From positions 496,001 through 560,000 of the forward strand of contig JAKSYS010000881.1 of the NCBI GenBank assembly GCA_022925895.1: a stretch of 64,000 nt of DNA, given 5' to 3'. This document shows positions 1-64,000 of this stretch, one piece after another. Numbering within the stretch: position 1 is the stretch's first letter; each line of letters opens with the position of its first letter. The notes under the pieces were generated by a model that saw nothing but the letters and a program-made list of their open reading frames with translations, was not told where the DNA came from and made no database searches. Source of the DNA: Fragilaria crotonensis. Its lineage: Eukaryota > Bacillariophyta > Fragilariophyceae > Fragilariales > Fragilariaceae. A program made the position numbers and the translations under genes.

Positions 1-4
1 ATTT

Positions 5-1240
5 TCAGCTGGTTGTAGTCGTCACAGGAGCATAAGCATTGTCGCCCATGGGCTCAAAACAAAAGCCAGCATCCTCAAGTTGACGTGCGCGAGCGGTAGT
101 CATGTGCGATGGCTTTCCTTGCACCATGAGCCTCCGGTGGCGCCTTTGTTCCTTCACCCACAACCCCAGTTTTCGATTCTTCGGATGGTCTGCTGGTAAA
201 ATCCATGTGCCGTATTGTTTATGGATGGACACCAGCTCATTAAAATTCCTTTGCCATGCATCTTCCTGTGCATTCCACACAAACCCAATTTGGTCGAGGA
301 GGTCAATGCGAGCTTTATTCAATGGGGTATCCATGCCCTTTTGGAAACTCTTGTACTGCTTGCGTTGTTCATTGATCCACGTGCCCAATCGCGTACCTGC
401 TAGTACGTCTCGTGGGATTTTACCTTGGAATCGAGCCTGGTAGTGGACAAGTGTATCATACTGTGCTTGCCACTTCCGTCCCACCGCCGCCTGCCTTGAT
501 TTCGTACTGCCTGCAGCCGAAAGCGATTCGGCGGGAGTCGCTACGCTTCCCATAACGCAATTCGAGGTAGTGCTTTGGTTAGTTGCAGAGGAAAAGGGTA
601 GTTCGTTGTCATGAGGTCGCACTGGCCCATGGTGAGGATGTGCCCAAGTAAATGCTGAAGGTAATTGGCCGCCTTTAGCATGAAGTAGACTTCGTCTTGC
701 CCTTATTATCTGCTGGGCCTTAATCCTTACCAACTCTCTTTCGTTCTCCAGCATTGTCACCCTTCGATGCCTCGACATAATATTCATCTTCTCTTGAGAG
801 AAAAGATCGTGGAAGTGGGAGCTCCCCTCCCATGGTGCGAGTGCCTGTTCTTCGGAAATGGTAGTGGCGGCAAGCTGTCGATTCAGAAAATGCGCTTGGC
901 GACGAGCTGAATTTGCTAGAAGTTCTATGTGTTCCTTACGCAAGGAGTGTCGGTGGAGGACGTTATGGAGGGCCAGCGACGCCGTGGAGTTTGCACAGAA
1001 AGTAGCCATTTCAAGCGCAGCATTACGAAAAGGCAACATTCTCTGCTCAAAAGTGCCATTCAGCATAACAGCATTCGAGCCTATATCAAACGCATGAACT
1101 GCATGTCGAGGGTCAATCGCAATGGCGTCAGGATGTATGTGATGCTTCGTTCTTGATGGGAGTTGAACTGCGTAGTCACCATTACAAAGTTGAGGGGGAA
1201 GTGCTGGAAGTTCAGTATCGCTGCTCCTCGTGCGCATCAT
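5..1240 (-). CDS. Helicase-associated (HA) domain protein
   Basis: Complete 411-residue frame from an ATG at 1240 to a TGA at 5-7. The C-terminal part holds two helicase-associated domain repeats, at about residues 253-320 and 324-395. Each has the family pattern of a conserved W at the start, a basic middle with 'LGTWINEQR' or 'LGLWVKEQRR', and an end 'LLDQIGFVW' or 'LEDAGFCFEP'. HA domains occur in large numbers in diatoms, often without a helicase core, and their role there is not established; nucleic-acid binding is usually assumed. The N-terminal 250 residues are low complexity, with a basic stretch near residues 165-190. No helicase motifs, signal peptide or membrane segment are visible. 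No intron is needed. Confidence 0.8.
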   Translation of the reverse strand: MMRTRSSDTELPALPPQLCNGDYAVQLPSRTKHHIHPDAIAIDPRHAVHAFDIGSNAVMLNGTFEQRMLPFRNAALEMATFCANSTASLALHNVLHRHSLRKEHIELLANSARRQAHFLNRQLAATTISEEQALAPWEGSSHFHDLFSQEKMNIMSRHRRVTMLENERELVRIKAQQIIRARRSLLHAKGGQLPSAFTWAHPHHGPVRPHDNELPFSSATNQSTTSNCVMGSVATPAESLSAAGSTKSRQAAVGRKWQAQYDTLVHYQARFQGKIPRDVLAGTRLGTWINEQRKQYKSFQKGMDTPLNKARIDLLDQIGFVWNAQEDAWQRNFNELVSIHKQYGTWILPADHPKNRKLGLWVKEQRRHRRLMVQGKPSHMTTARARQLEDAGFCFEPMGDNAYAPVTTTTS

Positions 1241-1543
1241 CGCGATGGAGCCTTTAGGTTAGGAGCGTCAAGTGTTCTATGAACGCGTTGAAAAGGTGTG
1301 CCTTGCAGTCTTGCAATACTCGTTTGTGAGGGGTCGCGGCACTTTAAATCACGGCTAATCGCTTGGAAATTCTACTTCGTCCCACAAATACTCCCTGTAC
1401 TTTGTTATGATCCTTCATACGACACGCAGCAATCCTACCAGATATTTCATACCGGTAGTACTATACGTATGTAGTTATGTTCCAAGTTCCAACTTCCCAC
1501 ACACAACAGGCCCAACTGCTTAATCGATAGTAGTACTCCTCGT

Positions 1544-1880
1544 ATCGTCACCAGAGACGGGAATTTCTGAAAATATCAAACCCATGGGTACCCACGTAAA
1601 GCTACGCTCACGGAAGTACCAGCCCAAACCCACCCAGAACCCATACGATCTACCAAGACCTACCCAAACCCACCCAAACCCAGTAGTTAGTACTGGACTA
1701 GATGGCTCTACTACTACCGGTAGCAAACATCTACAGTCATTTTTTGCTATGATTTGCCGGCCCACCCAGACCCACCCATGAAATCCTGAGCTCACCCAAA
1801 ACCCACCCTTAACCCAATGGGTTTGGGTGGGCCGTGGGTTTGGGTGGGCTGGGTTTGAAATTCCCGTCTCTGATCGTCAC
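1544..1880. mobile_element. hAT-type MITE with 8-bp target duplication
   Basis: A 321-bp element (1552-1872) is bounded by perfect 16-bp terminal inverted repeats, CAGAGACGGGAATTTC on the left and its complement at 1857-1872. It is flanked on both sides by the same 8 bases, ATCGTCAC (1544-1551 and 1873-1880). An 8-bp duplication and a terminus starting CAG-A/N-G are hallmarks of the hAT superfamily. The interior carries no transposase. It consists mostly of degenerate CCCACCCAAACCC units on the left and the complementary GGGTTTGGGTGGG on the right. The apparent W/G/V-rich reading frame across it is a by-product of these repeats. Confidence 0.88.
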
Positions 1881-2876
1881 TTATCATTCGACTGCGACAT
1901 CCGAAGTGCAACTTTGCTTGGTAATGTTTATGGTAAAAGCAACTTAATGAGACTACGATAGTGACGTATGCATCGCGCGGCGTTGAGTATTAGCGCCGAG
2001 TGTGAAGGGCTTCCCCGCTCAATCTATGCTTAAATGTGATTCGTACTCTGGGCGGCGTGATTCGACAGTACTTCGATTTAAATGCCAAGCCGTACCACCG
2101 CAGAGGTCGACGAGATCGTCGAGGTATCAACACAGTACCACGAGTACGAATATGTCCTGAAAAAAAACATAGGGCTTCAAATTTGTCCGGGTATAAGTCG
2201 GGGCCATAGGAGGAGAATAAGTCATTTTTGCAATTTTCAATGCGTAAATGTCCCCCTGAGGCGCAAGAAGACCGCTGACGCCAGAGTATGGTGGCTGCCG
2301 CAGTATACGCTATTTCTTTTTCATAAGTAAAATAGCGCGGGTTAAGATATGGAACATGCGGGACATCAAAAAAGCACAAAATTTATTATTTTACGTTCTG
2401 CCCCGGCATCCGACAAAGTAGATGCATCCGGGACATCAGATACGCGTTTGATAGGTTCGTTTCGTCCTTTCTTCAATATGGAGAACTGCGAATGCGTCTT
2501 CATCCCTCGTCGCTCGGACCAAGGTTGTTTGGAAAGGCTGTTGTATTCCAGACAAAATGTCATCGAACGCCAAATCGTCGTTTTCAAATGAGGAAGGGGT
2601 TGCTCACTCGTGAATTTTCCGACGCTGTACAACTACTGTAGGTTCAGTATTAATGACCCCGGAAGGTCCGGCAATACGAGCTTAGTCGTGAACAGCTGCA
2701 TCTTTTTCTTAATCTACCGGTATTCTCTATTCTGATCCAAATGCCCATGTGATGTGCTGAGCTGAAATGTGAATAGATGAACACATCACTACAGCAGACA
2801 CAAGAAGCTATCTTGATGATTTAGATTCTAGATTCGTAGTTTTGACTTATGTATTTCATCACTTTTGGTGGTTGAC
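1881..2876. other. Intergenic, no gene seen
   Basis: About 1 kb between the MITE and the TTG array. Short open frames exist on both strands, but none shows a domain, compositional coherence or splice support. I see nothing here that I can call. Confidence 0.5.
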
Positions 2877-3233
<357 letters not shown>

Positions 3234-3239
3234 GAAGTT

Positions 3240-5300
3240 TGCAACCGGATAACTATAAGGCAACTTTTTGCAAAGCCAAATTTCAAAATGAGGACTTTAG
3301 TTTTGTCCTTGCAAAACTGCAATTCACTATATGGGTGGGCCTTCCAGCAAACATTTGCTTTCTGAATTTGCTTATGATGCAACAACCTTGCCAGCTCAGT
3401 TGGATCAACACCTTGGCTAAAATTCTTACTTCCTCATGAAAATCAGAGCACTTCTGGCATACAAACTCAACTGCCCCCACTTTATTGCTGGAACTTCCTG
3501 AGGATGTCTTGCTGTGTCCACCTAGAATGTAGAGCACAAGATCTGGAACTTGCATATCCAAACATCAGCATTTCGCACCACACGCAAGATTAGCTACTAG
3601 GCAACAATGATGAAATAAAGACAACCTCACCAACTTCCTTTTCAAAACTGCCAACCTTTGCTGCAGTTAGATACAGTATTTGACTTGTGGTGCTTGGCAG
3701 TAAGTAAACAAAAAAAGACAGTCATTTAACCAGCCAATATTGGCTGGCACGAAGTTGTCAAGAAAACATTGAGGAACAAATGGATATCAGATGAGATTTA
3801 GTTTCCACCTTTGGAGGCTCATGGAGGAATTGTTTGATGCACCAAAAAAGCCACTTCATTGTGTGAAGCTGCTTAGCATTTGTATCCAACTTGAAGCTTA
3901 CTAGAAATGCTCTACAACTTGCTTGACTGGTCCGGGTTTGGCTGCAGCCTTCCCAAATTCCTCATCCTAATTGACTGCAAGGAAAAGGGACATGCTGGAT
4001 TCAAAGGATTTCAGCTTTTTGCAGGAATGGGACCCTTGACCACATCACTGAGGTCTACCAAACCAAAGTGGAGTAGTAGCCACTACTACACTGCCTAACA
4101 TAGTACATCAACTACACCTTGTTGTGGTGCTGCTTAGATTGGATGATTTCACTGACTCACACCAGACTGGTCAACTCTGAAACTTCCCCTTGCACCTTTT
4201 CTTAAAATCTGCAACTCGCTCAACGTCATTGGTGCACCATTTAAACTTCACATCCAAAAGAACGTAACTTGGCCAACAAGCATTTCAAAACATTTCTATG
4301 TTGCTTGTGTTGACATCAGCCATTTGAACCAAATCATTTACCAGCTGCTTTTCAAGTGTATGAAGACCCAATGATCTCATGTCGTATAAGAAGATCAACC
4401 ACTGGGAAGCAATGCGAAACGAAATTTCAAAGCCAGAGTACTAGCAGAAAACCCTATAAGCCATTCCGGTACCTCATCATGGTAGACATTCAGAGCAGTG
4501 ACAGGGGTTCAATCTCAGATATTGGCTTCTTTGCTCCATAAATCTCCTCCTACCCACGTGTCAACAGGTAGTCAATCATATTGTCAGAAAATAATCTGCT
4601 CTTGTAATGATCCCACATCAGCACTGATTGTTGAATTTAACAACCCCTATATGCTGTCTGCCTTAACGTTAAGACCGCACTTGCTGGCATCCTTGCTATG
4701 CCATGATGCTGCTGCACACTAGGAGGTTGAAGCACCAGAGAGATTTCCTGTGCTTGAGCAGCAGTGCTTGTTGTAGTCCAAACATATACTCATCCACCAA
4801 GGCTTGTCAACAATGACCTGGAAAATCTAAAACAGATACACAACCATTGATGATGTCCCCATTTATCATCATGATTCATTTACAGATTACTGTGTCAACA
4901 ATCCTCAGTAGAAGGATCCTTCAGGACCCACCACCATCTATGCCGCTGATGACAGAGACTTCTGACAGCATCATATGAACTTATCACACTCAGAGCAAGT
5001 GCGCCTACATCTTGATTGATGCATGTTTCTGATGGTACAGCAGTATCACAGTGACACAGCAGCATAGCTAGCAGTCCTAATGAGGAGCTCGTTGGCCTAC
5101 AGGAATGGGGCACGCACCTGGGTCGCTGCAGGTCCCAGCAGCATGGTGACAACCCAATCATTATTATATTCTAAGATTCAACGATGGTCGTCACATGGGA
5201 ATCAATTTCAAATTGTAAACAGTACAGAAGCTTCTTCCAAGGCGAGGGACAGAAAGCTGGTGAATGTACAAAATGATGAGGATCTGAATGTATGTTGAAT
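3240..5300 (-). pseudogene. Decayed, unidentified coding-like region
   Basis: About 2 kb with no long frame. Minus-strand translation gives short coding-looking patches in several frames. Near 4,175-4,240 there is 'FKWCTNDVERVADFKKRCKGK'-like text. Near 3,905-3,965 there is 'DEEFGKAAAKPGPVKQ'. Near 3,283-3,561 there is a Cys-containing patch with 'FVCQKCSDF'. These patches are separated by stops and frame changes. The base composition is poorer in GC than the neighbouring genes. It is most likely a dead transposon or dead gene read on the minus strand, but I do not recognise the family. Confidence 0.3.
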
Positions 5301-5643
5301 GTTTATTCCTTTATGCATCCAAATAATCGATTCACACGGAGAAGAAAATATCTCGACGAATTTACCATTTTCAGCATTTTGAGCCACTGAGTACTATCGT
5401 ATGTTACAGTGAACACATTACATTATTTGTGAACTGATATTCGCAAATAGCCGTAGAGCTGTGAACCACTTCTTCAAGTGGCATCCTGGTAACCCAGGGT
5501 ATGCCAAATCAGAGTTATCAGCGGCGAGCATCTGCCGATTTTCTAGTCTTTCGCGAGACCACGACGACTGATTTCCTTACCAGAAAGAGAACTTTGGCGG
5601 ATTTATTTCCCTCGTCACAACGAAGGCAGACCTGAAAGGGAAT

Positions 5644-7329
5644 CTATTTGGATGGCTTCAGAATCAAGCTCTCCAGAGCTTCATTGAAAAGAGGTGCAAG
5701 TATTGACGGACTATTTCCTCCGTCGTAGTCCAAATCCTTGTGCTTTCTTCGCAATCGACAATGGTACGCGCCTTGTTTGTTATTCTTGCAGCGTGAGCAA
5801 GGCTTAACACCAGCGTAGGAAGCAAAGGTTTTGCTCACGTCTTGATACGTATTTCCATCCGGGCCGAGGAAACTTTGCCCGTGCCGACCAGCGCGACTGG
5901 CATAAACCCCAGCCCGAATAATGCAGACACGCATGGCTTCAGTTTCAGCTGTTTCTGCCTCCATGATGCGCTTCAGTTCTGCAGCAGACCCTGATTGCGA
6001 AGAAGCAGGTGACGGTGACGCCGACTTCTTCTTTTTGATAGCGCTTTTTACCTTAGGGGCATCGCATTGGTCCATCTCCTGTTTCACGTTGTCCTTATCC
6101 CTTTCCTCGTTGATGCTAACGGTCTTCGTGTCACTTTTACTCTTGTCACCGTACACAGTACTAGCCAACGAGGCGGACCCAGCCGATGTTGAGCCGGTTT
6201 GGGTTGTGGCCAATCCGGTTCCTGCCGTCACAGACAGATTCTGGATACCAACGGCATGAGCCCCAACAAAGTGAGGGTCAGAAATTGAGTTGGAGGAAAG
6301 ACCAATGTAGCGACCTTCACCTGAGTGGAAGCAGTTGGGGTCCAAGTGTTTCACGAAGGTCTCGTTCATTGGTGGGTAGAAAGGATGTGTGTTTTTGAGG
6401 TCCAGTCCTTGTTGATTTTCTTCCAGCACTGGAGGACTCGGAGGGTCGGGGATGGGAGGGATTTCACAGGGATGTCTGTCTTCAAGCTCGGCTTCTTGAG
6501 CTTCAATAATCGCTGTTTCTCGTTCCATGACCAGCGTTATGTACTCCTTCCGCTTCTTGACGTAGTCTGACGGGTAGTCAATCTTGAGAGAAATTGGGAT
6601 CATATCGTCAAAGCGCCGTTTCCGTGTTTCGCCGCTTTTTGGATCTCTAAGGCCCTTCTTGAGCAATTGTATGAGCTTGGGTTCGCCATCGGTGGAATCA
6701 GCAATTAATTCTGGTGGAACCAACTTGGGAAAATTCTTGTTCAGTTGAATGTCTGTGTCAAAAAGGTCACCAACCTCGCGTTTCGTCGATGAGCCTCGTT
6801 GAGGATTTTCGATGCGTGTCTCCAGAGAATATCCAGCCATCACCATGTGGTGATCAAACAGAGCTGCCGTTGTGGTTGCATTGGGGAGGAGGAGACCAGG
6901 AGACGCGATCGCTGGCATCTTGATGGGTCTTACTGACAGCCGTTTCTTGGTGTGAGAAACGCGAGCGCCAGCTGACATCGCAGATGACGAGACTGGCTCT
7001 GCAAGGACTGTCATGTCATCCAATTCTTCGTCGTCGTCTACCACCATCGCATTGACGACAATGGAATCATGCTCCAATCCTTTCGCTCGTTCAGACTTCA
7101 CAAAAACGGAGCCCACTTCCTCGGCACCAGCTAACTCTTCTTTGGACTTTGCTGGGTCAGGCGTTGGATGCGATGGCTTATCATCGTGATCCGCCGAAAG
7201 ACGCAGCGTGAGCTTAAGCTTGGGCCGTGTCGGTTCTTGTGGGAGCAGTTCCTCCGACGACTCGTCCGAATCCGACGAGGACCCTGACGAGGTGTCGCCA
7301 AACTGATTCAGTTGTTCTATAGTCGCCAT
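5644..7329 (-). CDS. Conserved-looking acidic protein, unknown function
   Basis: 561 residues from an ATG at 7329, no intron. The N-terminus (residues 5-40) is Ser/Asp/Glu-rich, followed by a Lys/Arg patch near 130-140 ('KKRLSVRPIKMP'). The middle has a charged region around 'KKRKEYITLVMERE' and a Pro-rich strip 'IPPIPDPPSPP'. A Lys-rich tract 'AIKKKKSASPSP' follows. The C-terminal 110 residues look most ordered, with a CxxC-type cluster in 'PCSRCKNNKQGAYHCRLRRKH' that could bind zinc. The composition suggests a nuclear, possibly chromatin- or transcription-related protein, but I recognise no family and assign no function. Confidence 0.75.
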   Translation of the reverse strand: MATIEQLNQFGDTSSGSSSDSDESSEELLPQEPTRPKLKLTLRLSADHDDKPSHPTPDPAKSKEELAGAEEVGSVFVKSERAKGLEHDSIVVNAMVVDDDEELDDMTVLAEPVSSSAMSAGARVSHTKKRLSVRPIKMPAIASPGLLLPNATTTAALFDHHMVMAGYSLETRIENPQRGSSTKREVGDLFDTDIQLNKNFPKLVPPELIADSTDGEPKLIQLLKKGLRDPKSGETRKRRFDDMIPISLKIDYPSDYVKKRKEYITLVMERETAIIEAQEAELEDRHPCEIPPIPDPPSPPVLEENQQGLDLKNTHPFYPPMNETFVKHLDPNCFHSGEGRYIGLSSNSISDPHFVGAHAVGIQNLSVTAGTGLATTQTGSTSAGSASLASTVYGDKSKSDTKTVSINEERDKDNVKQEMDQCDAPKVKSAIKKKKSASPSPASSQSGSAAELKRIMEAETAETEAMRVCIIRAGVYASRAGRHGQSFLGPDGNTYQDVSKTFASYAGVKPCSRCKNNKQGAYHCRLRRKHKDLDYDGGNSPSILAPLFNEALESLILKPSK

Positions 7330-8205
7330 GAAAGTGGAAAAGTATTGAGTATTGCAGGGTAACTAACTTCAATCAATCGACGATGAGTGGAATTGAAGAG
7401 AACGAGACCCCAAACGGTCATCATTTCCATGGGGGGCTCCCGAGCGTCGCAGGAGAGAATCTTCCCCGCTCATCATTCCGCCATTGTCAGAAAGCACGGG
7501 AGAAGCAATGCTTTCAACGTGATCACGGCATTCCGGATTCCGACCTTACATTCTACCAGGTACTCCGGTACATTCTATGCATAGCGTACCCTCTACCTGG
7601 TCATGCAGTACTACGTCAACCAGCTCGACAAGAATAATGTACGAAATGCCTGCGTGTACCTGGTACTTGTACTTTTTGAGAGCACATTTTTGTCAATGGT
7701 AGGGACTGCATTGCGAGCTAGTAGGGATAGCTACCAAAGTGGATTGCAAGCAGGCATTAGACAGATCTTGCCGAGACGGTAATGTTAGTGCACACAGGAA
7801 CAGTCATTCGGATATGGATTGACTTCAAGAGCCAACAGAACGTTTGTCAGGAGTTTGTCTGTTACGAGTTAACACAATTTCGGCTGGGCATGTCTGTTAG
7901 GAGGTAAGACATTAGACGTAGCGGCCACAAGGGGATAAAGGAAGCTAATCAATTGAGCACAACAGCTTTGATCTTAGAGTTAAATGAGTTTCTCAATGTT
8001 GTACTCAATGTGTTGAATTGTGCACGAAATATGACAGATGAAGTGCAGAATTTGATCAAGTAGCATCAGAGTTTGATCTAAGTGTTACGTTATAAAAAAT
8101 CGTGGTAGTTGTTTGCAAAGTACGTCCCTGAGTACCTGCTACAAGACCGAATAAGCTAGCTGCGCTTTTTAAAAAGGATGCTGTCCATGCCGTGCTTCAA
8201 CTAGC
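7330..8205. other. Intergenic, no gene seen
   Basis: Separates the start of the acidic protein gene from the end of the B3GNTL1-like gene. The part nearest 7330 should hold the promoter of the minus-strand gene. Short frames at 7383-7637 look like chance. No RNA gene or repeat was seen apart from GTAC-rich stretches near 7,550-7,680. Confidence 0.5.
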
Positions 8206-9557
8206 CTAGCTGAAGTGCCATAAATCGTGTCCCTCTTTTCTGCCAATTCTTGTAACATTCTTCTCCAGCACACCATTTGTCCGATACATAGCAACGCATA
8301 CAACCACGGGTAGCTCTGAAAGATGACTCAAGTTGAGGCCAGGTGCATTGCAAACTTTGAATTTCTTCTTTGGAGGAGGTTCTGTCGAAGCTATCGTTGC
8401 ACATGGTGGCTTGTCCTTGTTGATGCGACCCTGAACGTTGTCGACACCAGAGTAGTATGCCTCTTGCAACTCGGTGCGTGCTTTGGGGTCTTTTGCAAGT
8501 AGAGAGAAATGAACAACTGGAATCTGAATCCCCATCTCTTTGTTATAGTAGTATCCAGCTTCGATCTTCTTGTGGTCGACGTCCGCCATACACACAACCT
8601 TCTTCCGCGCTTCCTCCGACAATGCTTTGAGAAAGTCCTTCCCATCTCTCCCGGCGCCCCATATAACAAACCTCTCCCACTCGCTCAAGACATTTACCTC
8701 GAACGCCAGGGCACGCAGCTGCAGAAGGAGCTTGCGCGATGTCTGAGCACTCTGCGACTGACCAACGCGATGGCGATAAACTATCAGCTTCTTGGGAACT
8801 ATTCGTAGCATACCGTCGGCGTGCAAATGAGCATGAATAAATCGCAGGTCCTCAGCTAGGCGCAGCTTGTCTTCCGTTTCGTCCTTGTGGACTAATTGAA
8901 GGATGCCATTTGCGTTGAAAGTTTGGCCCGTCATTGATTCGATATAACCGCCCAACTTTTCAAATCGAGAACGCATCATGCACCATGTTGGCTGCAGAAC
9001 AGTGACTTCACGATACCTTTCCATCATTAAACGCTCCTCAGATAATGTATTGGCCCATTGGGCATAATGCCAGGTCGAATCAGGGGATCTCGATCAAATT
9101 GAGAGCCTAATAGCAAGCGATTTCGATCTTCAGCTTGGAGTAAGGCGTGCACTTGTTCGGGTATACGGTGTGGACGCATTGTATCGTCACTATCAAGCCA
9201 TACCAAGACGTGGTCTTCTGATTTGTTCTCGCGCATTTGAGCGGCCCTGTTGCGAGCAGCCGGCGCACCTAGCGACCGTTTCGAGGATTGAATCAATAAC
9301 GTCGAGGTGAATTCCGATGACTGCGATGTCGTTTCGTTTCCGTACTGAACTTGAAGAGCCTCCAATATGCGCAATGAATCATCTGTGGAACCATCGTCGA
9401 AGCAACATATGGCTACATCTAATCGTCGGTTGGAATAAAAATCTTGGAGATGCAAGGGAATAATTTGCTTCATTGCCGACCCAACCGTCTCCTCGATCGT
9501 TGCTGATGCATTGTGAACCGGGACAAGTACGTCAACATAAATTGTTTGCTTCGACAT
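8206..9557 (-). CDS. B3GNTL1-like family 2 glycosyltransferase, one frame break
   Basis: The product is a glycosyltransferase 2 family enzyme that transfers a sugar from a nucleotide sugar. The best match by eye is the animal B3GNTL1 family, about 361 residues in human; here about 450. The N-terminal half has 'VDVLVPVHNASATIEE', then 'DDGSTDDSL', then the metal-binding 'WLDSDDTMRPHR'. The C-terminal half carries the B3GNTL1-specific region 'FVIWGAGRDGKDF' and ends 'EGHDLWHFS'. The start is the ATG at 9557; the longer frame begins with a non-ATG codon. The two halves lie in different frames. The switch sits at a run of four G (9083-9086), where one more base joins 'FDRDP' to 'PDSTWHYAQWANTLSEERL', as expected for the family. 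It is either an assembly error or a recent loss. Confidence 0.75.
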
Positions 9558-10192
9558 TTTCCTTAAAGAATTACGTAGCAGTATCCACTCAAGCGTCCGG
9601 CTAGAGGACAAAAGGCAACGGTGGCCAAGGTGTTATGTGCTTGGGGTACATCATTAATGGGTGGATGCGTAAGGTCTTATGCTATCACTCTGGTCTGCTG
9701 CTACAAATAGCGTTCGTTGTCGATTTGCGGCAATATCGTGCTGATATCATACAAACTATTCGCACACTGCACTCTACATATGACATATGACAACTGACGA
9801 CGCTCAATACTCCGACTACGGTACTACTCTATTTCCTACTCTCTAGTAGAGTACTTGTTACTTGTACCTTGCATACTTGTACTGTAGTCATTATTTACGA
9901 CAAAAGCTTAGTAGTACTGGTACAAGTAGTAGTATCACAATATTCAATATTCGTATCATACTCCGAGGAGTATGTCGTATGCATATGCTGTGGTGAGCAG
10001 CTGCTCCGGAGCCCGGAGTTTCTGGTTTCTGGACGAGTGGACACTGGACACTTGCACTGACACTCGACACACAGACCACAGACAGACATTATACTAAAAA
10101 GGCCAGCCAAAACAAAGATCCGCGTTGCTGTGGCCACAGGTCAACATCATCATAACACACGCCTCCGATTACATGTTTGCTCGGGGAGCAAG
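9558..10192. other. Divergent intergenic region rich in GTAC motifs
   Basis: Lies between two divergent genes and should hold both promoters. From about 9,830 to 10,000 it is full of overlapping AGTAC, TACTTGTAC and TAGTAGT words. No gene or RNA is supported. Confidence 0.5.
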
Positions 10193-13117
10193 ATGCCGCC
10201 ATTTCGTCCCGCCGTCGGATCAATTATATGGAGAAGATCATCTCAGTTAGCCTTGATGAGAGGAAAGGCTACTTTGGGAGCGCCTGAGTTCGAGGGGCAA
10301 ACTTCCAATGTGGCAAGAGGCAACGCCGATTCTCCGGGGATCCGAGCACTCGGTTCTAATCCTGCGAGCATTCCCAGTCCACGTAGTAACCGGAAGATTG
10401 GACTTGGTGCGGTCGTCGGATCCTTTATTCATGATATAGAGGTGGGAAACATGTCTCGGGAAGTATTCGGACAAGGGAGAACCTTACTGTTCGAATCCTG
10501 CAAGAAGGGAAAACCTGACTTGGCAACTTCAGTGCTGGAGCGATTGCTTCAAGAATGTTTGGCTAATCCAAACACTTACACACTCTATAGAAGCATGTTC
10601 AATGTAACCTTGAGTGCTTGGGGGGCACGAGGAGAGGTAGAAATGGTGGAGCAAGTGTTTTCCCTGATGGAGCACACTCACGCACAACATCCGAAAATTG
10701 TTCCCGCCCCTGACCGTTATTCCTACAATGCTCTGCTAGGTGCGTGGGCTGCCAACCCGTTGCCTGTCGCCCATGATCGAGTGCTTCAAATCTTCCAAGA
10801 AATGGAAGACTCTGAGCACGTTCAACCAGACGCATACACCTATAACATCGTTATGACGTCGTACGCAAACCGAGCCACAGAGTACGGAGCTGCCAAAGGC
10901 GCAGAAGATTTTCTACTCAAATTTTCCGACCAACACATGAAAGGACAGTTGAACAAAGGGCCCGAGACAATTAGTTTCAACATTGTCATGCGGGCCTGGA
11001 GCAACAGTGGTGATGACAAAGGTGCTGAACGAGCATTAGAAATCTTCAACCTCATGAAGAAACTGCACGCAGAAGGTCACGAGCGTGTTAAACCTGACAG
11101 TATATCCTTGCTTGCCGTAATGAGTGCCTTTGCCAAGAAAGGAGATGTTGAGATGACCGAGAACTTGTTTCGAAATTCCGATGTGAGCGGTGATCGGACC
11201 TCCTGCTGCCACTGTTTAATTTCTGCCTATGCCAACAGCAATCGCCCCGACGCCGGCGAGTGCGCGGAGCGACTCTTGGCCGAAATGACTCCCAACGAAT
11301 GGTCGCATCCCGCGGTGCTCAAGGCATACGCAAAAGCGGATCGACCCGACGCTGCGCATCTGTGCGAAGATTTTCTGGGGCGTGCTGTCGAGAAGTACTT
11401 GTCATATGAATCAGAACTTCGTCCTTCCAGGAATTCGTTCAACATTGTCCTTCAGGCATGGCAGGTTCATAGCAACAAAATAGTGGCGGCAGAGAGATCT
11501 CTTGCATTATTGAGAGACATGCGAAGCCTGGCCAAGCAATGGATGTTGCAAACCAAGCCAGATGCAAGTACATATCACTATGTCATTAAGCTGTGGAGTC
11601 ATGTTGACGTTGGCAAAGCCGAAGAACTCCTAGCCGAAGCAGAACTATTTAAATTGAATCCTTCCGTTGACAGCTATAACGCTATCTTGCGGGCTCTCGC
11701 AGTTAACGTGACGAATCATTCGATGGACAAGGTCCTCTCGTTCTTCCATGCAATGGAGAGGAAAGGTGTTGCGACGCAGGCTGGCTACAACACCGTACTC
11801 CGTGCTTACACTACGAATCCTTCCCCATCGTCAAAAAGGCAAGCTCTGGAGCTGTTGGATAGGATGGAACGAGGAGCTCGGGACGGAATACGGACTATGC
11901 GTCCGAACATGCTTACCTACGTCTGTATACTGAACCAACTCAGCATCTGCACCAACGAGGATGACGTGAGAATGGGAGCCAACATCTTCAATCGAATGCA
12001 ACAACTCCATAACGACCCCAATGCAGTTGGTGAGTTGGACTTGGCTGCTCATTCTGCCTTCTTGTATCTTCTGTCGCGTGCTCGATCGAAAGTCGGTGCA
12101 GACATCGCGTCCCAAGTCTTCAGGTCGATGTCGTCTGAGGACTCTTCAGTGCGTCCAGATGGTGCATGCATGGATTATATGATTGTTGCGAACGCCTGTG
12201 CTCCTTATACCAGCTATACTTTTTTTGCTCATCGACAGCTGGTGCACTTGTCACGACTTTTCATGGCCCAAAGAATCAATTATCATCCCGGCTTGAGCAC
12301 TTTCAAAACTGTTCTTCACGCTTGGTCCAGAAGTCGATACAATGATAAGGTGAACATGGCGGTCGAGTTGATCAATGTAGTGAACCAGATGCGTGAAGCG
12401 GGTGTTGATGGCATGAGTGTGGAAGATATGAGTGGGTTGTATAGGACATGTTTTTCTGTGTTTGCCAGCGCCTACTACATTGAAGATGGCGCATTGGAAG
12501 CCGAAGGAATACTTGATGGCTATCCCGCAGCCGACCTTGGTCAATGGAATGTTGTTCTTCGATTGTGGTCTCGGTCAATGGCCAGTGATAAAATATTACA
12601 AACACGCCGACTTCTTTTGAAGATGATAAGTTCGGAAAGGGCTCCAAGACCCGATGCAGGGTCTTTCAATGCTGTTTTTAACGCCATTGCATATTCTAAA
12701 TATGACACACCTGACGACAAGTTGCAAGGGCTCAATCTGGTGACTGAAACTTTGGATGAGCTACTACGTAGTGATTATGCAAATCCTGATCATGTTTCAT
12801 ATGGCACAATAATCAAATGTTTCCGAGTACTGAAGGATCCATCCCCAGAGAGAACAGCGGCGATTGCTGCCATGGTTGAACGATGTAAGGCTGACGGTTT
12901 TTTTGACGTGTTTGTCATCAACGAAATGAAACAGGCTTTGCCTACGGATGTATTCAAGGAGCTTCTTGGCGATGCTGCCGATGCCTTCATCGCCAGCCAA
13001 GACCTTTCAGCAATTCCAAAAGAGTGGATCAGAAGCGTACCGCGAAGTGACGTGACGAAGTTAGACGATCATGACGCTAGATTTCCCACATCAGAAATTC
13101 TGACAAGTGTTCCATAG
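10193..13117 (+). CDS. Long pentatricopeptide-repeat (PPR) protein
   Basis: 974 residues from the ATG at 10193; the upstream extension starts with GTG and is not used. The N-terminus, 'MPPFRPAVGSIIWRRSSQ', is basic, lacks acids and could be a mitochondrial or plastid targeting peptide. From about residue 110 to 900 there are tandem 35-residue PPR units, for example 'DRYSYNALLGAWAANP', 'DAYTYNIVMTSYANR', 'ETISFNIVMRAWSNSG' and 'DASTYHYVIKLWS'. All are P-type with no DYW or E domain visible. Such proteins bind organellar RNA and act in processing, stability or translation; the target cannot be read here. No intron. It converges on ORC5, with 98 bases between the stops. Confidence 0.9.
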   Translation: MPPFRPAVGSIIWRRSSQLALMRGKATLGAPEFEGQTSNVARGNADSPGIRALGSNPASIPSPRSNRKIGLGAVVGSFIHDIEVGNMSREVFGQGRTLLFESCKKGKPDLATSVLERLLQECLANPNTYTLYRSMFNVTLSAWGARGEVEMVEQVFSLMEHTHAQHPKIVPAPDRYSYNALLGAWAANPLPVAHDRVLQIFQEMEDSEHVQPDAYTYNIVMTSYANRATEYGAAKGAEDFLLKFSDQHMKGQLNKGPETISFNIVMRAWSNSGDDKGAERALEIFNLMKKLHAEGHERVKPDSISLLAVMSAFAKKGDVEMTENLFRNSDVSGDRTSCCHCLISAYANSNRPDAGECAERLLAEMTPNEWSHPAVLKAYAKADRPDAAHLCEDFLGRAVEKYLSYESELRPSRNSFNIVLQAWQVHSNKIVAAERSLALLRDMRSLAKQWMLQTKPDASTYHYVIKLWSHVDVGKAEELLAEAELFKLNPSVDSYNAILRALAVNVTNHSMDKVLSFFHAMERKGVATQAGYNTVLRAYTTNPSPSSKRQALELLDRMERGARDGIRTMRPNMLTYVCILNQLSICTNEDDVRMGANIFNRMQQLHNDPNAVGELDLAAHSAFLYLLSRARSKVGADIASQVFRSMSSEDSSVRPDGACMDYMIVANACAPYTSYTFFAHRQLVHLSRLFMAQRINYHPGLSTFKTVLHAWSRSRYNDKVNMAVELINVVNQMREAGVDGMSVEDMSGLYRTCFSVFASAYYIEDGALEAEGILDGYPAADLGQWNVVLRLWSRSMASDKILQTRRLLLKMISSERAPRPDAGSFNAVFNAIAYSKYDTPDDKLQGLNLVTETLDELLRSDYANPDHVSYGTIIKCFRVLKDPSPERTAAIAAMVERCKADGFFDVFVINEMKQALPTDVFKELLGDAADAFIASQDLSAIPKEWIRSVPRSDVTKLDDHDARFPTSEILTSVP

Positions 13118-13215
13118 TTGTAAACGGCGAATTACCGTAATGAGTAATGAATGGCGCCAGCTTTCTCGCTATAGTACAATGAGGTCTGAGTCACGGGCGT
13201 GCCCAAAAATAAAAG

Positions 13216-16072
13216 TTATACGAGATACCTTTCGAGCGGAAAGTCAATACTCATTGCCACCGATTCAGCATCATCCCTCCCGATTTCGCAGTAATACATG
13301 GCAGCACTCATTGGGAGGCCACCTTCCCTAGGTAATTCCCTTAGCAAACCAGTCGCCCGTAACTGACCAACTGTTTCCAGAAAGACCGAGTTCCCCAACG
13401 ACGATATGAACGACTCCGTCGTTTCGTCGACGAGACCAAGCTGCCTTTGTTCATGAAGTCCAACAATACTGACAAATATCGTGAGCATTCGTTCGAGTGG
13501 GAAGGATCGTGGTCGTAGCATCCTCAATCGTTGTTGATCCCACGATGCGAACGCAGCACTTTCAGGGTCACCATCGTCTTGGTACTGATTTTGGCGGCGG
13601 CGTTTGCCGTTTCCAGTTATTGTGAATAGTTGCCGGTCTTTGTCAGCTTTGTTGTGCTGACAGATAAAGGAAGCCAGAACCATGCACTTCCAGAGGTAAG
13701 GGAGATCTGACACGGGGTCTTTCGGCCCCCCTCCCTCTCCAAGTGAGAACAGAATGTTCTCCATGTTTTTTGATAATTTCACCATTCTACGCCCCATGTA
13801 TAACAGCAAAGCTTTATCTTGGTCTTCTCCAAAAGATTCGGCAGCCTTGAGAGTCGATTCAATATTCTGCGCACTTAAAGGCTCGATGAATGGCGGCCAT
13901 ATTTGGCACCCGACACGAAGCATATCTCGAACATCCCTTGTGACACTACGCATCGCTTGAACCAGCGAGCTAACGAAAGAAGTGACCAGGGCACGATGAA
14001 AGGGGGAATCGGGAATTGCACCAGTGAGCGAGGACAAATTATCGGGCATTCGCAGGATCGCTTCGAAAGCAGCATTGTCAGAATAAGCTGGGAAATGGAT
14101 GCAGATCGGGCGCAAACTCATCTTAATGCTCGCGATCGACCTGTCCACAGGCGCCGCATTATCAATACCTTTGAAATAGAGTGTGAATTGAGTGTGCATG
14201 GAATGACAATTCCCACGAGAGTTACTTACGTGAGTGCAGTAGCAAGGTACTTCGTGATATCACGATTATTGCCAATTTCAATTCCATAACCTTCGGAAGA
14301 AGAAGGAGCTGAGCGAGGAAGTTGGTCTTCGTCGCGCTTGTTCGATTCGGAGAGAACTTCATGAGACGCTCTGCACAATCTAGAATGAGAAAAGCGGAGC
14401 CAACGCCACGCTCACCGATAAAAGGCATCAACGATCTAGCGAATGCTAGCGGGGCGCCATGATATGACGCGGATACACTAGGTCTGGCATCATCCCTGCT
14501 GGACAAACTTAGGCGGTCTTGTCTTTGCATCGGTCTACTTCCTGGGTCAGTTGCCTTAGATTGCCGAGAATATCGAGTGCGCACATTCAATTTCTGACCT
14601 GCTCGAGCGACATCTATCTTCCGGTCGTCTGCTCGGCGAGTGTCCGATGATCTGACATCATCATCTTCTGTTGTTCGGTATCCGTCGAGTTGAAAATCTG
14701 AAGGGAGGATATGTTCGCGTGGCGCTCCCGTAGGACTTCCTTTGCCTGCTATTTGTTCTAGTTCTCCATTGTCGTCGGGCGGGCACAATTGTGACCTCGC
14801 TTGCTCCACTCTTTCTTCTAAATCACCATCAACGGTTTCATTGCAATCCAATTCGACAGAAAAACCCATTGTCGACAAAGAAGAGGCATTTAGTTGCGAT
14901 GTTTCCCTTTCTTGGTCTGTGTTGTCGTTTTTATCCTTCTCAAAAGTCCGAGCGATTTGTTGATAGGCGCTCTCGACAAGCATTTCAATCGAAGAGGGCT
15001 CGAGGGTCGCACAATTCACATAGGCGCTCGCTATCCGAGGTGTGCATACAGATCGTACGATATCCCGAATGATGGAAGTCTTACAAGTGCCACCAGGTCC
15101 AGTTATGAAGATTGGCGGAGGAACGTACGTTTCCTCGCCATCAAGTTGTGCACTCGTAGAGTGCAAAATACTCTTCACAAGCCTGATTTGGGGTTCGCGC
15201 CCAGGATATTTAAGGTATACGTCTTGCGAGTCAATATCGGAGTGCATTGTGCCAGGCCACAACATGCAACCTTCTGCAACGCCAACTCCATCTCCCTTGA
15301 CACTTTCCTTGCTTGCTTTTCCGTGAGGTCGCTTGGGCTTTTTCGGTTTTACGCTTGGTATTAAACCAAGCTGCTTCATCATGGTTTGGTTTCTAGCAAC
15401 TTTCCTTTCCCGCGCCTCTGTCAGTCCCTCAAGTACCACTGGCGATGCTTCAGACGAAGAGCTCGAGTCATCGGATTCGCTGTCGTCATCAACATCGTCG
15501 GCAATGTCGTCTTGGGCACAATGGATTTCGTTTGTTGCTTCACAGTCGTTTCCCGGATCAAAAGCCTGCGTAATCGGTTGTTCGACACCCAGCTGATCGT
15601 CGGTCAGTCCACCATCCTGGTCGTCGTCGCACTCATCGAAATCGTGGCAATGTGCGTCTGGCGTCCTCGACACCAAGGTGTTTGAGGTCGAGCATTGAGA
15701 AGTCAAAGCGTCACGAGTGGTATAATCTAGTAGTGAAACGTCATCTCCCTCAGGAAGATTCAAATAGCTGTCGTTTCTGACCTCACTTGGTGTCTCTTGG
15801 AGAGACTGAGTGCCTAATTCATCATCAAAATCCTGTGTTCCTGCATCGTCGCCATCCTTCCGCGTGTCTTGCGAGTTTTCGGCGTCCAACAAGACAGTTT
15901 CTGATTGGAACGATCCATTTTCTTTCTGCAATTCTTGTGAGAAATTGGAAGCATTCTCACGGTCAGGGGATTGGACAGGAGCCTGAGATAAGGGTGCCGC
16001 CCCCAATGATGGACTTTCTGGTGTCGCTGGTAACTCGTAGGAGCTTGTTTCTGTCTCCGTTTCACTCGGCAT
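13216..16072 (-). CDS. ORC5: Origin recognition complex subunit 5
   Basis: Two exons, 16072-14230 and 14168-13216. They are joined across a 61-nt intron with donor GTAAGT and acceptor TTTCAAAG, which keeps frame for 931 residues. ORC5 is an AAA+-like subunit of the complex that marks replication origins in the nucleus. The Walker A region is at about residues 325-332, 'GPGGTCKT', followed by a Walker B-like 'SAFLILDCAERL'. The C-terminal ORC5 region includes 'LPYLWKCMVLASFICQ', 'SFPLERMLTIFVSIV' and a final 'FPLERYLV'. Human ORC5 has about 435 residues. The excess is an acidic N-terminal extension of about 290 residues and a charged insertion of about 170 residues between Walker A and Walker B. 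The start is the first ATG; the upstream codon is TTG. Confidence 0.85.
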
Positions 16073-16850
16073 TCTCCCGAATTCAGAAGACACACGATAA
16101 TGTTTGTTGTTTGAGCAAACGCATACAAAGGAAAAAGTGGTAACAGTCGGCTCCGTCAAGATGCTATAGGCTGACAACGACTATGAACGTCGGAAACGCA
16201 ATCGTCCAAAATGGTATGTAGCAATATGACACCTCATCACGATTTTGCTATTGGCGTCACTTCTAGCCTCCCGCCCTCATCGTACACAGCTAAGTAAATT
16301 GACATTGTAGAAATTGGTACGATTTCTACGAAATGTGGATCCTGAATGTTTGGCGCTCGTAAAATCCAAGAAAAATTACCGGGTACACGCACATTGGCCG
16401 CGCCTTCCGAAACTCGGACCACGCCTTTCCCAAGCAACCATGCAATCCAAGTCGACGTGCACGGCGTGATCATCCATGCAATACACTAATTTGGGAAGAT
16501 CTTGGCTCAGTTATCAGTATCAATGCACGCTTGCAAAGCTTAAGCTATTCGCCTTATTTTGGTTTGGCTCGCATGAACTGAAGATTAGATCAGGCCTGGA
16601 GCCCCTGATGCACATACGCTTTCAATGAAGCGGCCGTCCGTTACTGGCGACTGACGAGCAGCAAGGCCTTCATCGCGTTGATTAAGTTGAAGAATGTTTG
16701 TCGCGAGCTCAACTTCCCAAACTTTGAATGCTCTGAGACGGAAGACCTTCCCTTGCGATCAGAAATATAAACAACAACGCTTTTTCAACATTCGACGAAC
16801 TCTCGTTTTTGAGAGTTACGGCATCGTTACTCCCCGTCAAATCCTTCTTT
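16073..16850. other. Intergenic; one small doubtful frame
   Basis: Between ORC5 and TRMT11. A 78-residue minus-strand frame with an ATG lies at 16237-16473. It has no recognisable domain, so I do not call it. The rest should contain the ORC5 promoter and the TRMT11 3' end. Confidence 0.45.
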
Positions 16851-18449
16851 TCAATCACTGTTCTTCAGCTTCGCCTGCTTCTTGGCGCTGCGATGCAGCT
16901 TTCGCTTACCTTTGCGGATGGCTGCCTTTTCTTCATAGTTGGGTTTCTTCTTGGCGGCTTCCAAAATTTTGTCTCGGATGTTGGCACACTTTTCAGCACT
17001 TTCAGGACCGTTCTTCCAGATCGAAGCATAGTATTCCTCACGTCGATCCTCGTCATATTCTGCAACCTTCTTCATGGTTACGATTCTGCGACCCAGTTCG
17101 CAAGTAAATGGTTGATAGCACGAATGCACCAATACAAGGCAATCATGTTGAGGAAGGTCGTGCTCTAGGGAGAAATCTGTCGAAAAGGAGGGAATCACGT
17201 AGACAAGGCGACCACCCAGCACCAGTGTCCTTGCCGCCATGTCCAATAAATCGGCCATGACATCAGACACGGCGTAGGGTTTCGTCTGTGCAATGTGATC
17301 GTGCCGATGCTCTTCCAGAATAGGCTTGGGTTCATCTAAACGTGACCCTGTCTTGCGAGCACCAGCTCGAATACCATAAGGTGGATCAGTAACTATGGCG
17401 TCATATATTGGGATGGTTGACCTTCTGTAGTGACGGCTGTAGAGAGAATTGTCGCTTCGGACTAGTTCTGGAGGCGGAAGTCCGTATTGACGGAAGTTAC
17501 TGCGCACATTCTCGTCACTTGATCTGCCTCTGAGAACTCTCAAATCAATGTCCGTGCCCACACAATAGGCTCCCCGTATCGCGCAAGATAAAAGAATGGA
17601 TCCAGTACCAACAAACGGATCGATGACAAACGAACTTTGTTGGACTTGAGCCAAATTTGTCATGACAAAGCTCAGCTCAGCGTCCATACTAGTTGGTCCC
17701 AGATACGTTCTCTTCGTCAAGCTATACTGTTCAACTCCACCACGCCCTTTGAGTGATCTTGTTTCAAGCACTCGTCCGAAGTAGACAGCAAGGGGAGGTC
17801 GAGCATCATTCTCAGGTATGAGTTTGCTGTGACAGTCGTGGCGAGGAAAAATGGCACTCCCCTTTTCAGTGAGTTCGACCTCCCGGATGAAGATGTACTC
17901 ATTGTCAGGGCTTTCTAACTGGACGGGCCCAAGAAAGTTGAGAAACATAAACTTATTCCTCATGACATCTTGTTCTTCTCTTGTGTATCGTGTGCCGAGT
18001 GTGTGTACGGTCGTTTTCCATGTCTTGGTTTTGGAAGCGTTCCTTCCGAAGATATTCTTTCCCAGAGGCGAGTCTATCCACTGTCGAGTCTCATTCACAC
18101 AGGCGTCCATGGTGCTACCACTCCCCCACAGCTCCACCACAGACCTAACCAACGTGCAACGACTCATGATAATTGTTGCCAGTGCCTTCTGCGGCGGTTC
18201 CGCTTTCTCCTCAACATCACCAACAAAACATTGAGAATTCTTGAATCCTTTCGAAAACGATAGTATTAGAAATGGCCTTCGCCGTTCCTCGGAAGCATTG
18301 GGAAGTGGGAGAATGCGACAAACATCCGAATCTAGTTGGATGCCAACCATGTCGAGAACAGACGCCAACTCAGCTTGCTGAAAGTCCATATGCTTCACAG
18401 CAAATTCGACCAGAATGCGGTATCGATCATGATGAAGATTGGTTGACAT
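16851..18449 (-). CDS. TRMT11: tRNA (guanine-10-N2)-methyltransferase catalytic subunit
   Basis: 532 residues from the ATG at 18449; the longer frame starts with TTG. TRMT11/Trm11 methylates N2 of guanosine 10 in cytosolic tRNAs together with the activator TRMT112. The N-terminal half corresponds to the THUMP-containing RNA-binding part. The Rossmann methyltransferase domain begins near residue 280 with motif I 'FVIDPFVGTGSILLS' and the acidic residue after 'YCVGTDIDLR'. The catalytic motif IV is 'IVTDPPYGIRAG'. Human TRMT11 has about 463 residues. The extra length is mainly a Lys-rich C-terminal tail and the stretch after DPPYG. No intron. Confidence 0.9.
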   Translation of the reverse strand: MSTNLHHDRYRILVEFAVKHMDFQQAELASVLDMVGIQLDSDVCRILPLPNASEERRRPFLILSFSKGFKNSQCFVGDVEEKAEPPQKALATIIMSRCTLVRSVVELWGSGSTMDACVNETRQWIDSPLGKNIFGRNASKTKTWKTTVHTLGTRYTREEQDVMRNKFMFLNFLGPVQLESPDNEYIFIREVELTEKGSAIFPRHDCHSKLIPENDARPPLAVYFGRVLETRSLKGRGGVEQYSLTKRTYLGPTSMDAELSFVMTNLAQVQQSSFVIDPFVGTGSILLSCAIRGAYCVGTDIDLRVLRGRSSDENVRSNFRQYGLPPPELVRSDNSLYSRHYRRSTIPIYDAIVTDPPYGIRAGARKTGSRLDEPKPILEEHRHDHIAQTKPYAVSDVMADLLDMAARTLVLGGRLVYVIPSFSTDFSLEHDLPQHDCLVLVHSCYQPFTCELGRRIVTMKKVAEYDEDRREEYYASIWKNGPESAEKCANIRDKILEAAKKKPNYEEKAAIRKGKRKLHRSAKKQAKLKNSD

Positions 18450-18961
18450 CCTGGGCAATCAAGGGCGAGTAGTGCAAAGGCCAGCTTATTCGTTGGTGAG
18501 TGCTACTCGGTGATGCTGTGTGGCTAAGCATCTCAGTTGTTAAATGGAGGGACAAAATGTTGGGTTGTCCGGCTGGTTGGTCCTCGTTCCGAGGGACACA
18601 CCCGTGCATTTGTTTGGTTTGATTGGTGCTCCAGTACAGAATACGTAGTACACGGCTCACTACCGTACTCCAGTACTCCGTATAGTGCAAGATTTCAAAC
18701 ACACTTATTACGGGGAACATGGTACTCGAGTACCGTACTTGCACTACGAACACTTCCACAGTTCAGAGTAGACCTATCATAACTAAAAGGATTGTCGAGA
18801 GAATACTATCTCTAGAGGCTTCATCAAAGCCATTGACACGCCGCACTACAGTAGCAAGCAACGGGATCGACTACATTTGGTATTGCATGCTTAAAGTGAT
18901 GGTATTGCGTGAAAGTGCAGTTGAATCCCTTATGAAGCGTTTCTTAGGAGTGTACCAATGA
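18450..18961. other. Intergenic, GTAC-rich
   Basis: Holds the TRMT11 promoter side and the 3' end of the IQ-motif gene. Repeated GTACTCCAGTACTC- and GAGTACCGTACTTG-like words are clustered at 18,630-18,760. No gene is supported. Confidence 0.5.
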
Positions 18962-21900
18962 TTACCTCCACCCCTTCGGAGGAAACATTGGTTTCGGCTG
19001 ACTTGCAGTCTTCTGCTCCCAGAAACTAGCTGCAGAATTCTGTGGAACCTTACGCCGAGGCGACGCACCATGAGGTGTCGAAGGGTTCCTTTCCGACTCG
19101 ATCTGCATTCCTCCAATTCCTTTGCTGCCTTGCAGGGCCTCCCTAGCCGCATTCACAGCCGATCTATACGGTTTTGGAGACTCTTCGAACGACAGGGAAA
19201 CCGATGGTCGGTATTGCATGGGTACAGATGGCTCATCGAATGAAAAGTTACGAGGCGATGCCGCAACAGCGCGCTGCGCCATGGATCGGTTCACACGCGG
19301 CGAGGGATACACGACAGACCCTTCGTCTGAAGGCGTCGCCAGGATGACAGCCCCTGCGTCGCGCTTTGGAGTAGCTTCGAGTGGTGAAAGTGGGTCATCG
19401 CTCCCCGGTCGCCAATCTAAGGAAGGCATAGAATCACTACCTGTGGCACCGAATTGATGTTTCCGAGACTCGATAGTGAACCTAGCTTTGGCTGTCGTGC
19501 TCATCATTTTAGCACCGCTTGCTGCACGCTGTTGTTGTTCATGGGCCGAAAGTGTGCTATCAGTGCGGTACTCTGTAGGCCCTCTGGGAGGCCTCATCAC
19601 GTTGGCTTTCTTCCTCCAGATGCCACCTGTGCTGCGTCCTGCGCGGTCCTGGATGGCGACGCTTCCACTGGTTTTATTCTTGAGCTGTGGTACCACAAGA
19701 ACATTCACGATCCATCGACGAGCAATGCTCTGCACAATCAAAACATCGGCTAACGTATTCAGGTATCGTTCATGAGCCAGATATGATCGACATAATGCTT
19801 GCATTTTGACTGCTGCGACGTATCGAGCGAGAGGACCATTGCGTTGGGGCAGTAACCCCCTCATCTGCTTTCTTTTCAAAAATCCCCGGATGTGTGATTG
19901 GATCAATACGACAAACGCCAATCTTCCCGCTGCTTGTTCACGAGCCAAAATCATGCGAACGTAGGCTTGCACCAAAACGATGCGATACATGTCATAGTAG
20001 AAATTTGTTCGCGCCAGGAAACCCCTTACCATCCTTTGCACAAGAGATGCACAATAATGATCCACGTGCAAGGAATCTCGAACCCACCAACCACGAAAGA
20101 CTCTCTGAATCGTGATAGCGGCCAACACAAATCGATGGATACGCTCTCTTTCATTTTGCGATGGGGCAGGACGAAGGAGACTTCGTGAAATCGGATGAGT
20201 CGCATTGTCGTTGACCGGTCGAATGCTCCGAGTATCCTTATCCAGAGGTGGTGCCGATGGTTCCACAAGATCCGATCCGACGATATCCTTAAAATGAGCT
20301 GCAATACGTCGTTCGAATGACAAAATGGCCAAAAATCTGCGAACGGTAGTTTGAATAACGACCGCAGCAACAACTTGCATGAAAGCCATTTCGTCTGGAC
20401 TATCGAATTCATCGTCTCCGATCGTGAAGTCTTCATCATCGATCCAGGGCTCTCCCATATCGGAGGATGAAGATGCGGAAGCTGCCGTCGTCTTGTGTAG
20501 GTCGCTCTCATTAAATGTAGGCAAAGGAGTTTTGTCCTGCACTACATCGGCGACTGCTGCCTCCTTCGAGACGATCAATTTTCCATCACCTGATTTCTCT
20601 GCACGTCGTGAGTGGGGTTTGTGCGAAAGCGTTGAGATAGTCACATCTTCTACTGCTCGGTTAAGGTGAGATTCACTCGTGGGTTGCTGGTGAAGTGGGG
20701 ACAACGGACTCTGGACGTTGGCGTTTTCGGAGGGTTGAGATATTGAGATCTCCTTATTTTGATCCTTCCCAGCTTTGGACCCCTCGTCTGTAGATTGTTG
20801 ATTTCTACTCCCACCAAGTAATTCTTCAACCATCTTCTCCAATTCGTATCGATCATACACATCAGTTGACTGGTCTTTATGCTGAACTGGAAACGCCCCT
20901 TGATCGGTGTAGTCGTTGAAGTAGTTTGATCCATCCTCGTCATCCGAGTTGTAGGCCTCTACTTTGTTGTCATACGTTCTCTGTTCAACACTGTCGCTAA
21001 ACCTCGTTTGCACTTTGCGAGGACGGATGCCAATTCCTGTCTCATGAAGCTGTTTCCTTCGCTCACTCAGGGGATGGGTCCCATCTACACGACGAGATGG
21101 GCTCCGTGGCGAGTTTCGAAGTATTGACTTCGGTTTTTCACTCCCTTTGCTTGGCTGTTGAACGAAAGGCACCTTCTTAGCTGTCTGAGACGGAATGACC
21201 GATGTAGGAGATCCATCATCTGGCATATCAAAGGTTTTGCTAAAGCCAGTCCCCATATAGCTTGAAAACCGATGAGAATCCTCGAAGTCGGGAGTAGTGT
21301 TCATGTCCGCATCGCTTTGCATCCAATCATTTTCGAAGGATGATACTGCTTCAGGCTGTGATAGATGCTGATGTTTTTCATCGGAAGATAACCTCAGCTG
21401 CTCAATGGGCTCAGCCGGCGCGCCGTCCCGATTTGGAGTCGAGAACGGCATAACCGGCGAAGGTCGTCTCGCTACTGGCCCCGGCGCATCCCTTCCGAAA
21501 GTAGCAAGCGTCGACGATTTGGTGGAAAGCAAAGGGAAATCAGATTTCTGTTTCCGTTTCTCCTTTGTTTGCAACCAACGCCTCGCAGCTGCATTTGAAA
21601 CACCTTCCGGACTCTCGCTTGAACTTTGTGTGGATTCCACATCGCTTGATCTCGCCAGAGCGGGGTTGATCCAGCTTCGTTTTCGGGACGGCGACTCAGG
21701 TTTTGCAATTGGAGCTGCTTGTTTCCCAATCACTTCACGCGTCATTGCTCCATTTGGCCCATCTGCTCCCCGATAGTATCGTTTTTTCTCCGCTACCACC
21801 GGGAGCTCAGATGGGGCATAATTTATATTTCGTTTCCTTGCTAAAGGCATGTTGAGTATTCTAGGTTCCCTGTTCTTTTTCTTCTTGCCGTAACTCTTTT

Positions 21901-22414
21901 CCTTCTTTGCTTCATTTTTCTTTTTCTTCTTCTGAATCAGCTCTTGTTCGCTCCACCCAGTGAGAGCGCTCCCCGGTTCAAGAGCGTCGCTAAACATGAG
22001 GAGCGACGAGGTCATTTCCTGAGAGTTTGCATAACGTTGACTATATGCTTCCTCTGCGTATCTCTGATAGAGATCCCTATTTCGGCTTTCGATAAGAAAC
22101 GGATCATAAGGAGTCGCTGTCAATCGTCTTGGGAATGCTGGCGACAGTGATCGAGAATGTTTCATTCTACTTTCATCGACATCGTGGAATGTTGGTTCGA
22201 ACAATGACATTTGATGAGAACTATAGATCGCCTGAATCTCAAGTGGATTTCGACTTCGATTAGTTTGCACTCGTCGTGAGTCCTTATATTGTGGACGAGA
22301 CGCCTCAGCGCTTCGACTCCGTCGTGGAGTTGTTGTGACTGCACCCTGCCGTTCACGCCCGCGTGATTTTTTCGAACCTCGAAGCGTATCATCATACGGT
22401 TGTGGAAAACTCAT
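18962..22414 (-). CDS. IQ-motif protein, probable calmodulin binder
   Basis: 1,150 residues in one exon, ATG at 22414. The first 660 residues are low complexity: Ser, Arg, Glu and Lys-rich with basic patches such as 'KKKKKNEAKKEK' and Ser-Pro sites. From about residue 680 to 905 there are at least six IQ motifs, for example 'AAVVIQTTVRRFLA', 'AAITIQRVFRGWW', 'CASLVQRMVRGFLAR' and 'FVVLIQSHIRGFLKR'. These form an array of calmodulin or light-chain binding helices. The C-terminal 240 residues are again disordered. No myosin motor or other catalytic domain is present, so this is likely a scaffold, perhaps cytoskeletal. The specific function is unknown. Confidence 0.8.
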   Translation of the reverse strand: MSFPQPYDDTLRGSKKSRGRERQGAVTTTPRRSRSAEASRPQYKDSRRVQTNRSRNPLEIQAIYSSHQMSLFEPTFHDVDESRMKHSRSLSPAFPRRLTATPYDPFLIESRNRDLYQRYAEEAYSQRYANSQEMTSSLLMFSDALEPGSALTGWSEQELIQKKKKKNEAKKEKSYGKKKKNREPRILNMPLARKRNINYAPSELPVVAEKKRYYRGADGPNGAMTREVIGKQAAPIAKPESPSRKRSWINPALARSSDVESTQSSSESPEGVSNAAARRWLQTKEKRKQKSDFPLLSTKSSTLATFGRDAPGPVARRPSPVMPFSTPNRDGAPAEPIEQLRLSSDEKHQHLSQPEAVSSFENDWMQSDADMNTTPDFEDSHRFSSYMGTGFSKTFDMPDDGSPTSVIPSQTAKKVPFVQQPSKGSEKPKSILRNSPRSPSRRVDGTHPLSERRKQLHETGIGIRPRKVQTRFSDSVEQRTYDNKVEAYNSDDEDGSNYFNDYTDQGAFPVQHKDQSTDVYDRYELEKMVEELLGGSRNQQSTDEGSKAGKDQNKEISISQPSENANVQSPLSPLHQQPTSESHLNRAVEDVTISTLSHKPHSRRAEKSGDGKLIVSKEAAVADVVQDKTPLPTFNESDLHKTTAASASSSSDMGEPWIDDEDFTIGDDEFDSPDEMAFMQVVAAVVIQTTVRRFLAILSFERRIAAHFKDIVGSDLVEPSAPPLDKDTRSIRPVNDNATHPISRSLLRPAPSQNERERIHRFVLAAITIQRVFRGWWVRDSLHVDHYCASLVQRMVRGFLARTNFYYDMYRIVLVQAYVRMILAREQAAGRLAFVVLIQSHIRGFLKRKQMRGLLPQRNGPLARYVAAVKMQALCRSYLAHERYLNTLADVLIVQSIARRWIVNVLVVPQLKNKTSGSVAIQDRAGRSTGGIWRKKANVMRPPRGPTEYRTDSTLSAHEQQQRAASGAKMMSTTAKARFTIESRKHQFGATGSDSMPSLDWRPGSDDPLSPLEATPKRDAGAVILATPSDEGSVVYPSPRVNRSMAQRAVAASPRNFSFDEPSVPMQYRPSVSLSFEESPKPYRSAVNAAREALQGSKGIGGMQIESERNPSTPHGASPRRKVPQNSAASFWEQKTASQPKPMFPPKGWR

Positions 22415-22980
22415 TGCCCCTTCCCTTCAGCATACACGCCAACTTATATCAACCTGCCGTCTCCTTTGCCTTTAGTATCCGTTGCTGGACAGGTGTGTAA
22501 CACACAGGAGATCGAAATAGGCGATGGACGATAGACCTTGAGTCTGACTGGAATCGTTGTCGCCTTGCCATGCAAGGGAGTAAGGGTTTTGGAGCACGCG
22601 TTATATGATAATATATGTCAACGAGGAAAGTCAGCAGCTTCTAATTTTTCATTTCTCTCAACGCTTAAACACTTAAGAGTTCAACAAAATTGCGGGCTCT
22701 CTGATACACACAAAATGAAGAAGTAAATCGACGGCGCGTGACCCCGTTTGAGAATGAGTTCTAAATTCATTACAGTAAACCAAACCTGAATATCTTACAT
22801 AATAGGTTTCCATGACAACAGCACTAACTTACCTATCTTTGTAACTTTCAAATAACGGCATGATTAATGATCCTTCTATAGCCGAATCTCGGCATTCTGC
22901 GGGTACAGTAGTGCCGTAACGATAGGAGTCGACTTTCACGCTTGTTCACATAACGGAACGAACAATGTTGTCCTTCTGTC
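22415..22980. other. Divergent intergenic region
   Basis: Between the starts of the IQ-motif gene (minus) and the BTB gene (plus). It is the likely shared promoter region. No repeat or RNA gene seen. Confidence 0.5.
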
Positions 22981-24015
22981 ATGGCTCTTGACAGGGGATC
23001 GTTTTCCCACGACATGGCAGGGACCAACAAATCGGAAATGACAACCTTATTGTGGAGATTACCTCCTGAGGAAAGTTACAGTGACTGGAAAATTGAAGTA
23101 CATGTCGAGGGCGAAACATCTGGATTGGCGCCGTATTCTGGTTTTGAAGAAACCTTGCCAGCAATCTATCACGTTCACCGAGCTATCTTGGCCAATGGCC
23201 CGCGCCACAGCCAATATTTCAAGAAGCTTTTCTTGTCAAACACTGTGGAGAACAGCAATCAGACCTCTATCATAAGACTCGTGCGCTCCGCTGCTCTCGT
23301 TTTCCCTTCCATGTTGGATTTCATGTACGACTTTGGCAAAGATGTTGTTGTCAAAGAACCTAGCGCAGCGACTGCTCTCCTTCATCTCGCAAACTATTTC
23401 GGTATTAAGGAGCTCTTTAAGAATGTGAACACAACGTTCATCAGCGTAAATCTCAGCGTCGACACTGCCTTTGAGTACATGGAAGAAGCTACAAAGTTTC
23501 ATGAAATTTCGTTACGAGATGCTGCAATAGACTACGTCGCGGAACGAGTTTTGCGCGTGGACAATGAAATGCTGTATCGCATGCCAGTGGAATGGTTTTC
23601 CCGACTTATGTCAAAAGTGGCGGTCACGGATCGAAACGTTGCACTTGTCGTGGGCTACGTGATCAGGGAACCTGACGGCCTTACTGTTGACCATGTATCA
23701 CAGTGGTTGGAGAGATTCAAGTCCATTCCCCCTCGTCATGCGTTAGCGATGCTTTCCATTGCAGTTGCATTTAATGCTGATGAGACTATTAAGCACAAAT
23801 GCGTCACGAGTTGTTCAAGGAAATGGACTGATCTTGCACGGGTCACCGCGAAGTCGTCCTCAAACAAGGAGGACGAAGAACTATACAGGAAACTTCCGGA
23901 CAACGAAAAGATTAAGCTGCTGGAGGAATCGTTGCAGTATGCAGAGATTCAGTTCACTGAGCTCATGAATAAGGTAGTCCGAGCATCCGCAAAGTCTAGC
24001 GTAGCGGATGCATGA
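22981..24015 (+). CDS. BTB/POZ-domain protein
   Basis: 344 residues from the ATG at 22981, no intron. Residues 32-130 form a BTB/POZ fold: 'SDWKIEVHVEG', the 'IYHVHRAILANGPRHSQYFKKLF' core typical of BTB ligand or Cul3-adaptor proteins, and 'FPSMLDFMYDF' with the final helices. Residues 140-280 resemble a BACK-like helical extension. A charged C-terminal helix follows, about 300-335. No Kelch, MATH or ankyrin repeats are visible. Such proteins often recruit substrates to a Cullin-3 ubiquitin ligase, but that is inference here. Confidence 0.82.
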   Translation: MALDRGSFSHDMAGTNKSEMTTLLWRLPPEESYSDWKIEVHVEGETSGLAPYSGFEETLPAIYHVHRAILANGPRHSQYFKKLFLSNTVENSNQTSIIRLVRSAALVFPSMLDFMYDFGKDVVVKEPSAATALLHLANYFGIKELFKNVNTTFISVNLSVDTAFEYMEEATKFHEISLRDAAIDYVAERVLRVDNEMLYRMPVEWFSRLMSKVAVTDRNVALVVGYVIREPDGLTVDHVSQWLERFKSIPPRHALAMLSIAVAFNADETIKHKCVTSCSRKWTDLARVTAKSSSNKEDEELYRKLPDNEKIKLLEESLQYAEIQFTELMNKVVRASAKSSVADA

Positions 24016-24304
24016 TTTGAATTTGCACAATATTCGCTTCTAGTGGACGCGGCCCCTCCTACCCAGGAGTCCTTCTCATCTGGATAATTTGAAGTGTACC
24101 AGTGCTGGGTTTAGCGAGGGTGAAAGGATTGCACTTGGAACCAATTAAGCACCATATTCACCGATGAGGTAGGGCATAAGCTCTTTTCAGCAAGTGAACA
24201 TATTTCGTCGATTGGGTGGAAGGGGTTCATTCGAAACATGGAGAAAATATTACTTTCAGATAAGACCAGCGAAGTGATCCCTGTTGGGCTAATTTTTCGC
24301 GCCA

Positions 24305-25478
24305 TTATTCCAGCAATTTCGTTAGCTGCAGATCTGATGGAGTGCTGAGATTATGTACAACATGGGCCCTGTTGATTTCGACGTGCCCTTGAGAAACAAA
24401 TAGTTCCATGGCGCGACCAAATTCACTCGCAAAATTGGACTGGGATTGAAACAAGGTTGAACATCGACGAAGCAGTTTCAGAATCGACAGAATGGTCACC
24501 ACTTCCTGGGACGTATCCACCGAAGGCGTCTGCTGTTTCGACGATGCAGCAGAAGTGCGATGAAGCAGTGTAACATCAACGACGACCCAACGAATACTCG
24601 GAGCCAGGGTCAGTGCTCTGTCAATGACCCGAACATCATCCGTTAACAATAAGACGGTATTCGAAGTATTCGGCAAGAGTTTGACGTAATCGGCAATCGG
24701 GAAAAACGTTCGTGCTTCTGCACCATGCAGTGTGACATTGGTGCGCCGCACGTCAACCACAGAACACGGCGTTGTTAGATTGGATAAAATTGGCTTCACA
24801 ATATCATAGACTCGCTTTCGCAGCCACTGCTTCTGTCTTGTTACATAGCGAACGGAAGAGACAATTTCCTGTGTGTATTCCGTTGTACGTGCAAAAGGTG
24901 TCACGTCCACATGTTCATTACTTGGATGGCAGTTTGTGATGGGTAGAAACGTAGCATGACATGTCGTTCGCCGAACACGCTGCGTCAGAACCTTCATTCT
25001 TCGTTGCGAGGAAATCCCAGCCCGCTTTCGATATCGTCAGCGGCGCTTTGCGCTTCAATGCACCTTGAAGGTTGAGCGCGAGGCTTTCGATGTAACCAGC
25101 CAAACTAGATGTTCTCATGTTCTGAGTATAGGCGCGGCTACAATCGTAACGAAATTGATTCTGGTAAATCTTGGTCAAAAATAAAGTATGGTTTGTCTTT
25201 CGAAAACAAGTAAACATGTCATTCTCCTCTGCCACGTCCCAGTTGGGGGCATTCGTCCACCAATCATCGGTGTTCATTGTCCACGGAACGCAAAACAGTG
25301 TCATGGCCTTGGTAGGAGGAACCACAGAGGCGTGGTCAAATGCGAGAAAGAATCTTCCCTTTCTGAGGGACTCATCTCTAGAGGATTCAACCTTCGTCCA
25401 TGGCACGCGTCCAAGCAACGCTTGTTCAAACAGCAAGACAAAGATGAAGCACAACACCGCTTTGGTTCGAGAGTTCAT
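24305..25478 (-). CDS. GT23-like (FUT8/NodZ-type) glycosyltransferase, one frame break
   Basis: A type II membrane or secreted protein: ATG at 25478 and a hydrophobic segment 'AVLCFIFVLLFEQALLG' right after the start. The body resembles GT23 alpha-1,6-fucosyltransferases and NodZ. It has 'CSVVDVRRTNVTLHGAEA' (the HxRRxD-like motif is degenerate), then 'FFPIADYVKLL', 'VLLLTDDVRVIDRAL' and 'SQSNFASEF' near the end. The two halves overlap in different frames (24918-24997). Dropping one base near 24950 joins 'NDMSCY' to 'FLPITNC' and gives about 390 residues. No other stop interrupts. The substrate is unknown. Assignment to GT23 is by motif order only, and a Golgi location is inferred. Confidence 0.55.
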
Positions 25479-26080
25479 GCGCCGACGCCTTTCTATGGAA
25501 AACAGTTTTGCTATGGAAAGTTTGCCTCTCTTAAACGCATCCTATTCGATCGTCGCCTGGAAAACTCCGTGGGTTGGCTGCCTTGCTGAAAGCCGAAAGC
25601 AGTCAGGTCAAAGGCAACGCTAAAAGGCTGTACACGCATCGATCGTTTCGAGGCTGCTTACTGCATCGTCATGGCCGTGATCTAATTTCGTGATGCTCCT
25701 CATTCATTTATACTGGAGTAGCAAGGGTACATAACTCCGAACTCCGAGTACGAAACAACACAATCCACTACTAGCGTAAGAGTGTACTGTCGACTCCAAA
25801 GTAAAGAGTTCTAAAAACATACTAAAGTGCTGAAACGGTTATATCACTGTTTTAGTGCACCCTCACATCTGCGGAGTTCCGGAATGTTCACTCACCTGGT
25901 ACATGTACTCGTAGTTGATCTTGTAGAATCCACAGAGTACATATTAAAACTACCGGAACCCCTGCTTCGCCCATTCGCAGGTTACGGGGATACTCGGAGT
26001 TGCAACTTGGAACCAGCCGCGTCGACTCAAATTCTGTAGTAGATGTTCTGTTGAAGTTGACACTGTTCGAATTACCAAAG
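25479..26080. other. Divergent intergenic region
   Basis: Lies between two divergent starts. The segment 25,720-25,960 is rich in GTACT, ACTCCGA and GTACATGTAC words. No gene or RNA is supported. Confidence 0.5.
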
Positions 26081-29000
26081 ATGGCATCCTTTCCTCATCC
26101 GAGCTTCCAACATGATGACGATGATGACAGATGGGAGCCCTTAGAGCAGGAAGAATATAGCCTTGGGGCACCCGTTGTTTCAGCGCCCTTTCATCGTCGG
26201 AGCAGTCCCTCAGCGGCATCATCGCGACGGACGACAACCCATGCCAAGGATGGGGCGCTTGATTTAAGAATGCTCCAGCGCAAGCTTGAAACCAATAGTA
26301 AGCTCAAAGAAGGTCTGGTAGATCATCCTCTGGATCAAGCGTGGCAACGGTTCCTGACACATTTAGGACGAGAACTTTGGGAGCTTGACTTCTGCGCACG
26401 ACTGGGTAAGCATCCACGACTACGTTATATTGTGGCAATGAATCTATGTTTCAGTCCTCCACCCCATGATCAAATGCTAACTTTTTGGAACTTGGAACTG
26501 TAGGAGCTGTGCTCATTGTTCTTGGTACCATATTTCAAGGGATTGTTATGGCAACTTTCGTCCTTGGTACCACCCTCGCACCATTTTCTTGGTTGCTGTG
26601 GCCGCAATTTCTGCGTATTATCTATTGCCACAAGATGTCGATCCCCAGGCGTTGCTATCCATGGTTTCACTTCGGCGGATGAGCACTGCTCATGTTCGAC
26701 ATGCTCTTCTGGGATCTCTTCTCATCCCGACGTGGCTGGAAACAAGAACACTGGGCTACTTGTCGCAGGTGTTGTGTAACGCAGGTTGGGGGTACAACTT
26801 GTTTGTCACCGCAGTCGTTGCAGGTGTCGTTGCATACAGGAGAAAATACCAGCCCCAACTGTCTATCCGTCATCTCTTTTACACTGCCTTTTACATTCTG
26901 TATGGCGGCGCTTTCTGGGTGTCGCTCCTTCACTTTCGGATCAGAGACATTCCCAGCACCGCTGGACCATTCTTGTTATCCTCTGGAACCCTACTACTAG
27001 CAGAAAGCGACCGACAACAATACACACGGGCACTCCGACATACCTTGAGGCTCACATTGCGAGATGCACTGGCTGTTGTTTCTGACAATGTTCATAAGGA
27101 TGAAATGCTCCAGCTTGCCATGATGAGGTGGATTGTCGAGTACTGGTCGACTAGACCTGTTTCACCTAATACAGCACCTCCGCCTTCGGCAGCCGGAGCG
27201 GGTACAATTTCCTTGATGGCAAACAATCCAGTACAGGTTCAAGTGACGCCTGATAGGCCAGATAGTCGTCTTCAGCGTCGACCGACTGCACGACCATCAT
27301 CCGATGCTGGAGAAATTCAATGGAACGACTTGCTCCCAATGTTGGACCTGACGACAGAGCAGATGGAAGAAGAAGTGCGACGCTCTTCGGACAACGATTA
27401 TAACTATTCTTTTGAGAGCTTGAGACAAATGTTGGCATCAATGGATGTCGACGAACATGCTTTGCCAGCGGTCAACGCTTACAAGCGAGCTGTTGAAGAC
27501 TTTCCTCCAGATCGGACGACATCACTTCTCATATCTGTTCTGCGCCGTTGCCCGGCTTGTTTGTTGATCATTTGGCGATGCTTGGCAGCCTCCCCCTACG
27601 CTTTGCCTTCTATTCTGACATTGTTACCGTTCGTTATTTTGGAAGCATATCGAGTACTCTACTGGGCCGATGCATGCCATCGACAGGTCGCTGACGGGCA
27701 ACAGGAGCCGAATGATCCGATTTCTTTTGAGACAATAACTTCGATCCCGATTGAATTCGATTCCATGTCTCTGCTCCTTAGTCAAGACACCTTTTCGTTG
27801 CGAGGTCCTCCAACGCTGCTTCAGGTGTGGTTCAACGTTCAAGCTTCGGTCAGAGCGCTAGAGACCGGTCTATCGGCTGCTCGTTGCGCCCAGACAACAG
27901 TTGTGGCAGCTGATTTTGCCAACAACATCATGTCTCTGGCTGAGTTGGGTTGTGAGGTCTCTCAAAATGGATGGATCCATGGTTTGAGCATCTTGGCCCA
28001 GGAATTGGTTCATTTGCAAGTTACGTCAAGAGAGGGGCGTTACACAAGTGCTGTCAGAGGCGCGCTGAAGAACAGCCAGAAAATCGTTCACCATTTTCAA
28101 GTTTTGGCGGTTGAGGATGCCCCGATTATCGCCTTTCTGCGGACAATTGTTGGACGAGGTTGGCTTTGGGGTCACGAAGAACCACCGCTGCCTGAGTCCA
28201 CCGTGGTAATCACGGAGCTAGCAGAGGGTGAAGAAGCGGACACGGACGAGGCGCAAGATGGCGGGTCGGCCTCTGCTGCAGAGCAACAACTGAGCCAGCC
28301 TGATGCTCGCAAGACACTGAAATTCGATAAGCGAGGTCGCGAGCTTGACACCTCATGTTTTGTTGAAAACCTCGTATTCATGGAGGGAGTTACAGAGGAA
28401 CCCTCGCCTTGTCCACTTAAAAGTTTGGCGAGTTGTTTGAATAATGAGGAGCAGCATGAGGTAGAAGATGCTATAGATGAAGAAAAGGTTGGTGATTTGT
28501 TGAAAGTGGTTAAATCTGTCCACGAACACCGCTTGATTAGCGATGTGGTGAAGATTTCGTTTGAGGCAATGCTGTCTGGTGAACCTACAAAGGCTGTCGT
28601 CGAAAACGTCAAGATATCGTTGAATAAGATTATGGAGAAGGGAGAAGGTCAGTCATGCGAACAATCTTTCCAGGTCGACGACGTTGTCGAATCCGGCTGC
28701 AATGATCACAGGCAACAGGGAATGAGTGGCCGCCCCCAGAATGCAGCCTTGCTGCCACTTGATTTGGAGTATAATGTTCCAGAAGGCACAACAAGAGTTA
28801 TAGACCAAGGCCCCGCCACCTCAATCACTGGGGCTATCACCCCTGGCGACGCGAATTCGAAGGTTGCGCCCCTTGGTGTGTCTAATACATCAGAAGTTGA
28901 ACCAGATGAGGGCTTCCCGATCCCGGTCATTAGCAATCAGTCATCTTGGGAAGAAACGCCTTTCACGGACAACCCTTTTTTGAGCGATGCTGTTGATTCG

Positions 29001-29336
29001 ACTACCGGTAGTTGGGAAGCGTTTGCGCCCCAGAGGGTCGAGCCATCCAGCGAGAGAGCATTGACTTTGGAGATTTCCCCCCGTCGCTTGCAGTCGGACT
29101 CTGATAATTCTCAAGGAATGTCATTATCTAATCATGAAGTCGAAAATGACGTTAAGAAGTGGCTTGGAGGAGGCCTCGCGGTTCTCGGAGCGGTGATTGG
29201 CACAGTAGCACTACACAACGTTCAACGGGGCGAGATCACAGACGAGCCTCAAGGTCGAAGTCAACCAATTGGTAGGGTTGTTGAGCTTAGCAGTGAATTA
29301 GATGAAGATGGGTGGGTATCTGTAGATAACAACTAA
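26081..29336 (+). CDS. Multi-pass membrane protein, unknown function, one frame break
   Basis: Exon 1 is 26081-26405 and exon 2 is 26504-29336. They are separated by a 98-nt intron with GTAAGC donor, a clear branch-point-like TGCTAAC and a TAG acceptor. After the splice the frame encodes a hydrophobic stretch, 'AVLIVLGTIFQGIVMATFV', then must change frame at a run of four T (26584-26587) to enter the long frame. One added base restores about 1,052 residues. Hydrophobic segments occur near residues 108-150, 215-240, 250-275 and 430-455, with a final one, 'WLGGGLAVLGAVIGTVAL', near the C-terminus. The N-terminus and the long middle are acidic and disordered. No family is recognised. Confidence 0.65.
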
Positions 29337-29552
29337 GGAATTCATTTTGAACCTACCAAATACTAGATAGAGTGCTTGTCCCTTGGAACTCTGCTGTCCT
29401 GATCAAGAGATGGAGACGGTAATACAACACTTCGGTAGACGAAAGAAACTATTCGTACGTAGTACAAGTACAACTGTGTTCAGAATCATTGCAGGTACAG
29501 TACCTGGTACCAGGTATGTAACGCGGGTTGCGTTCCCTGGTCGTACCTGGTA

Positions 29553-30200
29553 CTATGTAACAGTGCATGACATCGGGGCCCGTTAGCCGCAGCCGGCCGG
29601 AAACCGCGGGCCGGCCGTGATTTCGGGCGGCTGCGGTCCTTGTATTTAGCGGTCCCGGCCGGTTCCGGCCGGCTCCGGTCGATTCCTACAGTATCACTTT
29701 TCGGCCAATCGCGGATCGCGGGCAGGCCGTGTAAAACTGGGGGATTTTGCTTATTCTGGGGTATTTCCCCCAAAATAAGCTTCGAAATTACCCCATTTTA
29801 AAATCACGTACAATACGTAGGTATTAGTATATGACGTCAGCCGTTTTGGAGGACACCCGTGAGACTACCCAGTTTTACACGGCCTGATCGCGGGTAAAGG
29901 GCGGATCACCGGTCATTTTTCACGGGTCCGGTGGTTGCTGACAACGTACTGTCAGTACGGTACTGTGTACTATGTTTGTACTATGTACTGTACTTCCTTA
30001 CGACTGCGGCCAGGTACGGGTACGGGCAGTGACAGTCCGGCTGCGGCCCTGTGCGGGCAGGGACTGTCGGACTGCAGACGGGTACGGCCGGGCTCACATA
30101 TCGGCATACGGCCGGCTGCGGCCAAAAGCCTCTGCAAAAAATCGGCCGGCTGCGGCTTCGGGTGCCGTTTTTATCTCAGATGTCACGCACTGCTATGTAA
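29553..30200. mobile_element. hAT-type non-autonomous element (outer)
   Basis: Element 29561-30192 (632 bp) with 14-bp terminal inverted repeats CAGTGCATGACATC and CAGTGCGTGACATC (one mismatch). It is flanked by perfect 8-bp target duplications CTATGTAA at 29553-29560 and 30193-30200. The interior has no coding frame and is packed with degenerate CCGGCCGGCTGCGG-like units in both orientations. A second MITE has inserted into it (see 29715-29894); without that insert and its duplication the element is 460 bp. Confidence 0.88.
29715..29894. mobile_element. hAT-type MITE nested in the outer element
   Basis: Element 29723-29886 (164 bp) with perfect 19-bp terminal inverted repeats CAGGCCGTGTAAAACTGGG. 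It is flanked by perfect 8-bp duplications ATCGCGGG at 29715-29722 and 29887-29894. The interior includes a second short palindrome-like part around GGGGTATTTCCCCC. It lies inside the larger CTATGTAA-flanked element and is therefore the younger of the two. Confidence 0.9.
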
Positions 30201-30986
30201 TACTTCGCTACTAGTAGAGTCTACTAGTAGTACTGGTGTACTGGAGGAGGACCGATAGAACTGTGCTCGGAGACTTGGAGCGACGTCGACCCGTACGCCA
30301 TGTACGACGGAGGTAGCACCAATCAAGTGCTCTCCCTTGTATCATATGTCTTACTGGAGTACTAGTACAATGTACTGTATGACTGTGTGACCGTAAGTAG
30401 GACGTGAGAACGGCATGTCCTGTGACGTAATGTAGACGTCATTTGGTTGCATTCTAATGGGGACCCTGAACTCGAGAAGAATGGCATACGACGGTACTTG
30501 TACTGGTAACTGGTACTAGTACCATGTACCAGGTACCCCGAGTACTATGCATGTACGGTATCATCCTATCATCATGCATCTTCTCACCCAATTCAGCGAG
30601 TACTGTGGTCGTACACTCCTTGGGAAAGAGGGAGATTTGAGATTTAGACCTCACAGAAGAGAAAAACCACATGGGCCTATGCATTCTACGACGTATGGGC
30701 AACCTTGCAACATGAAGTCTTGTTCCAGGTTCCAGGATGTTCGTCATGTGTAAATGTGAAATTTAGCTCTCTTCGATCCGGTTCGTATCCTCCATTCGCC
30801 GGAGCGCCCTAAGTGCAGTCCTATTCTCTCCCACCATATGTTGCTGTGTTGCTGTCATTGAAGGACTGTTCTTCGAGCTTCAAAGAATTCGTGAGACGGG
30901 AGAAAGATCTTTTTTGGGTGGCGGATCTTGTCTCATTTTCCTGAAGCTGCAACTTGCAACATCGCAACATCACCAAGTTGAAAGTT
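30201..30986. other. Intergenic, dense in GTAC/TACTAGTA words
   Basis: No coding frame is supported. Segments 30,200-30,240, 30,340-30,390 and 30,490-30,560 are built from overlapping TACTAGTA, AGTACT and GGTACC words. The last part should hold the promoter of the NmrA-like gene. Confidence 0.5.
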
Positions 30987-31889
30987 ATGACTTCGAGCGG
31001 CAATACACTCGTTCTCGTGGGAGGCACTGGAGGACTCGGCCTAGAAGTCGCCAAGGGACTTGTCACTGCGGATGGCTTCGACAAAGCCGTCGCCTTGGTC
31101 CGCCCATCTTCAGCGGATGATAAGATCGAGAAACTTCGAGACCTTGGATGGGTGGTCGATAAAGTCGATTTCGATGATGCGAATGCGCTGTCTTCGGCAT
31201 TGAGCGGCGCCAAGGTTGTCGTCTCGACGCTTAGTGGTGCCGAGATGGCATCATTGGAGACAAAAATTATTGATGCCGCGAAGTCTTCGGGAGTCTCACT
31301 CTTCGTTCCATCCCAGTTTGGCATTGATTACCGTCGCTGGAATGGCGACTTTCCGTTTTTCCAGGGAAAAAGGGCTGTCCTGGCCCATGCAGAGGAGGTC
31401 GGTTTGCCTACCCTCTCTGTCTTTGTCGGTTGCTTTTCGGACGTTATTTTCTACTTCTTGTACGACATCGCGAAGATGGAGGCCACCCTCGTAGGAGGAG
31501 GAACCTCTAAGAGTTCGTTCACGAAACGAAGTGATATTGGCTTCGTTTTGGCCAAGGCGCTTGCTGACCCCAACTATGCGAGCGGCGGGTTCTTGAGTAT
31601 GCAGGGTGACTGCATGCCTTGGGTGGATGCATTGACATTGTTCGAGAAGGTCAGCGGAAAGAAGTTTACATACACCGAAATTGATGGCCAGGAATCTCTC
31701 GCTCAAGAGAAAGCATTGATGGAAAAAGGTGATCTGGCTTCCTTCTATCAAGCCTTTGCATTACACCTGTTGGGAGACCCCGCTCGTGGTAGTGAAGGTC
31801 TCGACGTGAGTGGAGAAGCTGTCACGTTGGGGGTAGCGTTGGAGCCTTTGGAGGAGACTTTGAAGGCTCACTTTGGAACCGATCCTTAG
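30987..31889 (+). CDS. NmrA-like / isoflavone-reductase-like atypical SDR
   Basis: 300 residues from the ATG at 30987; the track-length extension begins with TTG. The N-terminal Rossmann fold has the glycine-rich NAD(P)-binding loop 'LVLVGGTGGLGLEVAKGL', followed by 'VRPSSADDKIEKLRDLG' and 'DANALSSALSGAKVVVSTLSG'. A typical 'LFVPSQFGIDY' follows, as in the NmrA and isoflavone-reductase-like families. The C-terminal half forms the substrate cap with 'SDIGFVLAKALADP'. Members are either NADP-binding redox sensors or reductases; the substrate here cannot be told. No signal peptide and no intron. Confidence 0.85.
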   Translation: MTSSGNTLVLVGGTGGLGLEVAKGLVTADGFDKAVALVRPSSADDKIEKLRDLGWVVDKVDFDDANALSSALSGAKVVVSTLSGAEMASLETKIIDAAKSSGVSLFVPSQFGIDYRRWNGDFPFFQGKRAVLAHAEEVGLPTLSVFVGCFSDVIFYFLYDIAKMEATLVGGGTSKSSFTKRSDIGFVLAKALADPNYASGGFLSMQGDCMPWVDALTLFEKVSGKKFTYTEIDGQESLAQEKALMEKGDLASFYQAFALHLLGDPARGSEGLDVSGEAVTLGVALEPLEETLKAHFGTDP

Positions 31890-32777
31890 GTAGGAACACT
31901 TAAATTAGCGCTGTATTTTGAGCAACGTTGGTCGCAATGCTTTCAGGGCTTCACATCAGGTTGGCTCGGAGGTTGAACGATGGTGTATGTCGTCTAAACA
32001 ATGATTCTGCCTATATCCGGCAATTGGTGTGCTAAAACCTGGATATCGGTAATGTTGCGAGTTGTAGGTGGCGACGAAGCAGCGACGAATTAGTTCGACG
32101 CGATGCTGCTTTACCTTCAATCATAGGCGAAACGTACAAACAAAAATGCAACTTCGAAATTGCAACCAATCGAACAAGCATCAGCACGAGGGCAAGCGCC
32201 TGAAGGTGGTTTACTCACTGAGTGCACTGACTTCCCGTCACTTGTTACTCACATCAGCTCGATGAGTGATGTTACCGAGCACATTGACCTCCTGATCCCC
32301 GGGCGTATGCACGGGAGTGGAGGCGACAATGATAGGAGACACAAGGGCAATGGGAGCACGACCAGCTCTAGGATCGGAGTCAACAGGAGCGTGTCAAGAC
32401 AGAAGTATCGTGGAAAGAATGAGGACTGGTAATCGACTAATGCGTAAGCTCACAATCTAGGTCCGTACTATCATTAGGGTCTCCAAACACTCCTTGGAAG
32501 CACTACGCTTGAGGCCTAGTGATACTTCAAGTTGTCAGAACTTGACAAAGCAAAGGTATTGAGAGTGCAGGTGACGAGCTTGAAACATTAGTGTAGAGTG
32601 CACGTGCAATATATTGCTTTGGAGCAAGATAGGACTGGATCCGTCGTATCGAAACCATGGTGAGCAACTTGGAAAATCGTTAGAAAGGAGTAAACGCGCC
32701 ACACTTTCACGTCGATGGGAAGTTTTGGACACATTTCTGTGTGTATGTCTACTAGATAAACAAGTACAAGATCATGC
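31890..32777. other. Intergenic, no gene seen
   Basis: Between the 3' ends of the NmrA-like gene and the G8-domain gene. Short frames, such as one of 90 residues at 32160-32432, have no recognisable content. Confidence 0.45.
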
Positions 32778-32943
32778 AAGCACTCCAAGAGCCCGTACAA
32801 ATTCTGAAAACAAACCCGTTTGTGATTAGATGCTATATTCGCAGTGTTCGCAATGCTGGAAAGCACTCCAAGAGTCAGTGCAAATTCTGAAAACGAATGC
32901 CTTTATGTGATTGCATGCTGTATTCGTAGTTTTCGCAGTATTC
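32778..32943. repeat. Two-copy imperfect tandem duplication, 83-bp period
   Basis: A unit beginning AAGCACTCCAAGAG occurs at 32778 and again at 32861. The two copies share most bases through TTCGCAGTGTTCGCA-like text. The second copy runs up to the stop codon of the G8-domain gene. Confidence 0.75.
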
Positions 32944-35900
32944 AACACGAATCGCCATTAGCACATATACACTGTGACGACGAGCAGCATTTGTCAAACG
33001 CGACTTGTTCGAAACCCGACGGGCAGGGATTAGGGTTCAAAGCTGGAGGACTCTGACTGCAGAATGTTCCGCCACCACAAGTACCAGTAGCAGTGATCTG
33101 AATGTAAGCTCCGTAGGACGACATTGGGAGCAACACTCCTCCTCGTTCGAATCGATCCAGAACGTACTTCGTTGGAATCCATGGATATGTGGAGTTATAG
33201 TATTGCATGACCCACCCTGTGTTGCCGCCGATGTAATCATTGGCAAACTGCACCACTCGAATCGTTAGCAACCCAGTTGGGCTCATAAAATACGTGTTCC
33301 CAGAAGATTTTCGCACCGCTGCTGCAGAATCGGCTTCGGTAAACTGTGCCTTGCAACCAGATGATACACCATTCCAACAATACGGAGCCATGGCAAAGAT
33401 ATCAAAAGTGGTATCCGGTGGGTAGGCAATGTTCAACATTAGTGGAGTGTCCGGTCGAACTTCGATTTGTTGTACCTTGATCGTCCTCGGAGCTCCTTGA
33501 ATAAACTTCAGCAGCCACCCAAACCCTCCAACTACACCAGCGATATCCGCCTGTGCAGTTACTGGCAACCCATCATCAGCAGCAAACATTGGGCCGATAT
33601 GTTTGATGTAACCAAGAGCCGGGCATGGCTCACTTCCACCATTCGTGCACACTGATGACCCAACTTTGGCTTGTTCAACAGCGTCGAAAATGAGAGAAAT
33701 GTGACCAAGACCGCGTTCTGGCCCACTGGAGAGTTTGAAGAAGTTTACTGGGCCCTCAGGGACGTACACTGTTTCATTATCCGGTTGCCACCACATTCCA
33801 TTTCCCAACGCACTCGCAATAACAGAGCGCTGCCCGAACCCTGTGACGGAGCCGTCGTCGTCCAACCAATTTTGAAGCCTCGCAGACACCGATATAGGAG
33901 CGCCTGGACCACGGAAATCATTCAAGAGAAAACGTCGCCCGCATTTCTCAAAGGTAATACCTTTTGTTCCCTACAGTTGGCAGTAGCAAATTGAGGAACC
34001 AACGAAGCAACCAATTCATCGATCGTCAGCTGATACTTACCTGCATAATCTCAGGGTTAAATTGAGAGCTGTGAGTCAGAAAACTGAACACGCTGGAGCC
34101 AGAGCGACACCCGGTTGACGCGTTGGAGTCGCAGCCGCTGCTGCCGACAATGCTACCACAGTTACGAAACGTTGATCTTGTAATGATGTGCTCTTGATCA
34201 GTATCATACCAACCGAAGCCATTACCACCCATGCTATTGGCAAGTCCACCTGGTGGTAGATTCAAGGGCTCACCGGTCCTACAAGTAGCAAGCATGTTGT
34301 CGATCCAAAACCCAGCTTCAAGAGCCTCGATCGAGAGACCACAGTCGTGACACTCGAAGCCGAGCACTTCCATTCGGCCCGACCAGGAGCCGAGGCCGAC
34401 GCTCGGAGTGAGGAAGGCTTTGGAGTTGGTTAGACGCACCCACGCCTTATATTCAGTTGGGCACCATCTGCAATCTCCTTGCGCACACAAGTCCTTCTTG
34501 CATGTGTCGCGTCCTTCATCGGCGAAATTGAATGACCTGCCTGGATTGTACTCCAATACATTATTCGCATTGTAGTAGAGCGCCCCACCAAAATAAAAAG
34601 CACCAGCATGATACCACCACCATCCACTAGAATGGGCCGTGTTTCCGTCGAGTTTGTTCCCGTCAAGCGGGACAACAGACGAGGGTCTCATCTTGATGCC
34701 TCTGTGGGGTCCTAATGGCCCAGGAAGGTTGGGAAAGGCGAAACCGGCCCAGCCTCCGCTCGCCGCATTGCCGATCACCTCGTTGCGGACATTTGTGATA
34801 TAGAAACCAGACGCGGCCACATCAGCTGGCAATGTTAAATCAATCGACTGCGTGAAGATTTGAGTGGTCTGCCCACCCCCGTAAGGAATTTGAGGCCCGA
34901 TCATGTGAATATGGGCGGCCAAGTTGAAATGGATCTTGTTGTACTGCTCAACGCCATCCTCTAGGTAGTAGCAGAAACCAGCAACGTCGAAAGCGACATT
35001 CTCGGAAACTGTCACGTAATTCGTCCCGTGAATCGAGATGCACCTGTAGAACGATCTGTGAACAGAAGAGTCACGGAAGTAGCATTCTGGACAATCGTTC
35101 AACAGGTGGAAGTGAATCGGATATCGACCGAGGACGTTCGTTTGTCCCATGCGATACAACTCAACTCCTTCGACAAATCCTCGCCCCCCGTCACGGATGA
35201 TAATGTGACCTCCGAAACCGGTTAGACCAGTGTTCGGGCATGGTTCGTCCGTGTTGCCATGAATCCAGCGGCCGCTGCACTTGATGGTATTGGAGTCTGT
35301 CGGTTCAGAGTCGCCAGCCGATCCTTGCACCACGATGGCTCGAGTCAACAAACCAACTTCAGCTTGATAGGCTTGGATTCCTACATGCTTATTGACAATG
35401 GCGGATTGAAGGTAAACGATGGATCCAACAGCGGGACTGTTGTCGACCGATTGAACCTGGAGTACCTCATTCTCGTGCCACTCTTTGGAATCTTTCATGG
35501 CTGTTGACACCAGCACGATTTCCTGGCCAACCTCCCAATTAACATCCTCCTGGAGCCTCAAGGATGTGTCACCTGGTTGTGCAGTCTTGGCAAGTCGAGT
35601 CCATGTTTGGAAGAAGCGCTTGCCATGAAGCGAGAGGGTTCCGTTGACATATAAACCTTTGTACGTGGGTTCGGGGACGTTCGTGACTGCGTCTACTGGG
35701 CGACTTCCGTGCAATGTGATAGTCACCTTTGATTGTATGCGACATGTCTCAGAGCCAATTGTCATTTTACCCCGGACTGCGATTCCTGCGACGTCTAGAG
35801 TGATGCCATTTGCGTTTTCACCAATAATAAGCTCCGATGATGGTGGAATGTCGATTACTCCCAACTTCGTTGAAACGGATTGACGGATCACAACTCTTGT

Positions 35901-37423
35901 GTTCAGGGGGATATTGACGGATTGGTCGGGGAGGGGTGAAAACAGTGATATCCAATCAACCAATCCAACTTCATTGTGAGGACAGTTGGTCTGCTGAGAG
36001 GAATCGAGTGGTTGAGCTGGACGAGGCAATGTGATCCGCTCTGAATTGTTATCTGGCCCGATGATTCCACTAAGATTGGGGATTGTAGGCAAGAGGGTCG
36101 GCGCAGGTGCGACAGTAGGCAATGGCAGGGGAGGAGTGGGTGCGGGAGTGGTTGGATTTTCGGGCAATCCCAGATTCCCGGGCAAGTTGCAGTGCCTCCA
36201 CCCATCCGCCTGTGTGAGACAAAGGGCCTTTCCGCAGCACTGAGCAGTTGTGGAACAGCTGGTCCACATAGGTAAGCACCCAACCTGGGTATCTGGATAG
36301 ATGAAGAATCCACTGCATTGCGCGCAGTTCATCGCAGACTCATTACACCAAACGTCGGTGCCACCTGTTGATGAAGGAGAAATACATTTGAGCGTATATT
36401 CGATTACTACTAGCATAAACGAGCCTCAAGGACTTACAGTTTCCATAGTCCCAGCTACAGCAACCTATCCCTGATGTGGGACTCTGCGAAGTTTGTGGTG
36501 CCGGTGTCGGAAACCCAGTAGGCGCAACGGTTGGTGACGGACTCGTCGGCGCGGAGATTGGACCAGTCGGAGCGCCAGTTGGGGCCCCAGTCGGTGTGCC
36601 AGTTGGAGCGCCAGTTGGAGCGCCAGTTGGAGCGCCAGTTGGAGCGCCAGTTGGAGCGCCAGTTGGAGCGCCAGTTGGAGCACCAGTTGGAGCACCAGTT
36701 GGAGCACCAGTTGGAGCACGAGTTGGTGTGCGAGTTGGAGCGCGAGTTGGAGCGCGAGTTGGAGCACGAGTTGGAGCACGAGTTGGAGCACGAGTTGGAG
36801 CACGTGTTGGAGCACGTGTTGGAGCACGTGTTGGAGCACGTGTAGGGGCGCGTGTTGGAGCGCCTGTGGGAGCACTAATTGCAAGGCTTAATTGCGCGCG
36901 GGTTGGAAATCGAGTTGGGGCCCGAGCCAGTTCCCGGCGAGTGGTTGAATGACTTGTTTCAGGACGTCCGAGGTTTGAAGGCAAGTTGCAGTGTCTCCAA
37001 CCATCCGCCTGTTTGAGACATTGAGCATTGCCACAACATTCCGAAGTGGCTGAGCAGCTCGTCCACATGGCTAGACAGGAACCTAGCTCGTCAGGAATGA
37101 TGAAGAATCCACTGCACCGAGCACAATTTGCTGCGGACAAGTTACACCAAGCATCGCTGCCGCCTGATCAAAAAGGAAAAGAAAATGAGCCATTGATATC
37201 AACGGGATCTTAGGGGCCGCGATGACTTACAGTTCCTATAATCCCAGCTGCAACATCCGCTAGGTGCGGCGCCGGCCTCGCGTGCAGACGAGGTTGAAAA
37301 GGGAACCGGAGCAGATGCTTGTACTCGCACTTTCCTAATATTGCGATCTTCTTGAAAGGGTGTCTCGCCACGGGATAATGACGGAAAGCCCAAGACTAGA
37401 GACAAAGCAACTTGGTGTTTCAT
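32942..37423 (-). CDS. Secreted G8-domain, beta-helix protein with Cys-rich repeats
   Basis: Four exons: 37423-37231, 37163-36438, 36364-34041 and 33970-32942. Introns are 67, 73 and 70 nt with GTAAGT-type donors. The joins stay in frame for 1,423 residues. An N-terminal signal peptide, 'MKHQVALSLVLGFPSL', is present. Two copies of a Cys-rich module follow ('CCSWDYxNC', 'CSGFFI', 'MWTSCS', 'QADGWRHCNLP'), separated by an APTR/APTG linker of about 25 units. A G8 domain lies at about 440-560. A right-handed beta-helix region (about 650-900) has the CEMIP/PKHD1L1-like 'GRYPIHFHLLND'. The C-terminus is Cys-rich. The CEMIP and TMEM2 relatives act on extracellular polysaccharide. By analogy this may be a cell-surface or matrix protein; activity is not shown. 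Confidence 0.85.
36564..36876 (-). repeat. 12-bp coding minisatellite (APTG/APTR)
   Basis: About 25 tandem copies of a 12-bp unit, GGAGCGCCAGTT on + and its variants, inside exon 2 of the G8-domain gene. The encoded tetrapeptide is APTR in the N-terminal half and APTG in the C-terminal half of the array. The other strand's apparent VLQL and APVG frames are shadows of this array. Confidence 0.9.
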
Positions 37424-38187
37424 GTCCGTTGGCTGCAAATGCGGAGCAGAATGAAAAAGGTTGGGTGAGAAAAGTGGTGGTTTCGATTACTAATGCAACT
37501 TACATGTACGTTGCAGATCGTAGTTTCTCCTTGGATACGGTGTTCGGGTTTATTCCTGCATAACCCATAGTACTATGTCTCTATATTTTAATTGGTTTAC
37601 AGGAATTAGTCCATAGGTTGAATTGTGTCTGAATCTCGTACATACATGTATATCATACCACGCTAGAATCGTATTATTAACGGAGTGGCTGGTACATTAT
37701 AAACCGCGTGTAAGAATGGTGCTCGAGTACACCCTTTTACGACAAAAGAATTGACTCCTCGAACAAAAAAAGGGCTCTCCCACTGAAATGACTGGACAGG
37801 TCAGGCAAATTCGACATTTTGGATCTTGGCACAAAAACCCGTCGACACGAACTACCAGTAGTCATAGCAAGGCGCAAAGCGCAAACTGCTCGAGAGTTCG
37901 AGTACCAGGCAACGGTCTTTTTCTATCCTGTTCGTGTAATTATGAATCTTGTCATGTTCGAAGTTCCATTGAAATCAGACATGTCTAATCGGTTACTGGT
38001 CAATGGTCATTAATCAATGGTCACCGAGAAAGGTCATCAAGTCTTGCTTCAGTGCACGAAGTGGTGTGACGTCAAAAACCACCACTTTATGACTGGCAGC
38101 TGAAAAACAGATGACACCACGAAAGGAAACGGTGAGAGGACTTCGAGGTTCAGTATCCTGTACAGGTACCATTATGAAGGTGGTTAG
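37424..38187. other. Intergenic, no gene seen
   Basis: Holds the promoter side of the G8-domain gene and ends at the Copia element. No repeat or RNA gene is supported. Confidence 0.5.
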
Positions 38188-38561
38188 TGTTGTTTTCCCC
38201 TAGTTTCACGACAACACGATAGGCCATAAACCAAGCGTCTTGATATCGCAAACACGCTCAGAGTAAATTGGAAATAGAGAACAAAGTCAATCAAACCTTG
38301 ATTCTATTAACTGGATTGTTTTGAGAGAATGATCTCTTCAAAACACTCGCACTTTTAGTGCGTTTCCTAATACCGGCGTTTCCCTTGCTCGGAGACATCG
38401 GTATCTTCTTTGCGTTGCTTGCGACCGCAGGTTTTCGTACCACATCGGCCCAAGTTAGTTTGGCCACGTCCATAATCTTACTCTTACGGTTGCCTTCAGG
38501 GACCGTGTCGACTACACTAGTAACAGTACGCCCATGGCTTCCAGATCGCTCTTCCCCAACA
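38188..38561 (-). repeat. Copia LTR, left copy
   Basis: 374 bp, TG...CA ends on the plus strand as well as on the minus. Nearly identical to 42098-42468. It is the 3' repeat in the element's own orientation; the tail of the pol reading frame runs into it. Confidence 0.9.
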
Positions 38562-40210
38562 CGCTCCTCGACTGGAGCCGTGGGGTTCAATGCGAGGGTG
38601 TCGACGTGCGCGTGTCCGAGTAGCACAGCCTTAAACTTACGAAACAAATTCCCCTGAAGCGGTTTCGTGAAGAAGTCCGCTAAGAACATTGCAAGGGTGG
38701 GACAGTGTCGGATAGTGATGTTCGCATCCTTCGAGCGGTCCTTGATCCAGAAATACCGAATGTTAATGTGCCGAGACTTGGGTCCCGCGGAAATGCGCCC
38801 ATTTGTCTCGAGTTTGATAGCACTCTCATTGTCCTGCTCAAAATAACTTTCGTGTACGCTGTAACCTTGTGCCTCGAGGAACATCTGCACCGCCCACAGA
38901 GTGTTGGGTAGATAGTCGCTGGCACCGACCGTTTCGGCTTCCGTGGAACTCTTTGTTACCAACTTTTGTTTGCCCGACTTACAGGCGATGCCTCCTCTTC
39001 CGAACGAGATAACGCCACCAGTGTGGCTCTTCATGTCAGGGTGCACGGCAAAAGCGGCATCCACCCACGTGCGTAATCTTCCCATGTCGTCAGCGCCGAG
39101 AACACATTCGTCGTCCATGTGTCCCTTGAGGTACTCCAACACCCGTTTCAACTTGGACTGGTCCTGCTGTGTACTCTTTGCCACTCTCGTACACAAGAAG
39201 GCGATCGGCAGAAGTATATCCACGCGCGCACGTAGCGAGACGTACAACAATTTTGCGCACACGCTGTGAAATGTAATCCCTTCGGCCTTTTCCAACGGTG
39301 GTGAGTTTTCGTTAACATCGAAAAGATTCCTCTGCGCAGGGGTTGTGGCCTTGTGTACGATGTCCATGCCACACTCCGACAGCGCCTCCTCAAGGTACTG
39401 TTTCATGGTGATTACCGCCGTTCCCTTTCCCGTGTACCGGATCTTCATCCCGAGAAAGGAGTGCTCCAATCCGCGCGTTACTGTCATCTTGTCAAAACGC
39501 GCCTCGAGTCGGTCAATAATCGACGTTACTACGTCGGGGTTCACGTGCAATATCTTCGTGTCGTCCACGTACCAGGCAATGGTACACTGTTTGCCTTTGA
39601 TTTCGCAGTTCGCAATGCAAGAGTCGTATGGATTTAGCACGAAGCCCATTTCCTTAAGTTCACCGTAGAACAAGTCATACCACAACAGAGCCGACTTGAC
39701 GCACCCGTAGATGGCCTTTACTAGTCGGACGTACAGTACCTTGACTCCGTTCTCAATGGCCACGTTCTTAATGTGTTCCGGGTTTATTTCGCATAAAATG
39801 TCCACGGAGGCTCCCACAAACTTCATCAGCACGTAGTCGTCCATAAAAGCCTTAAGGTACGCTCCAACAACGTCGGCAGTTCCGACGTCACGGTTTTCGT
39901 ATGCGTCAATTAGAATGGACAGCATCAGCGCGTCTTTCGACACCGTTGGTGATGCTGTTTCGGATTTATCGTATAAGAACCGCTGGCGCCTCCCGTCGGC
40001 AACTGTGCGGCCCTTCAGTGTTCCATCAAGCTTCTCCTTGATCAGGTTGATGGCCTTGACGGCAGCCTTGCGCTGTTCCCAGGTCAGTGTATTCGGGTCG
40101 ACTGATTCGTACACCTCCAACTCTTCCAGTTGTGCAAACTCGTTCATCAATGCGGCCTCAGCCGCCTTGCCATGCTTCTTGATGCCGGCTTGTGCCGTCA
40201 TTTGGTTCAT
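38291..40210 (-). CDS. Copia pol part: reverse transcriptase and RNase H
   Basis: Part of the Copia fossil. The reverse transcriptase is recognised by 'TADVVGAYLKAFMDDYVLMK', the 'YGCVKSALLWYDLF' block and the catalytic 'IAWYVDDTKI'. RNase H is recognised by 'WVDAAFAVHPD', 'TKSSTEAETVGASDY' and 'KSRHINIRYFWIKD'. The order and sequence are those of Ty1/Copia. Confidence 0.85.
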   Translation of the reverse strand: MNQMTAQAGIKKHGKAAEAALMNEFAQLEELEVYESVDPNTLTWEQRKAAVKAINLIKEKLDGTLKGRTVADGRRQRFLYDKSETASPTVSKDALMLSILIDAYENRDVGTADVVGAYLKAFMDDYVLMKFVGASVDILCEINPEHIKNVAIENGVKVLYVRLVKAIYGCVKSALLWYDLFYGELKEMGFVLNPYDSCIANCEIKGKQCTIAWYVDDTKILHVNPDVVTSIIDRLEARFDKMTVTRGLEHSFLGMKIRYTGKGTAVITMKQYLEEALSECGMDIVHKATTPAQRNLFDVNENSPPLEKAEGITFHSVCAKLLYVSLRARVDILLPIAFLCTRVAKSTQQDQSKLKRVLEYLKGHMDDECVLGADDMGRLRTWVDAAFAVHPDMKSHTGGVISFGRGGIACKSGKQKLVTKSSTEAETVGASDYLPNTLWAVQMFLEAQGYSVHESYFEQDNESAIKLETNGRISAGPKSRHINIRYFWIKDRSKDANITIRHCPTLAMFLADFFTKPLQGNLFRKFKAVLLGHAHVDTLALNPTAPVEERVGEERSGSHGRTVTSVVDTVPEGNRKSKIMDVAKLTWADVVRKPAVASNAKKIPMSPSKGNAGIRKRTKSASVLKRSFSQNNPVNRIKV

Positions 40211-41645
40211 GATGTACCCAAAAACGGACTTGTTGAAATCGCTTGGCGCCGTTAGTGAGAACCGTTCGACGCCGCGTTGCGTGCCGAATGTTCATTAACA
40301 TGCTCGCGTTCTTGAAAACGGAGATTGTCGACTGTGAGTCGAGAAGGATCCAATCGGGGTCAATCTCATGTTCACCTTCCTGCGCCGCTTGCGCAAGGAC
40401 GTACACGTATTGCGTTAGTGTGATGGCGGGAGCGGTCGTTGTGTCGGCTGTTGGACACTCGCCAGCCATGTGTCCAGGCAGGCCACATCCGTAGCACGTG
40501 ACGTTGGGGCGGAGCTGACTATCGGTGCCGGCGACCGCGATGGCCGTGCGCTGTGCCAAGGTTAGACCGTGCAATGGGTCGCCGTTGGTCGTTGGTCGCG
40601 GTTGCTGCTGTCGTTGCTGGTTCCCGTTCCTTGGCCCCGTCGCGTTCGTGGGCGTCTTGTACATGACGAGGAGACTCTTTGCCGATACGATGTCCTTGGG
40701 GTAGTTGTCCTTTTGTCCCGCGTATTGGTTGGCGAGGTCGGTGATCAGAGTGCCGTATCTTGACGGGTCAGCGTTCCAAATCAAGCATGTGGCAATCGTC
40801 CGTTCTCTGGCCATCTCCTGTCGCGTCTTGTCGTCGCGCAACGTACCGTCGTCGGCTGTCTCACTGATCAACTTGAAATTTACCGCAACCGTGCCACCGT
40901 GCGTCTCGATTGTGTCCGACCAGCCGATCAGGTTTTCGGCGTATTCATCCGCGCTTTCGTTTGGTTTCTGTTTGCAGGACAAAAAACCGAACTGGGCGTC
41001 CAGAAGAGACATGAAACTATCTTTGTTGTCGTGGAATTGCAGCGTCACGCTTCGGATTTGCTTGAGGAGCCAAACACAGTCGTTTGCCATGGCCATCTCG
41101 TCGTAACCGCTGTGGGTCTTCACGCGTGCCTTCATGACCTCGCTACACTGTCCCCACGCAACGGCAAAGATGGTGGCCAGATTGCTCTTCAGTGTCCTAG
41201 TACGCTTGACGTTCTCCTTCACTTCCTCGGCAAAGATCATTTCCTCTAGTATTCCGGCATCCTCGACAATGTTGTCCGGCCTCTCAATGGTCGGCGCCAT
41301 CATTGCGGTGGCAAAGAGTGGCGCCAGATCGGCGGAGTACGATAACGTCTTTCTGGCGTACGCGTCCAGGGCCTCGACCGTTTTTCCGTACTGCCGGCGG
41401 TCGTTCTGTTCTTCGAAGCACTCGAAGACGTGGCCGCTCATGCCCTCCGTGTTGCCCTTGAAAACAGGGCGATTTCGTGTCGTCGTCGCTTGTTGCGTCG
41501 CGCCTCCTGTTTCAGTCCTCTGTCGGTTTGTGCCTCCACGGTTTCCACGTGCGCGGTTTGTCCTGGAGCGTCCGGCGGTGCTGGTGTTGCTACGGCCACC
41601 TGCCTTGCTTCCTCCGCTGGTGGCTGTGTCCGGAGAGGCACTCAT
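40158..41645 (-). CDS. Copia gag part with zinc knuckle
   Basis: Part of the Copia fossil. An Arg/Gly/Thr-rich N-terminus is followed by a helical gag-like core with the segment 'FLSCKQKPNESADEYAENL'. The CCHC zinc knuckle is 'CYGCGLPGHMAGEC', which in the family binds RNA. Confidence 0.8.
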   Translation of the reverse strand: MSASPDTATSGGSKAGGRSNTSTAGRSRTNRARGNRGGTNRQRTETGGATQQATTTRNRPVFKGNTEGMSGHVFECFEEQNDRRQYGKTVEALDAYARKTLSYSADLAPLFATAMMAPTIERPDNIVEDAGILEEMIFAEEVKENVKRTRTLKSNLATIFAVAWGQCSEVMKARVKTHSGYDEMAMANDCVWLLKQIRSVTLQFHDNKDSFMSLLDAQFGFLSCKQKPNESADEYAENLIGWSDTIETHGGTVAVNFKLISETADDGTLRDDKTRQEMARERTIATCLIWNADPSRYGTLITDLANQYAGQKDNYPKDIVSAKSLLVMYKTPTNATGPRNGNQQRQQQPRPTTNGDPLHGLTLAQRTAIAVAGTDSQLRPNVTCYGCGLPGHMAGECPTADTTTAPAITLTQYVYVLAQAAQEGEHEIDPDWILLDSQSTISVFKNASMLMNIRHATRRRTVLTNGAKRFQQVRFWVHHEPNDGTSRHQEAWQGG

Positions 41646-42097
41646 TCTTCCTTCGCAAGGTTGTCAACTGCGCGCCACGTACGCACTCCGTTGTCGGTGA
41701 TGAAGTGCACTTGACCTCGGTAGAAGTGCATTGCTGTTGCCTTCTGAGCCTTGTCCTAGTCCCACTCGCCGGGCCAGTTTCTTGGCTTGTTGACCTTGTT
41801 GGTGATTCTCAGTCGGTCACCTTTTGGATGATAGGTGCTGCTGCTCTTGTAGTGGCGCTGCTCAGTGCTGCTGCCGTTTCAGCGCTGCTCGGTGCTGCTG
41901 CTGTTGTGGTGCTGCTCGGTGCTGCTGCTGTCTCAGCGCTGCTCCGGTTGTTCTCACGACTTGCTGCGGCTTCCAGCTGCGCCAGTCGTAGTGATACGTT
42001 CCGTAGTTGCGTCGTCAATTGTTCAATTTCGTCGCTTCTATCCATGGGATTACGGAACATTGGGTGTGTTAGAAATGTATATTTTCTCTCAAAACAA

Positions 42098-42468
42098 TGT
42101 TGTTTTCCCTAGTTTCACGACAACACGATAGGCCATAAACCAAGTGTCTTGATATTGCAAACGCTCAGAGTAAATTGGAAATAGAGAACAAAGTCAATCA
42201 AACCTTGATTCTATTAACTGGATTGTTTTGAGAGAATGATCTCTTCAAAACACTCGCACTTTTAGTGCGTTTCCTAATACCAGCATTTCCCTTACTCAGA
42301 GACATCGGTATCTTCTTTGCGTTGCTCGCGACCGCAGGTTTTCGTAACGCATCGGCCCAAGTTAGTTTGGCCACGTCCATAATCTTACTCTTACGGTTGC
42401 CTTCAGGGACCGTGTCGACTACACTAGTAACAGTACGCCCATGGCTTCCAGATCGCTCTTCCCCAACA
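42098..42468 (-). repeat. Copia LTR, right copy
   Basis: 371 bp, nearly identical to 38188-38561. It is the 5' repeat in the element's orientation. Between it and gag lies a leader region with GCTGCTG-like triplet runs. Confidence 0.9.
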
Positions 42469-42700
42469 TTAGTGCTAAAGAAAACGGTAGACCTCGTGCT
42501 CAAAGCCATGTATCCACGGTCACTTGTGCTGGCGCATGCATGATCCACGTTGACCATATTGCAAGCAGAAAAGGAACTTGGACAATGGTCTCGACTTGAG
42601 GTTGCTATGGATTTCAGAGATCGCTGCTTTGAGAGCTGTCGAATGCGTTACGTGCGACACAAGATTACCACCAGCGCCTCACTATATTGATCACGCTTTA
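42469..42700. other. Intergenic, no gene seen
   Basis: Short spacer between the Copia element and the 112-bp tandem repeats. Nothing recognised. Confidence 0.5.
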
Positions 42701-43049
42701 TCCAGTTGTTCAAATGAGTGAACTGACCCAGCTAGTGAACAACTTGTGTTTCGATTCTGTTAACGCCTGTGAAACTCGCCGGGCAGAACTTTGAGGCGGC
42801 GCTTCAGCATTGTCCAGTTGTTCAAATGAGTGAACTGACCCAGCTAGTGAACAACTTGTGTTTCGATTCTGTTAACGCATGTGAAACTCGCCGGGCAGAA
42901 ATTTGAGGCGGCGCTTCAGCATTGTCCAGTTGTTCAAATGAGTGAACTGACCCAGCTAGTGAACAACTTGTGTTTCGATTCTGTTAACGCATGTGAAGCT
43001 CGCTGGGCAGAACTTTGAGGCGGCGCTTCAGCATTGTCCAGTTGTTCAA
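42701..43049. repeat. 112-bp tandem repeat, 3.1 copies
   Basis: Units start TCCAGTTGTTCAAA at 42701, 42813, 42925 and 43037, an exact 112-bp period; the fourth copy is cut after about 13 bases. Copies are almost identical. Each holds the inverted words GTTGTTCA and TGAACAAC. The array ends just before a TATA-like box, so it sits where an upstream regulatory region would be. Confidence 0.93.
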
Positions 43050-43054
43050 AAGAC

Positions 43055-43063
43055 TATATAAAA
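43055..43063 (+). promoter_or_regulatory. TATA-like box
   Basis: TATATAAAA directly downstream of the 112-bp tandem repeats and upstream of the plus-strand zinc-binding gene. A start site about 25-30 bases on would fall near 43,080-43,090. That would leave the ATG at 43079 at or before the transcript start, so either the box or that ATG may not be used. Confidence 0.4.
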
Positions 43064-43078
43064 TGGTGCCTTTCTGCC

Positions 43079-44294
43079 ATGTATAAGGCTGAATGCGGAA
43101 GAACTGAAGGAGAATTAGTAGGTACGTGTATTATCGACATAATGGGTTTCGTTGTCTGTTTGTTCAGGTGGAGGAGCAAAAAGGAGTGACAACTTACTGA
43201 CGCGTGTCATCCTTCGCTCACCAACAGATACTTTAACCAGCACTAGTAGTACTACTAGTAACGAAAAAGGACAATCCGATGCTCGTAGCAATGACAACAA
43301 TGCAACATCACCTCCCGACGTTGAGGAGAATGACGTCAACGAAGGTCATGATTTTCCTTCGAACTACTTCTTCAAGGGATTTCTTGCTTGGTGTTTGTGG
43401 GGTTGGCTCCCAATTCAACAAGGGTCCGCGATGAAGTCGTCGCTCTTCTCTGATGCCAAGTGTAATGCTTCCCTTGGGAGGAACACGACGTCACGACAAG
43501 CTATAAAAGAAAGGAAAGAATCTGTGGCGGCGAGGAGTTCTACTCCTCAGCAGCACACGATGGCAATGCGACCGCAGCAATCACTCACTGCTCGTCAGCA
43601 GAGTGATATGTTGGTTGAGCTCCGACATGCCACAAAGGATGTTATGCAGAAGACGTATGAACTGTTTGAGGCAGAGTTTGTTGAAAAGGAACAACAGAAA
43701 ACTGCATTTCTCGAAGTTCGAATCATTCGAGACAATCTGGCTTCGTTGACTCGAAAGCAGGACCTGCTCCTTCAGAAATACTATCATTCGACAAAGGGCC
43801 CTATTCAGAATCAGATGAAGACTGATCTTGATCGCCTTGAGGCACAGATTGCGGAACTGGAAACGTCTCTTCGAATCCTTCAAGAGACAGAGCTGCATCG
43901 ACGTAAGAAGGCGAAGATTGCGCCGCGACATGGGGTTGTTGCTGATGTGCTTGTTGCTACTGACCCTGATGCGTCTGAAACCACAAAATCTGGAAACGCG
44001 ACTGCATCGTCACCTGCGGCATCATCAGCATCAATGCCAAGAATGGTTTCAATCCCATGCGAGGATTCAGGACTGGCTGTTGCTTTCCAAGAGTCGATTA
44101 CTATATGTACCGAGTGCAACGAGATTCCCACCAAACACGTGTGCCGTAAGTGTAAACAATTTGTATGTGATCTCTGCTGCTCTGAAAAGAGGGGCTTAGA
44201 GCTTGTATGGTGGTGCGGTACTTGTTTCGACGATGAAAGTCTAAGCAATCAACGCCAAATTCGCGATGGCAAGTATGAAAGCGATGGCGAGTAG
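43079..44294 (+). CDS. Coiled-coil protein with C-terminal Cys-rich zinc-binding motif
   Basis: The main frame is open from 43168 to 44294. Its 5' end lacks an ATG. I propose a first exon 43079-43121, starting 'MYKAECGRTEGELVG', spliced over a 46-nt intron (GTACGT...TTCAG) that keeps frame. The alternative is a start at the internal ATG 43431. Residues near 90-105 hold 'FFKGFLAWCLWGWLP', a possible membrane or hydrophobic patch. The middle is a predicted coiled coil rich in K, E, Q and L. The C-terminus has 'CTECNEIPTKHVCRKCKQFVCDLC' followed by 'WWCGTC', a B-box or FYVE-like arrangement of eight Cys/His. Function is unknown. It lies alone between the Copia fossil and a DNA transposon. Confidence 0.6.
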
Positions 44295-45037
44295 TAGTAG
44301 GTGTACTATGTAGTACTTAAGTCAGTTAACAAATAGTTTAGTTGGTAGGAATGTTTCGAGGCTTATTTTTGACCAGACGCTTCGGCCAAATCACTTCATT
44401 CTTGTGAAATGCAAGGTCAAAATGTTCCACAAGCATGGACCGAAACAGCGGTAACGATAGGTTGTTTACAGGCACGTTGTCTTTTCCAAGAAATCCTTCA
44501 GCTGTTGTCATCAAATGATCATCATCACAAGGTGGGTTTTTGTGAGTTGATATACATGTAGTCATTAATGACGGTTTATGTTTACTAAAGTGGTTACTTT
44601 TAGACTTAAATAGTTAATAGTTATATATAGTTGGTTTTTTTCTACATGTTATAATGATATAATACTTAAATATTTTTATTATCAAATTTTATCAGTGAAT
44701 TCTTGAATTATAATCAATCTATATGGTTTGATATCAACAAAAAAAGATAAACTATAAATATATTTCTGATTGAATCAACAAAGTGATGGGTATAGCGAAT
44801 TGATTTTCACTGCAGCAACCATTTTTTCAAAAATTTGACTTGGTGTTTTCTAAATTCACTGATATTGAGGCATAGTCGCCAGTTAGGTTTCCGAGGCACA
44901 GTGAATGGCGTTGTCTAAAACTTTTACCGTATTTCTGGCATTTAATGGCTGTTGTTCAACAGGTCCAGTGATCTTTTGAGTTCATTGTTGAATCTTCGAC
45001 AATTCTGTGCATTGCTTCTCTCTTTACAAGGATTCAC
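44295..45037. other. AT-rich spacer before the transposase
   Basis: Strongly AT-rich from about 44,560 to 44,900, unlike the host genes. A minus-strand frame of 75 residues at 44338-44565, ending 'KPRNIPTN', has an ATG but no recognised domain. The left end of the DNA transposon probably lies in here; I could not find its inverted repeat. Confidence 0.45.
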
Positions 45038-48000
45038 ATGCCGAAACGCACATCCTCTACTACGTTGTGTGACGGATGTCACAAACCCTTCAAGCGAATC
45101 CAGGTACACTTGAATCACAATCTTGTTTGCAACAGCATTTATGCTTCTCGGAAGAGCACAATTGATCTGTCTGCTGGTATTGGTGGTACTTTGATTAACA
45201 GGAGTGCTGCCAAGGCCGCGCAAAACCACGCTTCGTTGTCCTCACATATCCTCACAGGACAAGTAAGTACTGGACACCAGGAGGGTCACAGTCGTCAACG
45301 ATTTTCTGCACCATTCGAATTCAGTTCTGTTCAGGATGCTGGTCGTGCTGCTTCTGTTGAAGCACTAGATGGTGACGATGACCCCGATGAGCATGAATTG
45401 GACGACGACGATGACGTCAATCCTTTTGGTGAGGAAGAGTCGTTGACGACGCCACCTGATTTGGTTGAGAACGGAACGACAGACCCTGACGAAGGAGTCC
45501 TTGAATTGTACGAGGAACTCCTCCGCCTTCAGTCAAATCCATTATCCTCGCTGGCCAAATTCTCTTGTGAAGAGAAGGTTCATATTGAGTTGCTTCAACT
45601 CCTAAAAGACTTGAAGGCGCCACTTTCTGCGTTTAAGTACATACTGAACTGGGCCGCGAAAGCAAATGAAAATGGCCACCAATTTCAGACCAGTTGCCAG
45701 CCATCACGTGAGACGGTTACAAAGATGTTGTTCAGTCGTTATAACATGCATGGTTTGGTTCCCAAGGAGAAGAAGTTGTATCTGCCCTATTCAAAGCGTA
45801 TTGTTACGATGGTATATTTCGATGCACGCCAAGTGTTTGCGTCATTGCTGTCATGCCGTTCCCTCAATAAGGACGAGTGTTTTATGTTTCATGAACAGGG
45901 GGGATCCATTTGCTGTGCCTGATGCGAGGACATCAGTAATTGGTGACATCAACAGTGGTCGGTGTTATCGAGAAACCTATAAGAAATTGGTGAAGAATCC
46001 GCAGTCTGACATGATACTTCCTTGTGTGCTTGCAATGGACAAGACGCACATTGACCTTCCGGGTAGACTCCAGATGGAGCCAATCACAATTTCTCACGGG
46101 TTATTGAAGCATGAGTTTCGCCGTTTACCCATTGCAATGCGAATTTTGGGTTACATCTATCACGGGAGTGCCTCACGTAAGGCTCAGAAGGTTGACCTCA
46201 ACGTTGATTACAATGAGGCACCCAATGACCTTCCTCCTGGTGTTGCGACTGTGAGCAATGTTCTAAAACCTAAAAAAGGCGTCACCTGGCCTACATACAT
46301 GTTGAATGAGTATCACATGCAGATTGCATTTATTCTTTCGGCATCAGGTTTTTTTAAGTTTGCAGGACAAAGGCTTCAAGTGGAAGCTTCAATACAAGAA
46401 GACTGTCCACGACGTCGTATTTCACCCCTTTGTCCCTTTCATAATTGGTGACACGGAGGGTCACGATCGTCTTTGCGGGCACTACACCGCACGATTTGCA
46501 AAAATCAAACAACTATGCCGTGCATGCGAATGTCCCACAGAGATGACTGGTTACTCGAAATCTGTGTACCGCCACAGGAAGCCAAGTCATGTTGGAGGTT
46601 TGGTGAGAGAGGGTGATGTTGAATCCTTACGCGCACTATCACAAAATTATGTTGTTAACGGCTTTAACAAAGTTCGGTTTGGCCAGCACAATGCGAGAGG
46701 AATTTTTGGAGCTTGTCCTGGTGAAATCCTCCACTTGATCACACTTGGGTGGTTCAAGTACTGCCTTGAATCCTTTGCACACCAAGCTGGCGCAAAGAAA
46801 GGGAAGAAATCGGCTGCGCTTGAACATTATGACGCTCTTTGCGCAGACATTGGAAGTGCCATGGTACGGAAAAGTGACCGCGACCTACCACGTACAAATT
46901 TTCCGAAGGGTTTTCCACGGGATCTAATCTGATGGGTCATGAGATACCAGGATGTCTCCTAGTCAAACTCTTCGCATTGCACACTAGTAGTTTCCGACAA
47001 ATCTTTCCCCTCCTAAAGAGTCAAAGAACAAGGCTGCGAATGGAAAGGGATGGAAGAAGAACGAGAACGGAAAGCCTGCAGAAAGAAAGGGACAACAGAA
47101 ACGGCCGTCGGCAACTGTGGAAGCAGGGAATGATGCTGCGATGCACGATGCGAAGCAGGAGGAAGTGAAGTATGTACCACCCCCACTGCCTAAACTAGGG
47201 TGTCCCAAGCACACCGCAGATTGGATTCACATCATTTCTTGTCTGCTGCAATGGCATCAATGGATGAAGCAACCGACAATAAGGCGTAGTCATGTGATAA
47301 GGTTGGCCACTGGTGTTCGATGGCTAATCCGCAATGTTGCCAATATTTGCCCACGGATGTCGGGAATGAGGAACAATACAATCAAGATGCACCTTGCGCT
47401 TCACATCAGTGAGGATATACTTGATCATGGTGTCCCCGACGTGGTAAACTCATCATATGCAGAATCTGCACACATTCCACTTGCAAAGAATACATCTCGC
47501 AATACTCAGAAGCGTGTTGCATCCTTTACAAGACAAGCAGCACACCGGTACCATGAGGATTTGGCAATCTTGGTTGCCAATAATGATGTGGACGAGTTTG
47601 AGGCCAAGAAGCCTCCAATCCCTTTAACTTCCTCTGGTGCTGCTGGTCGTCGGTTTGTTCTATCGCAGAAACCCTCCTCAGCTGGTGATGACATCATGTT
47701 TGCGTGGAACTCTCCCCGCGCGACAGATGATTCGCCTAAAAACAGGCTTCCATCTCGTATCTCCAAATTTATTATGAAATATTGTTGCCCAGATGTCCCC
47801 AGGGGTTTGGCAAAGTCTGTGCAATGCTTCACGGAGTTTATCTCTGAGGAAGGAGATCGGTACAGAGGCCATCCAAACTATCATGGGAAACGTTGGTGCG
47901 ATCATGCAATGATCAATTGGAATCTTGATTTCCCCTTGCCAGGACTCATTCACACCTTTGTGGACCTTCGTCATCTCCCAGATAATACTCGTATTCGCAC

Positions 48001-48610
48001 GAAACTACAAAAGAATCTCAAACCTGGAATGTATGCGGTTTTGGAATCCTACGATGCAGAAGATGCAGATCCGGCTGTTCCGAATAATATGATCGGCCTG
48101 TACACACTTCATAGGGAACCAGAAGAGGGTCGTGGCAATATGCTGGTATCTATTTACCTCATCGAGGTTGGGAGCATCTTTGCTCCCACAGTTGGGATTC
48201 CGGACTTCGGGAACAGAGACTCAGACAAGTATTTGTTCCTATTCCGAAGAAGAGAGGAATGGCCATCAGCATGGGATCATTTTGTACAGTACTGTTGCAA
48301 GAATAACGAGGAGGAAAGCTTAGAGTCTGAATACGAGGAGGAGGATGACAAAGACAACGAAGAAGTCAACGAGGACGACGAGCAGGATGATGACGACGAC
48401 GATGAGCAGGAGGATGACAATGATGACGATGACGACAAGAATGACGATGACGATGACGACAATGACAATGACAAAGAGGATGACAATGATGACAAGGACG
48501 ACGACGATGATGATGATGATGAGGACAATGACGACGATGACAACAACTCGGATGATAACGATGATGACAACGAGAACGAGGATGATAACGACGATGACGA
48601 CGACGAGTGA
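45038..48610 (+). CDS. CACTA/Plavaka-like DNA transposase, several frame breaks
   Basis: The ATG is at 45038 and the stop at 48608-48610. The N-terminus has a zinc finger, 'CDGCHKPFKRIQVHL'. The catalytic core reads like the CACTA/KDZ (Plavaka) group: a first Asp in 'LAMDKTHIDLPG', then 'IGDTEGHDRLCGHY', then 'CRACECP', and a 'GIFGACPGEILHLI' block followed by 'GWFKYCLESF'. The C-terminus is an almost pure Asp tail. The coding text is split by four frame changes, each at a homopolymer: G6 at 45898-45903, T7 at 46349-46355, T4 at 46911-46914 and C4 at 47007-47010. They cancel out, so total length still fits about 1,190 residues. The product would cut and paste its own element in the nucleus. 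Confidence 0.65.
48336..48607 (+). repeat. GAY/AAY trinucleotide tract encoding an Asp-rich tail
   Basis: About 90 codons of mostly GAC, GAT, GAG, AAT and AAC at the 3' end of the transposase frame, giving an Asp/Asn/Glu tail. The opposite strand gives a poly-Ser shadow frame. It looks like a decayed triplet expansion. Confidence 0.85.
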
Positions 48611-48662
48611 ATACTCAACAAGTACAATGGTAGGTTACATACGGCAAGCTAAATTCTAAACT

Positions 48663-50757
48663 TTAGTACTCCTTTCTTCTCCTTTTCTTTTTCTTCCATT
48701 GTTGTGAAGGTGCACCAACGCCTACTAATTCCATCCCCAGATTGAGCTCATCATCAAAAGGTGTGGTCACTCCTCCAATCGTACTATCATCCTTGCACGT
48801 CGTGGACGATGATACGATGGCAGCACATGCATTGACCCTGCCCGCCCGAACAACCTTCTCTTTGCATGCCGTGAACGTTCCGTAAAGGTGATTGTCAAAC
48901 CTTCGACCGCCACCCGAAAAAACTTCGGCGTTGTCCTCGCCGTCGGGTTTGGAAACCGAAGTGCAGTGCCGAAGCACTCGCCCATCCCAGCTGATGGCAA
49001 CTCCGTGATAGAGGCGCACAGCCAACCCAGAGAAAGGTTTGCCATCTGCTCGTGTGCCAAACACATTTGGCATTATGAAGTACCAATTAGAGGCTTTGCC
49101 GGGCATCTCTTCCGTCCACACAGCAAAGCCCTGCGAACAATCATTGACATCAAAGTGTGAAGAGTTGCCGAGGTTGACACTCATGTCAATAGTGCGCCCA
49201 ACCCAATCCCCATCCTTTCCGTCCATAGGAGACATCATCGGAACACCAGAGTCGCTTTCCAAAGTCTTGATCAAGTGCATCAAGTCAGGGTAACACAGAC
49301 GGCCAAGGCAACAAAGAGCAGCAACCATGTCTCGCAGGACAAGTTCGTCAACCTTTTCGTTTGCAGCGTAAGGAATCATGGTAGCCCCATCTCCCTCCAC
49401 ACGCATGCCAATGGCGTACATGTTACCAACATCACCCCCCGTATTCCTGACCCCACTAGTTGTTCGCATGCCCCGGCGAATTGCAGTGTTACACCGCGTG
49501 ATCTTCAAAAGCAAAGACGCACGGCGGGCTATTCTCAATTTCAAGTCGTCCATCGGCACAGGATCTGTTTTCAGCATGAGGGTATGCCTCACCCTCACCA
49601 CAGTTTGCCGATCCACCGAGGTCCCACACGGTGCATCATCAATCACGACGTCTACCATCGGATCAACCACGGGATCCAACACCAAGCATGAAGATGGAAG
49701 GTCAAAGTAACGTGTACCCGAAGCGTAGTGCCGACCGCCGAGTCGGGCAGACTTAGATCCCGCAAGAATAGAGTTGAATTCCAGTGCCAGTACCTCCCGT
49801 GGCCATGCCAAGGAAATTCTGTCCTGAGATAACATCTGGGGCAACATGGGGCCGTCTTGATCAGCGCACTGATTGGCACGAATGATCACACGTTTGTCGC
49901 AAAGAATATTGTACGTCATGCGCCACACCGAAACTGGAAGGCCATCAGAACCGCCACCACAATGAAGTCGCTTAACATAACCGCCATCACCAATGGTGTA
50001 CATAGGAACACGACGTTGTTGAGAGTCCAAAACTTCACTGCGATGTAGGCGAAGCCAACTCATGTCGTGAGGAACAAGCGTCTTTTCAACACCTGCGTCA
50101 GCACGTCGTCGATCACATGAGCAGTAGAAGACACCAGCATTGGGGATGAAAGCTATCAACGCACGGAACTGATAGTCCACAGAGTCATCAAGATCATCCG
50201 GTTTGAAGCATCTCATCACCCGAACATCATTGCCATTGTTAATCTCGCTTGTAGTGGGAACAATTGCACGATTCAGCACAACATCCATGAAAAACACTTC
50301 ACAGACAGATTCCCCAGGGAGATGCTTCACATGCGACTCGTGGAACATATCTGATAGCTTATTGATGCGATAGAAGTCGCAGATGCGATATCCCACAGAA
50401 TCCAAGGCCGCTCGAAAGAATGAGACAGGAGTGCCGCAGATATCGTCATCAACGCCGCCAATTGGAGGAAGAGGAGGATTCAGCACGGCATCTCTGAAGG
50501 CTGTCGCAACCCGCTCGCGATAATCCTCCTGATCAAAAACAGTACCTGCATCAACAGTGAAAGTACACGCTCCTTTGACGGAAGGAATCCTTCAGCAGTC
50601 CGATTAAAGGCAGAGAACTGCCAGCAATGTCATGGCCTGCAGCACCAACCCCAACCGCACGCGGATTGCGTCCCATGGCTGAAACAGAGCTCTGCGCCGG
50701 AAGCGTACGCCGCGCGCTAGCTATCCTGGCGCGATCTCGTGAAGGATCTGCAAACAT
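48663..50757 (-). CDS. 2OG-Fe(II) dioxygenase-like protein of a DNA transposon
   Basis: The main frame (50486-48663) continues upstream without ATG. Joined to a frame starting at the ATG 50757 by one base near 50,575, it gives about 697 residues. In main-frame numbering a double-stranded beta-helix signature lies at 436-513: 'NLGNSSHFDVND' gives HxD (H444, D446), then 'NWYFIMPN', then 'YHGVAISWDGRVLRHCTS' with a distal His (H507). The spacing fits a 2-oxoglutarate, iron-dependent oxygenase. The C-terminus is basic, 'WKKKKRRRKEY', perhaps nuclear. It converges on the transposase with 52 bases between the stops, so both probably belong to one element. KDZ elements in fungi are known to carry TET/JBP dioxygenases. 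Whether this is one is inference; the substrate is unknown. Confidence 0.55.
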
Positions 50758-50769
50758 GATGATACCGAC

Positions 50770-50996
50770 GATAAGGCGGCAACGCGATCACTAACGACAA
50801 GTTGTTCACCCCTGTCTGGGGAAACAACCAATCCTGAGTTCGCACGCGCCAGAAAAACAAGCAATTCCCCCTCTTCACGTTGAGTGATAAGGCAGCACGT
50901 CGTCACAAAGGACAGATTTGCAAATCCCTGTCTGGGGAGAAGGCAATTGTACCAGAGTTCCAACACGCCAGAAAAGCAAGCAGTTCCCCCTCTTCA
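50770..50996. repeat. Two-copy imperfect tandem repeat, 116-bp period
   Basis: Units beginning GATAAGGC at 50770 and 50886 share CCCTGTCTGGGGA, GAGTTC, CGCCAGAAAA and TTCCCCCTCTTCA in the same order. The pair lies just upstream of the ATG of the dioxygenase-like gene. It could be its promoter or the subterminal region of the transposon. Confidence 0.75.
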
Positions 50997-51855
50997 GACG
51001 ACAACAAGCATGAATGTGGTATACCTCACGTATGTGCTGGGCACAAAGAGTGCAACAGCAGTGTGGATGTCCATAAATTGTTGTGAAAGCAACTCGTGCA
51101 AAATAGTGCATTTCACGTCGATTCCAGTATAACCAATACTACGTGCAAGGCACGCGTTGCCCATGTGGGACTTCAGGCCAAAAATTTCCTTCCCCCCTCA
51201 AAACTGTCTAAGTACAAAAACAAATAAACATGTGTTAGTCATTTATTTTTTCATCTTCTTCATTTTGCCATGGCAACAAGACCCTAACTAACGTAGCCAT
51301 AGATGTGCTAAATCCTTATGTATTCAGGCACACATTCTTGTCACATACAGAAATTCCAAGTCGAATGCATCACCAGCCAGCCAGTACTTAAGATGATAAC
51401 GGTAATTTACCTTAGTACTGAGAACTGACGCATCGCAGCACCTAAAAAAAACTCGCAGCACTTAGTAACAAATCATATATACCAAGCACATGCGCATCTT
51501 CATCGTACCGAGTGAGTGTACATGATACGCAAACATCGGAGTATTCCACGAAGTAATCGTGGCGGTTACAAAACGATTAGCGGCAAAATATTGCCATATA
51601 AACGTATACACATCATGATATATTGCAGGAATATAACTAGTAAGCCTTCAATCCCCGACACAGCAATATTTATTTACAACGGTAGCTTGCCACAAACAAT
51701 TGTACAGTGCCTTTAGTAATAATTTCTGTCGACACACCCATTCAAATTGACTCTGTGTCAAGCATACAAACAACATGTGTGCCCAACTCTTCAAATTTAA
51801 ATGGGAGTTGTGAACAAAAGTGCTTCGCGCTCAAAACTTTTCTTGTGTGCAAGCG
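50997..51855. other. Intergenic, transposon flank
   Basis: AT-rich in its second half. It probably contains the right end of the CACTA-like element and the start of the next, but I could not pair inverted repeats. No gene seen. Confidence 0.45.
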
Positions 51856-53221
51856 ATGAAACTTGTTCCCACAATTGTATACTTCTACAACAGAGTAACT
51901 GAAGCCATGAACAACGGAACTGTATCTGACAAATCAGACTCCGAATCTTTATATGAGGATGAAGACAGCGGCAGTGGCGAAGACGAAATTGCCGAACCGT
52001 CAAAAGGAGGAAAGCGGCAAAGAGAACATATCGAAGAAGAGGACCATGACAACGAGGAGGCTACGGCACGGTCTAGTAGCCCGGACCACACATATAACAC
52101 AAGTGACGGAGAAGAAAATAGTGACCAAGAACGAGAGTGGGATAGGGAGTTGGACAAAATGCTTCCCTGCCGGGGTGCCGAGGAATTACATTCGTCCGAT
52201 GATGACGATGATGATGACGACTATGTTGTTCCTGCAAAACGTGGAAGAACATCGTCAGCAGGAGCTGCGCAGAATTTGGAGGGGTTGATACGAGTAAGAG
52301 GTATGTCAGCAAAAGAATCGTCCATGTCGGAAAAACACCAGGAGAACATTGCAGATAGGGTCACAACTTACGTCAGAAAACATATGTTTCGAGTCGTCAA
52401 GTTTATCAGCAATGAACACATGTTTGGTAAGGCTTTCAAGGAGGTGATGGACCACGAGTGTGTGGCAAACCGAGATCGTGTGAAATTCCAGATGTTATAT
52501 GAAAGTGTTTTTAACCATGCGTTGAACAGCAAGAGGAGCACATGCGAGCAGGCGGGGAAGAACATCATGATGAGAGAACTAAAACAATTCAAGGAAGATA
52601 GAATGGATGTGTTCTCAATTGATGAATTACAAAAAATGAGGAGAGCAAGTACGGAAAGGGAGAAAAAAGCATTCCTCTGGTTCTATGGAACATTTCTTGA
52701 GTGCGTTTGTGGCCTGAAGCACTGGGGTGTACAAAAGAGTAAGCAATTGGTGTCGCAGGCGACGAGCTCGGCCACAAAACACGGCAAGTTGGTGACCATC
52801 AGCGACGAGGCTTTCGCTCTCCTTCTCTACGACAACTATATTGAGAAGTGGCTCAAGGCATTTCAGCGAGAGGAACAACTGCGGCACGAGACCCCACCAG
52901 CAGAACCACAACCAAGGAGCGGCGCCGGCAGCAGGAAAAGTCCAAGAGGGAAAGGGAGAAAGGCAAGTATACTGCGCAAAAACAGGCCACTGCAAGTATG
53001 GTGGATGGAGCCGCGAAGGAATGGCAAGGTACAACGAATTCTATCACTTGGTGAAGGCTGATCGCACGTGTGAACAAGCCATGGATATGGAGCGTGAACT
53101 GCTCAATCACTGCATTGCACTGAAAAGGAGAGGAACAAATGGTGAAGGAAGTCGAGACACCTCCGATGGAGAGCAGGCAGAAGCATTAGAACCAGTGGAA
53201 GCATGTTGGGATTTGGAATAA
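51856..53221 (+). CDS. Transposon accessory protein, unknown function, two frame breaks
   Basis: A start at the ATG 51856, or the later ATG 51907, gives about 455 or 438 residues once two breaks are allowed for. The N-terminal 130 residues are very acidic (Ser/Asp/Glu, a run of eight Asp), followed by a basic patch 'PAKRGR'. The middle is helical, with 'ISDEAFALLLYDNYIEKW'. The C-terminus has a basic KERRRQQEK-like helix, then 'GHCKYGGWSREGMARYNEFY' and a final helix. The breaks are at a C4 run (52892-52895) and an A5 run (52978-52982); one added base at each restores one frame. It converges on the Harbinger transposase. PIF/Harbinger elements usually carry a second protein for nuclear import and DNA binding, so that is a likely role, but no Myb/SANT domain is visible. 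Confidence 0.5.
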
Positions 53222-53808
53222 CAACGCAATTTATTGAGGTGCACAATTATTATGATCATCACCATAACATTCTGAAACGAAACCGCAACGAGTGATTACT
53301 CCACTTTTGAATGTGGAGATGTCGACATGCAGCGTCATTGTTAAACATAGAAACTTAAACTATACACATATTGTTGTCAAGCAATCAATATTTCAAGCTA
53401 GTAAGCAACGTTTAACAACGACTCTGCACAATTTAAAGAATTTCATTTCACCAGATAAAGTTATAGCATTTATCTTTTATTGTTATAAATGACTATAATA
53501 TGGTGACAGATACCCATTAAAATTGATTTATTCAATTTACATTGTGATTCAAATTTACTGCATAACGTTGCTTAAAACCAAAAAAAGCCATGTAAACCAA
53601 TTTAAAAGTTCAAAACACAAAGCAAATTGTAATTGCAATCGACAAATCTTGTTTTATTTTGTTTTTTGTTTTGATGTTTGTTGAGTATTTGCTTAAAGGT
53701 GTAGTATGATACTAAACTGTGAAATATAACTTTAAAATGTTAGTGCTAAATATTTTATAATCATTATTCCCCGTCCACTAACCATATGTATTGAATCCAT
53801 TTTATTTT
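53222..53808. other. AT-rich spacer between convergent transposon genes
   Basis: Clearly richer in A and T than the host genes. No coding frame or repeat structure is recognised. It contains the 3' ends of both convergent genes. Confidence 0.5.
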
Positions 53809-55391
53809 TTAAAAGTCACCATATACCACCTTGTGATGATGATCGCCGATATTGTCCTCCTCACTGTCAATCGCTTCGTCATCACGAGCCATATAGCCAC
53901 AGTAACTTCCATCGTACGTAAATGGCCCCCTATCACCATTGAGATCCATCAACCTCCGGATCGATTCCGGAATATCGCTTTCATTTAGCGCGCCGCCTTC
54001 AGTTTCCCAGTGTGACGGCACACCGCTTTGCCATCCATCACTCAAGCCGTCCACATCCAACAGCCAATTGTGAAGGCTGCAGCATGTCAACCAGATGTTA
54101 TCGGCGACTTCTGTGTTGTGAAGTCGTATGCCAGATTTCAAAATTCTCCAATGCCCCTTGAGTATACCAAACGTACACTCGACATCTTTCCTTAATGACT
54201 CTAGCCATTGGGAGAAGCGAAGCTCTTTTCGATTAGTTGAATTCTTATATGGCGGTACAGTTGTTGACCACTGTAAATATCCGTTGTCAACAATTACATA
54301 GCAGCCCTTGATAGTGATTTTTTCCCCTGTCTCGGTGTGCAAATCAAAGTTCATGGTTGAATTAAAGTCACCCTCGCGCAATTGATGCATCAGTCCATCA
54401 AAGCGAACAAGCGTCTTGTCATTCCAACGACCAGGGTGGCCGGTTGTTGAATGAAGTATCTTTCGGCGATGGTTCACAGTAAGGTTATATGTTCGTGTTG
54501 TCTGAGAGGACTTGAAGCCGAGATGAGGCTGCCTCACCGAAAACCTGACCTTCTCAAGCGTGATGTGAGTTGCATCGGTGCTTCCGATACAACCTGGAAA
54601 TCCAGCTTTCCTGTATTCGTACTCACATTCTCTCAACTCCTGTAGAGTCGATGGAGCGACCACAAACTTGGGATAAAGGTACTTTGCACCAAATTCCACA
54701 AACTTGTGAAAAAAACGCGGTGCACATCTCTGGCAATAAATGTCGATTCCTCAAGGTCATCGAATGTCCATCCTCTGCCGAGGTAGCGCAGACTACCAAG
54801 GAGCAACAGTTCTATGGGAGAAACTCTTGTCTTTTTCTTTGTTGAATTATCGTTTCTCTCTCTCCACCTTATGAACATATCATCCTCGTCGGAATCAAAA
54901 TTCTCGGGTTGCAGCATCCTCAAAAGTTCTAGAAACGAGTCGTAGGGCAGTCGAAACCTCTTCCTAAAAAGTCGATTCCACTGCACATCATCTACCTTCG
55001 GATCCTGTATATACATCATCCACCATAGGCTACGATGCGGTGTCATCGGAGAAATAACTCCAGTCGTTGGATCCTTAAATGTACGGACATGTCGTGATCT
55101 CTTCATTGGGGGCCCTTCGATTGTGTCTGCCGGTAGTTCATGTTCGATAGACGAAGATGCCGATTCAATCATGTCCATCAGAAGGTTCATGAACTTCTTC
55201 TTTGCGGCAGCCTCATCGTCTTCTTGATCAAGATATTCTTGAAAATTGTCATCATTAAATGTGCCATTCTCGTTGTAGCAAGCCCATTCATCAATGGGAC
55301 GAACGTCGTGCACACCATCGCGAATGCTTTGCATCAATGCTGTCACACCGGTTCGAAAATTCTCTACCGGTACACTATGAGAAGAACCCAT
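53809..55391 (-). CDS. PIF/Harbinger DDE transposase, one frame break
   Basis: ATG at 55391. Two overlapping frames (55391-54633 and 54699-53809) join at a run of seven A on + (54709-54715). One added base gives 'HRVFFHKFVEFG' and about 527 residues. The N-terminal half holds the helix-turn-helix part, 'FRKRFRLPYDSFLELLRML' and 'LLLGSLRYLGRGWTFDDLEE'. The DDE nuclease has the first Asp in 'GSTDATHITLEK', the second in 'VIVDNGYLQW' and the Glu in 'LRKDVECTFGILKGHWRILK'. These are the family's usual signatures, followed by 'LTCCSLHNWLLD'. It would excise and insert a Harbinger element with a 3-bp target. The ends of the element were not identified. Confidence 0.85.
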
Positions 55392-55796
55392 CGAAAGAAA
55401 TGCTGTGAAACACCGTGGGTTGAGATGAATGGAGGCAACTAGGAGATATTGACAATGAAGAAGACGCCGTCACATGAATACAGAGGTGCTGTTTTTTAGT
55501 GTATCCAAGGTCGCGAGGCAATTTTTGTTCGGCTCCGGGACATTCACATAATTTGCAGCAAGTTTCGTGGAAAAGTGGGATGTCACCCGGCTTCACGAAA
55601 AATGCAGCATTTTTTGTGAATGATTTTGTGTGGTTAAGCACCAGGTTTCATGAAATTTTCATCGAATTTTGTTTTTGTTTGCAACTTTTGTCTACGGTAA
55701 GCATCGGCCTTATGAAATAGTCGCGCTACGGTATCTTCGCAAAAGAAAGCTCCCACAGAAACAGCACCAGTGCACACGCTTAACATCGAGCATTCC
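55392..55796. other. Spacer with a 29-bp near-palindrome
   Basis: Between the Harbinger transposase start and the SET-protein stop. At 55592-55620 the arms TTCACGAAAAATGC and GCATTTTTTGTGAA form an inverted repeat with one mismatch. Related TTCAC...TGC words recur at 55,545-55,560 and may be subterminal repeats of the Harbinger element. Confidence 0.5.
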
Positions 55797-58700
55797 CTAC
55801 GCTAAATCTCTCCATTGCGCGGGGAATATTTCATCTGGTATTTTGATAGGGTGCCGAAACGCGCCTTTCCAGTGCATATCACCGCGGAATGGTCGATTGA
55901 TGAACGTCAACTCAATTGCAGGTAACTTGCGGTGGATCTGCAGAATACGTGCCGCTGGAAGCTCCGGGATTCTACTTCCCATGGAAATCTTGAAGTAAGC
56001 AACTTCAAAGGTCTCCATGAAAGGGTCGGCATCGATGATAACACAGGGAAACCGTTCCACCTTGTTAAGAGAGTAGTCGAATCCTTGATGGTCGAATTCA
56101 ATTCCACGAAAGGACGTCAGCACTGTTTCGTTGGTTATTGACGGAATCACTTCACCAACCTTCACTAAATGAATCCATTCCAGATCTTCGTTTGTTGTCG
56201 AGCAAACAGAAAAGTGGTCGTCACTCCATTGATGATGCGCAGCGTCAAATTTCGCAAAATTCATCTTATAAACCATCATCGATGACATAACGTTAGAATC
56301 CTTACATGGGGACTCCCAACTAGCCAAATGCTCTTGCCAAGCCGATTCCCACTCAGGACCATAATCGATGAAAATTTCTTCATCAACCTGAATATCCCGA
56401 GTTGCCACGATGTCAAGAACGATGGTAGAGTACCTTTCCTGTGATATTATCGAGCCTATCAGTTCAACCGAGCAAGCGAATCGCGGGTTAAACTTCGATC
56501 TTACCTTTTCTAAATCTTCCAAAGGCCTTCGCAACACGTAATTGCTCTTTTTGTTCCAAGGTGCCCAGCGCATTCGCGCGTTAGGCTTTACCCCTCCCGG
56601 CATCCTTTCGCTGTTGTGGTTAAAAATAAACGCGTGATTAATGGGGAAGAAGTAAACGGATGAATAGGGGTGAGTGAACTGGTAGTTCAGAAACAAGATA
56701 TGATCGTTGAGCTCCATTCCCACCGACGCTGCATTCGCTCTTGTACTATTCAATTTCATCATATCTTCGCCAAAGGTAGTAATCAGCGGTGCTGAAATTA
56801 CTACAGTCCCGTCCTTGAGGAAACGCCGTGAGAACCCGCCCGCTCCAGCTTGCGGTATCGTAGATTCTTTCACGTAGACATGATCAAGACAGTGGCCTGC
56901 AGAGTAAAAAATGTCAGTCTAACGAGACTAGATCTCGTGACAAGGCGCGGCGTGATACCTACCGTGTTCGTCAAACCATTCTTGCGTTCTAATCTTCATA
57001 GTTGCTGCTGCAGTACCGTTTCGTTCTATGACACGCCTCAAATCATCGATTGAGCCAACGCTTTCCAGAGCCATTCGTGTGCGGTGCTTATCAACCACGG
57101 TCTCTTTTACCAAATCAAGAAAAGTCATCGTTTGATCGATACCAAGCTCAGCATTCTGCATTTGCGATAGCGACCAAATCGATGCTAGAACAGTGTTTGA
57201 TTCCAACCAGTTGATTCCTACAGGCACATCAGCGAAGTCATCCCGACTCACAAACCTGCCAAAGAGGTGTAAGGTGCGCGATTGCGTTCAAGAACACGTA
57301 GGCACAGCGAATCGCCACTCACCAGCTCTCTCCATAGTCGACAAACAGCTCCTCGCCTGCTCCCAAGGCAAACGACGACTTGAAACTATAATGAATATAG
57401 TCGCTGAACGCTCCGGCTCCTGGGTCCTTGCACCGATCTAATGCTGGATGAAACCTCGAGGACTCCAGACGTTCATTGACAAGACCTTGATGCGAATTCG
57501 CAAGAGCCCCATCATTTACAGCTAGGACATTCGTGTCATAAGGCGCCGAGGCCACGGCTGTTTCGAACTCAGTGAAGAATGATTTTCCGTGCCAGATGTA
57601 GTCCATCCCACTCCATCGAGGAGAGTCGATAGACACAGGAATTGCCGGCAAAGTTGTGCCGACAACAACTCCTCTACCAATTAGAGGGACGGCAGTATAT
57701 GTGCCGAAACCAGCGTTTGGTACATTGCTTGGCGCGAAATATACCCCACATTTTACGCTCCTGACTTCAACTTCGTGCATGTGATGATTTTCTTGATTTT
57801 CAGGCAAGGCGAGGTCAATTCCTAGGTCGACTTGACCGAGGTGCAGAGATGCGGCAGTAGCGTAATCACCTCTCCACCTGAAAGGAACCATTTTGTCCGG
57901 AATAGGAATGAAGTGACGAAATGCGGATGACAGGTGCTGATCAGATTGAAAGTGGGCGTCGGCAAACCTTATGGACTCTCGAGGAATGTTCTTCCACCTT
58001 CGGATCTTATTGGAAAGTGGTAATACTTTGGAGAAAGCATCGGCCTGAAATGTGCCATCGTCATTCCGAGCGAAAACATGACAGGGGTACCAACAGACGA
58101 AGTCGTTCTCACCATAGAACTGTTTCATTTTCGCGTCCCAGCGTTCTGGCGAGATGTATGGAGGAGAGAAGTAATCATGGCCTGCTTCTCCAAGGTATTC
58201 TCGTTCCTGTGCCAGAGGTTCCATGCTACATTCGTACGAATAGAAGTTTGGAAGTTCTGTTGAAAGCACGATGCCATTGTCCATGCGGTTCATTTCTTTT
58301 GGTGGGGAATAGCCTGATTCTGAGGGCGGCATCCACTCTCTGGAATGCTCCAAGAGAGCATGTTCCCATTCGGAACCGTAGTCAAGAAAGATTTCTTGGC
58401 CGACGTCGATTTGCTTGGTTGCCACAACTTCGAATGCAAATTTGACGTTGAAGTCACGCCATGTATGAGGACTCAACGACAAAAGCTCGTCCAATCCGCG
58501 TGTTCGATAGTTAATGTCAGCATCCACTCGATTCTGACTAGGTTTTGACCACCGAATCTCAGCATTCGCCGCCATGGAATGGTGGTTGATCAACGTCACG
58601 TGCGTAGTAGGGCACAGAAGCACCTGAGTTTCTTCATGCCCAAAGCAATAGTTGAGGAGAAGCTGGGTGGTTGCATTTTTGTCATCCATGTCGACATCTA

Positions 58701-59740
58701 GGACTGAACTATCCGTTACATGCAGAAGTGGGGCGGGCGCAATAATCGAACCTTTCTCCAGTCGTCTAGTGGCAAAAGCCCCACGCCCAGCGCCCTTAAG
58801 AGTGCTTGTTCCTTCTCGAATATTGTCCAAACAGTAACCTTGATACATTGTTAGTCCAAACCAAGCGAATAAGGCGTACTGGTCGTGATCTGACTCACCA
58901 TTCTCTCGCACCCAGTCGAAATGCCTAGGGATAATTTCTGCGGCTTCGACACCGGACTCTGCCATCGAAACAAGCTCCTCAAGCGTCGTTGGAAGCACCT
59001 TTGCGACAACATCGTCTTGCAACATTTCTGTCTTCAAGCGATACAAGATATCAATCCAATGCTCTTCCGTCAAATCCGGAAATTTTTTGTGATAACGAAA
59101 AAGCGCCGCAACAATCTTCCGCGCCTTCTCGAATTCGCTTCGCTGGGGAAATTTGGACTCTTGAAACCATTCCGGAGTTCCCTCAAGAAATAGCTCCTGG
59201 CCTTGTCGAATCTGCGAATTGGCGATGAGATTAAAACCATGATAACTTGTATACCCTCCCGCCATTGGGTCGTCGTATCGATGAGTTGAAGTCATCGTTA
59301 ATCCACCTTCAATCACATTTGCAAATACACTGTGATAATTCACTAGGGAATGAAGTCCAGGTAGAAAAGTTCGAGCCCGAGGTGATTCAGAGAATCCGCC
59401 AACTTTTGCAGTGTTTCTGAATTTCGGAACATTGGCAAGTGAGGCATGCGAATTCTCAAACAACAAGGACGATCAAACCAGTCGAACAACGTGCAACTCA
59501 CGCAAGAAACTTGCTCAGCAACTCTTCTCGAAGCTCATGTGACTCTAGCACCTGCACTCCAAGTCCTGGGTGTCCAATTCTTTCGCCAAGCGCGTAGTCC
59601 TTTCCAGCAAAGACACCCCAGCCGCCATTCTTCACGGAACTTTCCGCCAAATAGACTGAACATTCCTTTTCCTCCGTGCGATCCTCAGCTATGCAAGACG
59701 ATAGCGAAAGAGCCAGCAGAAATGCTAGTGACTTCTTCAT
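55797..59740 (-). CDS. Secreted protein with four SET-like units
   Basis: Four exons: 59740-59502, 59416-57323, 57255-56963 and 56896-55797. Introns are 85, 67 and 66 nt with GTGAGT or GTAGGT donors. The joins stay in frame for 1,241 residues. A signal peptide, 'MKKSLAFLLALSLSSCIAE', is present. Four SET-like units follow. Each has a Gly-rich start ('NGGWGVFAGKD', 'GAGRGAFATRR', 'NAGFGTYTAVP', 'QAGAGGFSRRF') and a C-terminal G-x-E-x-F/DYG block ('GQELFLEG', 'GQEIFLDYGSEW', 'GEELFVDYGESW', 'DEEIFIDYGPEW'). Units 2 and 4 also keep the central 'INHHSMAANAEIRW' or 'FNHNS...NARMRW' block and are each followed by a similar extra module ending 'FRHxIxIPD'. SET domains methylate lysines. A secreted or lumenal multi-SET protein is unusual, and its substrate is unknown. 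Confidence 0.8.
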
Positions 59741-59882
59741 TTACTACCAAGGGCTTGAGACTTCGAGAAGGAAACCTCTCACTAATTGTGAACACGACGA
59801 TTAGACATACGACTGATGGGAATCTTTTGACGATCGTTGCGTTCGTGTATCGTATACGTACATGTCACACATACATGCATTG
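59741..59882. other. Promoter side of the SET gene
   Basis: Short region upstream of the SET-protein ATG. No motif stands out. Confidence 0.4.
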
Positions 59883-60564
59883 CAGATGATCGGAATAGTT
59901 ATACCAAATACTAACCGGGACAAAAATGTAGCAGCGGTTGGTGCACCGGTTGTGTAGGTGGCCATTTTTTGGTTAAATGCATCGCTGACTTTATCACGGT
60001 TTAGTATTAGTATAACCATAGGCTTCTTTCACCTGCGGTTGGTCAACCGGTACTGCAATCGTCATACCGGTTAAAACCGGTTCATAAACTGTCGCTTGAA
60101 TACAGAGAGTACTGGATGATTTGGTACTGTACCCCTGTAAAGTACTATCAAAGAGGTGACTTTGGTCGTAAGAATCAACAAATGACATGATGACAACAAA
60201 TTCTTGCGCTGCAATTTATACATGTGCAAGTATTTTAGAGGTTGCCAAGCTGGAAACTCCATTAAATGTAAGAAAATTGTGCTCTCAAGTCATTCACATG
60301 AAATTCGTACGACCCAGTATCCTTGATAACCAGGAGGTTTTCCAGAATACCGCAATGTGGTAGTATACTGTGCCGCAGCAGTAGTTAGTTATGATTAGGC
60401 CCGGTATCAGGTCAGTCATAACCGGGGTGGCGTGGTAGTATTTGGTTAAATGACCACCAATGCACCACCGGTTTCCTGGTTTTTTTTTAATGCCAGTTTT
60501 GGTACGGTTAAAAACCGGGAAACCGGGTATACCAGAACCGGTAGTATAACTATTCCAACCCCTG
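59883..60564. mobile_element. hAT-like element rich in AACCGG motifs, ends uncertain
   Basis: A perfect 13-bp inverted repeat GGAATAGTTATAC lies at 59892-59904 and, inverted, at 60544-60556. The right end reads CAGGGGTTGGAATAG from 60564 inward, a hAT-like terminus; the left end has a diverged CAGATGATC in its place. The outer thirds are full of AACCGGT-type words (for example near 59,911, 60,048-60,085 and 60,415-60,540). I found no matching 8-bp target duplication, so the exact ends are not proven. No coding frame. Confidence 0.55.
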
Positions 60565-61708
60565 GATGGGATATTGTATTGTATATTGTCTATATGTCGT
60601 ATTTTACGTACGACCTTTTTATGTTGACAAAAAAAAGAATAGAGCGGCGAGCTCCTATGCATACCGGTATGTACTCCAGTACATACCAACGGTGATCAAG
60701 TGTGATACTAGTACGGCTGTACAATAGTACAGTATCTGGTACCAGTACTGTAAAATGAATACTATACCTGACCATTCACGACTGAAACTGAAGCCAAGTC
60801 TGAAACTCTACATCGTAGTAATGGCATATATGAATACCTGACATCCATAGCAAGAGGGTGCTAATGTTCGCACATCTGATACCGATCTCGCATTATTCCT
60901 GTGATTGACACGTGAACACCAAGTCCTTTCATTCCAAGCAATTTCTGATCGCAGATAGTTGATGTCATCGGAAGGTCAGGCTCAAAGAACGAACGAGGAC
61001 GTCGGATAAAGTGTCGTCCGAATCGCACTGATAGCCACCTTTCATAATGCATTCATGCGCATACGGCGTCGTCCGAATTGCTCTTATAGCCACCTTTCAT
61101 AAGGCACTCGTGAACCCGCAGCAACAGGGCTGCCAATCTGGTACTCTATGGTCAGGAAAACATGGAGACGAGGGAGTTTGTGTTAAAACCAAGACCAATG
61201 TTGCGGAAAAAGTCACCAAGATCTCCGGTCAAGACTTCAACTGCAACATCATGCAACTTCTTGTCCGTACCATGAAATTGTTCTTTATCAACACACTGCT
61301 GGCACAACAGTCATTAAATTAAGGATTCTGATGATACTATGTAAAGACCCTTCTGTCTATTCACATGCCTTCTGCCTATTCATATGTCTCATCGAAAGCG
61401 TTTGGAGGTCTTGAAGCATGATTGGCAAGCACTAACAATTACATTACCACAGGGAGCCAATGTAGGGGTGACTTTCCGGGACTGGGATTGCCTGCCATGG
61501 CAGGTGAAGTGTTGGAGCCCATGCTGTCGTTTTCCGCTAGTTGATGCACGCCGCGCATCGACCATGCATCGACCAAAAAGGTAATAAGTAGCAAAGTTAA
61601 TAATCCTTATATTATATTTATTGTCATCATGATGCAATCTGAGTAATGAACGATGCATCAACGCGCAGAAGACGAAGGATATGAGAACATAATCGAGATG
61701 TTGTCCTT
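60565..61708. other. Intergenic, no gene seen
   Basis: GTAC-rich at 60,660-60,760. A short direct repeat 'gcactgatagccacctttcataa / gctcttatagccacctttcataa' (in part) occurs near 61,026 and 61,080. No gene or RNA is supported up to the DDX19 stop. Confidence 0.45.
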
Positions 61709-63238
61709 CTAGATTTCAATCATTTCTGCCAACTGTTCTGGATCCGGCGGGGCGTTGTGAATCATTTCCTTGTCTTGCGAAAAGTGCGCCTCGATCGCTG
61801 CCAACACTTCAATGGCACGTTGGTCTGAAATCAAATTAATAGCCGTTCCCTTGCGTCCAAATCGCCCAGTGCGCCCAATACGGTGCAGATACGTTTCGAA
61901 ATCAGGGTTTCCATTCTTATCCACTGGGACATCGTAGTTGACGACCAAACATACATTATCGACGTCGACTCCGCGCGCCAACAAGTTTGTAGTAATGAGG
62001 ACGTTAGATTCACCATTTCGAAAAGCTTCCATAGTCGTGTCACGTTCAGCATTGTCCACTTGACCATGAAGGAGGGAGCAGCTGTAACCATTGTCAGAGA
62101 GAGTGCGATGAACGTTGTCTGCATCGCGTTTGGTTCCAACGAAGACAATGGACTGTCCAATCGTCAGCAGAGAATAAATGTCGGCCAGAAACTGCAATTT
62201 TCCACCTTCATAGGCCTGCGTATCAACCCAAAGCTGTTTAATAATGTCGAGAACCTGAAGAAATCGCACGAACGAGTTAGAAATGCGAAAACGACATGTC
62301 CTCGTTTCTAAAAATGCAATCAAAGCACTTACCAACGATGTAGGACCAGCGTCGATAAGAATTTTGTCTGGATTGTACACAATCTTATCGGCAAAACGGA
62401 CAACCTCTGGTGGAAATGTGGCTGAGAAGAAGAGACACTGACAGTTCTTCGGTAATTGCTTCTTAATCAAAACCGAATTGGCTCGATGACCATCCGCTCC
62501 CACCATTTCATCCGCCTCATCCAAGACGAAGACCTTAATTCCATGTGTCTTGATGATTTTACGTTTCAACCAATCCACAACCTTACCGGGAGTCCCAATC
62601 ACCATATGAGCATCCATACTTTTACCACGTTCAATCTGCTCTCCCGAAAGCGCCAACTGCACTTTGAGACCTTTCATATTGGCCGCCATGGGCGCGACGG
62701 TCTTGTTGAAAATTTGGACCGCCAGTTCACGAGTTGGTGTCACGCAAAGGGCTTGTGTGGTGGCAGGCGAGTCCACGTCGATCCGATAAAGCATTCCCAA
62801 ACAAAACGCTGCGGTTTTGCCGGAGCCACTCTGAGCTTGGCCAATGACGTTACGGGGCGGATCGGCTAGAATTCGAGGCAGTGCTTCTTCCTGAATCGCC
62901 GACGGCCGATCAAAGCCCATTGCAAAGATGGCATCCAATAAGTGTTTGGGGAGGTTCAATTCCTGGAATGTCCTGGCACTACTAAGATGCGACGACGTAT
63001 CGGATTGAATGACTTTGAGACGATCGCCTCGGCTTTCCTTTTGGCGTTCAAGTGCCAATTTCTGAAGGCGTTTGGTAAGTTCTGCTGGGTCTTCACGCTT
63101 CTTGGTGGCATCATGGTATGCGGCCTCTTCCTCATTGACGGCCGACTCGTCCACGGATTCGGTAGTCACGTCAGCGACCTCTACTGGCGGTTCTTCTTCC
63201 TTTGGTTCGTCTTCTGGTTTCTTATCATCGTCCGACAT
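61709..63238 (-). CDS. DDX19: DEAD-box ATP-dependent RNA helicase DDX19/DBP5
   Basis: Exons 63238-62333 and 62254-61709, with a 78-nt intron (GTAAGT...TTCAG), give 483 residues; human DDX19 has about 479. DBP5 acts at the cytoplasmic face of the nuclear pore, removing export factors from mRNA with Gle1 and inositol hexakisphosphate, and also in translation termination. Motifs in order: Q motif 'RPSAIQEEALP', motif I 'AQSGSGKT', Ia 'PTRELA', II 'DEAD', III 'SAT', then 'TTNLLARGVDV' and VI 'HRIGRTGRFGR'. The acidic N-terminus is typical. The intron has no stop and a length divisible by three, so the unspliced frame stays open and would add 26 residues. The start is the ATG at 63238; the open frame upstream begins without support. 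Confidence 0.92.
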   Translation of the reverse strand: MSDDDKKPEDEPKEEEPPVEVADVTTESVDESAVNEEEAAYHDATKKREDPAELTKRLQKLALERQKESRGDRLKVIQSDTSSHLSSARTFQELNLPKHLLDAIFAMGFDRPSAIQEEALPRILADPPRNVIGQAQSGSGKTAAFCLGMLYRIDVDSPATTQALCVTPTRELAVQIFNKTVAPMAANMKGLKVQLALSGEQIERGKSMDAHMVIGTPGKVVDWLKRKIIKTHGIKVFVLDEADEMVGADGHRANSVLIKKQLPKNCQCLFFSATFPPEVVRFADKIVYNPDKILIDAGPTSLVSALIAFLETRTCRFRISNSFVRFLQVLDIIKQLWVDTQAYEGGKLQFLADIYSLLTIGQSIVFVGTKRDADNVHRTLSDNGYSCSLLHGQVDNAERDTTMEAFRNGESNVLITTNLLARGVDVDNVCLVVNYDVPVDKNGNPDFETYLHRIGRTGRFGRKGTAINLISDQRAIEVLAAIEAHFSQDKEMIHNAPPDPEQLAEMIEI

Positions 63239-63572
63239 GGTTTTCAAGTCTTTCGTTTGTTGTACTCTGAAGTGGTTTCCCGGGTTTGACCATCCACGAC
63301 GACGGGATCTCACACAAACACGCTGCCGATCGAATCGATAGTCGAAGACTGTGTCGGCGCAACTAAATCGGATGGAGGACAGGCGAATTGAGGGCTTGAA
63401 ATCTTTTTCACCCTCTTCTCGTTTTTGGTTGTACCGGTACTGTGTTAGAGTCCTTACCAGGTAGACTAGTACCAGGTGCAGTAGTGCGAGACTACTGTAG
63501 CCTGCAACGTCTATATATATCTGCGTCCTGAGTGCAAAAAATGATTGACGTGAACACAACTTCCAACACACC
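63239..63572. promoter_or_regulatory. Divergent intergenic region (likely bidirectional promoter)
   Basis: 334 bases separate the start codons of DDX19 (minus) and the next gene (plus), so both promoters must share it. A GTACCGGTACTG- and CTAGTACCAGGT-type cluster lies at 63,430-63,480, and TATATATA occurs at about 63,512-63,520. Confidence 0.5.
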
Positions 63573-64000
63573 ATGTCCAACAGCCCGCCAGCACTCCGCG
63601 CCTTGGGATTCTGTGGCGCCGATGATTCGGTTCACCCCAACATGCTCATCCTGCTTGCCAAAGCGTACCCGTTTGTCGAATTCGGAGTCCTCTTTCGCCC
63701 TGACAAGGAAGGCCAGCCGCGCTATGCCTCACCACAATGGGTAGAACGTCTGGTGCGTCACAAGCAGAAATTGGCCAACAAGGCTGACGTGCAGCTCGCG
63801 GCCCACCTGTGCGGTACACGAGTCGATGAAGTGCTGACAGGAGACGGTGCTTTTTTGCAACAGCTGCAAGGGTGGGGATTCAATCGAGTCCAAATCAACG
63901 CAACACAGGTCAACGGTGTTGATACGTCCCTCATGCAAGAGTCAGTCCCAACCGTGCTATCTCTCATTCGACAATACCCTGATCTGGAGTTTATTTTACA
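63573..64000 (+). CDS. Conserved TIM-barrel-like protein, 5' part only
   Basis: The frame is open from the ATG at 63573 to the window edge, at least 142 residues. It begins 'MSNSPPALRALGFCGADD', continues 'FVEFGVLFRPDKEGQPRYAS' and 'LAAHLCGTRVDEVL', then 'GFNRVQINATQVNGVD'. This pattern resembles a eukaryotic protein family of unknown function related in fold to phosphoribosylanthranilate isomerase; that link is from memory and weak. No signal peptide. It is transcribed divergently from DDX19. Confidence 0.65.
   Translation, partial: MSNSPPALRALGFCGADDSVHPNMLILLAKAYPFVEFGVLFRPDKEGQPRYASPQWVERLVRHKQKLANKADVQLAAHLCGTRVDEVLTGDGAFLQQLQGWGFNRVQINATQVNGVDTSLMQESVPTVLSLIRQYPDLEFIL

Follow-up and report, generated by a model that had tools for sequence, protein, structure and literature searches.

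The closest described systems are fungal. TET+ PlavakaB transposons of fungi carry TET/JBP genes of the PE type (Kojima, 2025; PMC12730594). As described there, PlavakaB elements are defined by the termini 5'-CATCA..TGATG-3' and a target-site duplication of 2 or 3 bp, and transposases of the Plavaka clade have CxxC and HxxxH motifs placed between their catalytic residues. A cargo enzyme that weakens silencing was proposed for the fungal elements without experiment (PMC12730594). A second point of comparison is CMD1 of Chlamydomonas, an ascorbate-using enzyme that makes 5gmC (PMC7854593). In the description of CMD1, the metal ligands are H345, D347, and H397, and D350 contacts N4 of 5-methylcytosine (5mC). 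Trp358 fills the place of the arginine that holds 2-oxoglutarate (2OG) in TET2 and NgTET1, which helps to explain why 2OG is not a co-substrate of CMD1 (PMC7854593). Arg418 of CMD1 contacts O2 of the base, at a place where TET2 and NgTET1 have histidine, and the CMD1 pocket further includes Arg244, Phe245, and His249 (PMC7854593).

The window analyzed here, a stretch of 64,000 nucleotides from the diatom Fragilaria crotonensis, contains an element that resembles the fungal PlavakaB transposons, as these are described in PMC12730594, in its Plavaka-type transposase, CATCA..TGATG termini, 2-bp duplication, and predicted TET-fold cargo. In the fungal set as described there, as well as in the algal one, the gene type is common to several transposon superfamilies. 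By description, the fungal PE type has an HxE motif, whereas the algal family has HxD (PMC12730594). MULE/MuDR elements, which carry the algal gene at other loci, are absent from the carrier lineages named in the abstract of that paper, and the paper mentions MuDR only twice, both times in the introduction and with other cargo. The algal gene lies within transposons, whereas CMD1 is not described as such in the available portion of PMC7854593. A search of the literature found, among the titles listed, no dioxygenase- or TET-carrying Plavaka or CACTA transposon in diatoms, the wording "TET/JBP" being poorly searchable. We conclude that the algal element is a variant of the known fungal TET-carrying transposons, and that its host, sequence divergence, MULE neighbours, and pocket residues make it notable. 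The sequence-only reading had proposed that such a pairing in an alga would be a separate case; Plavaka elements that carry TET genes had already been published in fungi (PMC12730594).

Boundaries and genes of the element

Its sequence identifies the element (44523-53838, 9316 bp) as a cut-and-paste DNA transposon of the PlavakaB type. It has three genes, for a transposase, for an Fe(II) oxygenase of predicted TET/JBP fold, and for one further protein. Both ends read CATCACAAGGTGG inwards, as terminal inverted repeats at 44523-44535 (plus strand) and 53826-53838 (minus strand) placed by the ends common to the copies, and the element is flanked by the 2-bp duplication AT at 44521-44522 on the left and 53839-53840 on the right; termini and duplication agree with the PlavakaB definition. 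The insertion is hosted by a PIF/Harbinger-type transposase frame (DDE_Tnp_4 by Pfam; 53809-54750, minus strand), the DNA of which resumes at 44522 leftwards. Two 99%-identical copies of this PIF/Harbinger flank, on contigs C177 and C405, have a single AT and are uninterrupted across the insertion point. These empty sites delimit the element to 44523-53838 with a 2-bp duplication and place it inside another transposon. The span first proposed, 45038-50757, was thus too short: the inverted ends, the common copy ends, and the two empty sites extend it on both sides and bring in a third open reading frame.

Element copies in the same 62-Mb genome, whole or partial, were 97.8-99.3% identical, with alignment limits at 44522-53846. 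The 2-bp duplication was found in five of the seven copies read at both ends, the exceptions being the copies on C138 and C295, the latter with an altered right end. Another of the seven, on C414, is without the stretch from approximately 45524 to 50583.

The Plavaka-type transposase occupies 44972-48610 on the plus strand in four overlapping frames (44972-45922, 45648-46451, 46306-46932, and 46991-48610); on contig C529, a relative encodes it in a single 1159-aa frame. The window transposase contains the motifs LAMDKT (46029), IIGDTEG (46441), CRAC (46516), HLALH (47390), and SYAESAH (47453), all on the plus strand, and its candidate catalytic residues are separated by a stretch with CxxC and HxxxH motifs. 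The Pfam Plavaka profile matched the window frame 45648-46448 below its cut-off (E 5e-5) and the relatives on C529 (E 1.1e-7) and C109 (E 6.3e-8) above it, which bears out the assignment, initially made by eye, to a CACTA/Plavaka-like family. The oxygenase-like gene, a 642-aa open frame on the minus strand (48663-50591), converges with the transposase gene as originally noted: the stops end at 48610 (plus) and 48663 (minus), with 52 bases between them. The third open reading frame (415 aa; 51814-53061, plus strand) lies inside the element and belongs to a large repeated family with 107 matches.

Predicted fold and active-site residues of the oxygenase-like protein

No credible match was obtained with Pfam for the window protein and 16 family members, with phmmer against PDB sequences, or in two PDB profile searches, and no sequence similarity to TET2, NgTET1, or CcTet was detectable in the algal family. 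Fold comparison was more informative. For two AlphaFold models, TET2, NgTET1, CcTet, and CMD1 ranked above other solved structures, and TET/JBP structures made up the first 15 and the first 16 VIA rows, respectively. The predicted double-stranded beta-helix core is nearest to TET/JBP structures in both models, in line with the beta-helix that had been anticipated from the spacing of the histidines and aspartate; the HxD loop itself was modelled with low confidence (pLDDT below 50 in one model and a block mean of 52 in the other). A BFVD fold search returned unnamed proteins at ranks 1 and 2 and a phage JBP1/TET protein at rank 3 (E 1.4e-5). On the evidence of these models, the protein clearly has a predicted TET/JBP-like fold. 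The view that it is no oxygenase, since profiles do not match it, was rejected because the fold comparison is clear despite the empty Pfam and PDB sequence searches. The proposal of a 2OG-Fe(II) oxygenase-like gene was therefore sustained by predicted structure and not by profile searches. Relatives of the gene were sought in viral contigs, bacterial and archaeal genomes, and phages, and none were found at the settings used. Within the family, residues 1-18 of the window protein cannot be aligned with its relatives, which extend approximately 84 residues further upstream; one relative, on contig C529, has a 747-aa open frame (6798-9038 of locus L023).

The putative active site was compared across 32 aligned family rows, some of them near-duplicates. 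By sequence comparison, the family has a putative H-x-D...H metal triad. The proposed iron ligands H479 and D481 and the proposed base contact D484 (codons within 49140-49157, minus strand), which form an H-x-D-x-x-D motif, are present in all 32 rows, and the proposed distal ligand H542 (48966-48968, minus strand) in 28 of the 29 rows that cover the position. A ligand layout kept to this degree is more than chance. These are the residues first pointed out as H444, D446, and H507 in a frame counted from 50486, renumbered to the frame 50591-48663. Residue T544 is threonine in 27 of 30 rows, and residue 492 (codon 49116-49118, minus strand) is tryptophan in 28 of 32 rows and phenylalanine in four. 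In the window protein, H479, D481, D484, and W492 follow one another at the spacing of CMD1 (+2, +5, and +13), a comparison of spacing only, in which W492 falls at the distance of Trp358. The aspartate three residues after the ligand aspartate, which makes the N4 contact with 5mC in CMD1, NgTET1, and TET2, thus has its counterpart in D484.

In contrast to this shared motif, two other positions of the putative pocket differ from those of the solved enzymes. In a Phe-anchored alignment of 14 diverse members, the position six residues before the conserved phenylalanine, which by its spacing corresponds to the 2OG-binding arginine (R1896 in TET2 and R289 in NgTET1), is arginine in none of the 14 and is instead asparagine (12), lysine (1), or cysteine (1). 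Two residues after the same phenylalanine, at the position that contacts O2/N3 of the base, alanine (12), serine (1), or cysteine (1) replaces the histidine of TET2 and NgTET1 in all 14 members; the arginine contact of CMD1 (Arg418) is likewise missing there. With these residues at the two contact positions, the pocket copies neither the TET2/NgTET1 type nor the CMD1 type. The non-conserved TET co-substrate arginine, together with an aromatic residue at the spacing of Trp358, makes an unusual co-substrate possible, and the residues would be compatible with ascorbate or some other co-substrate, as well as with a different product.

The same residues bear on the substrate. An enzyme of this fold could also have a different target or product: it might act on thymine in the manner of JBP, on N6-methyladenine, or on RNA, or might place a bulky cytosine adduct as a shielding mark. 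N6-methyladenine activity has reportedly been found for CcTet. Such a role would accommodate both the absence of arginine from the 2OG position, with an aromatic at the Trp358 spacing, and the small residues after the stacking phenylalanine, where TET2 and NgTET1 have histidine and CMD1 has arginine (PMC7854593). It is nevertheless unlikely, given that every aligned member has H-x-D-x-x-D, in which the N4 contact is spaced as in cytosine-acting enzymes, and given the possible signs of methylated cytosine on the element described below.

Possible methylation in the host and a proposed action on the element

The genome contains 61 light-harvesting matches and 13 matches to PF00145 (C5-methyltransferase), and one piece among the latter resembles HhaI by sequence. 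Substitutions were counted over nine element copies, six of which cover at least 9,234 of 9,316 columns and three of which are partial. C-to-T or G-to-A changes numbered 33 over 838 CpG positions and 38 over 3,369 other C/G positions, an excess at CpG with an odds ratio of 3.6 (p 4e-7) in a count that covers the element copies and has no control element. Deamination of 5mC would give such an excess, which, read without a control element, suggests that cytosines of the element are methylated and argues against another target for the enzyme.

We consider it probable that the element carries the oxygenase for its own benefit, as cargo that acts on the element's own 5mC and lifts methylation-based silencing so that the transposase can be expressed. 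The TET/JBP-fold enzyme would bind methylated DNA of its own element, flip out 5-methylcytosine, and modify the methyl group; methylation-based silencing would then be lifted or would fail to be maintained, and the transposase would be expressed. Metal binding and catalysis are putative here, as are 5mC as the substrate, the nature of the product, any benefit to the element, and the effect of the gene on silencing. The position of a predicted TET-like gene beside a transposase suggests that it may help the elements to evade silencing. If so, the equipping of transposons with enzymes that act on methylated DNA would have arisen or spread more widely than in fungi, on the basis of a diverged family without a profile match, a photosynthetic alga as host, and two unrelated transposon superfamilies as carriers. 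Transposon anti-silencing would become testable outside fungi, and many natural TET-like enzymes with unusual residues in the pocket would be at hand.

A more specific version follows CMD1, in that an Fe(II) enzyme with an aromatic residue where TET holds 2OG would use ascorbate or another co-substrate to attach a new group to the 5mC of its own element, in Plavaka and MULE transposons alike. We regard this as rather improbable. The aromatic at the Trp358 spacing is phenylalanine in the four rows noted above, and the position of Arg418 holds alanine, serine, or cysteine. Were it true, a transposon-made DNA mark would exist in an alga and be common to Plavaka and MULE transposons.

Recurrence beside Plavaka and MULE transposases

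Hits of two oxygenase-gene queries were merged into 110 loci, and neighbours were recorded within 5 kb. The counts are lower bounds because only the best candidates are scored in the search, and some insertions appear in more than one row: C87 and C131, for instance, have a common flank and represent one insertion counted twice. A Plavaka transposase adjoined the gene at 54 of the 110 loci and a MULE transposase at 18, with neither at 38 and both at none; random expectation was approximately 2.6% of loci for Plavaka and 1.6% for MULE. The Plavaka neighbours lay at the 3' side throughout, 53 of them convergent (tail-to-tail) and one in the same direction. Seen from the transposase, 73 Plavaka loci retain the C-terminal half; 38 of these had the convergent gene, 33 had none within 5 kb, and two had another arrangement. 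These numbers replace a first, single-query count of 63 loci (29 Plavaka, 18 MULE, and 16 neither), in which a Plavaka on C1 had seemed to be without the gene; a diverged one adjoins it, and the survey was therefore redone with a second query. The pairing first noticed at this locus thus recurs beside other copies of the transposase at tens of loci. It is real and recurrent, with signs of function.

The arrangement also bears on two accounts in which no oxygenase activity would serve the element. The gene could be a passenger, a host gene captured once and amplified by hitch-hiking, with no role for the element. The 38 loci with neither transposase within 5 kb and the many broken copies would suit this, but the single arrangement shared by 53 loci in divergent elements would not, and neither would the substitution rates. 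Of 14 pairs, 12 yielded a dN/dS value. In ten the value was low, at 0.105-0.36, several of the low values resting on saturated dS; two pairs that are nearly identical gave 0.47 and 0.95, and a third such pair 0.36. The values suggest that selection has kept frames open in elements of many ages. The tree below, in which the carrier changed at least twice, also speaks against a passenger, and we consider this account very unlikely. Alternatively, the fold could be kept without a catalytic role, the protein being a DNA-binding subunit of the transposition machinery. This would explain the constant linkage to a transposase, and the catalytic activity is putative; however, no residues of the protein are more conserved than the proposed metal ligands, and the same gene family stands beside MULE, which has no transposase family in common with Plavaka. 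A purely structural role is therefore also highly improbable, and cargo acting on the element's methylated DNA is preferred.

MULE carriers were counted by adjacency within 5 kb. Pfam MULE matches above the cut-off lie beside the oxygenase gene on C592 (E 5.7e-12) and C87 (E 1.6e-9), and only on C592 (33 bp) and C131 (77 bp) do both genes sit between terminal inverted repeats. Target-site duplications were looked for at the MULE elements on C592, C131, and C873 and were not found. A tree of the catalytic region was built from 31 rows, one of the 32 aligned having been dropped as too short. Its seven MULE-labelled rows fall into two groups, so that at least two changes of carrier are needed, and the window copy clusters with one MULE set at a support of 93/92, below the strong mark of the tool. 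Rows L030, L043, and L045 have no carrier label, though their survey loci adjoin Plavaka, and row L026 has the label "weak MULE", its Pfam MULE match being below the cut-off.

Ulp1-like domains and a 4.8-kb unit on contig C873

MULE copies adjoining a TET-like gene (a gene with a predicted TET/JBP oxygenase fold) are accompanied by a SUMO-protease-like domain of the Ulp1 type (Peptidase_C48), located at L028:6623-8845 on the plus strand and at L027:1478-2620 and L025:2310-3227 on the minus strand of the respective loci. In the last of these loci, on contig C873, inverted repeats of 38 bp belong to a unit of 4.8 kb (L025:1926-6768) that contains a Ulp1-like and a TET-like frame, and no transposase was recognised between the two frames. 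The ends of this unit are similar to those of the MULE element on contig C592, which encloses a MULE transposase and a TET-like gene.

TET-like loci without a recognised carrier and in very long frames

In the genome survey, 38 TET-like loci had no Plavaka or MULE match within 5 kb, and a third type of carrier is possible for these loci. Some TET-like genes are housed in very long open frames of 1494, 1291, 1151, and 1115 aa (contigs C122, C829, C466, and C285, respectively), and therefore additional domains may be fused to them.

Deletion copy and surroundings of the window element

An internal-deletion copy of the window element on contig C414 (locus L019) retains both ends and lacks the equivalent of window 45524-50583, a loss that includes the TET-like gene. 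In the window, the transposase frame closes with a long Asp-rich tail encoded by GAY codons (48330-48607). Near the element lie a Copia-type reverse transcriptase frame (RVT_2; 38291-40210, minus strand) and a SET-domain frame (57319-59466, minus strand). A tandem repeat at 42695-43053 consists of three copies, spaced by 112 bases and 96-97% alike.
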